The position numbers were made by a program, and so were the translations under genes. Of a DNA stretch of 64,000 nt, positions 1 through 64,000 are shown one piece after another. Numbering within the stretch: position 1 is the first letter of the stretch; each line of letters opens with the position of its first letter. The stretch lies in NCBI GenBank assembly GCA_025056735.1, contig JANWVR010000012.1, positions 1-64,000 of the forward strand. Direction: 5' to 3'. The notes under the pieces were generated by a model. That model saw only the letters and a list, made by a program, of their open reading frames with translations. It was not told the DNA's origin and ran no database searches. The DNA is from Saprospiraceae bacterium. GTDB lineage: Bacteria > Bacteroidota > Bacteroidia > Chitinophagales > Saprospiraceae.

Positions 1-8
1 ACCTTCCC

Positions 9-902
9 ATGTACCGTTCCGTCCAGTTCGCAGCAAAGCAACTGCTACCGGTAGCCTTTTCTTTCGCAATGGTCGGCTGCGCAGTCGCGCAAACGTTCAC
101 TGCCGAAACCGGCGACATGTACTTCGGCGATGCCGACAACGAGCGGGTCGGCCTGCTCCGCATTCAGTCGGGCGCCATCAAAAAGGGCGAAAAGTTGGAT
201 ATTTACGCACCCACTGGCCGAAAGTTCACGGCTACGGTGGTCAAGATTACGAATCAGGATTATCAGGAAGTGGGTCAGGCCAAAGCCGGAGAGTATGCCA
301 GTTTCACGCTGAAATTCACCGAAGATCCCTCTACGGGCAAGGATTACCTGACAAGCGGCTTCAAGGTGTATCCCTCAGGCTTCCAGGCCAATACGGCTGC
401 TATTAAAGCAGAGTCGGACAAAAAAACAGCCGAAAGCGCCCGCTTCAAGGCCACGCTCGATGGCAAACCGTTTCGAGGTAGGGTAACCTACAAAGGCGCG
501 CTGCTGTTGCGTAAGGGCTTTCCGCCCTTAGTGGATAAGCCGTGTTTGCAGCTGCAATTTGCCTGCGTGGACGCGCCCGACGATCGCATCCTGACCATAC
601 AGGTTTTTTATCCTAAAGAAGCGCCCGCCAGATACACCGCCAAAGACATGGAAGTAAACTTTTCTGGCGCTGTGGATGGCAATCCGAGCAACACTACGCT
701 CTTTGGGTTTGTTAATGGTAAAGCATTTCCTAACTTCACGCTGGAAATCACGCAATGGAAAGCCACGGGCAACAAAGCCCTTATTTCCGGCAAAATCAAC
801 GGCGAATTGCCCGAGGTCAAACTACTGGGACGCTCGAACAAGGTCAACCGCTTTGAAAACGGCCTTTTTGAGGATATCGAAGTGGAAATCATAAACGAAT
901 AA
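9..902 (+). CDS. Exported protein with an elongation-factor domain-2-like region
   Basis: The 297-aa product starts with a hydrophobic export segment (about residues 10-28, ending MVGCAVAQ). It may be a lipoprotein with a loose lipobox (MVGC) or cleaved after AVA. Residues about 45-105 resemble domain 2 of translational GTPases: VGLLRIQSGAIKKGEKLDI, then a strand and VGQAKAGEYASF, where EF-Tu and EF-G have the G(Q/D)xxGD turns. No GTPase domain is present, so only the beta-barrel resemblance is claimed. The C-terminal ~150 residues look beta-rich and I do not recognise them. The ATG lies 8 bases from the window edge, so upstream signals cannot be seen and a longer protein is possible. The function is unknown. 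Confidence 0.7.
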   Translation: MYRSVQFAAKQLLPVAFSFAMVGCAVAQTFTAETGDMYFGDADNERVGLLRIQSGAIKKGEKLDIYAPTGRKFTATVVKITNQDYQEVGQAKAGEYASFTLKFTEDPSTGKDYLTSGFKVYPSGFQANTAAIKAESDKKTAESARFKATLDGKPFRGRVTYKGALLLRKGFPPLVDKPCLQLQFACVDAPDDRILTIQVFYPKEAPARYTAKDMEVNFSGAVDGNPSNTTLFGFVNGKAFPNFTLEITQWKATGNKALISGKINGELPEVKLLGRSNKVNRFENGLFEDIEVEIINE

Positions 903-997
903 TAGGTTTTATGCACCCTGGCCACGAGATGGCCGTTGGGTTGTTTCTCAATGAAAAAGCGTTCTTATTCTGACAGGGACGGCAGGTTTGTAGTGCT

Positions 998-2863
998 ATG
1001 TTTCCGACGTATGATGTGATTGTAGTGGGCGCTGGCCATGCGGGTTGCGAGGCGGCGGTGGCGGCAGCGAATTTGGGTTGCCGGGTGCTGCTGGCCACGA
1101 TGAACATGCAGACCATTGGCCAGATGAGTTGCAACCCGGCCATGGGCGGGGTGGCCAAGGGCCAGATTGTGCGCGAAGTGGATGCCCTGTGCGGGTATTC
1201 GGGTATTGTTACCGACCACACGATGGTGCAGTTTCGGATGCTCAACCGCTCGAAAGGGCCGGCCATGTGGAGCCCGCGCGCGCAGAGCGACCGCATGGCT
1301 TTTGCCGCCAAGTGGCGGCAGATGCTGGAGGCGCATCCCAACATTGACTTCTGGCAGGAGATGGTTTCCGGCTTGGTGGTCAAGGGCGGTCGTGTGTGCG
1401 GCGTGCGCACGGGTTTGGGTCTGGAAATACCCGGCAAGAGCGTTGTGCTGACCAACGGCACGTTTCTCAACGGCATCATCCACATCGGCGAAAAGCAATT
1501 CGGCGGTGGGCGCGCTGGCGAGAGCGCTGCGCGCGGCATCACAGAGCAGCTCATCGAATTGGGCTTTGAGGCGGGCCGCATGAAAACGGGCACGCCGCCG
1601 CGACTCGACGGGCGCACCTTAGACTATTCGCGCATGGAAATACAGCCCGGCGACGACCCGCCCGGCAAATTCTCCTACACCGACACGCCGCCGCTGACCG
1701 ACCAGCTGCCGTGCTACATTACCTACACCAACGAGCGCGTCCACGAGGTGCTGCGCAGCGGCTTTGACAAGTCGCCTATGTTTAATGGGCGTATCCAGGG
1801 CGTTGGGCCGCGCTATTGCCCCAGCATTGAGGACAAGATTGACCGCTTCAGCGAAAAGCCGGCCCACCAGCTGTTCATCGAGCCGGAAGGGCGCCACACG
1901 TGCGAGATTTACCTCAACGGCTTTTCTTCGTCGTTGCCCGAAGACGTGCAGTACAAGGCGCTGCGCCTCATCCCGGGTTTAGAAAACGCGCGCATGTTCC
2001 GCCCGGGTTATGCCATTGAATACGACTACTTTCCGCCCACTCAGCTGCAGCCAACGCTGGAGACGCATCGGGTCAAAAACCTCTTTTTTGCCGGCCAGAT
2101 CAACGGCACCACCGGCTACGAGGAGGCGGCATGCCAGGGCCTGGTGGCCGGCCTCAACGCCGCACTGGCCGTGCAAGAGCGCGAGCCGCTGACGCTCAAG
2201 CGCTCAGAGGCCTACATCGGCGTGCTGATTGACGACTTGGTCAACAAAGGCACGCAAGAGCCCTATCGCATGTTTACCAGCCGGGCCGAATACCGCATCC
2301 TGCTGCGGCAAGACAACGCCGACCTGCGCCTGACGCCCATTGCCCATCGCTTAGGGCTGCGCGGCGCCGACGAACGCATGGAGCGCGTGCGCGCCAAACA
2401 ACAGGCCGCCGCCGATATCGAGCGCTTCTTCCGCGAAACGGCCGTGGCGCCCGACCAGATCAACGGCTACCTGACCTCCGTAAACTCCAGCCCGATTGCG
2501 CAAAAAGTCAAACTGTTCGGCATCCTCGCGCGCCCGCAGGTGGACATCCGCACACTGGCCGAAGCCGTGCCGTTCGTGCGCGACTTCTTAGCCCCGTTCG
2601 AGGCCGAATTCGTCGAGCAGGCCGAAATCAACATGAAATACGAAGGCTACATCCGCCGCGAAGAGGAAATGGTGGAAAAAATGGGCCGTCTGGAAGACCT
2701 GCACCTGCACCCGGACTTCGACTATTCGGCGCTGGCAGCGCTCAGCGCTGAGGCGCGCGACAAACTGAGCCGACACAAGCCGCGCACCTTGGGCCAGGCC
2801 AGCCGCATCTCGGGCGTTAGCCCGGCCGACATCAGCGTGCTGCTCATCCATTTGGGACGATAG
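998..2863 (+). CDS. mnmG: tRNA uridine-34 carboxymethylaminomethyl modification enzyme, FAD subunit
   Basis: This is MnmG (GidA), which works with MnmE to place cmnm5 on U34 of tRNAs using FAD and methylene-tetrahydrofolate in the cytoplasm. The 621-aa length is typical. The N-terminus has the dinucleotide fold [10 protein letters not shown] (residues 11-20). Further family blocks are [48 protein letters not shown] and [21 protein letters not shown]. The C-terminal helical part ends in the [17 protein letters not shown] type motif. mnmE is not in this window. The gene is followed after 38 bp by a LysE-type exporter on the same strand. Confidence 0.97.
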
Positions 2864-2901
2864 GCCGCCGTTCGTTTGGCATTGCTCCCTACCTTCGCGC
2901 C

Positions 2902-3582
2902 ATGCTTTGGCAAGGGATACTATTGGGCCTCTCACTGAGCTTTCTCGTGGGACCGCTCCTGTTTGCGATTGTAGAGGCCAGTCTGGATCGGGGCTTTCGC
3001 GCTGGCCTCGCCTTAGCCTTTGGCGTTTGGGTCAGCGATCTGATGTACATGCTCATCGTCTATCGCTGGGTGGATGTGCTGACGCGGATCACGGAGCTGC
3101 CGCACTTCCGCTTGTGGGCGGGGGTGACAGGCAGCGTGGTCTTGCTGGTTTTTGGCGGCGTTACGCTGATGAAGAAGCCGGTTCCGGCTGCCGGGGCTCA
3201 AAACACCGCTGCCGAGCGGTTGCTGGATGTGCTGGACGGCCCGGAGCCGCCCGGCGTCGCGCACAATTGGATGCAGTGGGGCTATCCGGGCTATGCGCTG
3301 CGCGGTTTTTTGCTCAATGTGGTGAACCCTTTTACTGTATTCTTCTGGCTGGGTTTGGCCAGCGCGTTTGTGGTGTCGAACCAGCTGACGCCCTCCGAGG
3401 TGCTGGCCTTTTTTGGCGGTATGCTGGGAGCACTGATGCTGACCGATACGCTCAAGGCGTATGCGGCCAAGCGGGTGCGCATGCTGCTGCAAGCGCGGCA
3501 TTTGAGGCGTCTGCAGCGCGCCATAGGGCTGGCGCTGCTGGTGTCGGGAGCGGTATTGTTGGTGCGAGTGCTGACGGGCTGA
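2902..3582 (+). CDS. LysE/RhtB-family amino-acid exporter
   Basis: A 226-aa multi-spanning inner-membrane protein. The N-terminus MLWQGILLGLSLSFLVGPLLF matches the LysE/RhtB signature, in which a first helix ends in G-P and is followed by a helix with an aspartate (GVWVSDLMYML). About six membrane segments can be read, with a hydrophilic loop near residues 90-125 (KKPVPAAGAQNTAAERLLD). Family members export amino acids or related metabolites; the substrate cannot be told from sequence. The ATG follows a TACCTTCG box (2890-2897) by only four bases, so the transcript may have almost no leader. Confidence 0.85.
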   Translation: MLWQGILLGLSLSFLVGPLLFAIVEASLDRGFRAGLALAFGVWVSDLMYMLIVYRWVDVLTRITELPHFRLWAGVTGSVVLLVFGGVTLMKKPVPAAGAQNTAAERLLDVLDGPEPPGVAHNWMQWGYPGYALRGFLLNVVNPFTVFFWLGLASAFVVSNQLTPSEVLAFFGGMLGALMLTDTLKAYAAKRVRMLLQARHLRRLQRAIGLALLVSGAVLLVRVLTG

Positions 3583-3775
3583 TGGGAATTGGCGCTAGAA
3601 TAGAGTTTCCGTGCAGCCTGTGATTTTGGGCCAGAACGGGTCTGGTGCGTTAGCGTGAAGTATTTGCGTGTGTGCCTGCGGCGTTGCAGCGGGTGTCGTT
3701 GTGCAAATTGAAAAAAGAAAAGGAATAGTTTTGCCTCCGAGGGAAGTAAGCCACACAGCGCCTTTTAAGGGCGTT

Positions 3776-4498
3776 TCACTTTTTGGGCTGAAGCGCCTTT
3801 TGATACAGCCGAATGGTATTGGCAATGCCGAAGTAGAGCGCGTCGCTGATGAGCGCATGTCCGATGCTGACCTCCAGCAGGTGCGGGCAGTGCTGGCGGA
3901 AGTAGGGCAGGTTATCTAAGTTAAGGTCGTGGCCGGCATTTAATCCCAAGCCGCATTGATGGGCCGCCTGGGCGGCAGCGAGGTAAGGAGCGATGGCAGC
4001 AGCCGGGTCGTCAGGGAATTGGTGGGCATAGGGGCCGGTATAGAGTTCCACGCGGTCGGCGCCGACGGCCTGGGCGCCTTCGACCATGCGCGGGTCGGCG
4101 TCCACGAACAGCGAGACACGGATGCCCCGGTCGTGCAGGCGGGCAATAACGGCGCGCAAAAAATCCGCGTGTTCGAGGGTATCCCACCCGTGGTCGCTGG
4201 TGAGCTGGTGGGCTGCGTCGGGCACCAGTGTGCACTGGTGCGGTGGATGGGCCAGGACTAATTCGAGGAATTCAGGCGTGGGATTGCCCTCGATATTGAA
4301 CTCGGTAGTTACCACCTCGCGCAGCGCGGGAATGTCGCTGTAACGGACGTGGCGCTGGTCGGGGCGCGGGTGCACGGTGATGCCTTCGGCGCCGTAGGCC
4401 TCGCAATCGCGAGCGAATTGGATGAGGTCGGGCAGGTTGCCGCCGCGCGCGTTGCGCAACAGAGCGACTTTGTTGATGTTGACAGACAGGCGAGTCAT
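3776..4498 (-). CDS. pdxJ: Pyridoxine 5'-phosphate synthase
   Basis: PdxJ condenses 3-amino-2-oxopropyl phosphate with deoxyxylulose 5-phosphate to pyridoxine 5'-phosphate in the DXP-dependent vitamin B6 pathway. The 240-aa length fits. Typical blocks are the N-terminal LSVNINKVALLRNARGG, GITVHPRPDQRHV, TEFNIEGNP, CTLVPD, VSLFVDADP, RVELYTGPYA, LGLNAGHDLNLDN and the C-terminal EVSIGHALISDAL. It is transcribed divergently from the CPBP gene. A TACTTTTG box (minus strand, 4521-4528) lies about 20 bases upstream of the ATG. Confidence 0.97.
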   Translation of the reverse strand: MTRLSVNINKVALLRNARGGNLPDLIQFARDCEAYGAEGITVHPRPDQRHVRYSDIPALREVVTTEFNIEGNPTPEFLELVLAHPPHQCTLVPDAAHQLTSDHGWDTLEHADFLRAVIARLHDRGIRVSLFVDADPRMVEGAQAVGADRVELYTGPYAHQFPDDPAAAIAPYLAAAQAAHQCGLGLNAGHDLNLDNLPYFRQHCPHLLEVSIGHALISDALYFGIANTIRLYQKALQPKK

Positions 4499-4520
4499 AG
4501 CGGCGTCGTATTTTTCGGGC

Positions 4521-4528
4521 CAAAAGTA
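4521..4528 (-). promoter_or_regulatory. pdxJ: Bacteroidota -7 promoter element for pdxJ
   Basis: The minus strand reads TACTTTTG, an exact match to TAnnTTTG, 22 bases upstream of the pdxJ ATG. No clear -33 TTTG is seen at the expected distance. Confidence 0.5.
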
Positions 4529-4581
4529 AAACCGCGGCCTGTTTGGCCGGTTTTATTGGACACCACCGCCGGATAGCGCCT

Positions 4582-5526
4582 ATGGACGAAGAGCAACGAT
4601 CGCCGGAGCAGGAGCAACCTGCAGAAGCGCCTGCACGGGTATTCTCCGAAGAGCATTCCCCCTTTCTTATTTTGAGCGTTCAGCTGCTGGCTGCGCTGAT
4701 GCTGGGCGCCGTGGGCGCATTGCTTTACCAGGGGCTGGCCTCGGCCATCGGCTGGGATAGCAGCCTGATTTACAACGGCCTGCGCGCCGATGCTTCAGCG
4801 GCGGAGCGGTGGCAGATGCGTGCCTTTCTGGCCTTGAGCCACCTGCTGACGTTTGTGCTGGCCGGGTGGGTAGTGGTGCGGCTTTTCTATCCGCCTGCAA
4901 AGCGAGGGCTGGATTATCTGCAGGCGCGTCAGGCGCCTCCGGCTGTTGCCGTCTGGGGCGGCGTGTGGCTGATGGTGCTGTCCATCCCGCTGGTGTTGTA
5001 TGTCTATCAACTCAACCGCGAATTGCCCATACCAGAGGCGCTGCGCCAGGCCGAGGAGCAGGCGAATGAAATGCTCAAGGGCCTCCTGCAAATGAACGAC
5101 GGCTGGGAACTGGCGGCCAATCTGACGCTGGTCGCCCTCATTCCGGCTATCGGCGAAGAGCTGGTTTTTCGCGGCGTGGTGCAGCAGCAGCTCCTGCGCC
5201 TCGTGCGTTCGCCGGAATGGGCCATCGCACTGTCCGGCGCCGTGTTCAGCTTTGCCCATTTCCAGTTTGAGGGCTTTCTCCCGCGTATGTTATTGGGTGT
5301 CATGCTGGGCTGGCTCTACTGGCGTTTTCGGAACTTTTGGGTCCCAGTGGCGGCGCATTTTGCCAACAATGCCGTCCAGGTGGTGGCGCAATACCTGTAC
5401 CACGAGGACGTTTCACCGCTCAATTTGGAAGACGACATTACCGTGCCGCTTTACGCCGCTGCGCTCTCGGCAGCGGCGGCGCTGGCATTAGCGGGCTGGT
5501 TGAGTCAGCGCAAAATCATTTTATAG
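4582..5526 (+). CDS. CPBP-family intramembrane metalloprotease
   Basis: The frame opens at 4543, but ATG 4582 (MDEEQRSPEQEQ) gives a sensible 314-aa product and leaves the pdxJ promoter region outside the gene. The three CPBP (Abi) motifs are visible: GEELVFRGVV (EExxxR), SFAHFQFEGFLPR (FxxxH) and AAHFANNAVQV (HxxxN). They lie among at least six to eight hydrophobic helices. These zinc-dependent proteases (Rce1 relatives) act inside the inner membrane; the substrate is unknown. The gene is followed 21 bp later by the AIM24-like gene on the same strand. Confidence 0.9.
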   Translation: MDEEQRSPEQEQPAEAPARVFSEEHSPFLILSVQLLAALMLGAVGALLYQGLASAIGWDSSLIYNGLRADASAAERWQMRAFLALSHLLTFVLAGWVVVRLFYPPAKRGLDYLQARQAPPAVAVWGGVWLMVLSIPLVLYVYQLNRELPIPEALRQAEEQANEMLKGLLQMNDGWELAANLTLVALIPAIGEELVFRGVVQQQLLRLVRSPEWAIALSGAVFSFAHFQFEGFLPRMLLGVMLGWLYWRFRNFWVPVAAHFANNAVQVVAQYLYHEDVSPLNLEDDITVPLYAAALSAAAALALAGWLSQRKIIL

Positions 5527-5547
5527 CAAATACAAAAACCACAGATT

Positions 5548-6327
5548 ATGCCATTTACACACGAAGTAGATTATCGCATCTACGGTGAAGAGATGCAATG
5601 CGTCGAAATCGAATTAGACCCGCAGGAGACCGTGTTGGCCGAAACGGGCAGTTTCATGTTTATGGATGACGGCATCCAGATGGATACTGTCATGGGCGAT
5701 GGCCGTCAGCAAGGGATTTGGGGCAAGTTATTGTCGGTGGGCAAGCGCGTGCTGACGGGTGAGAGTCTCTTCCTGGCGGCGTTTACCAACACCTCCACGG
5801 GCAAGCGCCGCGTAACGTTTGCCGCTCCGTATGCGGGCAAGATTGTGCCGCTGAACCTGTCGGAATTGGGCGGGCGCGTTATCTGCCAGAAGGACGCCTT
5901 TTTGTGCGCAGCCAAAGGCGTGGCCATTGACATTGCCTTGCAGCGCCGTTTGGGCACGGGCCTTTTTGGCGGCGAGGGTTTTATCATGCAAAAGCTCGAG
6001 GGCGACGGCATGGCCTTCCTGCACGCGGGCGGCCACATTTTAGAGCGCACGCTGGCGCCGGGCGAGTTGCTGCGCATTGACACAGGCTGCATCGTAGCTT
6101 ATACCCACGAGGTGGACTTCGACATCCAGATGGTGCGCGGCATCCAGAACATGCTCTTTGGCGGCGAGGGCTTCTTCTACGCCGTGCTGCGCGGCCCGGG
6201 AAAGGTATGGCTGCAGTCGCTGCCGGTGAGCCGATTGGCCTCGCGCATCCTGCAGTATGGGCGCGGCGCGCGGCGCGAGGAGGGCAGCATTCTGGGTGGC
6301 CTAGGTAATCTGCTCGATGGCGATTAA
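5548..6327 (+). CDS. AIM24 / TIGR00266-family protein
   Basis: A 259-aa protein of the AIM24 (DUF124, TIGR00266) family, an all-beta fold built as a pseudo-repeat. Visible signatures are [18 protein letters not shown] near the start and two related blocks [16 protein letters not shown] and [16 protein letters not shown], each followed by a strand containing the motif L-x-G. It has no signal peptide. The bacterial function is not established; the mitochondrial homologue affects membrane organisation. It sits between a CPBP protease and ribD on the same strand. Confidence 0.88.
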
Positions 6328-6359
6328 GTCGGTCGAATATCCTTCGTTTTTGATGAAAT

Positions 6360-7421
6360 ATGGCTACGCCAGAAGACTACATGCGCCGCTGTTTTGCCTT
6401 AGCGCGGCTGGGCGCGGGTCAGGTCTCGCCCAATCCGATGGTAGGCGCCCTGCTGGTGTACAAAGGGCGCATTCTCGGCGAAGGCTGGCATCAGCGCTAC
6501 GGTGAAGCGCACGCTGAGGTGAATGCCATAGCCAATGTGGCGCCTTTGGAGCACCACCTCCTCCGGCAGGCCACGCTGTACTGCTCTCTGGAGCCGTGTG
6601 CTCATTACGGCAAGACGCCGCCGTGCGTGGACCTCATCCTGCGCGAAGGCATTCCCGAGGTGGTGATCGCCAACACCGACCCTAACCCGTTGGTGGCCGG
6701 CAAAAGCATTGCCCGCCTGCGCGCTGCCGGTGTGCGCGTGCACACGGGCGTGCTGGAGGCCGAAGGCCGCTACCTCAACCGCGCGTTTTTCACCTGCATC
6801 CGACAGCGACGCCCGCACATCGTGCTGAAATGGGCCCAGACTGCGGACGGCCTTCTGGGCAGAGCCGGCGAACGCACGCCCATCACCGGCCCCCTGGCTC
6901 AGCGCCTGACGCACCGCTGGCGCGCTGAGGCCGACGCTATCTTAGTGGGCACGCGCACAGCCTTGGTGGACAATCCGCATCTGGGCAACCGCCTGTACTT
7001 CGGCCCTTCGCCGCTGCGCATCGCCTTAGACTTTGACGGCAAACTCCCGCTCTCGGCGCGCCTGCTCGACGACCGCACGCCCACCTGGATTTTGGGGCCT
7101 GAACGACCTGGACAGTGGAGAAACACGCACTTCTGGCCCATACCTCCTCGCGAAGAGAACGGCCGCCGATGGTGGGTTTCGTTCTTGTTGGAAAAACTGC
7201 GTGAGGCCGAAAAGGGCATCCTCCTTGTCGAGGGCGGCGCCGACGTGCTGGGCCAGTTTATCGAACTGGACTGCTGGGATGAAATTCGCCTGCTGCAAAG
7301 CCCACACCACCTCCACGCCGGCGTGGAAGCGCCGCGCATCCCAGTGGGCGCCCTGCTGCGCGAAACCTACCGCCTGGGCGATGATGTAGTGCAGGTGTGG
7401 ACACACCCACAGGCGGGTTGA
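6360..7421 (+). CDS. ribD: Bifunctional riboflavin deaminase/reductase
   Basis: RibD carries out the second and third steps of riboflavin synthesis. The N-terminal deaminase has the zinc motifs HAEVNAI and CSLEPCAHYGKTPPC (residues about 45-85). The C-terminal reductase begins near RPHIVLKWAQTADG and includes WRAEADAILVGTRTALVDNP and the NADPH-binding LLVEGGADVLGQF. The 353-aa length is normal. The gene ends 27 bp before the convergent cyclase gene. Riboflavin supply is relevant to the flavin-rich Nqr complex encoded further along, but no direct regulatory link (such as an FMN riboswitch) is seen upstream. Confidence 0.96.
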   Translation: MATPEDYMRRCFALARLGAGQVSPNPMVGALLVYKGRILGEGWHQRYGEAHAEVNAIANVAPLEHHLLRQATLYCSLEPCAHYGKTPPCVDLILREGIPEVVIANTDPNPLVAGKSIARLRAAGVRVHTGVLEAEGRYLNRAFFTCIRQRRPHIVLKWAQTADGLLGRAGERTPITGPLAQRLTHRWRAEADAILVGTRTALVDNPHLGNRLYFGPSPLRIALDFDGKLPLSARLLDDRTPTWILGPERPGQWRNTHFWPIPPREENGRRWWVSFLLEKLREAEKGILLVEGGADVLGQFIELDCWDEIRLLQSPHHLHAGVEAPRIPVGALLRETYRLGDDVVQVWTHPQAG

Positions 7422-7448
7422 CGGCGCCCACGGGGCGGTACGCCGGCG

Positions 7449-9635
7449 TCAGGGTTCGTCGCACGTATATTCCACAAAGTACATGGCCACCTCGCCCTTG
7501 TTTTTGGCGCTCAGGCGCCCGCGGTAGGTGCAGGGGAGCAGGTCTTTGACGGCCTGGTAAGTGGTTTCGGAAATGTTGATTTTGCCCGGTTCGCTCGTCT
7601 GCTCCAATCGGGCGGCGGTGTTGACGGTGTCGCCCCAGATGTCGTAGGCAAATTTGTGCCGGCCCACGACGCCCGCGACGACGGGGCCGGTGTGGATGCC
7701 GATGCGCATCTCGAAGACGGGTTTGCCCTCTGCTTTTTTGCGGGCCATGAGGGCCTGCAGCTGGCATTGCATGGCAATGGCGGCGCGCACCACGTCGGCC
7801 GGGTGGGTGTCGTTGGGCAAGGGCAGGCCGCCGGCGCACATGTAGGCGTCGCCGATGGTTTTGATCTTTTCTAAGCCGTGTTGGCGCACGATGTCGTCGA
7901 AGAGAGTAAAGCACTCGTCCAATTCGGCGATGAGGACTTCGGAGGGCAGGTTTTCGGCGATGAGGGTGAAGCCCTTAAAGTCGGTGAACATGACCGTTAC
8001 GGAGTCGTATCGGACGGGTTTCACGCGGTTGTGGGCTTTGAGTTCGGCGGCGGTGGCGGCGGGCAGGATGTTGGTCAGCAGGTCATCGGCGCGCTGGCGT
8101 TCGCGTTCGATGACGGCGTTTTTAGCGGCCAACTCGCGGTTGGTGCGGGCGCGCAGGCGGTTGCGGCTGTACAGCAGGGCGGCCAGCACGAGCAGGGCGA
8201 TGACGCCGGCTAAGGAGGCGTAGAGTTCCAGACGCGAGCGGGCCAACTCAGCGGCCTGTAATTTAAGGGCGGTTTCCTGCTCTTTGAGCAGGCGTTCGCG
8301 GCGTTCGGCTTCGTAGAGCACTTCCTTGCGAGCGAAGTCGGAGCGCTCCTTTTCGCGCAGGCGGGCGTAGCGGAATTCGTCGTACTTGACGCGGTAAGCG
8401 TAAGCGCGCGCGTAGTCGCCCATAGCCGAATAAACTTCTGAGAAGTCTTTGAGCGCGCTCTGGACGAACTTCTGATTTTTGGTTTCGCGCGCCAGGGCGT
8501 AGTACTTTTTCACGTATCCTAACGAGCGGGCGTGCTGGCCCATGCGGTCGTAGATATCGCTCTGGACATTGTAGATTTCCATGAGCAGCAGTGGGTCTTC
8601 TAAGTCGAGGGCGATGGCTTCGGCCTGTTGGAGGAGGGCCAGGCCGGTGGCGTACTGGCCCAGTCGCTTATAGACGTCGGCCATGTTGGTGAAGACCTGT
8701 GCTTTGCCGGCGGCGTTGTCCAACTGGTTCCAGAGTTGCAGGGCGCGCTGGTAGTAGTGGAGCACAGTGTCGGCGCTTTGCGTTTCGGCGGTGCGGCGAG
8801 GGGTGGGGCGTTCCAAGAGGGCGAAGACGTCGGTCAGGGAGTCGGTTCCGCGCGCCTGGTATTCGTCTAAGGCGTTGGCGTAGTCGCTCAGGGCCATGGC
8901 TAAGCCTTGCGGTTCGCCGAGTTGTTGGCGCAGGTCGAGGGCCTGTCGGTACCAGCGCAGGGCTTCGCGATAGCGGTCGAGTTCTAAGTAGATGTGTCCG
9001 AGTTGGGCATAGACTTTGGCCATGCCGTCGCGGTCGCCGATTTGTTCGAGAATGGCTCGGGCTTCATAGAGTTGGCTTCGGGCTTCGGTGTAGTCACCCG
9101 ACTCTTGCAGGACGGCGGCAATGTTGAAGCGGGCGCGGGCGATGCGCAGGGTATCGCGGAGGGTTTCGAGGATGGCAAGGCTTTGTTTGTGGTAAGCCAG
9201 GGCGCTATCGGGCTGGCCGAAGTTTTCGTACAGGACGCCAAGGTTGTTGAGGGAGCTGGCAATTTCGGCCTTGTCGCCCAGTTGCTGGCGAAGCTGCAGG
9301 GCCTTGAGGTAGTGCTGTTGGGCGGCATTTTTGTTTTGTCGGATTTCTTCCAGCACGCCTAAGCCATTCCAGGCTTTGGCCTCGCCGCGCAGGTAGCCGA
9401 GGCGCTGGGCCAGGGCAATGGCCTCGCGCAGCGAGCGTTCGGCCTGGTGGGGCTGTGTTTCATTGATTTCCCAGGCGTAGTCTACAAGCAATAACACGCG
9501 GTTGGTATCTGCGGGCGCGCGCTGCAGCAGGCGAGCCAGCGAGTCAGCCGCCGTCTGAGCAGTAAGGGCGGCGGCGCACAACCAGAGCAGCGCGCTCATT
9601 CCTATGCTGAACCGTGTTCGATGTCGCCACGTCAT
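7449..9635 (-). CDS. TPR sensor fused to class III adenylate cyclase
   Basis: The chosen start at 9635 (MTWRHRTRFSIGMSALLW) gives a 728-aa protein with a cleavable-looking signal peptide. A long periplasmic TPR array follows (repeats with ALxxYxxALxLxxQLGD, about residues 40-430), then a coiled stretch, one membrane helix (LYASLAGVIALLVLAALLY) and a cytoplasmic cyclase domain. The cyclase keeps both metal aspartates (MFTDFKGFT and GDAYM). It also has the lysine of EKIKTIGDAYM and the aspartate of YDIWGDTVNTAARLE, which specify ATP over GTP. It is therefore expected to make cAMP in response to something sensed by the TPRs. No cAMP receptor gene is in the window. Confidence 0.9.
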   Translation of the reverse strand: MTWRHRTRFSIGMSALLWLCAAALTAQTAADSLARLLQRAPADTNRVLLLVDYAWEINETQPHQAERSLREAIALAQRLGYLRGEAKAWNGLGVLEEIRQNKNAAQQHYLKALQLRQQLGDKAEIASSLNNLGVLYENFGQPDSALAYHKQSLAILETLRDTLRIARARFNIAAVLQESGDYTEARSQLYEARAILEQIGDRDGMAKVYAQLGHIYLELDRYREALRWYRQALDLRQQLGEPQGLAMALSDYANALDEYQARGTDSLTDVFALLERPTPRRTAETQSADTVLHYYQRALQLWNQLDNAAGKAQVFTNMADVYKRLGQYATGLALLQQAEAIALDLEDPLLLMEIYNVQSDIYDRMGQHARSLGYVKKYYALARETKNQKFVQSALKDFSEVYSAMGDYARAYAYRVKYDEFRYARLREKERSDFARKEVLYEAERRERLLKEQETALKLQAAELARSRLELYASLAGVIALLVLAALLYSRNRLRARTNRELAAKNAVIERERQRADDLLTNILPAATAAELKAHNRVKPVRYDSVTVMFTDFKGFTLIAENLPSEVLIAELDECFTLFDDIVRQHGLEKIKTIGDAYMCAGGLPLPNDTHPADVVRAAIAMQCQLQALMARKKAEGKPVFEMRIGIHTGPVVAGVVGRHKFAYDIWGDTVNTAARLEQTSEPGKINISETTYQAVKDLLPCTYRGRLSAKNKGEVAMYFVEYTCDEP

Positions 9636-9833
9636 TTTCCGGGCGGAAAAGTACGGCGTTTGGTCGGGTAGCGCCCGCCGAACAACCCCTGCGCCAGGGC
9701 GCATCACAAAAACGGGGATGAAACGTTCCTATCAGGCTTCGCTTTTGAAAGGCGCCGGGCAGCGCTCGACCTATACAGCAGCGCCTTCGGAAGCGCCTTT
9801 TGGGAAAGACCCGCGACAGCTCCCGAGACGGCT

Positions 9834-9841
9834 TATTTTTG
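9834..9841 (+). promoter_or_regulatory. Bacteroidota -7 promoter element for the small lipoprotein gene
   Basis: TATTTTTG, an exact TAnnTTTG match in the AT-rich spacer, 74 bases upstream of the ATG at 9916. The spacer 9708-9915 otherwise shows only a weak GCGC hairpin near 9781. Confidence 0.4.
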
Positions 9842-9915
9842 CTTGAAAAATTTTATTTTCCATAGAAAAAATCGCCCAGCCAGGTCTGCTTAATCTCGCT
9901 GAAACACGCTGTTTT

Positions 9916-10173
9916 ATGAATATACGAACCTATTTCCGAAATGCCCTGCCCCTGCGGCGCGCGCTCGTGGGGCTATGTGTCGTCGCCCTTGCCTTTGGAG
10001 GCATGACTGCCCTGCCGGCCTGTGGCCGCAAATCGGGCTGCCCGGCCACGGAAAGCCTGCGCGCGCCGGTGGACAGCAAGGGCAACATCAAGAAAGCCAA
10101 AGGCCGCACCAAGTCGGGCCTGTTCCCCAAAGACATGGAGCGGCGGATGAAAAAAGGCTCGCACAAAAAATAA
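9916..10173 (+). CDS. Small basic lipoprotein
   Basis: An 85-aa product. The N-terminus has basic residues, a hydrophobic helix (LVGLCVVALAFGGMTAL) and a lipobox-like LPAC, so the mature form would be about 48 residues anchored at Cys-36. The mature part is strongly basic (GNIKKAKGRTKSGLFPKDMERRMKKG). Small lysine-rich lipoproteins of this kind are common in Bacteroidota and have no assigned function. It is probably co-transcribed with the DUF547 gene 55 bp downstream. Confidence 0.75.
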   Translation: MNIRTYFRNALPLRRALVGLCVVALAFGGMTALPACGRKSGCPATESLRAPVDSKGNIKKAKGRTKSGLFPKDMERRMKKGSHKK

Positions 10174-10228
10174 ATGCCTGTCTCGTTAGCGGCAGAACCG
10201 CGGCATCGCAGGCGTCGTAGATAAGGCC

Positions 10229-10936
10229 ATGAGACGAATGCTTATTTTTGGAATGCTCCTCGGCGGTCTTCTGGCGTTTCAGCGCGCCGACCGCAATGCC
10301 CTTCACGCGCCCTGGGATGCGCTGCTGCGCCGTCACGTCAGCGCGGAGGGGCGCGTCAATTACAAGGGCTTTGCCACCGAGCGGGCGGAGCTGAACGCTT
10401 ACCTCAACGCGCTGGCCCAAAGCCCGCCCGCCGCCGGGTGGAGCCGCGCCGATAAAATGGCCTACTGGATCAACGCCTACAACGCCTTCACGGTGGCCCT
10501 CATCGTCGAGCATTATCCGCTGAAAAGCATCACCCAACTCGACGGCGGCAAGACCTGGGACGTAAAACGCATCGAAATTGGCGGCAAGAAGTACAGCCTC
10601 AACGACATCGAAAACGGCATCCTGCGCCCGCAGTTTGGCGATGCGCGCATCCATTTTGCCATCAATTGCGCGGCGCGCTCGTGCCCGCCCTTGCACAACC
10701 GCGCCTATACTGCCGATAACTTAGAGCGCACGCTGGAGGAACGCACGCGCAAATTCATCCGCAACGAGCGCTTCAACCGCATCGGCCCGGCGCGCGCCGA
10801 GGTGAGCAAGATTTTCGACTGGTATGCCGACGACTTTGGCGACCTGCGCGCCTTCCTGAGTCGGTACGCTGGCGTAACTGTGGCTCCGACGGCAGCAGTA
10901 GTTTTTATGGAATACGACTGGGGGCTGAATGAGTGA
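10229..10936 (+). CDS. DUF547 family exported protein
   Basis: The 235-aa product has a short hydrophobic N-terminus (MLIFGMLLGGLLAFQRA) and a complete DUF547 domain. Visible motifs are VNYKGF, WSRADKMAYWINAYNAFTV, LNDIENGILRP and FAINCAARSCPPL with its conserved cysteines, and the DWYADDFGDLRAFLSRY ending. The family has a papain-like fold prediction in some members, but its activity is not established. It lies downstream of the small lipoprotein and upstream of an S9 peptidase, all on the plus strand. Confidence 0.9.
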   Translation: MRRMLIFGMLLGGLLAFQRADRNALHAPWDALLRRHVSAEGRVNYKGFATERAELNAYLNALAQSPPAAGWSRADKMAYWINAYNAFTVALIVEHYPLKSITQLDGGKTWDVKRIEIGGKKYSLNDIENGILRPQFGDARIHFAINCAARSCPPLHNRAYTADNLERTLEERTRKFIRNERFNRIGPARAEVSKIFDWYADDFGDLRAFLSRYAGVTVAPTAAVVFMEYDWGLNE

Positions 10937-11092
10937 AAACCCGAAGACTGCTCATGGGCACCACAGGTGGTGAAAAGAGCGTGCCCTCAGGGTCTGTTGC
11001 CCAGGGGCCATAAAATGCCCCGGCGCGTGGAAGCGAGGAAAGCAGAGATATTTGCAGGGTTTGTGGTTTTAAAAACACGCGCTAACCGACTC

Positions 11093-13483
11093 ATGTACGC
11101 CGAGACAACTTTGTTGTTACTGTTTTTGGGCTTTAGCCCGCTCTTTTCCCAAAACAACACCTATAAACAACCGCCGGCAGAGGTTGCCTCGGTGATGCTG
11201 GCGCCGGCGCCGCCGCTGACGAGCATCAGCCCGACGCACGAGGCCATTTTGATGGTTGAGTACAACCCTAATCCGGCGCTTGCGCTGTTGGCGCGCCCAT
11301 TTGCACGGCTGGCGGGCGTGCGCGTAGATACGGCGCTCAATTGTCGTCAGTTGACCACGGAGTACACGGGCCTGTGGGTGCGCTGGCTGTGGCAGGAAGC
11401 GCCGGTGCGCATCAAGTTGCCGGTGCATGGTTCGCTGGCAGGTATGCCGCTCTGGTCGCCTGATGGGCGTAAAATTGCCTTTGGTATTCGCGGGCCAATG
11501 GGGGTCGAATTGTGGGTGGCTGAGGCCTGGACGGGTGAATGCGTGCGAGCAGGCAATATGATGCTCAACGACGTGCTTGGCCCAGCCTTCGAATGGATGC
11601 ACGACAGCGACCGGCTGCTGGTCAAGGTCGTGCCTGCCTATCGAGCCCCAGCGCCCAAGCCCTCACCTGTGCCAACAGGGCCTATTATTGAGGAAACAAC
11701 GCCAGGCAAACTCGCTCAGGTGCGCACCCATCAGGACCTGCTGCAAAACGCTGACGATGAGCGCCTCTTTGAGTACTATGCCACCAGCCAAATTGCCGTC
11801 ATTCGCAGCAGCACCAGCCAGGTGCATCAACTGTGCCTGCCCGACCTCTATGTGGATGCCGAGTGGTCGCCCGACGAAAAGTACCTGTTGGTAACCACCC
11901 TGCAAAAGCCGTTCTCGTATCGCGTGCCCTACGAAGACTTTTCGCGTCGCACAGAAATCCGCGACGCCAACGGCCAGCTCGTCCGCGAGGTGGACAACCG
12001 GCCCGTCAGCGACGACACACCGCGCCAGGGCGTTGTTACGGGTCCGCGCAATTTTCGCTGGCAAAGCCTACACCCTGCCCGCCTGCTGTGGGTGGAAGCA
12101 TTAGACGGCGGAGACCCTGTGCGCAAGGCCGAATATCGCGACGAACTCTTCCGTATGGACGCGCCCTTTACCGCACCGCCTGTCTCCGTTCTGAAAACAC
12201 GCCATCGCTTAAGCAGCATTGACTGGACCGCTGAGACGGACGTCGTCCTACTGACCGAATACGACCGCGACCGCCGCTGGACAACGACGTACCGCATCCA
12301 CCTCGTCAAACCGCAAGAAAAAACCGTCCTATTCGACCGAAGCATTCGCGATGACTACAACGACCCCGGCACTCCGCTTTACACGCGCCTGCCCAACGGC
12401 CACCGCGTCTTGCGCCAGGACGGCGACTGGGCCTATTTCACTGCCCGCGGCGCCTCGCCCAAAGGCGATTACCCGCGCTTAGATAGGATAAACCTGAAAA
12501 CGGGCCAACGACAAACCCTCTACACTTGCCCCGAGGGCGCTTTCGAGGAGTTCGTCATGTTCGAGCACAAAAACACCCAGCGCATTGTTACGCGCTACCA
12601 AAGCAAGACAGAACCGCCCAACTTTTATTTAGTGGACCTGAAAAACCAGACGCGCAAGGCGCTCACCGCCTTTACCGATCCGGCGCCGCACCTGACGCGC
12701 GCCGAGAAACGCTTAATCAAATACCAGCGCAACGACGGAACGCCGCTCTCGGGCACCCTCTACCTGCCACCTGATTACACGCCCGGCCAACGGCTGCCGC
12801 TGTTTATTTGGGCCTATCCCATCGAGTACTCCGATGCCGCCACAGCAGGCCAGGTGCGCGGCTCCGAAAACACGTTTACCTACTTCCGCGATGCTTCGCC
12901 GCTGTTCCTCCTGACGCAGGGCCATGCCGTGCTTATGAACGCTACCATGCCCATTGTGGGCGACCCGGAAACGATGAACAATACATTCGTAGAGCAAACC
13001 GTCGCCTCGGGCCGCGCCGCTATTGACTTCTTAGACTCGCTGGGCATCATTGACCGCCGCCGCGTAGGTGTGGGCGGCCACTCGTACGGCGCCTTCATGA
13101 CGGCAACGCTGCTGGCGCACTCCGATGACTATGCCTACGGCATTGCGCGCTCGGGCGCCTACAACCGCACCCTGACGCCCTTCGGCTTCCAGAGTGAACG
13201 CCGCTCGTTTTGGGAAGCGCCAGAGGTCTACATGCGCGTATCGCCATTTGCATACGCACACCGCATCAACGAACCCATTTTACTCATCCACGGCGAAGCG
13301 GACAACAATTCGGGTACATTCCCTATACAATCTGAGCGCCTCTTTCAGGCCATCAAAGGCAATGGCGGCACGGCCCGCTTAGTGATGTTGCCCTGCGAAA
13401 GCCACAGCTACCGCGCTCGCGAGAGCGTCCTGCACGTCGTGGCTGAAATGTTGGAATGGGCAAAGCGCTACACCCAAAAATAA
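11093..13483 (+). CDS. S9-family serine peptidase, glutamyl-endopeptidase-like
   Basis: ATG 11093 (MYAETTLLLLFLGFSPLFSQ) gives a clear signal peptide, so the frame open from 10967 is not used in full. The 796-aa protein has an N-terminal beta-propeller region (blocks like WSPDGRKIAFGI and AEWSPDEKYLLVTTLQ) and a C-terminal alpha/beta-hydrolase peptidase. The catalytic serine is in GGHSYGAFMTATLLAH, the aspartate in LLIHGEADNNSGTFPIQSE, and the histidine in CESHSYRARESV. The GHSYGA variant and NTFVEQTVASGRAAIDFLDS resemble the chloroplast-type glutamyl endopeptidase branch. It is expected in the periplasm or exported. Confidence 0.9.
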   Translation: MYAETTLLLLFLGFSPLFSQNNTYKQPPAEVASVMLAPAPPLTSISPTHEAILMVEYNPNPALALLARPFARLAGVRVDTALNCRQLTTEYTGLWVRWLWQEAPVRIKLPVHGSLAGMPLWSPDGRKIAFGIRGPMGVELWVAEAWTGECVRAGNMMLNDVLGPAFEWMHDSDRLLVKVVPAYRAPAPKPSPVPTGPIIEETTPGKLAQVRTHQDLLQNADDERLFEYYATSQIAVIRSSTSQVHQLCLPDLYVDAEWSPDEKYLLVTTLQKPFSYRVPYEDFSRRTEIRDANGQLVREVDNRPVSDDTPRQGVVTGPRNFRWQSLHPARLLWVEALDGGDPVRKAEYRDELFRMDAPFTAPPVSVLKTRHRLSSIDWTAETDVVLLTEYDRDRRWTTTYRIHLVKPQEKTVLFDRSIRDDYNDPGTPLYTRLPNGHRVLRQDGDWAYFTARGASPKGDYPRLDRINLKTGQRQTLYTCPEGAFEEFVMFEHKNTQRIVTRYQSKTEPPNFYLVDLKNQTRKALTAFTDPAPHLTRAEKRLIKYQRNDGTPLSGTLYLPPDYTPGQRLPLFIWAYPIEYSDAATAGQVRGSENTFTYFRDASPLFLLTQGHAVLMNATMPIVGDPETMNNTFVEQTVASGRAAIDFLDSLGIIDRRRVGVGGHSYGAFMTATLLAHSDDYAYGIARSGAYNRTLTPFGFQSERRSFWEAPEVYMRVSPFAYAHRINEPILLIHGEADNNSGTFPIQSERLFQAIKGNGGTARLVMLPCESHSYRARESVLHVVAEMLEWAKRYTQK

Positions 13484-13617
13484 GCGCCTTCTCAGACGCC
13501 TTAGCCTGTGCGTGCAACCGCCCGCCCGTTCGCCGCGTTGTACGCATAGTCAGGACGCAAACAGCATCCCAAAGGCGTCTTAGTAGCATTCGTTCTTACT
13601 ACATTCATCGCATTTCC

Positions 13618-15474
13618 ATGGCAAAACATCTTCCTGTCCTCCTGTCCTTCGTTCTCGGAGCGCTCTCGGTGTGCGCTCAGCCCAAAATCGAGTTGCGGTT
13701 GTGGGCATCGGGCTTCAACCGCCCTTTAGACATTGCGCACTGCGGCGATAGCCGGCTATTCGTGGTAGAACAGCGCGGCATCATTTGGGTCTTAGACAGC
13801 GCCGGCAACCGCTTAGACACGTTTCTCAACATCATTGCGCGCGTGCGCTCTACAGCCAACGAGCAAGGGCTGCTGGGGCTGGCCTTTGCGCCGGACTACG
13901 CGCAAAGCAGACATTTCTATGTCAACTATACCCGCCAAACAGACGGCGCCACGGTGATATCGCGCTTCTCCGTGTCGTCGGCCAATCCGAACCGGGCCGA
14001 TGCGAACAGCGAGCAAATCTTGCTGACGCAGACGCAGCCCTACAACAACCACAACGGTGGCTGCATCAAGTTTGGCCCCGACGGCTACCTGTACATCGGT
14101 CTGGGCGACGGCGGTTCGGGCGGCGACCCGCAGAACTATGCGCAAAATCCAGCCTCGCTGTTGGGCAAAACCTTGCGCATTGACGTGCGCAATGCTCCAT
14201 CCGGGCAGCCCTACGGCATCCCGCCCGACAACCCCTTTGTGGGCAACACGGCCTTCCGGCCGGAAATCTGGTCGTGGGGCTGGCGCAACCACTGGCGCTT
14301 CTCTTTTGACCGCCTCACGGGCGACTTCTGGGCCGGCGACGTGGGCCAAAACGCGCGCGAGGAGATCAATTTTGAACGCCCCGGCGTTGGTGGCCGCAAC
14401 TACGGCTGGCGCTGCTACGAGGGCACGGCGCCCTTCAACACAAGCGGCTGCCAGCCCGCCTCTGCCTATGCACCGCCCGTATTTGAGTATGCCAATCCGG
14501 GTCTAGGCCGTTCCGTTACGGGCGGCTTTGTGTATCGCGGCAGCCAGCACCCTGACCTGTATGGCTACTACCTCTTTGCCGATTATGTCAGCGGGCGCTG
14601 GTGGGCTACCCGACAGGTCGCGCCCGACAGCTTTGTTACGGCCGTCCTGGGGGTCTTCACGCCCACCCAGATCAGTACCTTCGGCGAAGACCGCAACGGT
14701 GAACTTTACGTGGCGGCCCTGAGTCAGGGCACGGTCTATCGCATTGTCGAACGCTGCTCGGGCTTCCGGGTAAGCCTCCAGACGCTGAAGCAGCCCGCTT
14801 GCTTCGACTCATCCAACGGCAGCGTGGTGGCCCGCATCAGTGGCGGCCGGGCGCCTTATTCTTTCGCCTGGGCGGGCAGTGGCGCCACCGACTCGACGCG
14901 CACCGGCTTGCCGCCCGGCATTTACGCCGTCGAGGCCAGAGACTCGCTCGGCTGCCTCCGACGCGACACCCTCGTGTTGACACCTGCAGAAACGCCCCCT
15001 ACTGGCCTCGAAGTGGTGTTCAATGACGGCGTCCTGAGCGTCTCCCTCGGAGGCTGGACGGCGTACCAGTGGAAACGCAACGGCGTAGCCATACCGGGCG
15101 CTACCTCGCCTACGTACACGCCCGTGCAAGACGGGTACTACTCTTGCCTGCTCACATCGCCCAACCAGTGCCGCTACGAACCCGGTCGGCAGGTTACGGG
15201 CATCGTCTCAACAGCAGACCCTGCCGACGTAGAAACCTTTGCCCTGTCGCCCAACCCCGCTTCCGCCAGCGCGCGCCTGTACGTACGGCTGAAGCAACCC
15301 GCCGCCCTCGCATGGGAATTGGTAGATACTGCTGGGCGCATCTGTTACCAGCAACGCGGCGAAGGACAAATCTTCGATGAACGCCTGCCGCTCGATGGGC
15401 TGGCGCTTGGCCTTTACTACGTCCGATTGACTACGCCAGCAGGGACGGCTGTGCGCGCACTAAAAGTCCGGTGA
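13618..15474 (+). CDS. Soluble PQQ-type sugar dehydrogenase with SprB repeat and T9SS sorting domain
   Basis: ATG 13618 (MAKHLPVLLSFVLGALSVCAQ) supplies the signal peptide. Residues about 25-390 form a glucose/sorbosone dehydrogenase propeller: GFNRPLDIAHCGDSRLFVVEQ, NEQGLLGLAFAPDY, NNHNGGCIKFGPDGYLYIGLGDGG and WSWGWRNHWRFSFDR. An SprB-type repeat follows (SNGSVVARISGGRAPYSFAW ... GIYAVEARDSLGC), then an Ig-like stretch. A type A T9SS sorting domain (FALSPNPASASARLYV ... GLYYVRLTTPAG) ends the 618-aa protein. It should be secreted or held on the surface by the type IX machinery. The substrate sugar is not predictable. Confidence 0.9.
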   Translation: MAKHLPVLLSFVLGALSVCAQPKIELRLWASGFNRPLDIAHCGDSRLFVVEQRGIIWVLDSAGNRLDTFLNIIARVRSTANEQGLLGLAFAPDYAQSRHFYVNYTRQTDGATVISRFSVSSANPNRADANSEQILLTQTQPYNNHNGGCIKFGPDGYLYIGLGDGGSGGDPQNYAQNPASLLGKTLRIDVRNAPSGQPYGIPPDNPFVGNTAFRPEIWSWGWRNHWRFSFDRLTGDFWAGDVGQNAREEINFERPGVGGRNYGWRCYEGTAPFNTSGCQPASAYAPPVFEYANPGLGRSVTGGFVYRGSQHPDLYGYYLFADYVSGRWWATRQVAPDSFVTAVLGVFTPTQISTFGEDRNGELYVAALSQGTVYRIVERCSGFRVSLQTLKQPACFDSSNGSVVARISGGRAPYSFAWAGSGATDSTRTGLPPGIYAVEARDSLGCLRRDTLVLTPAETPPTGLEVVFNDGVLSVSLGGWTAYQWKRNGVAIPGATSPTYTPVQDGYYSCLLTSPNQCRYEPGRQVTGIVSTADPADVETFALSPNPASASARLYVRLKQPAALAWELVDTAGRICYQQRGEGQIFDERLPLDGLALGLYYVRLTTPAGTAVRALKVR

Positions 15475-15480
15475 TGCCGA

Positions 15481-16482
15481 TTATTGCACCGCTATGTTTG
15501 AGGACGCATAGGTCTTCATTTCGCCCTTTTCATCGGCATAAATGGCGAACATCTGCAAACCGGCTTTCTTTGCCATGGTTACGGCTTTTTCTAAGCCCAT
15601 GACGAGGAAGGCGGTAGCGTAAGCATCGGCGGTAGTGCAATCGTCGGCTATGACGGTTACGCTCAGCAGCTGATGGCTGACGGGGTAGCCGGTGCGTGGG
15701 TCAATCGCATGGCTGAATTTCTTGCCGTCGCGCTCGATGAATTTTCGGTAGCTGCCGGAAGTGGCCATCGCTTTGTTGCTTATCGGGATGACTGTTTGCA
15801 GCGCGCGCTTTTTGCCGTCGTCTGGGTTAGAGGTAGGCTTGTCAATGCCGATACGCCAGGTCTCGCCGCTTTCGTTGACGCCGGCAGTGCGCACTTCGCC
15901 GCCCACCTCAACCATGTAGTTTTCGATGCCTTGCTTTTTCAGAAAGTCGGCCAAAAGGTCAACGGTATAGCCCTGGGCGATGGCGTTCATATCCAACTCG
16001 ATGCGTGGATCGTCTTTTTGGAGCCGGCCGTTGGCGAGGCGTACCTTAGAGTAGCCCACTATCTGGCGCAGGCTGTCCACCTGAGCGGAGTCAGGGGGCG
16101 GCAGGCCCTTTTTATAGCTGAAGCCCCAGGCGCGCACTAAAGGGCCAACAGTGATGTCGAACACCCCTTCGGTCGCCTGGGCCAATTGTTGGGAGCGTTC
16201 GAAGACGGCCGCGAAATGCTCATCCACTACCACATCGGCCTCGTTGCGGTTGAGGCGGCGAATGGTGGAAGTGCTGTCCCATAGCGACATGCTCCGGTCA
16301 ATGACCCGAAAAAGGCTATCCACCGAAGCGGAGAAATTGCGACCCTGCGGATCGGCATACACAATATGAAAGGTCGTACCCTGCGCCTGCCCTTCTAAGT
16401 GCGTGTAGCGCCGCTGAGGCGCCTGACAGGCGAATAGGATAAGAGTGGCCAATACGAGCGGAAGCCTGTGAGGAAGTTTCAT
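15481..16482 (-). CDS. apbE: FAD:protein FMN transferase (flavinylates Nqr subunits)
   Basis: The best start is ATG 16482, giving a lipoprotein (MKLPHRLPLVLATLILFAC, lipobox LFAC) of 333 aa. ApbE transfers FMN from FAD to threonines of NqrB and NqrC on the periplasmic side. Family blocks are GTTFHIVYAD, LWDSTSTIRRLN, MNAIAQGYTVDLLADFL, NYMVEVGGEVRTAG, FSHAIDPRTGYPVSH and the metal region DDCTTADAYATAFLVMGLEKA. It lies directly downstream of nqrF, but a strong terminator and a heptamer repeat separate them. The frame extends upstream through the repeat to an in-frame ATG near 16551, so a longer form cannot be ruled out. Confidence 0.94.
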   Translation of the reverse strand: MKLPHRLPLVLATLILFACQAPQRRYTHLEGQAQGTTFHIVYADPQGRNFSASVDSLFRVIDRSMSLWDSTSTIRRLNRNEADVVVDEHFAAVFERSQQLAQATEGVFDITVGPLVRAWGFSYKKGLPPPDSAQVDSLRQIVGYSKVRLANGRLQKDDPRIELDMNAIAQGYTVDLLADFLKKQGIENYMVEVGGEVRTAGVNESGETWRIGIDKPTSNPDDGKKRALQTVIPISNKAMATSGSYRKFIERDGKKFSHAIDPRTGYPVSHQLLSVTVIADDCTTADAYATAFLVMGLEKAVTMAKKAGLQMFAIYADEKGEMKTYASSNIAVQ

Positions 16483-16530
16483 GGAAAATGAAAAATGGAA
16501 AATGAAAAATGGGAAATGTAAAATGAAAAA
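16482..16530. repeat. Heptanucleotide tandem repeat, 7 units, touching the apbE start codon
   Basis: Seven consecutive 7-base units on the plus strand fit the consensus TGRAAAA: TGGAAAA, TGAAAAA, TGGAAAA, TGAAAAA, TGGGAAA, TGTAAAA, TGAAAAA. The first base of unit 1 is the last base (complement) of the apbE ATG, so the array is the immediate 5' untranslated region of apbE. A related 5-unit array lies at 23881-23915. Confidence 0.9.
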
Positions 16531-16558
16531 TGCGGGTGGTGCTTTTTCCATGCAATTT

Positions 16559-16574
16559 CTTTGCGTCTTTATGG
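16559..16574 (+). repeat. Dispersed CTTTGCGTCTTTATGG element
   Basis: This short degenerate sequence belongs to a family seen at four intergenic places in this window (also 22912-22943 in reverse orientation, 33603-33620 and 58494-58512). Its core is CTTTGCGnCTTTnYGG. It lies between the nqrF terminator and the heptamer array upstream of apbE. Confidence 0.5.
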
Positions 16575-16581
16575 CAATACC

Positions 16582-16627
16582 AAAAAACAGAGGCGACTCG
16601 AAACTTAGTTGTTTCGCGCCGCCTCTG
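16582..16627 (-). terminator. Intrinsic terminator after nqrF
   Basis: On the minus strand CAGAGGCG (16627-16620) pairs with CGCCTCTG (16595-16588). An inner CGAAAC/GTTTCG stem gives a long hairpin, directly followed by TTTTTT (16587-16582). It starts about 20 bases after the nqrF stop codon, so nqrABCDEF ends here and apbE needs read-through or its own promoter. Confidence 0.85.
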
Positions 16628-16646
16628 AGGGTATGGAATGGGGGCA

Positions 16647-17897
16647 TTAGCTGCCAAAATCATCAAAGGCAATCATTTCCTTGGGTACACCCAAGTTGTC
16701 GAGCATTTTTTGCACGGCGGCGAGCATGAGCGGTGGGCCGCAGAGGTAATACTCGATCTCTTCGGGCTCGGGGTGGTTCTTCAAGTACTGGTCGAACACC
16801 ACCTGGTGGATGAAGCCTGTATAGCCTGTCCAGTTGTCTTCGGGCAGTGGTTCGGAGAGTGCGATCTCGAAGCGGAAGTTCGGGAACTCGCGTTCGATAG
16901 CGCGGAAGTCTTCCTCGTAAAAGATTTCGCGCAGGCTGCGTGCGCCGTACCAGTAAGATACCTTTCGGTTTGTTTTCAGCGTGTGGAACAGGTGGAAGAT
17001 GTGGGAGCGTAGCGGAGCCATGCCGGCGCCACCGCCGATGTAGACCATTTCGCGGTCGGTGTACTTGATGTGGAACTCGCCATAGGGGCCGCTGATGGTT
17101 ACCTTATCGCCGGGTTTGCGCGAGAAGATGTACGACGAGCAGAGACCTGGAGGCACTTCGGCAAAGGCGCCTTTGGCCCTATCCCATGGTGGTGTGGCAA
17201 TGCGGACGTTAAGCATGATAATGTTGCCTTCCGCGGGGTGGTTGGCCATAGAATAGGCACGGAAGATCGGCTCTTCGATAACGGCCTTTAAGTCCCAAAT
17301 TTTATACTTATCGTAGTCGTCGCGGAACTTCTCCGGGATGTTGTAGAGGTCGGTTTTAAAGTTGATAGTCGTTTCGGGCACATAGATTTGGATGTAGTCG
17401 CCCGAGCGGAATTTGAGGTTCTCGCCTTCGGGCAATTTTACCACAAATTCTTTGATGTAAGTGGAGACGTTATCGTTGGAGACGACTTCACATTCCCATT
17501 TTTTCACGCCGAAGACCTCTTCGGGCACGCCGATTTCCATGTCTTCTTTCACCTTGACCTGGCACGACAGGCGCATGTGGTCGCGTACTTGCGCGCGGTT
17601 GAGGTGGTTTGTCTCGGTAGGCAATACCTCGCCGCCGCCAGAGAAGACCCGGCAGGTACACATGGCGCAGGTGCCGCCGCCACCGCAGGCAGAAGCCAGG
17701 AAGATGTTGTTCGCGGCTAAAGTAGAAAGCAAGGTGCCGCCGGGCTTAACGCGCAGCGGATGCTCGCGGTCGCCATTGATGATGATGCTCACTTCGCCTT
17801 GCGGCAACAGGCGGTCTTTGGCCGTCAGGATGAAATAAGTCAGAAATAAAATGACCACAATGAAGACCGCCAGACTGGATACAATTACAGGAAGCAT
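16647..17897 (-). CDS. nqrF: Na+-translocating NADH:quinone oxidoreductase, subunit F
   Basis: NqrF is the NADH-oxidising subunit of the sodium-pumping Na+-NQR. The 416-aa protein has an N-terminal membrane helix ([17 protein letters not shown]). A 2Fe-2S ferredoxin domain has Cys-71, Cys-77, Cys-80 and Cys-112 ([12 protein letters not shown] and LSCQV). A flavodoxin-reductase module follows, with FAD motif [10 protein letters not shown] and NADH motifs [15 protein letters not shown] and [12 protein letters not shown]. All expected ligands are present. It is the last gene of the nqr operon, 12 bp after nqrE, and is followed by an intrinsic terminator. Confidence 0.98.
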
Positions 17898-17909
17898 GCT
17901 GTTTGATTT

Positions 17910-18524
17910 TCAAAGTTGAATGCCGGAGAAACTCAAAAAGGCCATGCCCATCAGACCCGTGATGATCATGGCAATACCCAGCCCTTGCAGCGGCGCTGGA
18001 ATGTTGGCATAGCGCAGCCGCTCGCGAATGGCCGCCAGCAAGACGATGGCTAAGAAGAAGCCAATACCCGCACCTAAGGAAAACACCACTGTCTCCACGA
18101 AATTATACTCGCGCTCTTGCATAAACAGCGAAGTGCCCAGGATGGAGCAGTTCACCGTAATAAGCGGCAGAAAAATGCCCAGCGAGTTGTAAAGCGCTGG
18201 CGTAAACTTCTCTACGGCCATTTCCACAATTTGCACAGCGCCTGCGATTGTAGAGATAAATAGGATGAACGCCAGAAAGGTCAGATCCACGTTGGCCAGC
18301 GAAGGATGTATCCATGCAAGGGCACCTTCTTTGAGCATGTACGTCAGGATGAGGTAGTTGAGCGGCGTGGTCAGGATCATAACAAAGATAACTGCCAGCC
18401 CTAAGCCAAAAGCCGTCTTGATTTTTTTAGAAACGGCTAAGAAGGAGCACATCCCGAGGAAAAACGCGAAGATGACGTTCTCCACGAAGATGGCTTTTAT
18501 CAGAAGATTGAGCAGATGTTCCAT
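17910..18524 (-). CDS. nqrE: Na+-NQR subunit E
   Basis: NqrE (204 aa) is one of the paired inner-membrane subunits that form the ion channel and hold the intramembrane iron centre with NqrD. Six hydrophobic helices are visible. The family-typical [20 protein letters not shown] lies in helix 1 and [20 protein letters not shown] near the middle, each with the conserved cysteine (C26 region and NCSILG) proposed to bind the Fe centre. It is spaced 12 bp from both nqrD and nqrF, consistent with tight translational grouping. Confidence 0.98.
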
Positions 18525-18536
18525 AGCCTATGTCAT

Positions 18537-19214
18537 TTAGGAGACGTTGATGAGTTTTTTGTTCCAACTGCGTTGCACCCAGATATAAATGCCGATGATG
18601 AACAGGGCAGCCGGCGGCAGCATCATCAGGCCATTGTTGACGTAGCCCATGTCGTAGGCCCACTGCGGCACCACTTGGTAGCCCAGAAGCGTACCCGAGC
18701 CAAATAACTCCCGGAACACAGCCACCACCACGAGGATAATGCCGTAACCCACGCCATTGCCAATGCCGTCCAAAAACGAAGGCCAGGGCTTATTGGCTAA
18801 GGCGAAAGCTTCTAAACGTCCCATGACGATGCAGTTGGTAATGATGAGGCCCACAAACACCGACAGCTTTTTGCTGACATCAAACATGTAAGCCTTGAGC
18901 ACCTGGTCTACAATGGTAACCAGCGTCGCAATGACGATGAGCTGCACGATGATGCGCACGCGCGTTGGGATGGAATGGCGTAACAGCGAAATAATCAGGT
19001 TAGAGAATGCTGTAACGAAGATTACCCCTAAAGCCATGATCAAAGCAGGTTTGACCTGCACTGTAACGGCCAGCGCCGAGCAAATACCCAACACTTGCAC
19101 GGTGATGGGGTTGTTGTCGTCCAACGGGTCGCGCAACGTACGAATATTCTTTTTCGAGAAAAGAGGTTCTTTCTTTTTCTCGACAACAGGAGCGGGAGCG
19201 GTTTCTACTGCCAT
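18537..19214 (-). CDS. nqrD: Na+-NQR subunit D
   Basis: NqrD (225 aa) is homologous to NqrE and packs against it in inverted topology. The conserved cysteine blocks are [14 protein letters not shown] and [17 protein letters not shown], and the C-terminus has [13 protein letters not shown]. About six membrane helices are visible. The N-terminal ~35 residues are hydrophilic ([19 protein letters not shown]) and longer than I expect for the family, a modest lineage-specific extension. It lies 55 bp after nqrC and 12 bp before nqrE. Confidence 0.97.
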
Positions 19215-19269
19215 GATTTCAATATGTTTTATATGATAGCCAGAGTAGTTTTGATACTGCTGTTACGGT

Positions 19270-19995
19270 TTACTTTCCGCCTGAAGGAGGCGTTTGTTTT
19301 TGTTTTTCGAAGTACGTCAGGTATGGTTCGATGCAGTTCTTCAGCATGGCGTCGGTCCCGCGTGAGGTGATGGTGCCACCGGAAATGCCGTCCACGCGAT
19401 GTTCGGCGCCGTAGTCGGTCGGATCGGTGGGCTTGACGACGCGCACAGAGACGAAAGTGTTGTTTTCAGACATGATTTTCTTACCCGGAAATTGTGCCTG
19501 AAATTCTGCATCGGCAATCTCAGCCCCCAGACCCGGCGTTTCGCCTTTGTGATCAAAAGTGGCGCCATAAACCGTATTAAAGTCATCTTCCAATGCCACA
19601 TACCCCCAGATGGGCCCCCACAGACCGACGCCATAAGTCGGAATGATGTAGTACTTGCGTCCGTTGTCGCCGGTGTAAATGTACAGTGGCAGTTTTCGCT
19701 CAACAGCAGGTTTATTCACCTCGTCTTTGAGCACGATGGCGTCGGGGTCCTGGCCCGCCAGCTCCTCGCCTTTGCTGTTGACCACCACTTTTTGGACGCG
19801 CTTTTGGAAAATATCCTGCACCTGCTGAGGGGTGGCATTCGAGATGTGCACCGAACGCAAGATGTTGATTTGCTTATCCAATGCAATGTTGGCCTGTTGG
19901 GCAGGCTTGAGGCTTTCCGACAAAAAAGCCAGGATAATCGCCGTCAGCACCGAAATGGCGGCGGCATACATTAAGGTATATCGGTTGCTATGCAC
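19270..19995 (-). CDS. nqrC: Na+-NQR subunit C (covalent FMN carrier)
   Basis: NqrC (241 aa) has one N-terminal membrane helix (LMYAAAISVLTAIILAFL) and a periplasmic FMN-binding domain. The flavinylation site reads DGISGGTITSRG, with the acceptor threonine in SGGT. The more common form is S(T)GAT, so the alanine is replaced by glycine, while NqrB keeps SGAT. Other family blocks are YGVGLWGPIWGYVAL and GETPGLGAEI. The start overlaps the 3' end of nqrB by 8 bp, suggesting translational coupling. FMN is attached by the neighbouring ApbE. Confidence 0.97.
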   Translation of the reverse strand: MHSNRYTLMYAAAISVLTAIILAFLSESLKPAQQANIALDKQINILRSVHISNATPQQVQDIFQKRVQKVVVNSKGEELAGQDPDAIVLKDEVNKPAVERKLPLYIYTGDNGRKYYIIPTYGVGLWGPIWGYVALEDDFNTVYGATFDHKGETPGLGAEIADAEFQAQFPGKKIMSENNTFVSVRVVKPTDPTDYGAEHRVDGISGGTITSRGTDAMLKNCIEPYLTYFEKQKQTPPSGGK

Positions 19996-21160
19996 GGCTC
20001 AATTTGCTTTTTTTAAGTCTGCTTTTGATGTGTTGTTCGACGACCAAATGGTCAATCACCGGGGCAAAGACGTTCATAAGCAGGATGCTCAACATAACGG
20101 CTTCCGGATAGGCCGGGTTAAATACCCGCAGGATGACCGTCAGGGCGCCGATGAAGAAACCGTAATACCATTTGCCTTTTTCCGTATGGGCTGCACTTAC
20201 CGGATCAGTAGCCATGTACACGGTGCCGAAGGCGAAGCTGCCCATTAGCAGGTGATAATAGCCTGGAGTGTGCATGGCGTGGTTGGGCATGCTGGCCGGC
20301 GCCAGCAGGTTGAACAGGTAGCCCATGAAGAGGGCGCCCAATACGCACGACAGCATGATGCGCCAGCTGCCCACGCCTGTGCCCACCAGGATAAGCGCGC
20401 CAATTAAGCAGGCGGCTACGCTCGTCTCGCCAATAGAACCCTGCTCAAAGCCCCAAAACATGTCCGATGGCGATGGCAGGTTGCGGAAGTTTTCATCAAA
20501 CGTTACTAAGTTCGTAGCACCCGAATAGCCGTCCACCAATGCGCGGCCAGCCTCCGGCGACAGGTCAGTCCAGATATCACCCGACATGTAGGCCGGGAAG
20601 GCAAAAAACAAAAACGCGCGGGCCAGCAACGCCGGATTCATGAAATTCATACCCGTACCCCCGAAGATCTCCTTGCCTATCAGTGTGCAGAAAACAGCAC
20701 CCAGTGCTACCATCCATAACGGCACCGTCACGGGCATCGTCAGCGGAATGAGCAGGCCGCTCACCAAATACCCTTCGCTGACAGAATGACCCTTCAAAAC
20801 GCTGAACAAAAACTCCACACCCAAACCTGCAGCATACGATACCACAATAATGGGCAGTACCTTCCAGAAGCCGAACACGAAGCAATCCCAATGGCTCATC
20901 TCCATGCCGTAGGCCTGATAGTGCTGATAGCCCACGTTCCACATCCCAAAGAGCAAGGTCGGGATCATGGCTATAATCACTGTAAACATCGTGCGCTTCA
21001 GGTCAATAGAGTCGCGCACGTGCACTCCATCGTGCGTGGTGTGCGGAGGCGTAAACGCAAAAGTCTCCAGCGCCTCAAAGGCCGGATACAATCGCTCGTA
21101 TTTTCCGCCCTTCTGAAAGTTCGGACGGACTTTATCAAAGAAATCTTGTAAGAACTTCAT
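19988..21160 (-). CDS. nqrB: Na+-NQR subunit B (covalent FMN, ion channel)
   Basis: The start at 21160 (MKFLQDFFDKVRPNF) matches the family; the upstream open frame to 21307 overlaps nqrA and is not used. The 390-aa protein has about ten membrane helices. The FMN-linking threonine is in DGYSGATNLVTF. Other recognisable blocks are HTTHDGVHVRDSIDLKRTM, GMWNVGYQ, GGTGMNFMNPALLARAF and MATDPVSAAHTEKGKWYYG. It is separated from nqrA by 73 bp and overlaps nqrC by 8 bp. Confidence 0.98.
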   Translation of the reverse strand: MKFLQDFFDKVRPNFQKGGKYERLYPAFEALETFAFTPPHTTHDGVHVRDSIDLKRTMFTVIIAMIPTLLFGMWNVGYQHYQAYGMEMSHWDCFVFGFWKVLPIIVVSYAAGLGVEFLFSVLKGHSVSEGYLVSGLLIPLTMPVTVPLWMVALGAVFCTLIGKEIFGGTGMNFMNPALLARAFLFFAFPAYMSGDIWTDLSPEAGRALVDGYSGATNLVTFDENFRNLPSPSDMFWGFEQGSIGETSVAACLIGALILVGTGVGSWRIMLSCVLGALFMGYLFNLLAPASMPNHAMHTPGYYHLLMGSFAFGTVYMATDPVSAAHTEKGKWYYGFFIGALTVILRVFNPAYPEAVMLSILLMNVFAPVIDHLVVEQHIKSRLKKSKLSRA

Positions 21161-21233
21161 CTTTGCCTGTGGCTGTTTTTGATTATCTTTTACAAAAGAC
21201 CGTTTCTGACCGGGAAAAGGCGCTGCTCTCTCT

Positions 21234-22592
21234 TTAACCTTCTTTGCGCATGTACTCCAGCCCTTCGGCCAGGATGCGCTGCACCGGGATTTTAGAGGTG
21301 CACACAAACTCGCACAGTGCGAGGTCTTCTTCGGCTACTTCGTAAATGCCCAGCTGCTCCATGCGCTCCACATCGCGTGCCAGAATGGCTTTGAGCAAAT
21401 AAGTGGGCAAAATATTCATTGGCAACACCTTTTCGTACTCACCACTCATGACAAAGGCGCGCTCTTCGCCGTGCGTGTTAGTGTCTAAGTTGTAACTGCG
21501 CTTGGGCCAGAGCCAGGAAAAATAGGTACGCGACAAGCTCAATTTATGGAAGCCCGGCAGCAGCCAGCCCAAAAACTCGGGCTTATCACCCTCTGGAATG
21601 ACCGTTATCTGATTGGTGTAGAAGGACACGAAGTCGTCTGCGGACGAGGTTTTGCCCGTCAATACGTTGCCTTGAATGATGCGGCAGTGGTCGGAATTCA
21701 GCTGACCGCCCACAATGTCGCTCATGCGCTGGCCTGTGCGGACGCGCACGTAACGCGGCTGGTGGACACAGCTGCCCGTAAAGGACAGTACGCGGTCGGC
21801 CCGAAAGCGACCCTCGCGGAAGAGGCGACCGATAATGACGACATCTTGCACGTTGACCGTCCACACTTTTTCGCCTGGTTGGATGGGGTCAATGTGGTGA
21901 ATCTGAATGCCCACATTGCCCGCCGGGTGTGGGCCCCGGAAGCGGTGGACATTTTCCGGCGCAACCGCATCGCCTAAATCGGCCTCCGTTAGCCCTTCGC
22001 CCTGCTCGCGGATGCCCACGTGCAGGTGGCCGTTGGCCAAAATGTTCAGCACGCGCAGACCGGCTTGCAGATTTTCGCGCTCTGAGGCCAGCGCAAAGCC
22101 CCAGTCTGGCGCCAACGGTGCCGAGTCGAAGCCCGACACAAAAATAGCCTTCGGTACATCTACTGGGTCGGCGATGATAGAAAATGGCCGCTGGCGCAAG
22201 TATTGCCAGCATCCGCTGTCCAGCAGCTGCTGGATGACCGTCGCCCGGTCTAAGCGCGCCAAATCTGCCTTCGGAAATTCTGCATAACGCACTTCGCGGT
22301 CGGGCAAGATGCGCACTTCCAAAATACGGCGCTTCTCGCCACGTACAATCTCTGTTACCTCGCCGCTCACGGGCGCCGGAAAACGCACATTAGGCCGGTC
22401 TTTATCGTAAAAAAGCGCCTGGCCCGCCAGCACCTCATCGCCCGGCTGAACCAGCAACTTCGGCGTAATCGCCGGAAAGTCAGAGGGTTTAACAGCGAAA
22501 AGATCCGAAGAGGGCGCCTCCTGAAGCGTCTTCTCCGCTCCGCCTACCAATCGGATGTCATATCCGCGTCGAATGTGGATCGTTTTGCCCAT
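21234..22592 (-). CDS. nqrA: Na+-NQR subunit A
   Basis: NqrA (452 aa from ATG 22592) is the peripheral cytoplasmic subunit near the quinone site. The start MGKTIHIRRGYDIRLVGGAE is typical and is preceded by an unusually good Shine-Dalgarno for this lineage (AAAGGAGAG just upstream). The longer frame to 22817 is not needed. Blocks such as FPAPVSGEVTEIVRGEKRR, GFDSAPLAPD, HVGIREQGEG, GPHPAGNVGIQIHHIDPI and LPTYLLKAILARDVERME fit the family. It is the first gene of the six-gene operon. Confidence 0.98.
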   Translation of the reverse strand: MGKTIHIRRGYDIRLVGGAEKTLQEAPSSDLFAVKPSDFPAITPKLLVQPGDEVLAGQALFYDKDRPNVRFPAPVSGEVTEIVRGEKRRILEVRILPDREVRYAEFPKADLARLDRATVIQQLLDSGCWQYLRQRPFSIIADPVDVPKAIFVSGFDSAPLAPDWGFALASERENLQAGLRVLNILANGHLHVGIREQGEGLTEADLGDAVAPENVHRFRGPHPAGNVGIQIHHIDPIQPGEKVWTVNVQDVVIIGRLFREGRFRADRVLSFTGSCVHQPRYVRVRTGQRMSDIVGGQLNSDHCRIIQGNVLTGKTSSADDFVSFYTNQITVIPEGDKPEFLGWLLPGFHKLSLSRTYFSWLWPKRSYNLDTNTHGEERAFVMSGEYEKVLPMNILPTYLLKAILARDVERMEQLGIYEVAEEDLALCEFVCTSKIPVQRILAEGLEYMRKEG

Positions 22593-22701
22593 GTTTCTCT
22601 CTCCTTTACAGGTGGCGGCAAATGAAGTGCATTTCGTTCTGATGGCAAAGCATGCAGCACAAAAGAATTTTGAGAATAGAATTAGTACAAAGTAGCTAGC
22701 G

Positions 22702-22709
22702 CAAAAATA
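22702..22709 (-). promoter_or_regulatory. nqrA: Bacteroidota -7 promoter element for the nqr operon
   Basis: The minus strand reads TATTTTTG, an exact TAnnTTTG match, 110 bases upstream of the nqrA ATG. It would leave a leader of roughly 100 nt for the operon. No clean -33 TTTG is visible at the expected distance. Confidence 0.4.
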
Positions 22710-22911
22710 AGGGGTATTTGGTTGCGCCAGAACCGCGACCGATTTACCATGCGCTTCCTTGAACAAGTAACGCGGCGAATTGTTTCGGCATGTGGCCAAT
22801 TGCAGCGGGACTGGCAAATTTTATTGGGTTTCCTTGGGATAGACAGCCGATGTCGTCCGCGATTGGGACATCCCTCCTTCAGAAATCTTTGTGTGTTTTC
22901 TATTTTTTATT

Positions 22912-22943
22912 AAAAACCGCAGAAGGCCGCAAGAAAACGCAAG
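22912..22943 (-). repeat. Dispersed CTTTGCG-type element, reverse copy
   Basis: Read on the minus strand this is CCTTGCGTTTTCTTGCGG followed by CCTTCTGCGGTTTTT, a longer member of the CTTTGCGnCTTTGYGG family found at three other intergenic sites in the window. No protein is encoded and the role is unknown. Confidence 0.45.
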
Positions 22944-23083
22944 GAAATTCCTTCTCGGGCGTTTTCAAAAAGAACGGGTCTGTAATGGAAATGTCGTGGG
23001 TGCAGAGTAGTAAATTAAGATGCCTCCACTCCTGAGAAAGTGTGCAATTTCGCAATTTATTTTGGCCGTAAAAAGCGCTGAAG

Positions 23084-23713
23084 TTGACCGTACTGCTGTT
23101 AGATAACTACGACTCATTTACCTACAATCTGTACGACTATCTGCGGCAGGCAGGTGTCGAATGCGTCGTAGTGCGCAACGATGCCCCTGACTTGCTAGCG
23201 TTTTCGCCCGACGATTTCGATGCCGTGGTGCTATCGCCCGGCCCAGGGCGCCCCGAAGCAGCGGGTTGGATGCCGGAGTTGCTGGCAGCCTGGCATCAGG
23301 ATTTGCCTGTGCTGGGTGTTTGCTTAGGGCATCAGGCCATAGGGCTTTTTTATGGCGCCCAGATAGCGCGCGCACCGCTTCCCATGCACGGTAAGACGTC
23401 GGTTGTCCAGCACCGTGGGCATCCGATTTTTAAAGACATACCGCGCCGTTTTAGCGTTATGCGCTACCATTCCTTAGCCATCGTAGGGTGGGAAAAAACG
23501 CCTCTTCGCCCTTTGGCCTGGGCCGACGACGGCGTCCTTATGGCCATCGCCCACCGCTCGCTGCCGATAGTAGGCGTCCAATTTCATCCCGAGTCCGCCC
23601 TGACAGAGCATGGCCTGACCCTCATTCAAAACTGGGTAAATTGGGCCAAGGAACAAGCTTCCCGATATCGGAAAACTGCCCACCATTCTCTTTTCATGCC
23701 CGACCCAGCATAG
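23084..23713 (+). CDS. pabA: Anthranilate/4-amino-4-deoxychorismate synthase glutaminase component
   Basis: A class I glutamine amidotransferase (209 aa) that delivers ammonia to a TrpE or PabB partner. The N-terminus VLLLDNYDSFTYNLYDYL aligns with the family start, which requires a TTG start codon at 23084. The nucleophile is in GVCLGHQAIG, and the other triad residues are in VQFHPESALTEHG. The oxyanion-type loop SPGPGRPEAAG is present. No trpE or pabB is next to it, so whether it serves tryptophan, folate or both cannot be decided. The symbol is given in the broad pabA/trpG sense. Confidence 0.88.
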   Translation: MTVLLLDNYDSFTYNLYDYLRQAGVECVVVRNDAPDLLAFSPDDFDAVVLSPGPGRPEAAGWMPELLAAWHQDLPVLGVCLGHQAIGLFYGAQIARAPLPMHGKTSVVQHRGHPIFKDIPRRFSVMRYHSLAIVGWEKTPLRPLAWADDGVLMAIAHRSLPIVGVQFHPESALTEHGLTLIQNWVNWAKEQASRYRKTAHHSLFMPDPA

Positions 23714-23880
23714 CCTTGAACGCCAGAATAAAAGGCATTTTAGGAGTATATCTTCCGCACCCTCTCAATGCCCAAAGTCGCGCAGGGGGTTGCATCCCGA
23801 AGCCCTTCAAACTTAATCATAAAAACCAAGGCCATTCACCCGGCCGCAGCATCCCACTTTCCCTGCCCGCCTTGCATTCT

Positions 23881-23915
23881 CTTTCCACTTTTCATTTTTC
23901 ACTTTTCACTTTTCA
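23881..23915. repeat. Heptanucleotide tandem repeat, 5 units, containing the ald stop codon
   Basis: On the minus strand five 7-base units read TGAAAAG, TGAAAAG, TGAAAAA, TGAAAAG, TGGAAAG. The first three bases of unit 1 are the TGA stop codon of the alanine dehydrogenase gene. This is the same repeat family as the 7-unit array at 16482-16530. Confidence 0.88.
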
Positions 23916-25118
23916 ATATTCTGACGAAATCAGCAAATCCATATCGGTACTCTTGATTTGGAATCGTTCGCCCAGGTACTGATTGGTCAGGCAGCCTTTG
24001 TAGGTATAGACGCCGTTGCGGAGGCCTTCGTCGTGGGTGATGAGGGCGTGTATGCCACCCGCTTCGGCCTTGAGGAGCAGCGAGGTCAGGATGTTGCTCA
24101 CGGCTTCGGAGGCAGTTCTTGCCACGCGCGAGGGTATGTTGGGCACACAATAGTGGATGACGCCGTGTTTGACGAAGGTGGGTTTGTCGTGGGTGGTGGC
24201 CTTTGAGGTTTCAAAGACGCCTCCCTGGTCAATGCTGACGTCCACGATAACGGAGCCGGTTTTCATGCGTTCCACGATGCTTTCAGGCACGATGAGCGGC
24301 GAGCGTCCGTGGCTGGAGTGCATGGCGCCGATAGCGACGTCGGCGGTGAGGAGTTGTTCGGTCAGATGAATGGGATTGACCACGGAGGTATGCAATTGTC
24401 GGCCGATGTGGCGCTGCAAGCGCATGAGTTTGTAAACGTTGTTGTCGAAGACGCGCACTTCAGCGCCCAGTCCGATGGCGGTGCGGGTGGCGAATTCCGC
24501 TACTACGCCTGCGCCGAGAATGATGACCTTAGCCGGTGGCACGCCTGCGATGCCGCCTAAGAGCACGCCTAAGCCGCCGCGGGCGGTGGAGAGTAGGTCG
24601 GCGCCGATGAGGATGGCGCTGGTACCGGCAATTTCGCTCATGGCGCGCACGATAGGGAAAACCCCCATTTCGGTGTCGCGGATATACTCCATGGCCAGCG
24701 CGATGACGCGCCGCTTTTGCAAGTGTTGGATGTACTCAGCCGTGATGAGAGGCAGGTGGATGGGCGAAATGATGACCTGGTTGGGCCGCATCAGGTCAAT
24801 CTCTTCGAGTGTGGGCGGCGCCACTTTCAGGATGACGTCTGCCTGGAAGACCTCCTCGCGCGCGTGAGCAACCTCTGCACCAGCCTCCGTGTAGTCTATG
24901 TCGGAGAAGCGAGCCTTTTCGCCCGCGCCGGTTTCGACCAGCACACGATGGCCGTGCGCCGTCAGAGTAGCTACCGAGTTAGGGATTAGGGCCACGCGGT
25001 TTTCCTGCAGAGTCGTCTCGCGCGGGATACCGATAAACAGCTGCTGATGTCGGCGTCCAACTTCAAGTGTTTCCGTTTGGGTGGTGAGCCTGGCAAAAGT
25101 TTTGGCTACGGTTTCCAT
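23913..25118 (-). CDS. ald: Alanine dehydrogenase family protein
   Basis: A 401-aa NAD(P)-dependent dehydrogenase of the alanine dehydrogenase/transhydrogenase family, catalysing reversible oxidative deamination of alanine to pyruvate. The N-terminal domain has GIPRETTLQENRVALIPNSV and AEVAHAREEVFQADVILKVAPP. The nucleotide-binding fold is VIILGAGVVAEFATRTAIGLGAEVRVFDNN. The loop IGAMHSSHGRSPLIVPE and the aspartate of VDVSIDQGGVFETS are also typical. The ~20-residue N-terminal extension before FIGIPRE is usual for Bacteroidota members. The stop codon forms part of a heptamer repeat. It lies 22 bp downstream of tsaE on the same strand. Confidence 0.93.
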   Translation of the reverse strand: METVAKTFARLTTQTETLEVGRRHQQLFIGIPRETTLQENRVALIPNSVATLTAHGHRVLVETGAGEKARFSDIDYTEAGAEVAHAREEVFQADVILKVAPPTLEEIDLMRPNQVIISPIHLPLITAEYIQHLQKRRVIALAMEYIRDTEMGVFPIVRAMSEIAGTSAILIGADLLSTARGGLGVLLGGIAGVPPAKVIILGAGVVAEFATRTAIGLGAEVRVFDNNVYKLMRLQRHIGRQLHTSVVNPIHLTEQLLTADVAIGAMHSSHGRSPLIVPESIVERMKTGSVIVDVSIDQGGVFETSKATTHDKPTFVKHGVIHYCVPNIPSRVARTASEAVSNILTSLLLKAEAGGIHALITHDEGLRNGVYTYKGCLTNQYLGERFQIKSTDMDLLISSEY

Positions 25119-25140
25119 GCCAATGCGGGGTGGGTTTAAT

Positions 25141-25566
25141 TTATGAGAGAATAAGGTGTCGCTCCTGGTCGGATATGACGCGAATATGGAGCTTAGCCGA
25201 GTCTGCAGGCAGTAGAGGTTCGATAATTTGCGGCCACTCGATGAAGCAGTACCACGGGTCGTCGAGCAGTTCTTCGATACCGAGGTCGAGCGCTTCCTCG
25301 ATGTTTTGAATTCGATACAGGTCGAGGTGATGCACAGTGGCTACTTGCCCGTGGGCGTCGCAATAGGTGTATTCGTTGATTAAAGAAAAGGTGGGGCTAT
25401 CGGGGCGCTCGGTGGTGCCTAACCACTGGCAGAAGGCTTGCACGAAAGCCGTTTTGCCTGCGCCCAGCTCTCCATAGAGCGCTACTTTGCGGCGCTGGCC
25501 TAAGGCGTTTGCGATGTCCGGTATTGCTTTTTCCAAGTCCAATAGGGAAGTAGTACGCCATTCCAC
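25141..25566 (-). CDS. tsaE: tRNA threonylcarbamoyladenosine biosynthesis ATPase TsaE
   Basis: TsaE is the ATPase that works with TsaB and TsaD to make t6A37 on ANN-decoding tRNAs. Walker A is [14 protein letters not shown], and further blocks are [36 protein letters not shown] and the C-terminal strand. I place the start at GTG 25566 ([18 protein letters not shown]), giving 141 aa, the usual family size. The frame extends upstream to 25722, but that would run through the minus-strand TACCTTTG box and overlap dtd. With this start the message would be nearly leaderless. Confidence 0.9.
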
Positions 25567-25571
25567 AGGGT

Positions 25572-25579
25572 CAAAGGTA
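25572..25579 (-). promoter_or_regulatory. tsaE: Bacteroidota -7 promoter element for tsaE
   Basis: The minus strand reads TACCTTTG, the most common form of TAnnTTTG, ending six bases before the proposed GTG start of tsaE. A divergent CACCTTTG lies at 25591-25598 toward dtd. Confidence 0.5.
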
Positions 25580-25617
25580 GCAACTTGTCGTATGTTGTCG
25601 CACCTTTGCCGGCGCTT

Positions 25618-26070
25618 ATGCGAGCCGTCATTCAGCGCGTTTCTCATGCCTCTGTTACCGTGGATGGTCAGGAAAAAGCCCGCATCGGGTGGGGGCTTCT
25701 CGTTTTGTTGGGCATTGAGCACGACGATGGGCTCGAAGATGCCGAGTGGTTGAGCAAGAAAATCGCTGCCATGCGTATCTTTTCCGACGAGGCCGGGCTA
25801 ATGAACCTCTCGGTACAGGACATTCAGGGCGAATTGCTCGTCGTCAGCCAGTTTACCCTGCACGCTAGCACTAAAAAGGGCAACCGCCCTTCGTTCATCC
25901 GGGCTGCGCGGCCAGAGCATGCCATACCTCTGTATGAAACCTTCGTTCGCCTGTTGGAGCGCGACAGCGGCCGCCCGGTGCAGACCGGCGTTTTCGGCGG
26001 CGACATGAAAGTGTTGCTGCTCAACGACGGCCCGGTTACCATCTGGATGGACAGCCGCAACCGCGAGTAA
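25618..26070 (+). CDS. dtd: D-aminoacyl-tRNA deacylase
   Basis: DTD hydrolyses D-aminoacyl-tRNAs (and mischarged glycyl-tRNA-Ala), keeping translation homochiral. ATG 25618 gives the canonical [17 protein letters not shown] start and a 150-aa protein, the usual size. The active-site blocks are present: [17 protein letters not shown] and the C-terminal [12 protein letters not shown] with the conserved Gly-Pro. It is transcribed divergently from tsaE, with only 51 bp between the two start codons. Confidence 0.96.
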
Positions 26071-26083
26071 ACCCCAGCGCACG

Positions 26084-26091
26084 TACCTTTG
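26084..26091 (+). promoter_or_regulatory. Bacteroidota -7 promoter element
   Basis: TACCTTTG, an exact TAnnTTTG match in the short spacer after dtd, 83 bases upstream of the ATG at 26175. No -33 TTTG is visible, and read-through from dtd is equally possible. Confidence 0.4.
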
Positions 26092-26174
26092 TTGCCGCAA
26101 AGACACACCCAACGGCTGCCGTTACCCGACGCCCTTCGCCCAAACACATCGTTCACTAAATCCTTCGCGCTGAT

Positions 26175-26633
26175 ATGCACTCTCTGCTTGCCACCTTGCA
26201 TTCCTACAACCGCTACCTCATTCTGGCGGCGCTCTTGTTTGTTCTCTTCCGCGCCTTCAGCGGCTGGCTGGGCCGCCGCCCCTACGGACAAGCCGACAAC
26301 ACCGGCTCGCTTGTGCTCGTCAGTCTCGCGCACCTGCAATTGCTGATTGGCCTCGTCATGTGGGGCTTCACCAGCTCCTGGACGCAAACGGCCTTTGCCA
26401 ATATGGGCTTAGCTATGAAAGACCCGAACCAGCGCTATTGGGCCGTAGAGCACTTGGTCGCTATGCTCATTGCCATCGTGCTCATCCAATTGGGCCGCAC
26501 TTTTGCTAAGAAAACCGCTGACCCTACGGCCAAGCATCGCAAGACGGCCATTTACACCACCATCGCGGCCCTGATCATCATCGTCACGCTGGGCCAAAAA
26601 GGTCTGCTCATCGGCTCGCGATACGCCGGTTGA
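26175..26633 (+). CDS. Four-helix membrane protein, cytochrome-b-like
   Basis: A 152-aa integral membrane protein with four hydrophobic helices: YLILAALLFVLFRAFSGWL, VLVSLAHLQLLIGLVMWGF, YWAVEHLVAMLIAIVLIQLG and TTIAALIIIVTLGQKGLLIG. Histidines sit inside or at the ends of three helices (LHSYNRYL, SLAHLQL, AVEHLVAM), a pattern compatible with haem binding. Related Bacteroidota proteins are sometimes labelled cytochrome b, but no activity is established. The gene ends 3 bp before the DinB-like gene, implying co-transcription. Confidence 0.75.
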   Translation: MHSLLATLHSYNRYLILAALLFVLFRAFSGWLGRRPYGQADNTGSLVLVSLAHLQLLIGLVMWGFTSSWTQTAFANMGLAMKDPNQRYWAVEHLVAMLIAIVLIQLGRTFAKKTADPTAKHRKTAIYTTIAALIIIVTLGQKGLLIGSRYAG

Positions 26634-26636
26634 CCC

Positions 26637-27140
26637 ATGAACAGCGCCTTTGCCGCCGAGTTTCGCGTCCAGGCCATTTTCCGCATGGAGGAAAGCACGC
26701 GCATGTGTCGCCGCGCTTTAGAGGAATTGCCCGAGGAACACCTCTGGCGCCGACCCAACGAGGCTTCTAACAGTGTGGGCAATCTTCTGCTCCACCTGTG
26801 CGGCAACATCCGCCAGTACATCTACAGCGGCCTGGGTGGCCAGCCCGACGTGCGCGAGCGCGATGCCGAATTCGCTGCCCGCAGTGGGCCTTCAAAAGCA
26901 GAACTCTGGGCGAAACTGGAACACACCGTCCGCGAAGCTTGCGACATCATCCGCCAAACCGACGACGACAACCTCCTGCGTGTGCGCCGGGTGCAGGGCT
27001 TTCAGCTGTCGGGTATTGGCATCGTCCTGCACGTCGTGGAGCATTACTCTTATCACACCGGCCAGATCGCTTTCTGGGTGAAATACTTGCGCAATACCGA
27101 CTTAGGCTTTTATGCAGGCTTCGATTTGAATGCAAAATGA
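26637..27140 (+). CDS. DinB/DUF1572-family protein
   Basis: A 167-aa four-helix-bundle protein of the DinB superfamily. The three metal-binding histidines fit: NLLLHLCGNIRQY, then HVVEHYSYHTGQIAFW, where VEHYSYHTGQ is the typical C-terminal motif. These proteins include thiol S-transferases and damage-inducible proteins of unknown activity. It begins 3 bp after the upstream membrane protein gene and is followed by a small U-rich hairpin at 27231. Confidence 0.88.
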   Translation: MNSAFAAEFRVQAIFRMEESTRMCRRALEELPEEHLWRRPNEASNSVGNLLLHLCGNIRQYIYSGLGGQPDVRERDAEFAARSGPSKAELWAKLEHTVREACDIIRQTDDDNLLRVRRVQGFQLSGIGIVLHVVEHYSYHTGQIAFWVKYLRNTDLGFYAGFDLNAK

Positions 27141-27156
27141 GGCAAGTGGTCTTTTT

Positions 27157-27215
27157 CTGCAAAGAGAGGTTTTTTTGAGGTGCTAAGAGCGGGGTGCGAG
27201 ACATTCTCTTTGCAG
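27157..27215. repeat. Inverted repeat with 11-bp arms
   Basis: CTGCAAAGAGA (27157-27167) and its exact complement TCTCTTTGCAG (27205-27215) enclose a 37-nt loop containing a T7 run. It lies just after the DinB-like gene. It could be part of its 3' end or a regulatory structure for the chaperone gene. Confidence 0.5.
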
Positions 27216-27230
27216 GAATAAAAAACTGCC

Positions 27231-27251
27231 CGTTTTGAGCAAAACGCTATT
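27231..27251 (+). terminator. Probable terminator after the DinB-like gene
   Basis: CGTTTTG and CAAAACG (27231-27237 and 27240-27246) form a 7-bp stem with a 2-nt loop, followed by CTATTTT. The stem is short and AT-rich, so the call is moderate. Confidence 0.4.
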
Positions 27252-27291
27252 TTGTCCCTTCGAGGCTTGGGAAGCATTTCAATAGGGTAAC

Positions 27292-27299
27292 TACTTTTG
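27292..27299 (+). promoter_or_regulatory. Bacteroidota promoter for the parvulin gene
   Basis: TACTTTTG matches TAnnTTTG, and a CTTG at 27266-27269 sits at about the right distance for the -33 element. Transcription would start near 27305, giving a leader of about 45 nt for the gene at 27351. Confidence 0.55.
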
Positions 27300-27350
27300 C
27301 GCGCTTGAAGCAACCTTTTTTCCCAAAAATAAAAAAACACTAAAGCGAGT

Positions 27351-29330
27351 ATGTCCAAACTGCGTTTGCTTGTAGCCCTTTTCCTGTTTTGCGTTGGCAT
27401 GGCCAGCGCTCAGCCCACCGAGGAGTACCTCGATGACCCAGTGTTGTTTACGGTGGGCCAGACGCCCGTTCGAGTGTCCGAATTTTTGCAGATTTACACC
27501 AAGAGCAACCAGCAAAAGGCCGACTTCTCAGAGGCCTCTATGCGCGAGTACTTAGACCTGTACGTCAAGTTCAAGCTCAAGGTGCAGAAGGCGCGCGAAA
27601 TGCGTTTGGATACCCTTCCGGCGTTTCGCAGCGAGTTGGAGGGCTATCGGCGCCAGTTGGCGGCGGCCTACTTAGTGGATCGCGAGGTGACGGAGAAGCT
27701 GATTCGCGAGGCCTACGAACATATGAAACAAGATGTTGAGGTCAGCCACATCCTCGTGCCGTGCAGCCGCGATGCCTTGCCTGCCGATACGCTGGCGGCG
27801 TTTCAGCGTGCCAATACCCTGCTCCAGAGGGCGCTCAAAGGCGCCGACTTTGCCCAGTTGGCTCGCGACAGCTCAGAAGACAAGTCCACTAAGGAGGCCG
27901 GTGGCTATGTAGGCTTCGTTACTGCTTTGCTGCCCGATGGCTATTACGGGTTTGAGAAAGCCATTTACAGCGCTAAGCCTGGTGTTGTGCCCTACGTTGT
28001 GCGCTCGCACCAGGGATATCATATCATTAAGGTACACAGCTTCCGTCCTGCTCGCGGTGAGGTAGAGGTAGCGCACATTCTCATTCGCAAAGGCGACAGC
28101 GAGGAAGCCAACTACCTCAAGCGCCAGCGCGCCGACAGCGCTTACCTTGCCGCGCAGCGCATGCCGTGGGACGAAGCCTGCATGCTCTACTCCGACGATC
28201 AGGTCAGCGCCGCAAAAGGCGGTTACGTAGGCGCTTTCGGCATCAATCGCTACCAGCGTAGCTTTGAAGAGGCCGCCTTTGCCTTAGAAAAGGACGGCGC
28301 CATCTCACCTCCGGTAGAAACCAGCGTGGGCTGGCACATCATCAAACGCCTCGCTCGCCGCACCTTGCCTCCCTTCGAAGAGATGCGCCGCGCCCTGTCA
28401 GAGCGCGTCAAGCGCGATAGCCGTAGCGAAATCGCCCGCCGAAGCCTCATCCAGCGCATCCAACGAGAGGCCAACTTCCGCGAATACCCTCAAAACCTCC
28501 AAACCTGGGCCAGCCAACAGGTGGACTCCATTTTCCACACCTTCCGATGGAAACCCGACTCCACCGCCCCGCAAACGCCGCTTATGCAATACGGCAACCG
28601 CATCTACACCGTGGCCGACTTCGAGGAATTCCTCGCCCGATCCAGCCGCGAACGCATGCGCGGATTGGGCCTGCCCATCGAACAAACCATCGCTACCCTG
28701 TACCAAAACTGGATTGACGAAGCTGCTATTGCTTACGAAGAAAGCCAGTTAGACAAAAAATATCCCGAATTCCGGCACCTTATGCGCGAATACGAAGAGG
28801 GTATGCTCCTTTTCGACGCCGCCAAAATCGAAGTCTGGGACCGTGCCAATACCGACACCGTCGGCCTCCAGCGCTATTTCGATGAACACCTCAAAACCAA
28901 ATACCTATGGGACGAACGCGCCGTCGTCAGCTTCTACACCCTAAAGTCCGAAGACTCCATCCTGCTCAAAAAAGTGCGCGACTTTGCCGCCAAAAATGGG
29001 CCAGAAGACGTTCTGAAAAAATTCAATAAAAAGGGAGAAGTCCTCGTCCGGTTGGAAAAAACCTACGAAAAGGGCCGTAACAAGGACGTGGACAGCATCT
29101 GGCGTGCAGGCGGCATGTCAGAACCCAAACGCGACACCGCCACTAAGACGGCTTCGTTCCTCAAAGTAGAACGCCTGCTGCCACCTTCGCCCAAAGGCCT
29201 TAACGACGCTCGCGGCTATGCGGTAGCCGACTACCAGGACTACTTAGAGAAAAAATGGGTGGAGCAACTGCGCACCCAGTACCCGGTCAAGATCAACGAA
29301 GACGTCCTACAGGCGCTGATTAAGCGATAG
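27351..29330 (+). CDS. Periplasmic peptidyl-prolyl isomerase with two parvulin domains
   Basis: A 659-aa exported protein with signal peptide MSKLRLLVALFLFCVGMASAQ. Two consecutive rotamase (parvulin) domains are readable. The first runs from VEVSHILVPCSR to GYHIIKVHSF with KEAGGYVGFV. The second runs from VEVAHILIRKGDSEEAN to VGWHIIKRLARR with AAKGGYVGAFG. The flanking helical regions resemble SurA/PpiD chaperones. The C-terminal ~300 residues are rich in charged residues and not otherwise recognised. It probably helps outer-membrane or secreted proteins fold, which suits the T9SS cargo in this genome. It has its own promoter. Confidence 0.9.
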   Translation: MSKLRLLVALFLFCVGMASAQPTEEYLDDPVLFTVGQTPVRVSEFLQIYTKSNQQKADFSEASMREYLDLYVKFKLKVQKAREMRLDTLPAFRSELEGYRRQLAAAYLVDREVTEKLIREAYEHMKQDVEVSHILVPCSRDALPADTLAAFQRANTLLQRALKGADFAQLARDSSEDKSTKEAGGYVGFVTALLPDGYYGFEKAIYSAKPGVVPYVVRSHQGYHIIKVHSFRPARGEVEVAHILIRKGDSEEANYLKRQRADSAYLAAQRMPWDEACMLYSDDQVSAAKGGYVGAFGINRYQRSFEEAAFALEKDGAISPPVETSVGWHIIKRLARRTLPPFEEMRRALSERVKRDSRSEIARRSLIQRIQREANFREYPQNLQTWASQQVDSIFHTFRWKPDSTAPQTPLMQYGNRIYTVADFEEFLARSSRERMRGLGLPIEQTIATLYQNWIDEAAIAYEESQLDKKYPEFRHLMREYEEGMLLFDAAKIEVWDRANTDTVGLQRYFDEHLKTKYLWDERAVVSFYTLKSEDSILLKKVRDFAAKNGPEDVLKKFNKKGEVLVRLEKTYEKGRNKDVDSIWRAGGMSEPKRDTATKTASFLKVERLLPPSPKGLNDARGYAVADYQDYLEKKWVEQLRTQYPVKINEDVLQALIKR

Positions 29331-29436
29331 GGTTTCTAAGGACCCGCTCCTCCTTGCCTGTCAGGAGGGAACAAAAGCACCCAGAGGCCCCATCCGATAC
29401 AGACGCATCTGCCGTAGCGTATTTTTTAAGGATAAA

Positions 29437-29892
29437 ATGCTAAAAAAGGACTGGACATCGGTTTGTCGCTCGTTGGAGTACTTCTGCGCGCGCCGCGAAC
29501 GCTCCCCTGCAGCCGTGCGGCGCCGCATGGCTGAATTGGGTCTGGATGAAGTAGCGGCACAAACGCTGTGGGAGCACTTGGTGCGCGACCGTTTCGTGGA
29601 CGAGGAGCGATACGCCTGCGCATTTGCCAACGACAAAATGCGCCTCGAACGCCGAGGCCGCCTACTCATCCGCTGCGCATTGCACCAACAGGGCGTGTCC
29701 CCTGCCGCCATCGAGCGGGCACTCACCGCCCTTGACCCTCAAGAATACGCCGATGCCTTTCGGCAAGCGTTGGCACAGAAACGCCGCTATTACGCTGGCC
29801 ACCCCAACGCCAACCTCAAAGTGCGAGCAGCCCTCCTCCGCGCCGGCTTTGAACCCGAACTCTTCGAGCACTTGAACGACTTGGAAACCTGA
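29437..29892 (+). CDS. recX: Regulatory protein RecX
   Basis: RecX inhibits RecA filament growth and recombinase activity. The 151-aa length and three-helix repeat pattern fit: LEYFCARRERSPAAVRRRMAE, then VRDRFVDEERYACAFANDK, RLLIRCALHQQGVSPAAIERAL and KVRAALLRAGFEPELFE. recA is not nearby, so it is a stand-alone copy. An AAGGA stretch lies just upstream of the ATG. Confidence 0.88.
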   Translation: MLKKDWTSVCRSLEYFCARRERSPAAVRRRMAELGLDEVAAQTLWEHLVRDRFVDEERYACAFANDKMRLERRGRLLIRCALHQQGVSPAAIERALTALDPQEYADAFRQALAQKRRYYAGHPNANLKVRAALLRAGFEPELFEHLNDLET

Positions 29893-29995
29893 TTTTTGAG
29901 TAAAAATGTAATTCAACCACTCAGCGCGATATGCAGTTGAAGAACTAACTTGCTGCGCAAAACGTAACCTTCATTGCTCAAACTGCTGCATCGCT

Positions 29996-30229
29996 ATGAA
30001 AAAGACAAAACTCACCTTACAACAGCTGCAACTGGAGAGTTTCGTAACTGCGCTCGAACCGGAACAAATGGTCCAGGTCAAGGGAGGGCGTTATGAAATT
30101 CGCGGACGCCGCTTTACTTATCGTACGCGCTGGACTTCGGTGGATACGCGCTCCGATGAAATGGAAGGTACCCAGCCCAGCCTCCAGGTGGGCAGCCACC
30201 ACAGCGACACGCCGCGCACAATTTTCTAA
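29996..30229 (+). CDS. Double-glycine leader peptide, RiPP-precursor-like
   Basis: A 77-aa product. The first 32 residues match the leader of Bacteroidota peptide precursors: a basic start, alternating LTLQQLQLESFVTAL, then acidic and polar residues and VKGG, the double-glycine site cut by C39 peptidase transporters. The 45-residue tail is rich in Arg, Ser and Thr and contains no cysteine, so lanthionine rings in the classic sense are not possible. No LanB/LanC-like, radical-SAM, YcaO or C39 transporter gene is in the window. Its stop codon overlaps the stop of the convergent gene at 30226. The function is unknown. Confidence 0.75.
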   Translation: MKKTKLTLQQLQLESFVTALEPEQMVQVKGGRYEIRGRRFTYRTRWTSVDTRSDEMEGTQPSLQVGSHHSDTPRTIF

Positions 30230-31773
30230 CCCGGGCGGCCAGCGTTCTGGCGTCTCCATTTATCGCGGACAACAGAAGCAAATGAACGGCCGTGAGCTTT
30301 GGCTTCTACCCAGGCCTCTAAATCAAACGTTTGCAACAGGGCATACGCTTCGGGCTGGTTGGCCAGCTGGCGTATGTCCTGTTGCATTTTTTGAAAAACC
30401 GCTCGCTGGGCTGCGGCATTGGGTGCGTTGAGCAACTCGCTCATGCCGTGAAAGAAACGCCGCTCCAGTTCGTAGAGGCGCTTTTTGCGGCGCAGCAATT
30501 GGGCGGTCGAACGCAATAGCGACTCCAGCAGCAGGGTATTGCCCATGTCGAAGTGAAGAGCCATGGCCAGAATACGCCCCAAGCTTTGCAGGTCTTCGCG
30601 CTCCAACGTGCGAGGCTGGTTGTTCCAGGCATTCAAATAGGTGAGGGCCCGATCGTAGTCGGCGCATCCAAAGCAGATGTAGCAGTATTGGAAGTAGAAG
30701 CTGGCTGTCTCGTATTCGTGCGAGGCAAAGAGCGTGGCTTCTTGTTGGCAGTGCTCCATCTCGCGGCGGCCTTCGTCGAAGGCGCCGGTGTAGATGCACA
30801 GCGCAAACTTATTGGTGTAGTACTGGCGGTGAATTTTGAGGGCGTCGTCTCGTGTCAAGGGTTTGATCCTCTTGAGTTTATCGAGCGTTTTTTCCACTTC
30901 GTCGTATCGGCTGGTGAGGCCACAGGAGAGGATGTAGTTGCTGAGGGCGGCAATGTAGTCGGCCTGGTTTTCGCGCAGGAAGTGCGGTTGGCTTTCGAGC
31001 AGGCTTACCAAATGTCGTCCGCTGTGGTAGAAGGCCTCGCGTTCGCCGGCGGCGTAATAGCAGAGGTTGAGCGTTCGGTAGCAAAGGACGCGCGCGGTGT
31101 GTGAGCGCGCTTGTTCGGCGCGCTGCAGCAGAGGGTGGCTGCGCAAGGCGCGCAGCTGTTCTTGGCCTTTTTCGGTGTGCAGAAGGGCCTCTCGCTTGAC
31201 CAAAAGATAGGCTTGAAAAAACAGATTTCGATACTCGATGATCTCCGCCAACTGAGCAGCGGCATCGCGCTCGCGCGCTTGCAGCAGGTCCAGCTGTTTG
31301 TGCAGCAAGTCCACGTCCATCTGTGTGTAGGCTAAATGCCTTTGCCAGCGCACGACATCGAGCAAATGAGAAAAGGACTCGTAGCGCTGGGCCAGTTTCT
31401 CCGCTTTGTATAGATAGTTCTGGCAGGCGCCGTAATGCCCGCGCCGATACAGCACAGCAGCGCTCTGCAGCAAGTGATTGAGCCGAAATTCGGCCGAGCG
31501 CTCTGCATCGTAGGCTTGCAGGCTTTTAAGCACTAAGTCGAAGAGGTAAATTTTCAGCTCAGAATATCGCTGGCTGCTCTGGGGGTCGTCAGGGTAAATC
31601 CGTTGGCGCAAGGCCTCATCGTCGAAACGCTCCATGCTGGCCATGGCATCGAACAACAGAGCGTATTTGCTGTGTGCCTGTGCGCTGCCGATAAAGACGT
31701 GAAAATGCCGCTTCTCGGCAGGCGTCAGACTGCGGATGAGGCGGTGCAGCTTATCCGAGGGCGATTTGGCCAT
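30226..31773 (-). CDS. Helical-repeat (TPR-like) cytoplasmic protein
   Basis: A 515-aa protein without signal peptide or membrane helix. The N-terminus DKLHRLIRSLTPAEKRHFHVF matches a recurrent Bacteroidota family that begins with a 'LxxLIKSLTxxEKRYFK' pattern. The rest is almost entirely amphipathic helices in TPR-like pairs (LNHLLQSAAVLYRRGHYG, NYLYKAEKLAQRYESF, TLNLCYYAAGEREAFYHS). No enzyme motif or HTH domain is seen. Function unknown; such arrays bind peptides or proteins. It is convergent with the leader-peptide gene (overlapping stops) and divergent from the LytTR gene. Confidence 0.8.
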   Translation of the reverse strand: MAKSPSDKLHRLIRSLTPAEKRHFHVFIGSAQAHSKYALLFDAMASMERFDDEALRQRIYPDDPQSSQRYSELKIYLFDLVLKSLQAYDAERSAEFRLNHLLQSAAVLYRRGHYGACQNYLYKAEKLAQRYESFSHLLDVVRWQRHLAYTQMDVDLLHKQLDLLQARERDAAAQLAEIIEYRNLFFQAYLLVKREALLHTEKGQEQLRALRSHPLLQRAEQARSHTARVLCYRTLNLCYYAAGEREAFYHSGRHLVSLLESQPHFLRENQADYIAALSNYILSCGLTSRYDEVEKTLDKLKRIKPLTRDDALKIHRQYYTNKFALCIYTGAFDEGRREMEHCQQEATLFASHEYETASFYFQYCYICFGCADYDRALTYLNAWNNQPRTLEREDLQSLGRILAMALHFDMGNTLLLESLLRSTAQLLRRKKRLYELERRFFHGMSELLNAPNAAAQRAVFQKMQQDIRQLANQPEAYALLQTFDLEAWVEAKAHGRSFASVVRDKWRRQNAGRPG

Positions 31774-31810
31774 AATGCGTTCCTTCTTCGAGCGCTAATG
31801 TGCGACAAAA

Positions 31811-31825
31811 CGGCATTTTATGCCG
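31811..31825. promoter_or_regulatory. Inverted repeat in the divergent promoter region
   Basis: CGGCAT-TTT-ATGCCG, a perfect 6-bp palindrome in the 137-bp spacer between the divergent helical-repeat gene and the LytTR gene. It could be an operator; nothing else supports this. Confidence 0.3.
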
Positions 31826-31910
31826 GATGGAAGCAATAAAACAAAGCGCCTCAGAAACCTGATTTATCTCCGCAACTGAACTTGCTGCGAAGAAGAGTGT
31901 CCGGGCACTT

Positions 31911-32411
31911 TTGTGCTTAGAAACGCACAGACAGATGGTAAAAAATGCTCCTGCTATGTTTAAGCCCGTGATCACCACCGTCGCCAAGGATACACCCGAG
32001 CCGTACAATGGCGCTGTTTTGCATCCGCGCTTGCCCCGGCGCCGCCGGATACCTCGAATATCTAAGTGCAAAAAGCTGGCCTTGCCCACCTTAGAAGGGT
32101 TCGTCTTCGAGAAAATGAGCCGCATCTTGTATTTAGAGGCTCAGGGGAATTATACTGCCTTACATCTGTCCGACGGGCGTCAGATATTGCTGTCGCGCAC
32201 GCTGGGCGATATGGATCGCTTGCTGCCGGAGGACCGCTTTGTGCGCATCCATCGTTCGTTTATTGTACATCTCAAGCACGTCGTCCGATACATTCGGAAC
32301 AAGCATGGCTCGGTGGTGCTCTCCAACGGTACAACCCTCAACGTCTCGCCCAATTATCGGGAGACTTTTGTGGTCGTCATGAGCCGCTATTTCTATGGCT
32401 TTCAGCCCTGA
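31911..32411 (+). CDS. Stand-alone LytTR DNA-binding regulator
   Basis: A 166-aa protein whose last ~100 residues are a LytTR domain: RILYLEAQGNYTALHLSDGR, LSRTLGDMDRLLPEDRFVRIHRSFIVHLKHV and GSVVLSNGTTLNVSPNYRETF. The N-terminal ~60 residues are basic and unstructured (HPRLPRRRRIPRIS), with no receiver domain. Single-domain LytTR proteins often act with a membrane partner or bind DNA constitutively. Alternative starts are ATG 31935 and 31956. It is followed by a structured untranslated region and a strong terminator. Confidence 0.88.
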   Translation: MCLETHRQMVKNAPAMFKPVITTVAKDTPEPYNGAVLHPRLPRRRRIPRISKCKKLALPTLEGFVFEKMSRILYLEAQGNYTALHLSDGRQILLSRTLGDMDRLLPEDRFVRIHRSFIVHLKHVVRYIRNKHGSVVLSNGTTLNVSPNYRETFVVVMSRYFYGFQP

Positions 32412-32438
32412 ATAAGACACTCGTTTACCCAAACAAAT

Positions 32439-32497
32439 AAGCATACTACTGCGGCCCAAAAGGCCCAATGATGCTTGCGCAAACATGTAAGCAGTAG
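32439..32497 (+). ncRNA. Possible structured RNA in the 3' region of the LytTR transcript
   Basis: Two mutually exclusive stems can be drawn: AAGCAT (32439-32444) with ATGCTT (32471-32476), or CTACTGC (32446-32452) with GCAGTAG (32491-32497). Both enclose a GGCC-CAAAA-GGCC hairpin (32453-32465). Together with the terminator at 32528 this makes a compact ~120-nt structured tail. It may be an attenuator-like element or a 3'-derived small RNA. Confidence 0.35.
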
Positions 32498-32527
32498 CCT
32501 GACGCGATGTAGGGTTTTGGTTTGGCA

Positions 32528-32559
32528 GCCGGACGGAAAAGCACCGTCCGGCTTTTTTT
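32528..32559 (+). terminator. Strong intrinsic terminator after the LytTR gene
   Basis: GCCGGACGG and CCGTCCGGC (32528-32536, 32544-32552) form a perfect 9-bp GC-rich stem with loop AAAAGCA, followed by T7 (32553-32559). Confidence 0.93.
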
Positions 32560-32624
32560 CGGCCTGTGTAAGCCAGAAAGGCTGCCCGCTCTACCTCCAG
32601 TACGGGCTTTGACCGTCTATGCTA

Positions 32625-32632
32625 TACCTTTG
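32625..32632 (+). promoter_or_regulatory. Bacteroidota -7 promoter element, leaderless context
   Basis: TACCTTTG ends eight bases before the ATG at 32641, so transcription would begin at or within a base or two of the start codon. It lies downstream of a strong terminator, so the next gene needs its own promoter. Confidence 0.5.
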
Positions 32633-32640
32633 TCTTTAGC

Positions 32641-33588
32641 ATGAGCGACGCCAAAGCACTATCCGACTTTTTGCAGTACCTGCTGTCGCAAGACACGTGG
32701 GTGCGTTGGCTTGCAAGCGTCTTACTGGTGGCGACAGTGTGGTTGCTCTGGCGTTTTATAAGACTCATTTTCAGTCATTTATGGCGAATCCTGCGCCGTG
32801 GATGGCATTTTATTTTTGTCTGGAGTTGGTGGCGGATGGCAGTCACAGCCGGCTTGGGCACACTCTTGTGGGCGTTTAGCGATCCTCTGCTGGATATCCT
32901 CCAGGAATTGGAGCAGCGCTATTTGACACCGGTATACCTGGATGCCTTTGCCGAATGGAGCGAGGCGCATCAGGCGGCCATATTGGAGGAGGAATTGCGC
33001 CGTCATACCGACCCCTATGAACACGCAACTGTAGTGCAGCGCACGCGCGAAATGGCAGAAAAGGTCCAGTCTATTCCATTAGCCATTTACGAGGCCGCCT
33101 ACTTGGAATGCGGCCTGGACCCTTTCAAGATGCGCTCCGATGGCATCGCCGCCGGCTGGATACAGTTTACCCGAAAAGGTCTGAACGGCCTGACCTACCA
33201 GGGCAGGCCTGTGGTTTTCGACGATGTGCTGCGCGCTTGCCAGCAACGCAATATTGCTTTCATGATGGACCTCACCGAGCAGTATCTGTTGCGCCGGTAC
33301 GAGCAGGCCGGGCGTCGCCCTCTTCACAACACGATAGACCTCTACCTGGCACTCTTTGCGCCAGCACACATCGGGGCGCCGCACCACCGGGTGGTGTACG
33401 CGGGTTTCGACAACCCTAACTACTATAAAAATGCCGGACTGGACGGCTGGTACGTTGTGCGCACTGCCGAGGGTCGCCAACAAATCTTCAACAAACGCTC
33501 TGCGCGCGATGGGCAGATCACCGTTTGGGAAATATATCTGGCCTTAGAGGCAAGAAAGCGCCGCCTTTTCGCTGCATACGCGCGCTGA
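32641..33588 (+). CDS. Membrane-anchored protein with a lysozyme-fold-like region
   Basis: A 315-aa protein with two N-terminal membrane helices (VRWLASVLLVATVWLLWRF and WWRMAVTAGLGTLLWAF) and a soluble domain. Residues about 140-265 resemble lytic-transglycosylase-type domains. AAYLECGLDPF corresponds to the usual E-S-GLNP motif carrying the catalytic glutamate. It is followed by DGIAAGWIQFTRKGL (the GAxGLxQ block) and a later LYLALFAPAHIGA block. No LysM or other peptidoglycan-binding domain is seen. Peptidoglycan cleavage is an inference from these motifs; otherwise the protein is unknown. Confidence 0.7.
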   Translation: MSDAKALSDFLQYLLSQDTWVRWLASVLLVATVWLLWRFIRLIFSHLWRILRRGWHFIFVWSWWRMAVTAGLGTLLWAFSDPLLDILQELEQRYLTPVYLDAFAEWSEAHQAAILEEELRRHTDPYEHATVVQRTREMAEKVQSIPLAIYEAAYLECGLDPFKMRSDGIAAGWIQFTRKGLNGLTYQGRPVVFDDVLRACQQRNIAFMMDLTEQYLLRRYEQAGRRPLHNTIDLYLALFAPAHIGAPHHRVVYAGFDNPNYYKNAGLDGWYVVRTAEGRQQIFNKRSARDGQITVWEIYLALEARKRRLFAAYAR

Positions 33589-33602
33589 CCCATGTGTTTG
33601 TT

Positions 33603-33620
33603 CCTTTGGCGTCTTTACGG
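33603..33620 (+). repeat. Dispersed CTTTGCG-type element
   Basis: CCTTTGGCGTCTTTACGG, a member of the degenerate CTTTGCGnCTTTnYGG family, lies in the spacer between the lysozyme-like gene and the ABC ATPase gene. Confidence 0.45.
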
Positions 33621-33698
33621 CTGACGCCTTTGCAGAAAATCCGATTATTTAGCGCCTTATGGCTTACTATTGCCGTCTCTTTTACGTGTTTGCGAGAG

Positions 33699-35369
33699 AT
33701 GCCTGCGTTGCCGTTGCTTTCCGTTCGCGACCTGCGCGTTACATTTGGCCTTTCAGGTCAGGGGGTAGAAGCGCTTCGAGGGTTGACATTTGATCTGCAG
33801 GAAGGTGAGTCTTTGGGTATAGTGGGCGAGTCTGGCTCTGGCAAGAGCACGCTGGCGTTGGCGCTGATGGGTTTGCTGCCGATGGGCGCTCGTGCGAGCG
33901 GATCGGTGCTGTTGGGTGGGGCGCCATTTTCGACGCGCATGCGAGGCTGTCAGGTGGGTATGGTGTTTCAGGAGCCGGCCACAGCGTTGCATCCGTTGTT
34001 TCGGTGTGGTTATCAGGTGGAGGAGGTGGTTCGGCAGCATCGAAAACTGTCCTCTCGGGGGGTGCGTCGCGAGGTGCAGGCGTTGCTGGAGCGCGTGCAA
34101 CTGGCTGACTCGGAGCGCATATATCGGGCCTATCCGCATGAGTTGTCGGGCGGTCAGCGGCAGCGGGTGATGCTGGCGATAGCGTTGGCTGGGTCTCCGC
34201 GTCTGCTCATTGCCGATGAGCCGACAACGGCGTTAGACACCGTTACACAGCAAAGCATCTTGCAGTTGCTTCAGGAGTTGCAGCGCGCAGAAGGGCTTTC
34301 GCTATTGCTAATTAGCCACGACCTGGGCGTTGTGGCGCGCGTGGCCGATAAGATGCTTGTCCTGCGCGAGGGCGCGGCAGTAGAGACGGGAGCTGCAGAG
34401 GCATTGTTGCGCCGGCCTCAGCACGCATACACAAAAGGGCTGTTGGCCTGCAGACCCGGCGGCCGGCAGCGTCTTCAGCGGCTGCCCTCGTTGAGCGATA
34501 TGTTGCGTTTGGGCGAAACTTATGTGCCACCTCCACCTGTGTCTGCCGGGGATACGGCGAAGAGGCGGGCACAGCTGTACGCTCTCACGCCCATTGTGCG
34601 TCTGGAGTCGGTAAGTGTGCGCTATCCAGTGCGCCGCTACTTTTGGTCGAGAGCACGGCGGTGGGTGGAGGCCTTGCGCGATCTTTCGTTGGAGATTTTC
34701 CCGGGCGAAATGCTGGGCATTGCCGGCGAGTCTGGCTCGGGCAAGAGTACGCTGGGCCGCGTGGTGGCGGGCCTGCAAATGCCGACGAGCGGCGCAGCAT
34801 ACTACCGAAGCGTACCCTTGGAAAAGATGTTGCCGGCGATGCAGCGCCAGATGCGCCGCGAGGTACAGGTGGTGTTTCAAGACCCTTACCGCTCGCTCAA
34901 CCCGCGCCTGACGGTAGGCGAAGCCTTGCGCGAGCCGATGTGGGCCCATCGCCTGTACGCTACCGAACGCCAATGCCGGCATGCTGCAGCGGAATTGCTG
35001 GAGCGCGTCGGGTTGCCTGCTGATTTCAGCCGGCGCTATCCGCACGAGCTCTCCGGAGGGCAGCGACAGCGTGTCTGCCTGGCTCGGGCACTCTCGGTGC
35101 AGCCGCGCCTGTTGGTGTGCGATGAAATTACCTCCGCCTTAGACGTGTCTGTGCAGGCCGATATCCTCAACCTCTTGCTCGATTTGCAACAGGACTTGGG
35201 GCTAACCGCCGTCTTCATCTCGCATGATCTGAGCGTACTGCACCAGATGTGCGACCGCGTGCTGGTGCTTCGGGAGGGCTGCGCAGAAGCCATAGATACT
35301 CCAGAACACCTGCTCACCAAGCCGCCGACACCCTACGTGCGCAGGCTCGTGGAAGCGCTGCTGCTCTGA
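33699..35369 (+). CDS. Double-domain ABC transporter ATPase, oligopeptide type
   Basis: The start at ATG 33699 (MPALPLLSVRDLRVTFGL) fits the family; the upstream frame is not used. The 556-aa protein carries two complete nucleotide-binding domains of the Dpp/Opp (YejF/GsiA) type. Each has Walker A GESGSGKST and signature LSGGQRQRV. The Walker B sequences are LLIADEPTTALD and LLVCDEITSALD. The peptide-transporter C-terminal extensions (RRPQHAYTKGLLACRPGG and LLTKPPTPYVRRLVEAL) follow each domain. No permease or solute-binding gene is adjacent, so its partners must be elsewhere. Confidence 0.93.
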   Translation: MPALPLLSVRDLRVTFGLSGQGVEALRGLTFDLQEGESLGIVGESGSGKSTLALALMGLLPMGARASGSVLLGGAPFSTRMRGCQVGMVFQEPATALHPLFRCGYQVEEVVRQHRKLSSRGVRREVQALLERVQLADSERIYRAYPHELSGGQRQRVMLAIALAGSPRLLIADEPTTALDTVTQQSILQLLQELQRAEGLSLLLISHDLGVVARVADKMLVLREGAAVETGAAEALLRRPQHAYTKGLLACRPGGRQRLQRLPSLSDMLRLGETYVPPPPVSAGDTAKRRAQLYALTPIVRLESVSVRYPVRRYFWSRARRWVEALRDLSLEIFPGEMLGIAGESGSGKSTLGRVVAGLQMPTSGAAYYRSVPLEKMLPAMQRQMRREVQVVFQDPYRSLNPRLTVGEALREPMWAHRLYATERQCRHAAAELLERVGLPADFSRRYPHELSGGQRQRVCLARALSVQPRLLVCDEITSALDVSVQADILNLLLDLQQDLGLTAVFISHDLSVLHQMCDRVLVLREGCAEAIDTPEHLLTKPPTPYVRRLVEALLL

Positions 35370-35399
35370 CCTCTATTCGTTCCGCTATCCTGGCTCGTT

Positions 35400-36311
35400 A
35401 TGGACTTTGGAAAACTGCCCTCTGTGGATGCCGTAGACTTCTCACTACCGCCCGAACCGCCGGAAAATACCGAAGTGCTGGGCGGCATTCGGCACCCAGT
35501 GCGCCTATATGTAGGTGCCACCGGCTATCACATGAAAAGCTGGGTAGGGCGATGGTACCCACTGGGCACGCCAGAGCGCCAGTTCCTGGCATGTTACGGC
35601 CAACAATTCAACACCATCGAGTTCAACACGACGCATTACCGCATCCCGGATGCCGCTACTGTGGCGCGCTGGCGTGAGGCCGTACCGGATGATTTTCGCT
35701 TTTGCCCTAAAATACCCCAGACGGTCAGCCATGCACGCCGATTGATCAACGCTCGCAGCAATATGGAACAGTTTTGCCAGGCTATCCTGGCCCTAGACGG
35801 CCGCTTAGGTTGCTGCTTTTTGCAGTTGCCGCCGCACTTCGGCCCTGAGCGCTTAGGCGATTTGGAGAAATTTCTGGCGGCTTTCGCCCGGATTATCCCG
35901 TTGGCCGTGGAGGTGCGCCATGCGGCCTTCTTCGCCGATGCCGCAGCCGGCCAGGCCCTGTTCTCGCTCTTACAATCCCATCAAACCTCCGCTGTCATCA
36001 CCGATGTGGCAGGCCGGCGCGATGTGTGCCACGGGCGCCTAACCACGCGCTGCACACTTATCCGCTTCGTAGGCAATGGCTTACACCCAACTGATTTCTC
36101 GCGAACGCAAGCCTGGGCCGAACGCTTAGCCCTATGGGCCAGCATGGGCCTGGAAGAGGCCTACTTCTTCGGCCACGAACCCGACAACCTGCTGGCACCC
36201 GAACTGGCGGCCTTCGCTGTAAGCACCTTCCGGCAACATCTGCCCCAGGCGCATCTGCGAGGCCCCGTGCAGCAAACACCCCCCGACCCGCAAATGACCT
36301 TATTTGCATAG
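35400..36311 (+). CDS. DUF72 family protein
   Basis: A 303-aa protein of the DUF72 (YecE-like) TIM-barrel family. Typical blocks are YVGATGYHMKSWVGRWYP near the start, FNTIEFNTTHYRIP, DDFRFCPKIPQTVSH, GCCFLQLPPHF, LAVEVRHAAFF and YFFGHEPDNLLAPELAAF. The first ~35 residues are an extra hydrophilic segment. The function is not established. It starts 31 bp after the ABC ATPase gene and lies 89 bp upstream of ppk. Confidence 0.92.
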   Translation: MDFGKLPSVDAVDFSLPPEPPENTEVLGGIRHPVRLYVGATGYHMKSWVGRWYPLGTPERQFLACYGQQFNTIEFNTTHYRIPDAATVARWREAVPDDFRFCPKIPQTVSHARRLINARSNMEQFCQAILALDGRLGCCFLQLPPHFGPERLGDLEKFLAAFARIIPLAVEVRHAAFFADAAAGQALFSLLQSHQTSAVITDVAGRRDVCHGRLTTRCTLIRFVGNGLHPTDFSRTQAWAERLALWASMGLEEAYFFGHEPDNLLAPELAAFAVSTFRQHLPQAHLRGPVQQTPPDPQMTLFA

Positions 36312-36400
36312 GCCGGCTCGTTTTGGCCAAATGTGTTGCTCGCTATGCCAGCCCAAATGCGCACTTTTGCCGCCACAACCTGATTTTGCTGCACTCTGTC

Positions 36401-38485
36401 ATGGAATACCCTTTCGTCCATCGCGATATCTCCTGGCTTTCATTCAATTATCGCGTCTTGCAAGAGGCTAAAGACCCCTCCGTACCGCTGCTGGAACGCT
36501 TGAAATTTCTGGCCATTTACTCATCTAATCTCGACGAGTTTTTCCGTATTCGCGTGGCCAACATCCGAAACTTGAAAAAGGTGGGTAAAAAGACTAAAGC
36601 CGAACTTGACTTCGTGCCGGGCGAGGTTCTTAAACAAATCCACCAGATTGTCAATCGCCATCAGGAGGAGGTCTCCTGGATCTTTGAAAACCAGATAGTG
36701 CCCGAATTGGCCAAGCACAACATCCACATCCTAAGGCGGTTAGATCTAAACGCAGAGCAGCGCCAATTCGTAGAAAACTACTTTCATGACCACCTGCTGC
36801 CGTTTGTCATGCCAGTGCTCTTGGTCAAGCGACGCATTCGGCCTTTTCTGGCCAATGCACACCTCTACCTCGCCGTCCACCTGCGCCCTAAAAAGAAGCC
36901 ATTGGCCCCCAGCGAGTACGCTTTAGTGAAAATTCCCTCCGATCAGCTGCCCCGCTTCGTCACTCTGCCTTCTGAGGCCGGACGGCACGACGTCATCCTG
37001 CTCGACGACATCGTGCGCCACTCGGTATCGTGGCTCTTTCCGGGTTACGACATCCAGGACACGTATTCTATCAAACTCACGCGCGACGCCGAACTGTACA
37101 TTGACGACGAGTTTTCGGGCGACTTGGTAGAGAAGATTAAAGCCAGCTTAGCCAAGCGCCAGGTAGGGCCTACAAGCCGCTTTGTCTATGACCGCGAAAT
37201 GCCGCAGCATTTGCTGGAATACTTGAAGGAGACCTTCGACCTGGGCAAAAACGATATGCTGCCGGAGGGCCGCTACCACAATAACTTCGATTTCTTCCGC
37301 TTCCCTGATTTCGGGATGCACCATCTGAAAAACAAGCCACTACCGCCCCTTCCGCATCCAGAGCTGCATCATGCCCAATCGCCCTTCGACGTCATCCGAG
37401 CGGGCGATCAGCTGCTGCATTATCCTTATCATTCCTACGATGCGGTGGTTAACTTCTTTCAACACGCCGCTGAAGACCCCAGTGTTACGCACATCAAGGT
37501 CATTCAGTACCGCGTAGCGCGTCGCAGCCGCATTATGGAGGCGCTCATGGAAGCCGTGCGCCGCGGAAAGCAGGTATCCGTGTTCGTGGAGATCAAAGCG
37601 CGGTTCGACGAGGCAGCCAACTTAGAGTGGGGCGAGCGCTTGGAGCGCGCTGGCGTGCGCGTCCATTACTCGTTTCCTGGCGTCAAAGTGCACTCCAAAC
37701 TCGCCTTAGTGCGCCGCCTTGAGGGCGGCAAACCGCGTCTGTACGCCTACCTCTCTACGGGCAACTTTCACGAGGAAACCGCTCAGATTTATTCAGACCT
37801 CGGCCTCTTTACGGCAGACCCGCGCCTGACCGGAGAAGTAAGCCATCTGTTCTCTTTTTTAGAAAACGTCAAGCCGCCTCGCCAGGAATTCAAGCACCTC
37901 ATGGTGGGCAAATTCAACCTACGCCCAGCCCTCTACGCACTTATTGACGCCGAAATCGCCGCTGCAAAGGCGGGAAAACCCGCACGTATCATCATTAAAA
38001 CCAACAACTTAGAAGACAAGGAAGTCGTGCGGAAACTTTACGAAGCCTCACAGGCGGGCGTCAAAATTCAGCTCATCATCCGAAGCATTTGCTGCTTAGC
38101 GCCCGGCATACCTGGAGTAAGCGACAACATCGAGGCCATCAGCATCGTAGACCGCTTCTTAGAGCACGCGCGCGTCTTCATCTTTCACCACGGCGGCGAA
38201 GAGCGCATGTACCTGTCGAGCGCCGACTTGATGCAGCGCAACCTCTCCTACCGCATCGAAACAGCTTTCCCCATCTACGACCCGGCACTCAGGGCCGAAA
38301 TCCGAGACATCATCAACCTGCAATTAGAGGATAACGTCAAAGCGCGCTGTATTGACGCTGAGGCTCTCAACCGCTACCGCCGCACAGAAAGCGACATTCC
38401 GGTACGCGCTCAATTGGAGACATATTTTTATTATAAGCGCAAAAGCGAACAGGCGCAGTACGGCAATATGCAGAAATTGGCATAG
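36401..38485 (+). CDS. ppk: Polyphosphate kinase 1
   Basis: PPK1 reversibly transfers the gamma phosphate of ATP to long-chain polyphosphate. ATG 36401 (MEYPFVHRDISWLSFNYRVL) is the family start and gives 694 aa, the normal size. Domains N, H, C1 and C2 are all recognisable: NLDEFFRIRVANI, FVMPVLLVKRRIRPFL, IKVIQYRVARRSRIMEALMEA, the phospho-histidine block VHSKLALVRR, YLSTGNFHEETAQIYSD and FHHGGEERMYLSSADLMQRN. A CACTTTTG box lies 32 bases upstream. The gene is convergent with the large surface-protein gene. Confidence 0.97.
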   Translation: MEYPFVHRDISWLSFNYRVLQEAKDPSVPLLERLKFLAIYSSNLDEFFRIRVANIRNLKKVGKKTKAELDFVPGEVLKQIHQIVNRHQEEVSWIFENQIVPELAKHNIHILRRLDLNAEQRQFVENYFHDHLLPFVMPVLLVKRRIRPFLANAHLYLAVHLRPKKKPLAPSEYALVKIPSDQLPRFVTLPSEAGRHDVILLDDIVRHSVSWLFPGYDIQDTYSIKLTRDAELYIDDEFSGDLVEKIKASLAKRQVGPTSRFVYDREMPQHLLEYLKETFDLGKNDMLPEGRYHNNFDFFRFPDFGMHHLKNKPLPPLPHPELHHAQSPFDVIRAGDQLLHYPYHSYDAVVNFFQHAAEDPSVTHIKVIQYRVARRSRIMEALMEAVRRGKQVSVFVEIKARFDEAANLEWGERLERAGVRVHYSFPGVKVHSKLALVRRLEGGKPRLYAYLSTGNFHEETAQIYSDLGLFTADPRLTGEVSHLFSFLENVKPPRQEFKHLMVGKFNLRPALYALIDAEIAAAKAGKPARIIIKTNNLEDKEVVRKLYEASQAGVKIQLIIRSICCLAPGIPGVSDNIEAISIVDRFLEHARVFIFHHGGEERMYLSSADLMQRNLSYRIETAFPIYDPALRAEIRDIINLQLEDNVKARCIDAEALNRYRRTESDIPVRAQLETYFYYKRKSEQAQYGNMQKLA

Positions 38486-38651
38486 AAGCAGAAAAGGCCG
38501 CTGCGACAGCTATCTCATGGCACAGGGGCGAGCAAACGCCTCGTGAGAGAATCTTTTCCGAGCAGAAGGATAGTTCTTCTCCTTCTCTCGCGCGCGTTTG
38601 AATCGCGCTTAGTGTCTTCGGTGCGCCGCCCTCATTCGTGTTCGCAAAGGA

Positions 38652-38690
38652 CATCTGCCGTTGCTGGCGTGTAGCCAACAACGGCAGATG
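38652..38690. terminator. Large hairpin between convergent genes
   Basis: CATCTGCCGTTG (38652-38663) and CAACGGCAGATG (38679-38690) form a perfect 12-bp stem, extended by TGGC/GCCA around loop GTGTA. It sits between the 3' ends of ppk (+) and the surface-protein gene (-). There is no T-tract on either side, so it may be a bidirectional transcript-end or stabilising structure rather than a classic terminator. Confidence 0.5.
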
Positions 38691-38759
38691 ATCTGTTGGG
38701 TAGGACGGTGTTTCGCAACCGTTGGCCAGCGGCTGCGGCGGAGCACAAGGGTCTTTCGC

Positions 38760-41700
38760 TCAGTCCGTTATGGTTACATCGCCGCGCATCTGGATGCGCT
38801 CACCGCCGCCCAGTTCGATATCCGCCCACCAGGTGAACACTCCTGGATTGACGCGGCGTCCGTTGTAGGTGCCGTCCCACCCGCCATTACGGTCGTCGTT
38901 GGGCAGGAGGTCGTCGCGCGAGAAGACAAGGTTGCCCCAACGGTCGAACACCTGGAAGCGCCGGATGACTTTCACCGCGCCTTCGCGGGCGAAGATGCGG
39001 AACACGCTGTTTAGCCCATCAGCGGCGCCGGGCTTAATGACGTTGGGCACATAAATGTTGGGATTGCCCACGCGGATGAAGAGACTGGCCTCCGCCTGGC
39101 AGCCGTCTTTGTTGACTAATGTAACCTTGTAGCGCCTCGACTGGAACGGCTGGGCTTGGAATACCTCCAGTCTGTCGGTAGGCGTAATGCCAGTGGGCGG
39201 CGTCCAGGTGATGTTTTTCACCTCGCCGAGTGGAATATTGATCCGTAGGAAAATCCGGGCAATTTCGCCGTACTCGATCGAGATTTCGGGTTCCACGCTT
39301 ACTTCTGGCTCAACGGGCGTGTACAGGATGAACGAGGTATCGTATTCACAGCCGTTAGCGTCTTGCACGACTACCTTGTAGTTGCCAGGCTTGAGATTGT
39401 TGAACGTCCCCTGAGCGAAGAAATCGCGCCCTTCGTTGATGGAAAAGACGTATGGCCCAACACCGCCCGTGACGCCCAGCACCTGCATGGCGCCAGGTTG
39501 GTTGTTACAGGCCGGCTGTTTGATGTTAAGATTAAGCGCGCGCGGATAATTGGTGTTTTCAGTAACCAAGGTTTGGGCCGTAGCCGTGCAGCCATTGACT
39601 GTGTTGGTGACCAGTAGGACATAAACTCCCGGAGCACTGGCAGTAATGTTTGGGCCGTTGTTTGGCCCAACGATGCGTCCGTTAGCAGTGCTCCAGACAT
39701 AGGTGAAATTGGCGCCTGTGGAAGAGCCATTGTTGTTGAGGCTCACTTCGCGCACCGAGCAGGTCAGTTCGCCCACAGTACGTGCGGCAGCATTAGGTGG
39801 CGTTACGTCCTTGGAAGCGGCAGCGCTGGCCACAGCGGTGCAGCCGTTAGCGTCGGTAACTGTCGCAGTGTAGGTGCCGCCTTCCGTGAAGGTCGTCGTT
39901 GTATTAGTACTGCCGTTGTTCCAGCGGTATTGATAAGGCAGCACCCCGCCTTGAGCGTTTACGCGCGCGCTGCCAGTAGGTAAATAACAGTTGATGTTCA
40001 CCACGTCTTGCACTACAGCGGTCAGCTGTGGCGGCTCTACGAGGGCGGCAACCGCCGTGGCGGTGCAGCCCTGTGGTGTGGTTACCGTCAGGGCATAGAC
40101 GCCAGCGGGTTGATTAATCAGTAAGGGTAGTGTACTGCCATTACTCCACTGGTAGGTAACCGTGCTGGCGTTGGTGGTTACCGCAGGCTGAATAGAGCCA
40201 CGCCCTCCGAAGCACTTAGGGTTCGTGGGCGTCAGGCTGACGGAAACCGAGAATGCCTGTGCCGTGGCTGTCCCGCTCACGGTACCCGTACAGCCGGCCT
40301 GAGAGACGACCGACGTAAGGGTGTAGGTTCCGCTCTGCGAGACCATAAACGCAGCTGGCGAGGAGGTAAACGTCTGGCTCACAGGCGTGCCGGCAGCGTT
40401 GAGGCCTACCAACCACGGGCCATTGCCCGTGAAGTTGAGCGTAATCTGGCCCTGAGCACCAGCGCAGAATTGAGCGGCGCCGCTAATGTTAGCCGTGGGT
40501 CTCAGGTCAACCGTCGCCGTGGCAGAGGCTACAGCAGTCAGGCCACACGCATCCGACACCGTGAGCGTATAAGTATTGCTTCCTACTGCTGTCTGCACCA
40601 GCGTGGGCGTGGTGGAATTGTTACTCCATTGATAGGTGTAGGGTGGCAGACCGCCCGAAACCGCAGGTGTCAGCGTGGCATCCGCACTGCAAGCCAACTG
40701 ATTGGCCATACTGACAGACACCGGCAGGTAGTCTTGAATGTTGAAAGTAACTTCCTGCTGTTCGCAGCTACACGAGTTTTCGATGCGAATTTTAAACCAT
40801 TCCTGACCCTCCGTTAGTTGGTCTAAAAGAATGTTCACCGGCACGAGTACCTGCGTCTGGCCAGCGGGAATGACGATAGAGTTTGGCAGCGGTGCGAAGT
40901 CCACGCCCATTTGGGCCGTACTGGTAGGGTCGAGCGTATAATTGACGGTTACTGGCTGGCTGATATCGCCTGTACCGCGATAGAATCGGATGAAGCTGTT
41001 GCCGCACCCTTCTCGTGTGAAATTCTGGTTATTCGAAGGATAGACCGCTTCAGCCAACACGCGCCCGCCGGCGCTGAACGAGTTGGCGCGCAGGAAGACT
41101 GCCGAAGCGAAGTTGGCGTCACCGATGTCAGCAATAGCCAATTTGATGCGGTACGTGGCGCACGGGATGAGGTTGGCACGCGCCGTTAGCACGGTAGTGA
41201 AGCCGTCGAGCTGAATGTTGTTCAGATTGACTACCGGCTCGAAGGTGCAAATGCCTGTATTGTTGTTGTTGCGGTAATAGGCCTGGTTTTTCGTATGGTT
41301 GACGTTGTTGACGGTGATGGGCGTGTTCGTGCCGGGGATGACGGCTAAGTTGAGTGAGCCGGTGATGCCTGGGCCGCTGATGAAAAATCCGAAAGCGTCG
41401 TTGTACTGGCTACCAACGTATTCACAATACTCTTCGGAGCCGAACACGAAGTCGAATTGCACCTGGTCAGTGGTTGGCTTAAAGTCGAACTCGATGATGC
41501 TCACGTCGAACTGATTGCCGTTGGTCAGCGTGGCCAGGCTGGGGTCGTTGGGCGAGTCGTCGCCAAAACCGCTGTTGGCGTTGGGCAGGTTGTTTGGCCC
41601 AGGCAGGATACTAATAGGGCCGGTACACAGCACTACGCCGTTGCTGATGTTAATGGTGCTTTGGCCCTGCGAGAAAGTCCCGCGCGATTGGCTGTTGCCG

Positions 41701-42251
41701 CGGCTGCTGATGTTTTTCACGTCAAAGCAATCGCCACCGATAAGCACGTTGGTGACGAGCTGTGCGGCGCTGCTGCCTTGCGAAGTAACCAGATTAGAGG
41801 CAGCTGAGTCAACTAATTTTTCCACGAATTTTCGTCGGGCTTCCGTCTGTTCTGGGCAGTCCAAACAACCCACCGACAGATAGATAGGAATCTCTGTAAG
41901 AGGGCTGGTAGAAGCGCTGGCCTTTACTTCAAAGGACAGGCATTCGCCTGTGGCGCGAACGCGCAGGGCTTCTGGGCGGCCAGTCAATGGCTGGGTCGGA
42001 AGGTCGGGTGTTGCCGAGCGAAGTTCAAAATCGGCCTCCTGTCCCTCAAAGGCGGCGTTGACAATAACTTGATACGTCCTGCCGGCTTCAAAGCCGCAAA
42101 CGTTTAGCGTTGTCTTCCCTGGAAAAACGTTCATAGGCTCCCGATGAGGTAAGGTGGGCAGCACAACGTTTTGCGATTGATTTTGTCCGTACAAGGCGGT
42201 TGCAAAAAGGAGGGTGCACAGCACCGAGAATAGTGTTTCCCGTTGTAACAT
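38760..42251 (-). CDS. Choice-of-anchor L surface protein with SprB-like repeats and type B T9SS domain
   Basis: ATG 42251 (MLQRETLFSVLCTLLFATALYGQ) gives the signal peptide and a 1163-aa protein. Residues about 150-410 form a choice-of-anchor L domain (LVTNVLIGGDCFDVKNIS, NGVVLCTG, FDFVFGSEEYCEYVG, DAFGFFISGPG, KLAIADIGDANFASAVFL). A Calx-beta-like segment follows, then a series of SprB/PKD-type repeats (GGLPPYTYQWSNNSTTPTL, GTYTATVTDANGCTAVASA, PGVYVLLVTNTVNGCTA). The last ~90 residues are the gliding-motility-associated type B sorting domain (VPNVIKPGAADGLNSVFRI ... FDRWGNLVFS). It is expected on the cell surface as an adhesin-like protein. Confidence 0.92.
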   Translation of the reverse strand: MLQRETLFSVLCTLLFATALYGQNQSQNVVLPTLPHREPMNVFPGKTTLNVCGFEAGRTYQVIVNAAFEGQEADFELRSATPDLPTQPLTGRPEALRVRATGECLSFEVKASASTSPLTEIPIYLSVGCLDCPEQTEARRKFVEKLVDSAASNLVTSQGSSAAQLVTNVLIGGDCFDVKNISSRGNSQSRGTFSQGQSTINISNGVVLCTGPISILPGPNNLPNANSGFGDDSPNDPSLATLTNGNQFDVSIIEFDFKPTTDQVQFDFVFGSEEYCEYVGSQYNDAFGFFISGPGITGSLNLAVIPGTNTPITVNNVNHTKNQAYYRNNNNTGICTFEPVVNLNNIQLDGFTTVLTARANLIPCATYRIKLAIADIGDANFASAVFLRANSFSAGGRVLAEAVYPSNNQNFTREGCGNSFIRFYRGTGDISQPVTVNYTLDPTSTAQMGVDFAPLPNSIVIPAGQTQVLVPVNILLDQLTEGQEWFKIRIENSCSCEQQEVTFNIQDYLPVSVSMANQLACSADATLTPAVSGGLPPYTYQWSNNSTTPTLVQTAVGSNTYTLTVSDACGLTAVASATATVDLRPTANISGAAQFCAGAQGQITLNFTGNGPWLVGLNAAGTPVSQTFTSSPAAFMVSQSGTYTLTSVVSQAGCTGTVSGTATAQAFSVSVSLTPTNPKCFGGRGSIQPAVTTNASTVTYQWSNGSTLPLLINQPAGVYALTVTTPQGCTATAVAALVEPPQLTAVVQDVVNINCYLPTGSARVNAQGGVLPYQYRWNNGSTNTTTTFTEGGTYTATVTDANGCTAVASAAASKDVTPPNAAARTVGELTCSVREVSLNNNGSSTGANFTYVWSTANGRIVGPNNGPNITASAPGVYVLLVTNTVNGCTATAQTLVTENTNYPRALNLNIKQPACNNQPGAMQVLGVTGGVGPYVFSINEGRDFFAQGTFNNLKPGNYKVVVQDANGCEYDTSFILYTPVEPEVSVEPEISIEYGEIARIFLRINIPLGEVKNITWTPPTGITPTDRLEVFQAQPFQSRRYKVTLVNKDGCQAEASLFIRVGNPNIYVPNVIKPGAADGLNSVFRIFAREGAVKVIRRFQVFDRWGNLVFSRDDLLPNDDRNGGWDGTYNGRRVNPGVFTWWADIELGGGERIQMRGDVTITD

Positions 42252-42538
42252 AATGGTGCGCGATTTAAAGAAATAGGATGGATGTGGGTTTGCTTGTGCA
42301 AAACCAGGCGCGGGGACGGGAGCGGCGTAGATTACAGCAGCTGAACACGAACAGCCGTGATGAACCGAACTCTTCTCGAGAAAATGGAACGGGAGACGAA
42401 GAAGTAGGATTGAAAGGCGAGCGCTTAACGAAAAACTGCTCACGTGCGGACAGTCGCACACCTCATCGAAAGGTCAACTGGCGAGGCGAAAGTAAGAACA
42501 TTTTCTCAGGTGAATACAAGCGATTTTTTTTCGCGCGT

Positions 42539-43354
42539 TCAGCGGTAGTTTGGACAACGGATTTCGCCGAAATAGTATTGCAAACTAACGCCGAGGAACA
42601 GATAAACATCGTTGTTTTGGCCGTTTCCGCGTTGGCGTCCGGGTTCGCCGATGCGTGCTTCGCCCGAGCGGTCGGCCAAGGCAGCGGCTAACTCGCCACG
42701 CAGAGCGCGGATGTCGCGCGTGTCGGCATATACGCCGCTGACATCGTCTAAGTAATCGGTGAATAGGCGACGGCTGTTCAGCTCTACCGACATGCTCCAG
42801 CGGTACGAGAAATCGAACTTGAGCCCAAAGCCATAAGCCAGTGCAGGCTGTACTGTCGTGTACTCTTCGCCGCGGAATTGTCCTTCGGTGCCCAACGGTG
42901 CTAATTTGTACCAGCGCCCTTCATATTCAGCTTGCGGATTGAAATGAAAAAACGCCGGCCCAGCAAATACATAGGGCGAAAAAAAGTAATCGCGGTGGCC
43001 GTGCATATAGGGCATGAAATTAAATTCCAGCAGCAAGGCGCCATCCACAATGTCGCTGCGGAACGAGAGGTTGCGCGTGCGCTCATAGATGTTTTTCGAG
43101 TCTGCATCGGCGGCGCTGACTCGGCCATAACTGACGCCCAGACGCATGGCTAAGCGCTCGTTGAAGTTGTAGCGCGTCAGAATGCCCGCTGCCGGGTGGA
43201 GGCGATTGAGGCGATAATTCGTGTTCAGGTCGCCAAAGTAAGTAGAGGCGCCTGCCCAACCGCCCAATTCCCAGCCTTTCATTTGGGCAAAAGAATAGGA
43301 GCTGCAAAGGCCAAAAGCAACGTGCAGCGCCAGAAGAAATCGGAAAAGTCTCAT
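42539..43354 (-). CDS. PorG-like outer-membrane protein (DUF6089)
   Basis: ATG 43354 (MRLFRFLLALHVAFGLCSSYSFAQ) provides a signal peptide for a 271-aa beta-barrel protein. Conserved blocks of the DUF6089/PorG family are WELGGWAGASTYFGDLNT, AAGILTRYNFNERLAMRL, RNLSFRSDIVDGALLLEFNFMPY, FFSPYVFAGPAFFHFNPQA, LAPLGTEGQ, VQPALAYGFGLKF and RRLFTDYLDDVSGVYAD. PorG is a T9SS outer-membrane component that contacts the PorK/N ring; whether this copy is the core PorG or a paralogue is not decidable here. It lies upstream of the choice-of-anchor L gene on the same strand. Confidence 0.88.
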   Translation of the reverse strand: MRLFRFLLALHVAFGLCSSYSFAQMKGWELGGWAGASTYFGDLNTNYRLNRLHPAAGILTRYNFNERLAMRLGVSYGRVSAADADSKNIYERTRNLSFRSDIVDGALLLEFNFMPYMHGHRDYFFSPYVFAGPAFFHFNPQAEYEGRWYKLAPLGTEGQFRGEEYTTVQPALAYGFGLKFDFSYRWSMSVELNSRRLFTDYLDDVSGVYADTRDIRALRGELAAALADRSGEARIGEPGRQRGNGQNNDVYLFLGVSLQYYFGEIRCPNYR

Positions 43355-43444
43355 GTTATCGGTCAATAAGTGCCGGTGATGTTCCGAAATGAAATGAACC
43401 GGCTGTTCTCCGTTTGGGTAGCCTTCCCTGTGAGAAATAACGCG

Positions 43445-43452
43445 CAAAAATA
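43445..43452 (-). promoter_or_regulatory. Bacteroidota -7 promoter element for the PorG-like gene
   Basis: The minus strand reads TATTTTTG, an exact TAnnTTTG match, 91 bases upstream of the ATG at 43354. Confidence 0.45.
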
Positions 43453-43680
43453 GACTGCATTTCCCGATGCCCGTCTTCAGCGCGCATTTTTGCCGCCACA
43501 AACGCCTGTGCGCGGCGCTGTGGTATGTGTGCATGCCCAAAACGTTCAGGGCTTTACGTCTAAAAGAGTCTCAAGAGGCTCCGGAGCCAGATAAGGAGGG
43601 AGCAAACGCTTGCCTTGCTTTATCCCTCTGCTCTTGCCGTGCATGCAAAAGGGCGAGCTACCTTCGAGCCCTTGCCCTGA

Positions 43681-43712
43681 AAAGAAACGCCGGCCCTGAG
43701 CCAGGGCCGGCG
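43681..43712 (-). terminator. Intrinsic terminator of the giant surface-protein gene
   Basis: CGCCGGCCCTG and CAGGGCCGGCG (43688-43698 and 43702-43712) form a perfect 11-bp stem with loop AGC. On the minus strand it is followed by a T-rich GTTTCTTTT. It lies 40 bases after the stop codon at 43753. Confidence 0.85.
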
Positions 43713-43752
43713 CGTGCCAGAGAGGCAAAACAGATGTCGTATGCCTCAAAGG

Positions 43753-46700
43753 CTACATTTTGACCATCCGGCGCACAGCCGAATGTGTGGGCGTCTCTAA
43801 GCGATAGAAAAGTGTGCCGTTGCCTAAGCCGATGGCCTCGTTGTCTAAGGTCAGCGTGTGGTATCCACGCGCATAAACACTGGAGTGCCGGAAGCGGATG
43901 CGGCCCGTCTCGTCATAGACGGTCAGGGTGGCGGGCTCGTCGGCGGGCAGGTGGAAGCTCACCTGCGTGCGCTGCGTCCAGGGGTTAGGTCGGTTCTGAT
44001 ACAATTCGAAGCCCACACCGCTGACAGGGTCGCCGATGCCGCTGCCGCGGAAGTGCAGGGCGACATCGAGCACCTGACCGGAGCGATAAGCCTCGGCCTT
44101 GGTGATGCGGCTGGAAAGTTGCAGCATCTGGCGCAGCGAGCCGTCCGCCCTGGCGCGGAAAATGAGGCCAAACCCGTCAACGCGGCTGCGGGCGTCGTAG
44201 GACACGGTCAGGGCGTGCTCTTGCGCATGGACGCCGAAGTGTTCCAGCGTCATGCCGGCGCCGGGCTGGATGTCGGCGAGCTCTAAGTCGAGGTGGTTGA
44301 GCGTGAACTGGTAGCCCTCTACCGCTTCACCCTGCGGTGCAAAGCGCACGCTGAAGACTTCGCCGCTGCGGACGAGTCGGTCTTCTACATCGAAGAGGAG
44401 CGTGCCGGCGGTGCGGTCTTCGATGCGAGCCAGGCTATTAGCAACCGCGTTGCCGTTGACGTCGCCTACTTTGACGGCGATGAAGTCTTCCGAAAGGCGG
44501 TCGCCTGTCGGGTTGACGATGTCGCGCTTTTCTGGGAACAGCTCTTTGAAGGGATTGAATGGGTCTGGGAAAGCGTAGTTGCGGTCTATGAAACGCCACG
44601 AGGTGTTGCCAGGCAGTTCGGTGTAGATGCCGAGAATGAGTTTGCGCAGTTCTAAGATGTCGAACGTCGTGATGGAACGGCTGTTGTTGACGTCGGCAGC
44701 GATCATTTTGTAGGGCGATCCGAGCGGTTCGAGGCCCAGGATGTGCTTGTTGATAAGCACTAAGTCAAACGTCGAGACGCCGTTGAGCGGGTCGTTGTTT
44801 TTGGCGGGCTGCACCGTTACGGCGGCCTGCTGGGGCAGGGCATTGGGCGCAACGTAGTAGCCGTCGGGTTCGGTATCGGCCTTCAAAACGGCCATGCCCT
44901 GGGCCGTACTGACGACGACCTGGACGTTTGCGTCTTCGAGGCCGTGGCCGTTTTCGGTTTGGATGATGCCCGCCACGGAGGCGTTAGTATTGCTGCACAC
45001 GCCGGCGTTGTCCTGCACATGGACGAATGTCTCGCAGAAGTCGGCATTGCCGGCTAAGTCCATAACCCACAGCTGCACCAAGTTGAAACCTATGTTCTTG
45101 CAGTCGAACATGACCGATGTCTGCGGATTGCCGTTCGGCTGGAAAGGGAAGCCCGTGCCGGAGTTGGAGCGGCGTAAGCCGTAGATGAGCAGGTTGGCCG
45201 GCGTGCAATTGTCTGCGCCGCTGAGGAGCAGATCCTGTACACTGATGGCTACCATTTTCGTAGGCATCAGGTTGACGCTGACGCCGTTGCGGCAGATGGC
45301 CGTGGGCGCCTTGCAATCTTTGACGGTGAACATGTATTCGCATGTCTGCTCGTTGCCACAGCCATCGTCCACGATCCATTTGATTTTGTGCGTCCCGTAG
45401 GGCAGTTCGGGCACGACGTAGTTGTTCGGGTTTTCCTGCGTGTTCCAGCGCAGGCAGGCGAAGAGGTCCTGGCCGGCTACGTTGGTCTCGAGGGCAAAGC
45501 GGTATTTGCGCGCATCGGGCACGTTGCGTTGGTCGAAGGCGCGCGGGCTGCCGCCGGAGTAGTTGGGGTTGTTGGCATTGCCGAAGAACACGATGCCGGG
45601 CGGCGGCGGGTTGTTGCTGCTGACGACCGTTTCCGTGGTGCCGTTGTTGTCTAAGTCCAACAGCAGCAGATAGCGCACCTTGAGGTTGGGCCCCGAGCAG
45701 GCGTCGGTAGCGCGGATGCACAGGTCGGCAGGGCCTTCGCACAGGTTTTGGCTGCCCGTGAGCGGGTCGAACCACACCGGGGCATTCCACAGTTGCGGGT
45801 CGTTGTTGGTGGCGTCGCATTCCACCCCAGGGCTGGTCGGACACTGGAGGATAGGTACTTTCGTGTCGCGCACTTTGATGATCTGCGTGTACTTGTAGCA
45901 GTTCGGGTTGGGCGACCAGAACGTACTGAAGTTGGTGGGCTGCGGGTCGCTGGGCGCAATGCGCACGTTGGTGGGCGCCCAGGGCGCAGGCGTACCCAAG
46001 GGCGACACTGTGGGGCCAACGAGGTTGCTCGGATGGTCGCTCTGAGGGTTCGGGTTAGGGTTGGGCACTATCGTGCAGCCCAGATTGGGGTTGTAGCCGC
46101 ACCAGTTGATGATGGTCCAGGTGCGTTCGATTTTGAAACAGGCGTCGGGCACGACCGTGAAGCGCTTGTCTTCGTACGACACGCCCAGCGCCTCGCAGTC
46201 CTTGCCAAAAAATTCGGGCTGGCCGAAGTTGTCAAACGGGCTGTTGCACTCGTTGAGGTTCAGGTCGTTGGGGAAGCGCACGAAGAAGGTGGACTGGTAA
46301 TTGACCACAATGCGCTGCGAGCAGGTCTGCGCGTTGCCGGCGCAATCCGCCACGCGGAAGATGCGCGTAAGGGTGCCGCGGTTGCAGAGCGTGTCGAATT
46401 GCGCGTAGCTTACCGTCGTCAGGATGGTGTCCACGCAGCAGTTGTCAGCGCCCGTGGCCATGCCGTAGGCCCATAGGGTAGGGTCGAAGTTTTCGCAGCT
46501 GACCGTCGTGTTGGCCGGCGGCACGCAGGTAGGTCTGAGTTTGTCTTCGACGAATACTTTGACGCAGCACTCGTTGTAGTTGCCCACGGCGAGGTCGGGC
46601 GAAACAGGCCCGGCGGGCGGCTGGGCGTCATAGACGCGCAAAATTACATCAACGGTATCGCCGATGTCTTCACAGCAAAACTTCACCTGGTCGAAGAACT

Positions 46701-49281
46701 GTGTCGTCGGCTGGCAGGGGTTATCTGCCATGCGGCGCGCTTTGAAATAGACCGGCCCACAGGCGTCGTAGGAGCCTTTATCGAACGTCGAAGCGTTCAC
46801 CAGCGCCATGCCGTTGATGCCTAAAGCGACCTGCGTGATTTCCACACAGGCTACTTGCGGCGGCATGAGGTCGCGCACCGCTAAGCGGAAAGAGCACGTG
46901 GAGGCGTTGTTGCAGTTGTCTTCCGCCTCGTAGATGACCGTATGCGTGCCGATGGGCAGACAGGGCGTGGGTGCAAAAACAGCGATGCGGTCGGTCGTGG
47001 GCGGGTTGGCGCCCGGCGGCGTCGTCAGGGTTGCCGGCACTTGTAGGGTTTGGATGACGTCGCCCGTAATGGGATGCCGCACCTGGATGATGGCCTTTGC
47101 CTCGCGCGCTCCAGCGCAGGCGTCGCGCAGGCGAACGGAGGGCAGGGCAACCGTAGCACAACACGTCAGCGCGTCCGTGCTGGCAGTCAGGTCGGCAGGG
47201 CAAGAGACAAAAGTCGGCCCTGTCTGGTCAGACACCCATATCCGCTGCGAGAACGTGCGCGGGTTGGCGTTCGGCCCACTTTGCACCACAGGGCTACACC
47301 AATCCAGTACTGTCCATTCGCGAATGAGGTTGTAAGAACCCGGACAAATCGGGAAAATTCGATCCTGGTAAGCGATGCTCAGGCGGCAGATGCCCGCCTT
47401 CGAGGGCGGGAAGATGGGAAATGCCTTCCCGTATGCCTCGATAAACGGCACGCCTGTGTTCATAATGGAAGTATCGGGTGCATTGCCGCTGCATTCGAGT
47501 GTTACATCAGCCGGTATGCGCACGGCGTCAATGCCGCGGTTTTCAAAGTAAATGTACTGCGAACAAGAAGAGATGTTGCCCTGTGCGTCGCGGGCCGTCC
47601 AGGTGCGCAGGGCGTAGCCGATGTAAAGGTCCTTGCAGGTCAGGTCTTTCCAGATGTCGCTGTATGTCAGGTCGTACTGGCTGCAGTTTTCGTCCACCTG
47701 CGGGTAAGCATTGGCGATGCCTAAGGCGGCTAAAGCAGCGGGCGTGTAGTTCATCACGGCGCACACCAGGACGATGTCTTTGCAGGTCAGCTGCGGGCGC
47801 AAGTTGTCTAAGACGCGGATGCGCGTCGTGCAACGCACACCGGTACACAGGTCGGTTACCCGGCCCAATACATTCTGTCCGATGTGCGAACAGTTGACCT
47901 GGTTACCGATATTAATGCCGTTGACGAATACCTCTACGAGATATTTGCCGTTGGGTTGAGGCGCTTTCAAAAGCATATCCGGCTCGACGAGGGCAACCCC
48001 CGGAGGGCCTAACGCCACGTTTACTTCGTCATTGCAAACCAGAGCTGAGGGTTTGATAAACGACACTTTCACCGTGTCCGACACAGGCCCACAGGGGCCG
48101 GGCGGATCGGCGCTGGTCAGCGTCAGGAGGACGAAGCCTGTAGTGCTGTCAGCGGCACTGGGCACGTACGTCGTCGCGCCCGGAAACGAGTTGTTAGGCT
48201 GAAACGCGCCGGAACCACTCGTGCTCCACGTGCCCGTGGTTACACCGCTGCCATTGGGCTGGATAGAGGCGCCCAAGAGGCTCAGGTTCAGGTTTTCATT
48301 CGGGCACAGCGCTATATCCGAGCCGGCATTCACTATCGGCGCAGGCGCTATGGTTACCGTCGCTTTATTGTTGGCAACAATGGGCTGAACACAGCCCGTA
48401 GCATCTTCTACGCTCACCGCGCAATAGGTCGTCGTCTTCGTCGGCGAAACGGGTACCAACAGCGTGTCGCGCGCCACATTGGCGTCGCCATCGCTCGGCG
48501 CCACAACGGTGAAGTGCGTCGTATCCGTTGCCGTAGCTGCTCGAACCGTTACCGTGTAGGGCGGCAGCCCATTCAAACCCGCCACCTTGAGCACAGTGGT
48601 TTGGCCAGCGCAAATGGTGGCCGGAGCGCCGTTGTTGAGCGCCAGGGTAGCCCCAGCATTGCAACAACCAAACACAATATCATCCATTACGCAGCCGAAG
48701 CCCGGCTTGCACAGGGTCAGAATAGCGGCCTGCCCAGGGCTAAGCGTCTGAAGGTTGCTGTGCACCAACAGGCCCATTGGATTGAATACCAATAAGTGCG
48801 CTGTTACATTGCCGTTCGGCAGGCCATTGAACAAGAGCGCGATATCAAAGTTATTACCAATGCTTACTGGAGCCCCACAGCTGACGTTGTTGCCTGCCGG
48901 GTTGGGTGTACCTGCGCTGAAAAACAGCGCGTCGAAGTTGCCCTGCGCCGTCATCAGGTTCAGCTGGCCCCGGCAGGAAGTATCGAAGGGCTCGCCTCCT
49001 GGCCCATTTTCAATGCGGAAAACCAGGTCTAAACACCGGTAGGCAGGGTTGCCGCTGCAACATCCATTGCTTTGCTGCTGCGATGTGCAGAATTGCTGCC
49101 CCACCACGTTCAGTTTCCCCGTAGGCGTAAGCGTGTACTCCCACCGAGTGGGATTACCCGCCGGGTTGCATTGCGCCAGCCCAGCCTCGGGCCGTCCGAA
49201 ACAAAACCATAACAGGGCGCTCAACAGGACGGCCCACGTGCTCAGGCGACTTTTTTCTAAGGTACCAATCAGGCTTTTCAT
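43753..49281 (-). CDS. Giant T9SS surface protein with dockerin and cohesin-like domains
   Basis: I choose ATG 49281 (MKSLIGTLEKSRLSTWAVLL) because GAGGAG sits 7 bases upstream; ATG 49296 would bury that site. The 1842-aa protein has a signal peptide. It then has a cysteine-rich N-terminal module and several HYR/Ig-like modules with recurring 'D-x-(T/P)-xP-x-x-x-CP' starts (DQTGPTFVSCPADLT, DLMPPQVACVEITQ, DKLRPTCVPPANTTVSC, DTKVPILQCPTSPGVEC). A dockerin type I-like pair follows near residues 1500-1570 (VSTFDLVLINKHILGL, AADVNNSRSITTFDILELRK). A cohesin-like segment (about 1625-1730, EGYQFTLNHLDLELADIQPG) and a type A T9SS domain (YQNRPNPWTQRTQVSFHLP) complete it. It is probably surface-bound. 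Confidence 0.92.
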   Translation of the reverse strand: MKSLIGTLEKSRLSTWAVLLSALLWFCFGRPEAGLAQCNPAGNPTRWEYTLTPTGKLNVVGQQFCTSQQQSNGCCSGNPAYRCLDLVFRIENGPGGEPFDTSCRGQLNLMTAQGNFDALFFSAGTPNPAGNNVSCGAPVSIGNNFDIALLFNGLPNGNVTAHLLVFNPMGLLVHSNLQTLSPGQAAILTLCKPGFGCVMDDIVFGCCNAGATLALNNGAPATICAGQTTVLKVAGLNGLPPYTVTVRAATATDTTHFTVVAPSDGDANVARDTLLVPVSPTKTTTYCAVSVEDATGCVQPIVANNKATVTIAPAPIVNAGSDIALCPNENLNLSLLGASIQPNGSGVTTGTWSTSGSGAFQPNNSFPGATTYVPSAADSTTGFVLLTLTSADPPGPCGPVSDTVKVSFIKPSALVCNDEVNVALGPPGVALVEPDMLLKAPQPNGKYLVEVFVNGINIGNQVNCSHIGQNVLGRVTDLCTGVRCTTRIRVLDNLRPQLTCKDIVLVCAVMNYTPAALAALGIANAYPQVDENCSQYDLTYSDIWKDLTCKDLYIGYALRTWTARDAQGNISSCSQYIYFENRGIDAVRIPADVTLECSGNAPDTSIMNTGVPFIEAYGKAFPIFPPSKAGICRLSIAYQDRIFPICPGSYNLIREWTVLDWCSPVVQSGPNANPRTFSQRIWVSDQTGPTFVSCPADLTASTDALTCCATVALPSVRLRDACAGAREAKAIIQVRHPITGDVIQTLQVPATLTTPPGANPPTTDRIAVFAPTPCLPIGTHTVIYEAEDNCNNASTCSFRLAVRDLMPPQVACVEITQVALGINGMALVNASTFDKGSYDACGPVYFKARRMADNPCQPTTQFFDQVKFCCEDIGDTVDVILRVYDAQPPAGPVSPDLAVGNYNECCVKVFVEDKLRPTCVPPANTTVSCENFDPTLWAYGMATGADNCCVDTILTTVSYAQFDTLCNRGTLTRIFRVADCAGNAQTCSQRIVVNYQSTFFVRFPNDLNLNECNSPFDNFGQPEFFGKDCEALGVSYEDKRFTVVPDACFKIERTWTIINWCGYNPNLGCTIVPNPNPNPQSDHPSNLVGPTVSPLGTPAPWAPTNVRIAPSDPQPTNFSTFWSPNPNCYKYTQIIKVRDTKVPILQCPTSPGVECDATNNDPQLWNAPVWFDPLTGSQNLCEGPADLCIRATDACSGPNLKVRYLLLLDLDNNGTTETVVSSNNPPPPGIVFFGNANNPNYSGGSPRAFDQRNVPDARKYRFALETNVAGQDLFACLRWNTQENPNNYVVPELPYGTHKIKWIVDDGCGNEQTCEYMFTVKDCKAPTAICRNGVSVNLMPTKMVAISVQDLLLSGADNCTPANLLIYGLRRSNSGTGFPFQPNGNPQTSVMFDCKNIGFNLVQLWVMDLAGNADFCETFVHVQDNAGVCSNTNASVAGIIQTENGHGLEDANVQVVVSTAQGMAVLKADTEPDGYYVAPNALPQQAAVTVQPAKNNDPLNGVSTFDLVLINKHILGLEPLGSPYKMIAADVNNSRSITTFDILELRKLILGIYTELPGNTSWRFIDRNYAFPDPFNPFKELFPEKRDIVNPTGDRLSEDFIAVKVGDVNGNAVANSLARIEDRTAGTLLFDVEDRLVRSGEVFSVRFAPQGEAVEGYQFTLNHLDLELADIQPGAGMTLEHFGVHAQEHALTVSYDARSRVDGFGLIFRARADGSLRQMLQLSSRITKAEAYRSGQVLDVALHFRGSGIGDPVSGVGFELYQNRPNPWTQRTQVSFHLPADEPATLTVYDETGRIRFRHSSVYARGYHTLTLDNEAIGLGNGTLFYRLETPTHSAVRRMVKM

Positions 49282-49509
49282 GATGCTTCTCCTCATAGCG
49301 TTTTACGGATGAAGTGTCTAATTCGTGAGACAAAAGTCCAACCGCTCCCTGCCGCCCCACAGGACAATTCAGCAGGTTTGGTGCGCGACAAAAAGCCGGT
49401 ATTTCTCTAAGTTTTTTGATTTAAAAAATTGAAAATCAAAGTTTTTATTAAAATTGAAATTGCGGCTGAATGGAGCGCTCAAAGGTTGGTGAAAGAAGCC
49501 GCCTCACTC

Positions 49510-49531
49510 CCGGGAACTGGAGTTTCCGGGT
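49510..49531. repeat. 22-bp hairpin element, copy 1
   Basis: Identical over 22 bp to 49678-49699. Its arms CCGGGAACT and AGTTTCCGG pair with one G-U wobble around a 2-nt loop. Confidence 0.85.
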
Positions 49532-49550
49532 ACAGGCACATCTATTTCCC

Positions 49551-49600
49551 GTAACCGCCGAACTTGTTCGGCCCAGTACCGGCCAAACTCGTTTGGCCAG
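49551..49600. repeat. 25-bp-period palindromic repeat, 2 units
   Basis: Two 25-bp units, each starting GTAmCsG and containing a palindrome: GCCGAACTTGTTCGGC in unit 1 and GGCCAAACTCGTTTGGCC in unit 2. The same family in opposite orientation forms three units at 57239-57313. Confidence 0.85.
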
Positions 49601-49677
49601 CCCTTGGGCCCCGCCTGTTCAACTACCGGGCACGCCAGAGGCCACAAAGGCCAAGGCGCCTCATGCCTGCCGAGCGG

Positions 49678-49699
49678 CCGGGAACTGGAGTTTCCGGGT
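49678..49699. repeat. 22-bp hairpin element, copy 2
   Basis: Exact direct copy of 49510-49531, 168 bp away, on the other side of the palindromic units. Confidence 0.85.
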
Positions 49700-49760
49700 G
49701 CTTTTTTTCTGGAATTTCGGGCCACATACATTTCTGGAATGTGCGTAATCTTGCCGGCCT

Positions 49761-50399
49761 ATGACGCAGATAACGCACCTTGAAGTCAGCCCGTTTGCAG
49801 AGAACACCTATATTGTATATGACGACACGGGCGAGGCGGTGTTGATAGACCCTGGCTGCTACACGTTAGCCGAGCGCGAAGCGCTGGTGAGTTTGGTAGG
49901 TCGGCTGGGCGTGCGGCCGGTGCGGCTGCTGCTGACGCACGCGCACATTGACCACGTGTTTGGAGTAGCATTCGTCCATCGGCAGTGGGGGCTGCTGCCC
50001 GAATGTCACCGCAACGAGTTGCCTCTGCTGGAGCGATACCCCGACATTTGCGCGCTGTATGGGCTGCCGCGGCCCGAGCCGGCGCCCTTGCCTGAGCGTT
50101 TTATCGAGGCTGGCGAGGTGATTTCTTTTGGACAGACTCAACTGGAGGCGCGCTTCACGCCGGGCCACAGCCCGGGAGGGATTTCGTTTTATTGCGCAGA
50201 AACAGGCTTTGTGGTGGCAGGCGATGCTCTGTTTTACGAAAGCATTGGGCGCACGGACCTGCCCGGCAGCCATCACGAGACGCTCCTGCAAAGCATTCGC
50301 ACGCAGTTGCTCACGCTACCGGGTGAGACGGTTGTTTATTCAGGTCACGGGCCGGCCACCACCATTCGCCACGAGCGCGAGTACAATCCCTTCCTGTGA
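49761..50399 (+). CDS. Metallo-beta-lactamase-fold hydrolase, glyoxalase II-like
   Basis: A 212-aa cytoplasmic MBL-fold hydrolase. The binuclear metal motif THAHIDHVFG is intact, with downstream ligands in FTPGHSPGGISFY (His), FVVAGDALFY (Asp) and VYSGHGPATTI (His). The size and the NTYIVYDDTGEAVLIDPG start fit the YcbL-like short glyoxalase II group, which hydrolyses glutathione or other thioesters. The true substrate is not predictable. Its stop overlaps the upstream edge of tgt by a few bases if a GTG start is used there. Confidence 0.9.
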   Translation: MTQITHLEVSPFAENTYIVYDDTGEAVLIDPGCYTLAEREALVSLVGRLGVRPVRLLLTHAHIDHVFGVAFVHRQWGLLPECHRNELPLLERYPDICALYGLPRPEPAPLPERFIEAGEVISFGQTQLEARFTPGHSPGGISFYCAETGFVVAGDALFYESIGRTDLPGSHHETLLQSIRTQLLTLPGETVVYSGHGPATTIRHEREYNPFL

Positions 50400-50410
50400 A
50401 CGCCGCCGCC

Positions 50411-51541
50411 ATGACCTTCGAATTGCTGGCCACCGACCCACGCAGCCGCGCCCGCGCCGGACGCCTGCACACCGACCACGGCGTCATCGAGACGCCTATT
50501 TTTATGCCCGTGGGTACGGCGGGTACGGTCAAGGCCGTTCACCAGCACGAACTGGCACGCGACATCGGAGCGCAAATCATCCTGGGCAACACCTACCACC
50601 TCTATCTGCGCCCAGGGCTGGAGGTGCTCCAGCAAGCCGGCGGATTGCACCGCTTCAACGCCTGGGCGCGCCCTATCTTGACTGACAGCGGTGGCTATCA
50701 GGTCTATTCACTGGCCCACCGGCGCAAGATCCGCGAGGAGGGCGTTACGTTCCAAAGCCACATTGACGGCTCGCGCCACACCTTCACCCCAGAGGGCGTC
50801 GTGGATATCCAGCGCATCATCGGCGCCGATATCGTCATGGCCTTCGATGAGTGCCCGCCCTATCCGTGCGATTTCCGCTACGCCAAAGAGTCTATGGAAC
50901 TCACCCACCGCTGGCTGGCCCGCTGCGTGGAGCGCTTCCAACACACGGAGCCGCTCTATGGCTACGGGCAGGCGCTGTTTCCCATCGTGCAGGGCAGCGT
51001 CTATCCGGAACTGCGCCGCCAGTCGGCCGAAGCCATCGCGGCGTTCGATTGCCCGGGCAATGCCATCGGCGGCCTTTCGGTAGGCGAACCCACCGAAGAG
51101 ATGTACGCCATGACGGAGTTGGTTACCGAAGTGCTGCCCGCTGACCGCCCGCGTTACCTCATGGGCGTGGGCACGCCCGAAAACCTGCTGGCGTGCATCG
51201 AACGCGGCATTGACATGTTTGACTGCGTGCTGCCCACGCGCAACGCCCGCCACGGCATCCTCTACACATGGGAGGGCATCGTCAGCATCCGGAACCAGCG
51301 CTGGAAGGACTGCTTCGAACCCATTGACGCCCAATGCCCGGCGCCCACCAGCCAGCAACATACCCGCGCTTACCTGCGGCACCTGTTTATCAGCGGCGAA
51401 ATCCTTGCCATGCAACTGGCCACCCTCCAAAACCTCGGCTTCTATTTAGACCTCGTCCGACAGGCGCGCCAGCATATCCTCAACGGCGATTACGTCGCCT
51501 GGAAAAACCGCACGCTGCCGCAAATCTCTCGCCGCCTCTGA
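50411..51541 (+). CDS. tgt: tRNA-guanine transglycosylase (zinc site degenerate)
   Basis: Tgt exchanges G34 for preQ1 in tRNAs with GUN anticodons on the way to queuosine. ATG 50411 (MTFELLATDPRSRARAGRL) is the natural start; GTG 50396 is also possible. Of 376 residues, the substrate and catalytic blocks are intact: TDSGGYQVYSL (Asp-92), MAFDECPPY (Asp-146), IVQGS, GGLSVGEP and MFDCVLPTRNARHG with the nucleophile Asp-271. The C-terminal zinc site is not: where CxCxxC is expected the sequence is CPAPTS (309-314), and the usual histidine is Gln-340 in TLQNLGFY. I believe this loss is shared by Bacteroidota Tgt, but this is from memory. Confidence 0.95.
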   Translation: MTFELLATDPRSRARAGRLHTDHGVIETPIFMPVGTAGTVKAVHQHELARDIGAQIILGNTYHLYLRPGLEVLQQAGGLHRFNAWARPILTDSGGYQVYSLAHRRKIREEGVTFQSHIDGSRHTFTPEGVVDIQRIIGADIVMAFDECPPYPCDFRYAKESMELTHRWLARCVERFQHTEPLYGYGQALFPIVQGSVYPELRRQSAEAIAAFDCPGNAIGGLSVGEPTEEMYAMTELVTEVLPADRPRYLMGVGTPENLLACIERGIDMFDCVLPTRNARHGILYTWEGIVSIRNQRWKDCFEPIDAQCPAPTSQQHTRAYLRHLFISGEILAMQLATLQNLGFYLDLVRQARQHILNGDYVAWKNRTLPQISRRL

Positions 51542-51694
51542 AGCTTTAACACATGCCCAGGCAGCAGGGCGCACGCGCGCCGCCTCTGGCATATAAAACG
51601 CGCCAAACCTTAACTTCTTCGCCAAAATACGGCCCACCGGAGGCGCGTTTATCGGCCTAAAGGGCCACCCAGAGCGTTAAAATTTTACATTTTA

Positions 51695-51710
51695 TTGCCA
51701 AAATTGGCAA
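51695..51710. promoter_or_regulatory. Palindrome upstream of the porP promoter
   Basis: TTGCCAA-AA-TTGGCAA, perfect 7-bp arms, just upstream of the -33 region of the porP promoter. It is a possible regulator-binding site. Confidence 0.35.
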
Positions 51711-51738
51711 ACCGCTATTGGCCAAAATATGAAAGTTC

Positions 51739-51746
51739 TACCTTTG
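51739..51746 (+). promoter_or_regulatory. Bacteroidota promoter for the PorP/SprF gene
   Basis: TACCTTTG matches TAnnTTTG, with ATTG (51717-51720) 18 bp upstream as a plausible -33 element. The start of transcription is expected near 51753. Confidence 0.6.
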
Positions 51747-51864
51747 CCTTACTTCTTCACGTTGCTGCCTAATCTAATACCTGTTTTTCTCGGAGGGTTC
51801 CCTGTCTCGTGAACGGTGATTTGCGTCAATGTTTTTAACCAAACAAACATAGTTCTGCCTGTTT

Positions 51865-52914
51865 ATGAAAAAGACTGCTTTACGTGTTAGCGTGTTGGGC
51901 TTTGTGCTGTGCCTGCTTTCGGTGTCGCTTCAGGCGCAGGACATCCACTTCTCGCAGTTTTACATGAGTCCCTTAAACCTCAACCCGGCCATGACGGGTG
52001 TAATGAACTGCTCGCAGCGCTTCGTGGCCAACTATCGTAACCAGTGGGCCTCTGTGCTGCGCCAGAATGCGTACAACACCTTCTCTGCTTCTTATGACCA
52101 GAAAGTTGCTGTAGGCCGCTACGACTACTTCGGCATTGGCGGCACGCTCTGGGGCGATAAAGCCGGCGAGTCCGAATTTGCCACCCTGCAGGCGCGTCTT
52201 TCGGGTTCTTACGCTAAGAAAATGGGCGGCTACCGCCGCAAAGCGCACTACTTAGTGTTCGGCGGCGACTTTGGCGTCAGCCAGCGCAGCATCAATAGCG
52301 CGGCCCTTCGCTGGCCCAGCCAGAACAACGGTGCGGGTCAGTTTGACCCCAACCAGCCGGGCGAGGTCATCGAGAACCCGAACTTCCTGTTCTTGGACAT
52401 GTCGGCGGGCTTGCTGTGGTTTAGCGTGTTCGATGAGTACAGCAACTTCTATTTCGGCGCAGCCTTCAGCCACCTCAACCGCGCGAACCAGTCGTTTGGA
52501 CGCCAGAACATTCCGCTCTACAGCAAATTCACTTTCCACGCCGGCGGTGAATTCATGGCGGGTAAGCGCTTTGGCATGCTGCCGGGCGTGGTCACGTTCT
52601 TCCAGGGGCCGTCGTTCCAGGTCAACGCGGGCAACTCGTTCAAGTTCCTGCTGGGCAACAGCCGCCGCTACAGCCAGGCCTTCCAGCTGGGCGCCTGGGC
52701 GCGCGTAGCCAACCGCCTCAATTCCGGCAAATTGGTGGATGCCTTCATCCTCAGCACGCGCTTCGACTACGAGCAGTTCACTGTCGGCTTTAGCTACGAC
52801 ATCAACACCTCCAGCCTCGCCGTGGCCTCCAACGGCAACGGCGCCTTCGAATTCTCGCTGCTCTACAAAATCTGCGGCCCCGAACGCCGCGGCGTCTATT
52901 GCCCGAACTTCTAA
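51865..52914 (+). CDS. PorP/SprF-family type IX secretion membrane protein
   Basis: A 349-aa outer-membrane beta-barrel protein with signal peptide (LRVSVLGFVLCLLSVSLQAQ). It then shows the hallmark of the family, QDIHFSQFYMSPLNLNPAMTG, followed by a series of amphipathic strands and a C-terminal barrel end. PorP/SprF proteins are partners of T9SS-exported proteins with type B sorting domains and act in surface attachment and gliding. Many paralogues exist per genome; this one is a lone copy with its own promoter and terminator rather than sitting beside a sprB-like gene, although a type B cargo lies at 38.8 kb. Confidence 0.94.
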   Translation: MKKTALRVSVLGFVLCLLSVSLQAQDIHFSQFYMSPLNLNPAMTGVMNCSQRFVANYRNQWASVLRQNAYNTFSASYDQKVAVGRYDYFGIGGTLWGDKAGESEFATLQARLSGSYAKKMGGYRRKAHYLVFGGDFGVSQRSINSAALRWPSQNNGAGQFDPNQPGEVIENPNFLFLDMSAGLLWFSVFDEYSNFYFGAAFSHLNRANQSFGRQNIPLYSKFTFHAGGEFMAGKRFGMLPGVVTFFQGPSFQVNAGNSFKFLLGNSRRYSQAFQLGAWARVANRLNSGKLVDAFILSTRFDYEQFTVGFSYDINTSSLAVASNGNGAFEFSLLYKICGPERRGVYCPNF

Positions 52915-52930
52915 CGACAATTCCGATTTT

Positions 52931-53004
52931 TTTTCCGGGCAATACCGGAAAAACGAAGCAGAGGACTTCCGTAGGTTTGCGGAAATTCTCTGCTTCGTTC
53001 TTTT
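52931..53004 (+). terminator. Tandem terminator hairpins after porP
   Basis: First hairpin: TTTTCCGG/CCGGAAAA (52931-52938, 52945-52952). Second hairpin: AACGAAGCAGAG/CTCTGCTTCGTT (52952-52963, 52988-52999) with an inner TTCCG/CGGAA stem, followed by CTTTT. The second is a strong intrinsic terminator. Confidence 0.8.
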
Positions 53005-53144
53005 GACCAAGAAGACATAAAGGAATTTTTGCCCGGGCCCTGCGGTGTTCAGGCTTTATTTTAAAGGTTTTTTGCTGCCTTTTTGGGCGTTTTTTTTACA
53101 TAGCACCTGTTTTCTTAAAAACTCAATCACCGACTTTTTTTGAC

Positions 53145-53585
53145 ATGTTTGGCGGAAGCAAAAACACAGAAGAAACCAGCACGGCGGTCAGCGCCGCCTC
53201 CAGTGCCTTTAATGCTTTGGTGAAAGGCACGGTGCTCGAAGGCAACCTCAACTGCGACAGCGACCTGCGGGTGGATGGCGTGGTGAAAGGCAAAATTGCC
53301 TGCAAGTCCAAGATCATCATTGGCCCGACGGGGCAGGTAGAGGGCGACATCGTATGCGCCAATGCGGTCATCGAAGGGCGTTTCAAGGGCAACCTGAAGG
53401 TGAGCGAGCTGCTCAACGTGCGCGAGACGGCCGAAGTGGAAGGTGAAATCACTACCAACAAGCTGGTGGTGCAGAGCGGCGCGCGCTTCAACGTTACGTG
53501 CAAGATGGAAACGGGCACTGGCAATGGCGCCGCCAAAGCTGCTTCGGGCGATGTCGTCGGAAAAGCCGCCGGCGCCAAGGCGTAA
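53145..53585 (+). CDS. Bactofilin
   Basis: A 146-aa polymer-forming cytoskeletal protein. The central beta-helix repeats are visible: LVKGTVLEGNLNCDSDLRVDG, VVKGKIACKSKIIIGPTGQVEG, DIVCANAVIEGRFKGNLKVS and ETAEVEGEITTNKLVVQSGA, with the glycine spacing typical of bactofilins. Short disordered ends flank the core. Bactofilins organise peptidoglycan synthesis or other envelope functions. The 3' end overlaps the AtpZ-like gene by 35 bp, an arrangement common in Bacteroidota upstream of the F-type ATP synthase genes. Confidence 0.94.
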   Translation: MFGGSKNTEETSTAVSAASSAFNALVKGTVLEGNLNCDSDLRVDGVVKGKIACKSKIIIGPTGQVEGDIVCANAVIEGRFKGNLKVSELLNVRETAEVEGEITTNKLVVQSGARFNVTCKMETGTGNGAAKAASGDVVGKAAGAKA

Positions 53586-53775
53586 GTCGTCGTTGCGCGA
53601 GTGGATGCGCTACGGCGGTCTGGCCTTCGAGCTGCTGGGCGCGTGCTTAGCCGGCGTATTCATTGGGCGCTGGTTGGATGCGCGCATGGGGCTGGAACGG
53701 CCAACGTGGACGGTTTTTCTCACGCTATTTTTTCTGGTAGCGGCCTTTGTGTCGCTGTATCGGAAGTTGAAATAA
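53551..53775 (+). CDS. AtpZ/AtpI-like small membrane protein
   Basis: A 74-aa protein starting at ATG 53551 inside the bactofilin gene in another frame (MSSEKPPAPRRKSSLREWMR). It has two membrane helices: YGGLAFELLGACLAGVFIGRWLDAR, with the family-typical G-x-x-x-G-x-x-LD turn, and TVFLTLFFLVAAFVSLYRKL. It belongs to the AtpZ-type family thought to help F-ATPase assembly or Mg2+ uptake. The overlap with the bactofilin gene suggests translational coupling. Confidence 0.8.
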   Translation: MSSEKPPAPRRKSSLREWMRYGGLAFELLGACLAGVFIGRWLDARMGLERPTWTVFLTLFFLVAAFVSLYRKLK

Positions 53776-53789
53776 CACCTGTTCCCCCT

Positions 53790-54170
53790 ATGAGCCTCTC
53801 CACCTTTCTGGCTTATCTGACATTCGTAACGGTGGTCGCCGCGGCCGCCGTGGGTGGTTTGATGTGGCTGCTGCCGGCTGCTCGCACGCATCTGTACTTT
53901 GCCGTGGGCGTCGTCGTGGCCTTCATTGCCCTGTGTTTCGGCCTGTTCCTGACGGGCAGACGCGCCGCCGTCAGCACCAGCAAGCACCTGTTTACCCAGT
54001 TGGTGATGGGTTCGGTCTTTGGCAAAATGCTTGGCGCCCTTGCCTTTCTGCTGATTTATCGGGAAGAGGCCAAACCCGAAAACGCGTGGTACGTCGGCAT
54101 TTTCCTGATCCTCTACGCCCTGTACACCGTGTTCGAGGTCTGGTTTATGACTCGTCTGGCTAAGTCATGA
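53790..54170 (+). CDS. Four-helix membrane protein, AtpI-like by position
   Basis: A 126-aa protein with four hydrophobic helices (LAYLTFVTVVAAAAVGGLMWLL, LYFAVGVVVAFIALCFGLFL, LFTQLVMGSVFGKMLGALAFLLIY and YVGIFLILYALYTVFEVWFM). In Bacteroidota a protein of this size and topology often sits between atpZ-like genes and atpB. That position is the only basis for calling it AtpI-like. Here atpB does not follow; a DinB gene overlaps its end by 4 bp (ATGA). Confidence 0.7.
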   Translation: MSLSTFLAYLTFVTVVAAAAVGGLMWLLPAARTHLYFAVGVVVAFIALCFGLFLTGRRAAVSTSKHLFTQLVMGSVFGKMLGALAFLLIYREEAKPENAWYVGIFLILYALYTVFEVWFMTRLAKS

Positions 54171-54739
54171 AACGCCCTGCGAAAGGCGAATACGCCCCGA
54201 TGCACGAACCGTACCTGAAGCTATTGCCGCCGCGCACCAGCGCACAGACGCTGCTCAAACGCACGTTTGCCGATACGCAGCGGCTGTTGCGCGCCCTGCC
54301 CGAAAGCGCCGGCGACTACCGATACGCGCCCGACAAATGGACGCTCAAGCAAGTCCTTATCCACCTGATAGACTTCGAGCGTGTCATGGCGTTTCGCATT
54401 CTCTCGTTTATGCGCGGCGACCGCATCGCCCTGCCGGGCTTCAATCCGGTGTTCTGGATGGAAGAGGTGGACGCCTCCTCGCGCACGCTTAAAGACCTGC
54501 TGCAAGAGTGGAAGGCCGTGCGCGACAACACGCTCTTCCTGCTCAGGCAATGCACCGAAGCACAGGCGCGCTTTCCGGGTATTGCCAGCGGCTTGCGCTC
54601 GACGCCTCGCGCACTTTTTTACATCATCGCAGGCCATCACCTGCACCATCTCAACACGCTGCGGACGCATTATCTGCCTCACCCGGAGTCCCCCAAGCCT
54701 CCCGAGGGGTCGCCCACCGCGGATGCCGAACAACCTTGA
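54167..54739 (+). CDS. DinB-superfamily protein
   Basis: A 190-aa DinB-type helical bundle. The N-terminal block is RYAPDKWTLKQVLIHLIDFERVM with the first metal histidine (LIHLIDFER), and the last two histidines are in IIAGHHLHHLNTLRTHYL. WMEEVDASSRTLKDLLQEW lies in the middle, as in the DfsB-like subgroup. The C-terminus is a proline-rich tail. It is the second DinB-family protein in the window (see 26637) and only distantly similar to it. Its ATG overlaps the stop of the upstream membrane gene. Confidence 0.88.
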   Translation: MKRPAKGEYAPMHEPYLKLLPPRTSAQTLLKRTFADTQRLLRALPESAGDYRYAPDKWTLKQVLIHLIDFERVMAFRILSFMRGDRIALPGFNPVFWMEEVDASSRTLKDLLQEWKAVRDNTLFLLRQCTEAQARFPGIASGLRSTPRALFYIIAGHHLHHLNTLRTHYLPHPESPKPPEGSPTADAEQP

Positions 54740-54833
54740 TCTGAGAGGACCCGCCAGACGCGCTCTCGCCCTGTTGCCGCCCATTATTCTGTACAAGAGG
54801 TTGTTTGACGCACACTTCAAAAAGAAATTTGCC

Positions 54834-54841
54834 TACTTTTG
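54834..54841 (+). promoter_or_regulatory. hppA: Bacteroidota -7 promoter element for hppA
   Basis: TACTTTTG, an exact TAnnTTTG match, with TTTG at 54804-54807 upstream, although the spacing is a few bases longer than usual. The leader would be about 55 nt. Confidence 0.45.
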
Positions 54842-54902
54842 CGGCTCTTTCCGCATTTTTTGGACAAACACACCGATATCGTAGAAAGCAAAACTGAACA
54901 AA

Positions 54903-57170
<2,268 letters not shown>

Positions 57171-57194
57171 GGCGCTGAGGGGATGAAATGAAAT

Positions 57195-57237
57195 AAGCGC
57201 CGCCTGCCGGGGAGTCGGGGGCGGCGCTTGTGTTTTT
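57195..57237 (+). terminator. Intrinsic terminator of hppA
   Basis: AAGCGCCGCC and GGCGGCGCTT (57195-57204 and 57220-57229) form a 10-bp stem followed by GTGTTTTT. It starts 24 bases after the hppA stop. Confidence 0.9.
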
Positions 57238-57238
57238 G

Positions 57239-57313
57239 GCCAAACAAGTTTGGCCGTTACTTAGCCAAACAAGTTTGGCGGTTACTTACCAGACAAGTTT
57301 GGCGGTTACTCGG
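57239..57313. repeat. 25-bp-period palindromic repeat, 3 units, including a stop codon
   Basis: Three consecutive 25-bp units. Units 1 and 2 contain the palindrome GCCAAACAAGTTTGGC and differ at one base (GCCG versus GCGG) before GTTACTTA; unit 3 starts CCAGACAAG. The TAA stop of the minus-strand gene (57306-57308) is inside unit 3. The family also occurs in the opposite orientation at 49551-49600. Confidence 0.9.
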
Positions 57314-57968
57314 TGGGCATGGGTTCGCCGCTTCGGATGGCGCAGCCGCGCAGTTTGCGGCCGGCAATGTTCAGTTCGACGCTGTAATTGTACTCCAGCT
57401 CCGACATGCCGTCGCTGCATTTGGCCTTTTTGATGACGGCTTTCAGGTCGCCACTTTCGTAAGTCCAGGTGCTTTTGCCGTCGGTTTTGGGAGCACTCCA
57501 GGCAAAAGCCTGACCCTCCTCCAGGCCGATGTCTTTGAAGAACAGGCTTCCTTCGGCTTCGGAAATCTGGAGGCTCCAGAATGGTTCAGTACCCGAGGCC
57601 CAGAACTCCCACCCTAAGCAGGCGTTGTTGGGGCCTTTGGAGGTGAGTGTGTCAGCGCGCTGTACCGTGAAGGTTTGCCCATCGTCGGACAGCACGCCCG
57701 TCAGGACGGCATAGACGGCCTCGCCGGGTATGGGAGCAGGCATGCAGGCCTGTTCGTACAGGGAGTCGAGCAGGCGGGTGGCGTCGTTGACCCGGTACTT
57801 TTTGCCGTCGGGGCAGGCGCGCAGCAGAGCGCCCTGGTCGCTTTTGCTGAAATAGCCGCGCAGCGTGGTTTCGGCGGGCGGAGCCGACTCGACCGCTGCC
57901 GGCGTCTTAGGGGTTTGTTTGCATTGCCACCACACAAAGGCGATTGCTAAAAGAGGAAGTACACGCAT
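57306..57968 (-). CDS. Exported (lipo)protein with COG3650-like C-terminal domain
   Basis: ATG 57968 (MRVLPLLAIAFVWWQC) yields a 220-aa protein with a short hydrophobic leader and a cysteine at 16; the lipobox WWQC is not canonical, so lipidation is uncertain. The middle (LRGYFSKSDQGALLRACPDGKKYRV) loosely resembles NlpE-type domains. The C-terminal WASGTEPFWSLQISEAEGSLFF contains the GTEPFW motif of COG3650-type envelope proteins. Four cysteines are present in the mature part. Its function is unknown. The stop codon lies inside a palindromic repeat. Confidence 0.75.
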   Translation of the reverse strand: MRVLPLLAIAFVWWQCKQTPKTPAAVESAPPAETTLRGYFSKSDQGALLRACPDGKKYRVNDATRLLDSLYEQACMPAPIPGEAVYAVLTGVLSDDGQTFTVQRADTLTSKGPNNACLGWEFWASGTEPFWSLQISEAEGSLFFKDIGLEEGQAFAWSAPKTDGKSTWTYESGDLKAVIKKAKCSDGMSELEYNYSVELNIAGRKLRGCAIRSGEPMPTE

Positions 57969-58526
57969 GTCGAGAAAATTGTTTGAATGAGAAAATGGCA
58001 TTTTCGCCCTCAAAAGTCAGAAAAAGCGGCAATTTCAGGAGGCCCTCAGAGCAGTGAATAATAACAACTTAACACACTGCCACCTGAAGGAGTCAGGGCT
58101 TGGGGCAATTTGAGGCGGCTCTACTTTTTCGCAGTATTCCGCCGGGCAATGGTTTTTTATCATTGACTGATGCTACGTACGGTTGGAATGGAGTGCCTTG
58201 TCAGCGTCCCATCTGCTCCGTCAAAGCCCTTCCCTGCAGACGCTCCATTCCTCTGACAGAGCCTCCACCCGGTATTGGCATTCCTCCCTGATGTGATGCT
58301 TGCCAGGATGTTAGATGATATGGGAGAGGAGTCATGCTCTGTTCTACCCGATAAGTCGTGCGGTTACAGGATGTTTGATGTGCCTGCTTCAACCGAACGA
58401 CAATCTATCAGGAGAACAGTATTCCGCCTCGCCTGCGTAAAGTCTATTATTGAAACAACCACTCATTGTCTTCGCGTCGTTTAAATAAAACTTCTCAGCG
58501 CCTTCGTGGTTTCAAGGACATGAGCG
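57969..58526. other. Long intergenic region without a recognisable gene
   Basis: 558 bp, less GC-rich than its surroundings. It begins with the upstream region of the exported-protein gene (a TGACTTTTG near-match to the -7 box on the minus strand at about 58014) and ends with a dispersed CTTTGCG-type element (58494-58512). Three short open frames (58100-58291, 58275-58484, minus 58201-58392) overlap one another and show no domain. They may be remnants of a decayed gene. Confidence 0.5.
58494..58512 (+). repeat. Dispersed CTTTGCG-type element
   Basis: CTCAGCGCCTTCGTGGTTT, a degenerate member of the CTTTGCGnCTTTGYGG family, lies directly upstream of the DUF2256 gene. Confidence 0.45.
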
Positions 58527-58706
58527 ATGAAGAAGCCCGATAAAGCGAACCTGCCGCAAAAAGTTTGTCTGGCGTGCGGACGGCCCTTTTCCTGGCGCAA
58601 GAAGTGGGAACGCTGCTGGGAGGAAGTGCGCTATTGCAGCGACCGCTGCCGCCGCCATAAGGGTGCGGGTAAACGCCAGGGTGTTGCGCACAAGCCGCCG
58701 CCCTGA
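58527..58706 (+). CDS. DUF2256 zinc-ribbon-like small protein
   Basis: A 59-aa protein that fits the DUF2256 family over its whole length: basic start, [20 protein letters not shown], then [13 protein letters not shown] and a basic tail. The four cysteines CxxC and CxxxC (CLAC, CSDRC) form a likely zinc site. The role is unknown; family members are often found near photolyase or cryptochrome-type genes, none of which are here. ATG 58527 is used. Another ATG at 58520 opens a 7-codon frame (MSDEEAR) that ends inside this gene and could couple or dampen translation. Confidence 0.88.
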
Positions 58707-58721
58707 TGACGCCGATGGCGC

Positions 58722-58729
58722 TATTTTTG
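58722..58729 (+). promoter_or_regulatory. Bacteroidota -7 promoter element for the Smr gene
   Basis: TATTTTTG, exact TAnnTTTG match, 35 bases upstream of the ATG at 58764. No -33 TTTG is seen at the right distance. Confidence 0.4.
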
Positions 58730-58763
58730 CAGGTATTTTTTAAGAAAAGTCCACCCAATCGCT

Positions 58764-59816
58764 ATGCTGCTGGCGCCGGGCACGAAAGTCAGGCTTCGCT
58801 ACACGGGCGAGCGCGCCGTGGTGGTCAGCCGCATAGACGACGACACGCTGATGGTACGCCTGGAGGACGACCCTGAGGTGGAAATACCGGCGTTTGAAGA
58901 GGATCTGCTGCCCACCTCTGCTCCGGCTACTGGAGCACATACCCGTCTATCGGGCGTCGGGGGGGCGCCTCAAGCGCCGGAAGCGCCGCTGCAGCGAAAA
59001 ATCAAGAGCGCGCAGCCAATATCGAGTCCAGAGGGGATATCGCTCGTCTTTGAACCGATGCCTGGGCGCGATGGTGCGGTCTCGCGCTACGCCGTTTGGC
59101 TGCTGAACGATACCGACCAGGAGTGCCTGTTTGAGGTGATGCTGGACACTGCTACGCGCGTTGTGCTGGAGGCCGAAGGAAAATTAGAGGCCGCTACAGC
59201 ACTGGAAGTGGGCACAATGCTCGCTGATGACTTGAGCGACCGTCCTGAGGCGCGCTTAACCTGCCGCCGCATCAGCACGGAGGGTATCGAAGCCCCTGTA
59301 GAGCGGCAAGTGCGCCTGCGGCCTAAAACGTTCTTCAACGCCCGCCAGGCCGTGCCCATACTGGGCGTTGAGGCGTATCGTTTTGTCCTCTTAGAGCAAC
59401 TGACACCTACACCGGCTGAGCGCAGCGAAACAGACCTGCGCGAACACGCCCGCAAACACACGCGAAAACCCGCTATGATGCCTCAGCCAAACGTGCGCCC
59501 GATAGACCCCTACGATGTGGCAGAAGTCGCTCAGTTCAGCAATGAAATAGACCTGCACGCCGAAAAACTCTTGCCTAACTATGAAAAACTCGATAAAGGG
59601 CAAATCCTGCACCTTCAATTGGCGCACTTTCGGACGTTCATAGACCGGGCCATGCGCTTAGGCATCCCGCGCGTGTTTGTCATTCACGGCGTTGGCGAGG
59701 GCAAACTGCGCGCAGCCATTGCCGAAGAACTGCGTCGCCACCCCGGCGTGTGGAAATTCAAGAACGAGTACCACCGAAAGTACGGCTACGGCGCTACTGA
59801 GGTCATCTTCTACTAA
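58764..59816 (+). CDS. DUF2027 and Smr-domain protein
   Basis: A 350-aa cytoplasmic protein. The first ~50 residues are an SH3-like barrel (GTKVRLRYTGERAVVVSRIDDDTLMV). The middle ~150 residues are the DUF2027 beta domain (LVFEPMPGRDGAVSRYAVWLLND). The C-terminal ~85 residues are a Smr domain with NEIDLHAEKLL, RVFVIHGVGEGKLRAAI and YGYGATEVIFY. Smr domains in MutS2 nick DNA or RNA, and bacterial MutS2 acts on collided ribosomes. This stand-alone Bacteroidota architecture has no assigned role. The H-G-x-G-x-G-x-L motif is intact. Confidence 0.93.
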   Translation: MLLAPGTKVRLRYTGERAVVVSRIDDDTLMVRLEDDPEVEIPAFEEDLLPTSAPATGAHTRLSGVGGAPQAPEAPLQRKIKSAQPISSPEGISLVFEPMPGRDGAVSRYAVWLLNDTDQECLFEVMLDTATRVVLEAEGKLEAATALEVGTMLADDLSDRPEARLTCRRISTEGIEAPVERQVRLRPKTFFNARQAVPILGVEAYRFVLLEQLTPTPAERSETDLREHARKHTRKPAMMPQPNVRPIDPYDVAEVAQFSNEIDLHAEKLLPNYEKLDKGQILHLQLAHFRTFIDRAMRLGIPRVFVIHGVGEGKLRAAIAEELRRHPGVWKFKNEYHRKYGYGATEVIFY

Positions 59817-59926
59817 CTTAGATGTCTGCCAACGCGCGTATTTCAGCAAATTCTCTCGCATATATCTTCATTTCGCATACCTTTACACGCGCAAAGGCAA
59901 ACCCTTAACCTTTTCTTCTTCTGCAT

Positions 59927-61273
59927 ATGACCAATACCTTTATTACTCAGCCAAACCCAGCCCCCCAGAGACGCTCTCGCCGTAACATCAGCTTGCTTTT
60001 GTTGATTCTGCTCCTTGCACTATCAGGGGCTGCTATCTGGTACTTCAACAGTGTGCAGGACGAGGAGGAAGTCAAATTCGCCTTTGCAGCCGATCACGAG
60101 TTTGGCTCGCCCACCCTCTTCTTTACCGGTCGGATGACCTATGAGGTTTTGCCTGCTGACCGGCGCATGATCAAACTCAAGGTGCATGCGCGCGACTTAG
60201 AACTGCCCAAGACGCTCATCGTTGAGGATGGTGAGCTGGACTTCATCGGCACGGTGTATAAGGACGAAATGTTTGTGCCGCTGGAAATCTACCAAATTCA
60301 CAACGATCGCACTGGAGAGCTGCGCACAGCACCCGTAACCAACTGCCGCACCTACTTAGACGTGCCCTTAGATGTGGACACCATCTTAGTTGTGGTAGAT
60401 GAAAAATACGTGCTCAAAGGTGCCCGCACGGGATATCACCGCTATGTCATCCCGTTTTGCGAGACTACGCGCGAGCACACGTTCCGCATCCTTGACCCAG
60501 ACGCGCATGGGTTTGAACCCGCCGTGTATGCTTACAGTGGCCGCGTAGGTAAAGGGGCAACGCTGTCTACGCAGCCTTATGGCGGCGCGGCAGGACAACG
60601 CATGGGTATAGCGCCTGCCGGTTACTTTGGGGGCGGCTCTCCTGCGCCAACGCCACAGCCTCGCAAAGGCACCTCGCCTTCTAAAGATAAGGAGAAAAAG
60701 ACCGAGGCCTCAGTAGCGGGCGGCTCGGCCAGGTCCACCAAAGTAGTGGTTACGCTGCCGCGGCGCTTGGACAACCCATGGGTGTACGTCAATGATAAGC
60801 GCCAGAAGGATTACAACTTAGAGGGCAATGGCACGCAGATCGTCTTCTGGACCAAGCAAAACGGTCAGCCTATTAACGTACGGGTGGGCGACGCCAATTG
60901 CGAGTGCCTGGCCAGCGGCCGCGCCGATCGGCCTTTGCTCGAAATCACGGCCGCCTGCGAATGCCGCGACGTGTTGGTGTATGTCAACTTAGACCGGGGC
61001 CTCGACCGCTACCGCAGCCGCATACAGGTGTACATAGATGGCCAGCTGACTAATATGCCTATTCCGCCGGCAGGTCAGCCGTTAGTTTTTGTGATACGCA
61101 AAATCAGCCGACCGCAAAACGTCGAGCTAAAACTCGCCCTTCCCGACGATACGGGCCGTCTGGGCTTGTTCGACCTGTGCGAGTTCACTGTGCCCTCTGA
61201 GACGACAACAGTCGTGCTTAATCCGCCGTGCTATTGCCCCACGTGTCCGCCCAACGTCAAAATTTCGGGATAA
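59927..61273 (+). CDS. Single-pass membrane protein of unknown function
   Basis: A 448-aa protein with a basic N-terminus and one membrane helix (ISLLLLILLLALSGAAIWYF, residues about 21-40). The large outside part has two beta-rich halves separated by a low-complexity linker near residues 235-270 (SPAPTPQPRKGTSPSKDKEK). The second half has paired cysteines (ANCECLASG, TAACECRDVLVYV) and ends in PPCYCPTCPP, which looks metal- or disulfide-forming. I do not recognise the family. A TACCTTTA sequence near 59878 may be its -7 element. Confidence 0.75.
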   Translation: MTNTFITQPNPAPQRRSRRNISLLLLILLLALSGAAIWYFNSVQDEEEVKFAFAADHEFGSPTLFFTGRMTYEVLPADRRMIKLKVHARDLELPKTLIVEDGELDFIGTVYKDEMFVPLEIYQIHNDRTGELRTAPVTNCRTYLDVPLDVDTILVVVDEKYVLKGARTGYHRYVIPFCETTREHTFRILDPDAHGFEPAVYAYSGRVGKGATLSTQPYGGAAGQRMGIAPAGYFGGGSPAPTPQPRKGTSPSKDKEKKTEASVAGGSARSTKVVVTLPRRLDNPWVYVNDKRQKDYNLEGNGTQIVFWTKQNGQPINVRVGDANCECLASGRADRPLLEITAACECRDVLVYVNLDRGLDRYRSRIQVYIDGQLTNMPIPPAGQPLVFVIRKISRPQNVELKLALPDDTGRLGLFDLCEFTVPSETTTVVLNPPCYCPTCPPNVKISG

Positions 61274-61450
61274 CGGCAGCGGTAAGCATGTCGTCCTTGC
61301 AAGGAGGGAACGTGGCGGGAGCGACGTTAGGCGAGGAACACCCTTCGCCGCTGTGGCGATTACTACTTTTTTTATCGTGATTGATTCATCTGAAGATAGC
61401 TAAAGCACCCCGACAAATCGAGACCATTTCATAGAAATACCTCGCTTTTT

Positions 61451-62008
61451 ATGAAGTCTGACCTCACTTCCGAACAGCGCGCTGCTTTGCTGGACACTCT
61501 GAGGGAGCGTTTTGAACAGCATCTTTACCGCCATCGCGATATTGCCTGGACGGATGTGGAACGCCGATTGGCCAAAAGACCAGACAAGTGGCGTTCCCTC
61601 TACGAAATGGAGCGCACGGGCGGAGAGCCGGATGTGGTGGGCCAGGACGCCGAGACGGGCGAATACCTGTTCTTCGACTGTTCGGCGGAAAGCCCAGCCG
61701 GCCGCCGCAGCCTGTGCTACGACCGCGAGGGGCAACAAGCACGCAAAGACCTATCTGCAGCGGGCAACGCGGTGGATATGGCCGCCCAAATGGGCATTGA
61801 GCTGCTGACCGAGGAGGCGTACCGGCAGCTGCAGGTCTTTGGGCCATTCGACACCAGGACTTCCAGCTGGCTCCAAACGCCCGACGAGGTGCGGCGGCTG
61901 GGTGGAGCACTTTTTGGCGACTACCGCTACGGGCGAGTGTTTGTGTATCACAATGGAGCGCAATCATATTACGCGGCTCGGGGCTTCCGGGGGTGGGTGA
62001 AGGTTTGA
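61451..62008 (+). CDS. DUF4256 family protein
   Basis: A 185-aa cytoplasmic protein that matches DUF4256 along its length: LLDTLRERFEQHLYRHRDIAW, VERRLAKRPDKWRSLYEMERTGGEPDVV, EYLFFDCSAESPAGRRSLCYDREG, AAQMGIELLTEEAYRQLQ, SSWLQTPDEVRRLGGALFGDYR and VFVYHNGAQSYYAARGFRGWVKV. No catalytic function is known. The 177-bp spacer before it contains a weak GGCGA/TCGCC hairpin and a TACTTTTT sequence. Confidence 0.92.
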   Translation: MKSDLTSEQRAALLDTLRERFEQHLYRHRDIAWTDVERRLAKRPDKWRSLYEMERTGGEPDVVGQDAETGEYLFFDCSAESPAGRRSLCYDREGQQARKDLSAAGNAVDMAAQMGIELLTEEAYRQLQVFGPFDTRTSSWLQTPDEVRRLGGALFGDYRYGRVFVYHNGAQSYYAARGFRGWVKV

Positions 62009-62113
62009 GACGTATAGGTGATTTGATAGATTTTTTTCGCTTGTGCAGGCGCAAACCTTTATTGCCACGTAAGTTTGCTGCCTGTAAACTTTCACCCAAC
62101 ACCCGAACCCATT

Positions 62114-63145
62114 ATGCTCAGCTTACTCTCTATTGTCATCGGGATCGTTTTTGTCCTGCTCCTGTTTAGCCTGTTGGCTACCACCGTTATGGAGGTAGTT
62201 TCAGGGCTGCTGACGCTGCGGGGCAAGAACCTGATCAATGTGCTTCGTAGCATGCTCGGCGATGCGTTTGCTGAGGGATTTATTCAGCACCCTTATTACA
62301 AGCAAATGGGTGAAAAAGCCTCGTTTTTGGGCTTCTTGCGGCGCAAAACGCTGCCGCCGTCGTACCTCCGGCCGGGCACCTTTGCAGGTATTCTGTTGGA
62401 TCAAACTAACATCTATGATGGTGAAGATATCAAACACGCCTTGGAAAAGTTGCCTGAAGGGCGTCTAAAGCAAGTGCTCATTTTCTTATATCAGGAAGCC
62501 CAGGGCGATGTGGAGCGTTTTCGCCTGAAGGTAGAGGAATGGTATAACGAGGTCATGGAGCGCGCCTCGGAGTGGTATGTCAACAACATTCGCAACTGGC
62601 TTATTTTCATTGGCTTTATTATTGCCGTTATTTTCAATGTGGATGTGGTAAACATCTACTCCACGCTCAGTGCCAATGCGGCGTTTCGCGATTTTTTGGC
62701 CGACGCGGCCACGCAATACGTGCAGACGCAGCCGGCGCCGCGCGATTTGGACAGCGCGCTTATCAACCCTGACTTACAGGCGGCCCGGGCGCGCATGGAC
62801 TCGCTGATTACCAATAATATCGCCGCCCTGCGTTCGCCACTGGGCATCGGCTGGGACAACGTAAAATGGCCCTCCGAAGAGGAACGCACCCACTGGTGGA
62901 TTCTGAAATTGGTGGGCTGGCTCACCACAGCGCTGGCCATTTCGCTGGGCGCCAAATTCTGGTACGACCTGTTGAAACAGCTGGTTAACTTCCGCGGAAA
63001 CCTTTCCTCACGCACTAGTGGAGGCGCCGCATCCGGGACGCCATCGGCGCCCATACTGACGCAACCAGATACCGGCCTGTTGCGCAAAGCGCCACCCGCG
63101 CCGCCGATCCTGCGCAGTGCAGCGAAACCGCCCAGCGACGAATAA
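62114..63145 (+). CDS. Multi-pass membrane protein of unknown function
   Basis: ATG 62114 (MLSLLSIVIGIVFVLLLFSLLATTVMEVV) is chosen because the first helix starts right there. The 343-aa protein has three membrane helices: residues 3-26, about 155-175 (NWLIFIGFIIAVIFNVDVVN) and near 275 (VGWLTTALAISLGAKFWYDLL). Between them is a cytoplasmic helical segment with LPPSYLRPGTFAGILLDQ, and the C-terminus is a Pro-rich tail. Related proteins occur across Bacteroidota and other phyla without a defined function. The -ISLGAKFWYDLL- C-terminal helix is the most family-like feature. Confidence 0.8.
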   Translation: MLSLLSIVIGIVFVLLLFSLLATTVMEVVSGLLTLRGKNLINVLRSMLGDAFAEGFIQHPYYKQMGEKASFLGFLRRKTLPPSYLRPGTFAGILLDQTNIYDGEDIKHALEKLPEGRLKQVLIFLYQEAQGDVERFRLKVEEWYNEVMERASEWYVNNIRNWLIFIGFIIAVIFNVDVVNIYSTLSANAAFRDFLADAATQYVQTQPAPRDLDSALINPDLQAARARMDSLITNNIAALRSPLGIGWDNVKWPSEEERTHWWILKLVGWLTTALAISLGAKFWYDLLKQLVNFRGNLSSRTSGGAASGTPSAPILTQPDTGLLRKAPPAPPILRSAAKPPSDE

Positions 63146-63185
63146 TGCCTTTTGTTGCTCAAACTGCCCTGCCTGCTCTGGTTAC

Positions 63186-64000
63186 ATGATCCGCAAGTTT
63201 GCTGCTGACCGCATCTATCCTGTATCGTCTGCGCCCGTGGAGGAAGGCGTGCTCATCGCTGACGCGGAGGGTCGTATCTTAGCCATCGAGCGGCTGGCCG
63301 ACCACGACCCGGCATCGGTGGAGCGCCTCAGCGGCGTGCTTGTGCCTGGGTTCGTCAACACGCATTGCCATCTGGAGCTCTCGCATATGAAAGGGGTGGT
63401 GGACACGGGCACAGGCCTCATTCCGTTCATCACGGCAGTGGTAACGAAGCGCAATTTCCCGCCGGAAGCCATCGCCGAAGCGATTGAACGGGCCGAGCAG
63501 GAGATGCTCGACAGCGGCATCGTTGCCGTAGGCGATATTTCTAATACCACCGATACCTTCGCCGTTAAAGCAAAAGGCCGGTTGCGCTACTATACCTTCG
63601 TGGAGGCGTTTGACTTTCTGCAGGATGCTGGTGCCGAAAAGGCCATGAGCGATTGGAAACCGGTGTACGAGGCTGCGCCCGAAGACCATGGCTGCCGCAA
63701 AGCGCTCGTGCCGCACGCGCCATACAGCGTTAGCCCCACGCTCTTCCGAAAAATTGCCGAAGCCAACGCCGGCCAGCAGGTTACCGTGAGCATCCACAAT
63801 CAGGAAACGCCCGACGAAGACGCCCTCTTTTTGCACGGCAAAAGTGGTTTCTACGACTTTTACGGCCGCTTTGGAATTGACCTGAGCGACTTTGAACCAA
63901 CAGGGCAGACGTCTATCCACTTCGCGCTGAAGTATTTAGACCCAGGGCAACGAACCCTGTTCGTCCACAACACGCTCACCACCGCCGACGACATCCGCGC
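63186..64000 (+). CDS. Amidohydrolase, possibly aminofutalosine-deaminase-like (truncated by window end)
   Basis: The gene starts at ATG 63186 (MIRKFAADRIYPVSSAPVE) and runs off the window without a stop; 271 codons are visible. It belongs to the metal-dependent amidohydrolase (deaminase) superfamily. Visible blocks are a composite N-terminal barrel (GVLIADAEGRILAIERL), then PGFVNTHCHLELSHMKG with the metal HxH, VPHAPYSVSP, VSIHNQET and LFVHNTLTT with further histidine ligands. The HCHLELS block resembles adenosine- and aminofutalosine-deaminase-like enzymes. Assignment to menaquinone synthesis is only a possibility. Confidence 0.85.
   Translation, partial: MIRKFAADRIYPVSSAPVEEGVLIADAEGRILAIERLADHDPASVERLSGVLVPGFVNTHCHLELSHMKGVVDTGTGLIPFITAVVTKRNFPPEAIAEAIERAEQEMLDSGIVAVGDISNTTDTFAVKAKGRLRYYTFVEAFDFLQDAGAEKAMSDWKPVYEAAPEDHGCRKALVPHAPYSVSPTLFRKIAEANAGQQVTVSIHNQETPDEDALFLHGKSGFYDFYGRFGIDLSDFEPTGQTSIHFALKYLDPGQRTLFVHNTLTTADDIR

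Follow-up and report, generated by a model that had tools for sequence, protein, structure and literature searches.

Each of the described systems that come closest to the locus reported here shares part of its make-up. As far as the consulted part of the source goes, RRNPPA quorum-sensing systems (Rap/Rgg/NprR/PlcR/PrgX/AimR) are recognized by a propeptide of 10-100 aa that is secreted by Sec or PptAB and encoded next to a receptor of 250-500 aa, which matches a TPR HMM and binds the peptide (PMC10075063). The streptococcal double-glycine (GG) signal peptides of the ComC/BlpC type, again going by the consulted part of the source, combine a GG leader with a C39 ABC exporter (PMC7595303). Precursors of pinensin-type class I lanthipeptides are characterized by their leader (NF038180), a core with Cys and Ser/Thr for lanthionine rings, a LanB dehydratase and a LanC cyclase. 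LytTR regulators are used by some of the streptococcal systems. We know of no described TPR-receptor-type peptide-pheromone system in Bacteroidota, and a literature search, which is weak evidence, turned up none.

The locus considered here lies in a 64,000-nt stretch from a Saprospiraceae bacterium (GCA_025056735.1, contig JANWVR010000012.1, positions 1 to 64,000 of the forward strand), hereafter the window. It consists of a gene for a GG peptide, a convergent gene (C0) whose product is predicted to be a TPR-fold protein, and a gene (C1) for a LytTR protein, with one sequence element found both upstream of the peptide gene and between C0 and C1. The conserved unit is real, a signalling role is its best, if unproven, reading, and the two to three genes probably form an undescribed cell-to-cell signalling system. 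Its features are listed below in window coordinates, except for the last, which is on another contig of the same genome.

29884..29915, plus strand: Box 1, GAAACCTGAYTTWT..., a candidate operator that overlaps the end of recX and has its first base 112 nt ahead of the start codon of the peptide gene
29996..30229, plus strand: double-glycine peptide gene, 77 aa, ATG start
29996..30088, plus strand: pinensin-type leader, aa 1-31, ending in KGG (NF038180 match)
30104..30157, plus strand: conserved core, aa 37-54, GRRFTYRTRWTSVDTRSD, with low column entropy in the genus
30158..30226, plus strand: variable tail, aa 55-77, pN/pS 0.93 pooled over the genus
30226..30229: CTAA, in which the stop codons of C0 and the peptide gene overlap, read from the sequence
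30226..31773, minus strand: C0, 515 aa, predicted TPR-fold partner and candidate peptide receptor, convergent with the peptide gene in 34/34 peptide-positive genus genomes
31854..31885, plus strand: Box 2, a second copy of the element, lying between C0 and C1, with its first base 81 nt from both start codons
31935..32411, plus strand: C1, LytTR DNA-binding protein without a receiver domain, divergent from C0 (PF04397, E 2e-17)
L442:4979-7321 (G000:C94): LanB-N-like protein, 781 aa (PF04738, E 1e-32), on another contig than the peptide

The peptide gene and its family

The peptide ORF (29996-30229) reads MKKTKLTLQQLQLESFVTALEPEQMVQVKGG followed by 46 residues. The preliminary description rightly assigned its leader to the GG type of Bacteroidota ribosomal peptides, residues 5-31 matching the NF038180 model (leader_pinensin) with E 9.4e-10 and 38.2 bits against a cut-off of 24. 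The tail was also correctly described as cysteine-free and rich in Arg, Ser and Thr (0 Cys, R 8, T 7 and S 5 in the part after KGG), although this part counts 46 residues rather than the 45 given earlier. The peptide is Arg-rich, with a net charge of +2. An Rfam search of 29300-32500 at gathering thresholds found no known RNA element.

The genus is represented by 42 genomes, including that of the window (G000). When 100 related genomes were searched, the peptide was found at E < 1e-9 in this genus only, in 33/42 genomes (G000 included) and once per genome, which provides the homologues with the same leader whose absence had been named as speaking against the description; a 34th genus peptide (G010) is truncated at a contig end. 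The pinensin leader model exceeds its cut-off once each in 32/42 genus genomes, always at the peptide gene. In an alignment of the 28 distinct genus peptides, columns have a mean entropy of 0.81 in aa 37-54, compared with 1.02 in the leader and 2.18 in the tail. Comparison of the window with G035, which has the nearest homologue, shows 11 synonymous and 0 non-synonymous changes in the core taken as aa 32-54, and pN/pS pooled over all genus pairs is 0.33 for the leader, 0.40 for aa 32-54 and 0.93 for the tail, values to be read with the caveat that synonymous differences (0.69-0.74) are near saturation. The core is under purifying selection and the tail is near neutral, a pattern that, by analogy, would fit propeptides with a short active stretch. 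Thr47, which directly follows the Trp, does not vary within the genus. The ORF is a real, conserved coding gene, beyond chance.

Ninety-nine family peptides of 51-87 aa were collected; KGG is kept in 92/99 and the core is Cys-free in 95/99. The motif W-x-x-[VIL]-[DEKS]-[ITVSL]-[RGQ] is present in 73/99 (43/69 outside the genus) and its stricter form W-x-x-[VIL]-[DE]-[ITVL]-R in 65/99 (35/69 outside the genus), while some of the 26 motif-less peptides retain a VDIR-like stretch without Trp. In the wider family the position after the Trp is frequently occupied by Glu, Asp or Gly. A profile made from 60 of the peptides matched 75/78 C0-positive family genomes, missing G050 and G354, whose peptides were found by eye, and G267, which is cut. 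The same profile matched 19/220 C0-negative genomes, 18 of them weakly (E at least 5e-5, ending by model position 44/69), and the sole full-length match among these comes from G175, where part of a C0 is present at a contig end. Because the 60 of 99 peptides were for the most part chosen from those bearing the W motif, and include rows from genomes later searched, the invariant W of the profile and its matches in C0-positive genomes are partly so by construction.

C0 and the LytTR gene

The peptide had been called an orphan, which is not upheld because a conserved gene for a protein of predicted TPR fold is paired with it, joined in the genus by a LytTR gene; the genome also encodes an exporter, at another place. 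C0 is the constant tail-to-tail neighbour of the peptide in 21/21 regions (20 genomes plus the window), where simple BLAST clusters place LytTR next in 17/21 and recX upstream in 11/21. As raw counts, in which relatedness is ignored, peptide and C0 (orthologues at E < 1e-100) are both present in 34/42 genus genomes and both absent in 8/42 (G001, G002, G004, G013, G015, G018, G036 and G040).

C0 orthologues (E <= 1e-70) were found in 78/298 family genomes and 37/112 genera sampled, with 73 of the 78 outside the genus, among which 70 are assessable and three (G265, G267 and G311) are cut at the 3' side by contig ends. In 68/70 assessable genomes C0 has, within 1.1 kb, a convergent GG peptide whose core has diverged; G294, in which the peptide is convergent with C0 at a distance of 1.2 kb, brings the count to 69/70. 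The stretch of ~1.2 kb between the two genes in G294 (L241/L291) has repeat-like content by eye. In G052 both genes are kept, the peptide on another contig than C0. By sequence C0 is a distant full-length relative of the BT2802 family (NF058569), at 131 bits far under the 550-bit cut-off of that model, and the filter found a convergent GG peptide at 0/40 loci of distant C0 paralogues (BT2802 itself not among them), its only matches there being non-convergent (L151, L162 and L163). This comparison is to be read knowing that outside-genus peptides were called by the filter and seven more by eye (L187, L193, L203, L207; L236-L238), whereas for paralogue loci only the filter was used. When one looser rule was applied to both sets, 61/67 orthologue rows passed vs 1/40 paralogue loci, and the single paralogue case seems to be the end of an ordinary IMP-dehydrogenase-like gene. 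The distant relatives form a large uncharacterised family, with 15 or more matches in each of G068 and G099.

The ends of C0 and the peptide gene overlap in 32/67 outside-genus rows (which include two distal tandem C0 copies), 13 of them by exactly 4 nt as in the window, and 14/67 rows have gaps of 44-297 nt. Overlapping stops could by themselves slow the separation of the two genes. Tandem duplication of C0 was seen in three genomes, at L199 (G158), L206 (G247) and L238 (G187), where a single peptide gene was found, at the 3' end of the outer copy. The 75 orthologue records are labelled Saprospiraceae, Saprospirales, Chitinophagales, Lewinella, Phaeodactylibacter or Bacteroidetes/Bacteroidota bacteria; one belongs to a cultured bacterium, Phaeodactylibacter xiamenensis KD52, in which peptide, C0 and LytTR are all present at the locus.

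For C1 the ATG at 31935 was chosen, in an ORF that opens at 31911. It is matched at E <= 3.7e-32 in 34/34 C0-positive genus genomes; among the eight C0-negative ones, seven have only paralogue-level matches (best 1.6e-18) and G004 has none at E <= 1e-8. In a profile search, a LytTR gene divergent from C0 was found at 65/101 C0 rows (one locus being counted twice and tandem copies apart) and at 0/40 paralogue loci; outside the genus it was detected at 36/72 C0 loci and undetected at the other 36/72. No histidine kinase was found at the locus.

C0 has neither a signal sequence nor a membrane segment by eye. Its AlphaFold2 model, made with 70 orthologues, is all helical, with a pLDDT of 91.4 and a pTM of 0.86, and its best PDB matches in VIA-align 2 are RapI (Z 18.8, rmsd 5.0, 306 aligned), NprR (17.6) and Rap phi105 (17.6). 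Close behind come LGN (Z 17.4), more Rap entries and proteasome TPR proteins (16.5), on a scale where helical repeats reach Z 13-14 by common arrangement alone. Foldseek with the same model returned nothing at E <= 1e-3; its best rows above that value are mostly TPR or other helical-repeat proteins, Rap among them. Pfam TPR models gave no match at E <= 1, and the PADLOC TPR profile one at E 0.013 only. This structural ranking suggests, without proving it, a role of C0 as a peptide receptor. Mean column identity is 63% in the N-terminal 100 residues (51 sequences) vs 55% over the whole protein (70 sequences), the two alignments holding 51 and 70 of 100 distinct C0 proteins. Several assignments were tried and rejected: a pyrin domain for the N-terminal 100 residues (best Foldseek E 0.35, disbelieved), which matched no known fold; solved relatives by sequence (two matches at E 0.03, disbelieved); and anti-phage defence, for which C0 gave only the TPR profile (E 0.013) and one for Cas13a (E 0.06), and peptide and LytTR nothing at E <= 0.1.

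A shared upstream element

A GAAACCTGAYTT-like sequence is visible before the peptide in the alignment of 30/30 genus loci. Box 1 is found by a strict regular expression in 24/30 of them, at 95-160 nt ahead of the peptide ATG, and by a second expression in 29/30, and the CCTGAYT core of the element occurs 39-234 nt upstream of C0 in 29/29 intact genus C0 loci. A 14-letter pattern has two sites in the 3.74 Mb of G000, both at the peptide/C0 locus (0.2-0.45 expected), two in G011, likewise both at the locus, and none in G002, which lacks the system. It detects only one of the two boxes of G035, and a control pattern gave 2 matches in 10 genomes vs 32 sites listed with the real one. In the window, Box 1 overlaps the recX stop codon (29437-29915), so that the candidate operator lies partly within a coding end; it is also retained in genomes without recX upstream.

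The larger genus genomes have extra sites. The GAAACCTGACTT element stands 77-187 nt before eight secreted-looking genes (L314, L325, L307, L302, L299, L313, L316 and L321), possibly a wider regulon. Two of the eight match a GWxTD domain just below cut-off, L325 has two copies of the element ~43 bp apart, and L313 and L316 are element-bearing loci in genomes without the peptide. Among the peptide-negative genomes, 3/8 have the element, with one site each, two of these sites being 87 and 93 nt before a secreted-type gene; at L305 it sits inside an ORF. The element is thus not exclusive to the peptide/C0 system. Outside the genus it was found at 21/69 peptides and 25/65 C0 genes, including C0 genes in loci without LytTR, so that LytTR need not bind it. 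Its place at that distance before the ATG of eight further genes would suit a sigma-factor-type promoter, a reading that is weakened because at L175, L178, L191 and L211, which have no LytTR and no plus-strand gene in reach, the element can only serve C0, in the other orientation. At L193, L210 and L216 a plus-strand gene that resembles uvrC by eye follows the element at a distance of 111-139 nt.

Export, signalling and competing explanations

A search of G000 for C39 transporters, as had been advised, yielded a single match at E <= 1e-5, a PCAT of 731 aa that is unlinked to the peptide and directly followed by a gene for HlyD, so that the genome does encode the processing machinery whose lack would have spoken against the description. 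C39 matches occur in 42/42 genus genomes, and the exporter is therefore not dedicated to this system. Judged by sequence, a GG leader together with a C39 peptidase ABC exporter in one genome is what would be expected of a C39-exported double-glycine peptide, and the leader match suggests a route other than Sec or PptAB.

That the locus is an RRNPPA-like peptide/TPR signalling unit using GG export is the reading we favour, at a little under even confidence. Like RRNPPA systems, it has a small propeptide gene (77 aa; 51-87 aa in the family, n=99) adjoining that of an apparently cytosolic protein of predicted TPR fold, a short conserved stretch in an otherwise variable propeptide, and RapI, NprR and Rap as the top structural matches of C0; adjacency holds in 34/34 genus genomes and 69/70 assessable ones outside, one of them with the genes 1.2 kb apart. 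Unlike them, it occurs in Gram-negative Saprospiraceae, has a GG leader instead of a Sec or PptAB signal, convergent and often overlapping genes, and a separate LytTR protein, and C0 has no Pfam TPR or HTH match. At 515 aa C0 is slightly over the receptor size range, and it lacked the TPR match among those HMMs of the source that were run (PMC10075063). With ComC/BlpC-type systems it shares the GG leader and a C39 ABC exporter, as far as the consulted part of the source describes them, and differs in having a LytTR protein that lacks a receiver domain, a partner of predicted TPR fold, an unlinked exporter and a locus at which no histidine kinase was found (PMC7595303).

In the favoured scheme, the peptide would be made with its GG leader, the unlinked C39 ABC exporter, acting with HlyD, would cleave and export it, and the signal would be the conserved core or a fragment of it. 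After re-import, or through some other form of sensing, it would be bound by C0 in the cytosol, as Rap, NprR or AimR bind theirs, and C0 would pass its state to transcription. LytTR would be the likely DNA-binding output where present, and a feedback loop may be closed by the element that the peptide and C0/LytTR share upstream, with whatever binds it. Joint presence in 34 and joint absence in 8 of 42 genomes, and convergence in 69/70 genomes outside the genus vs 0/40 paralogue loci, argue for such a unit, as do purifying selection on the core beside a near-neutral tail, the C0 model with its best structural matches, the two element sites of G000, LytTR divergent from C0 at 65/101 rows vs 0/40, and the C39 exporter with its HlyD adaptor. 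Against this reading count the closeness of LGN and proteasome TPR proteins behind Rap, the lack of Foldseek matches at E <= 1e-3 and of Pfam TPR matches, the 515 aa of C0 and an N-terminal region of 100 residues with no known fold match, as well as the non-exclusive element, the non-dedicated exporter, the overlapping stops and the 36/72 outside-genus C0 loci at which LytTR went undetected.

A lanthipeptide was rejected because of the Cys-free cores (95/99) and the absence of LanC at E <= 1e-5 from G000. The peptide shares with pinensin-type precursors a leader over the curated cut-off, and the genome has a small LanB-like protein as a candidate dehydratase; the peptide differs from them in a core without Cys, the absence of LanC and of a biosynthetic cluster, and a single conserved chromosomal locus. 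It might instead be an unclustered RiPP whose Ser/Thr would be modified, or whose core would be extended, by the LanB-like protein guided by the leader, with C39 secreting the product and C0 serving as cytosolic escort or regulator of production. The pinensin-type leader and the invariant Thr47 speak for this, as does the small LanB-N-like protein (E <= 1e-5), which is present in 34/34 peptide-positive genus genomes (31 over the curated cut-off) and 3/8 peptide-negative ones (Fisher p 7e-5, relatedness ignored). That association may, however, trace back to a loss in a single small-genome lineage or a few of them; peptide and LanB-like gene are unlinked, LanC is missing from 26/34 peptide-positive genomes as well as from G000, nearly all cores lack Cys, and Glu, Asp or Gly frequently follow the Trp in the family, so that we consider this account unlikely. 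The LanB-N-like protein (~790 aa) is nearly genus-wide (37/42), while LanC is rare (8/42, with 33 other genus genomes lacking it like G000). The protein may be an unlinked modifier or an enzyme of the peptide aminoacyl-tRNA ligase type. The earlier suggestion to look for LanB-like and radical-SAM enzymes thus led to a candidate in the first case, albeit unlinked, and in the second to one SPASM protein in G000, which is uninformative because such proteins (35/42 genus genomes) occur both with the peptide (30/34) and without it (5/8).

Export itself would be dispensable if the peptide stayed in the cytosol and bound C0 there, inhibiting or activating it, with overlapping convergent transcripts adding antisense control. 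C0 has no export or membrane signal by eye, the shared element fits, and the frequent overlap of gene ends outside the genus means that transcripts would be complementary at their 3' ends; yet the GG leader is kept family-wide despite diverging core and tail, which export explains best, and a C39 exporter is present in every genus genome, making this decidedly unlikely. It is very improbable that the peptide is bacteriocin-like, with C0 as its immunity or self-protection protein: a GG leader, a positively charged, Arg-rich sequence and a fixed partner gene are set against a single copy per genus genome, a conserved core and a C0 that, as a large protein of predicted TPR fold and apparently cytosolic location with LytTR next to it, is to our knowledge unlike any immunity protein. 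Hardly credible, finally, is the absence of any functional link, with two ordinary genes held together by overlapping stops that are hard to separate. That recX is often found upstream as well (11/21 regions) would fit it, but joint absence in 8 genomes, the shared element, pairs kept despite the 44-297 nt gaps and the 1.2 kb of G294, and the unlinked retention of both genes in G052 all argue against it.

The preliminary description was justified in proposing an undescribed small system, since the unit is conserved and no description of it was found. Our tentative view, held with less assurance than the RRNPPA-like reading of the locus itself, is that it represents a Gram-negative counterpart of RRNPPA systems, widespread in Saprospiraceae, in which a C39-exported GG peptide, a tail-to-tail Rap-like cytosolic TPR sensor and a shared operator would be combined, often with a receiver-less LytTR protein. 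Leader-based searches can mistake such peptides for lanthipeptides, the NCBIfam pinensin cut-off being passed here without Cys and without LanC. If the signalling reading is true, many genera of an environmental family (C0 in 37/112 genera sampled) would have a dedicated peptide signal, the partner, promoter element and exporter of which can be named.
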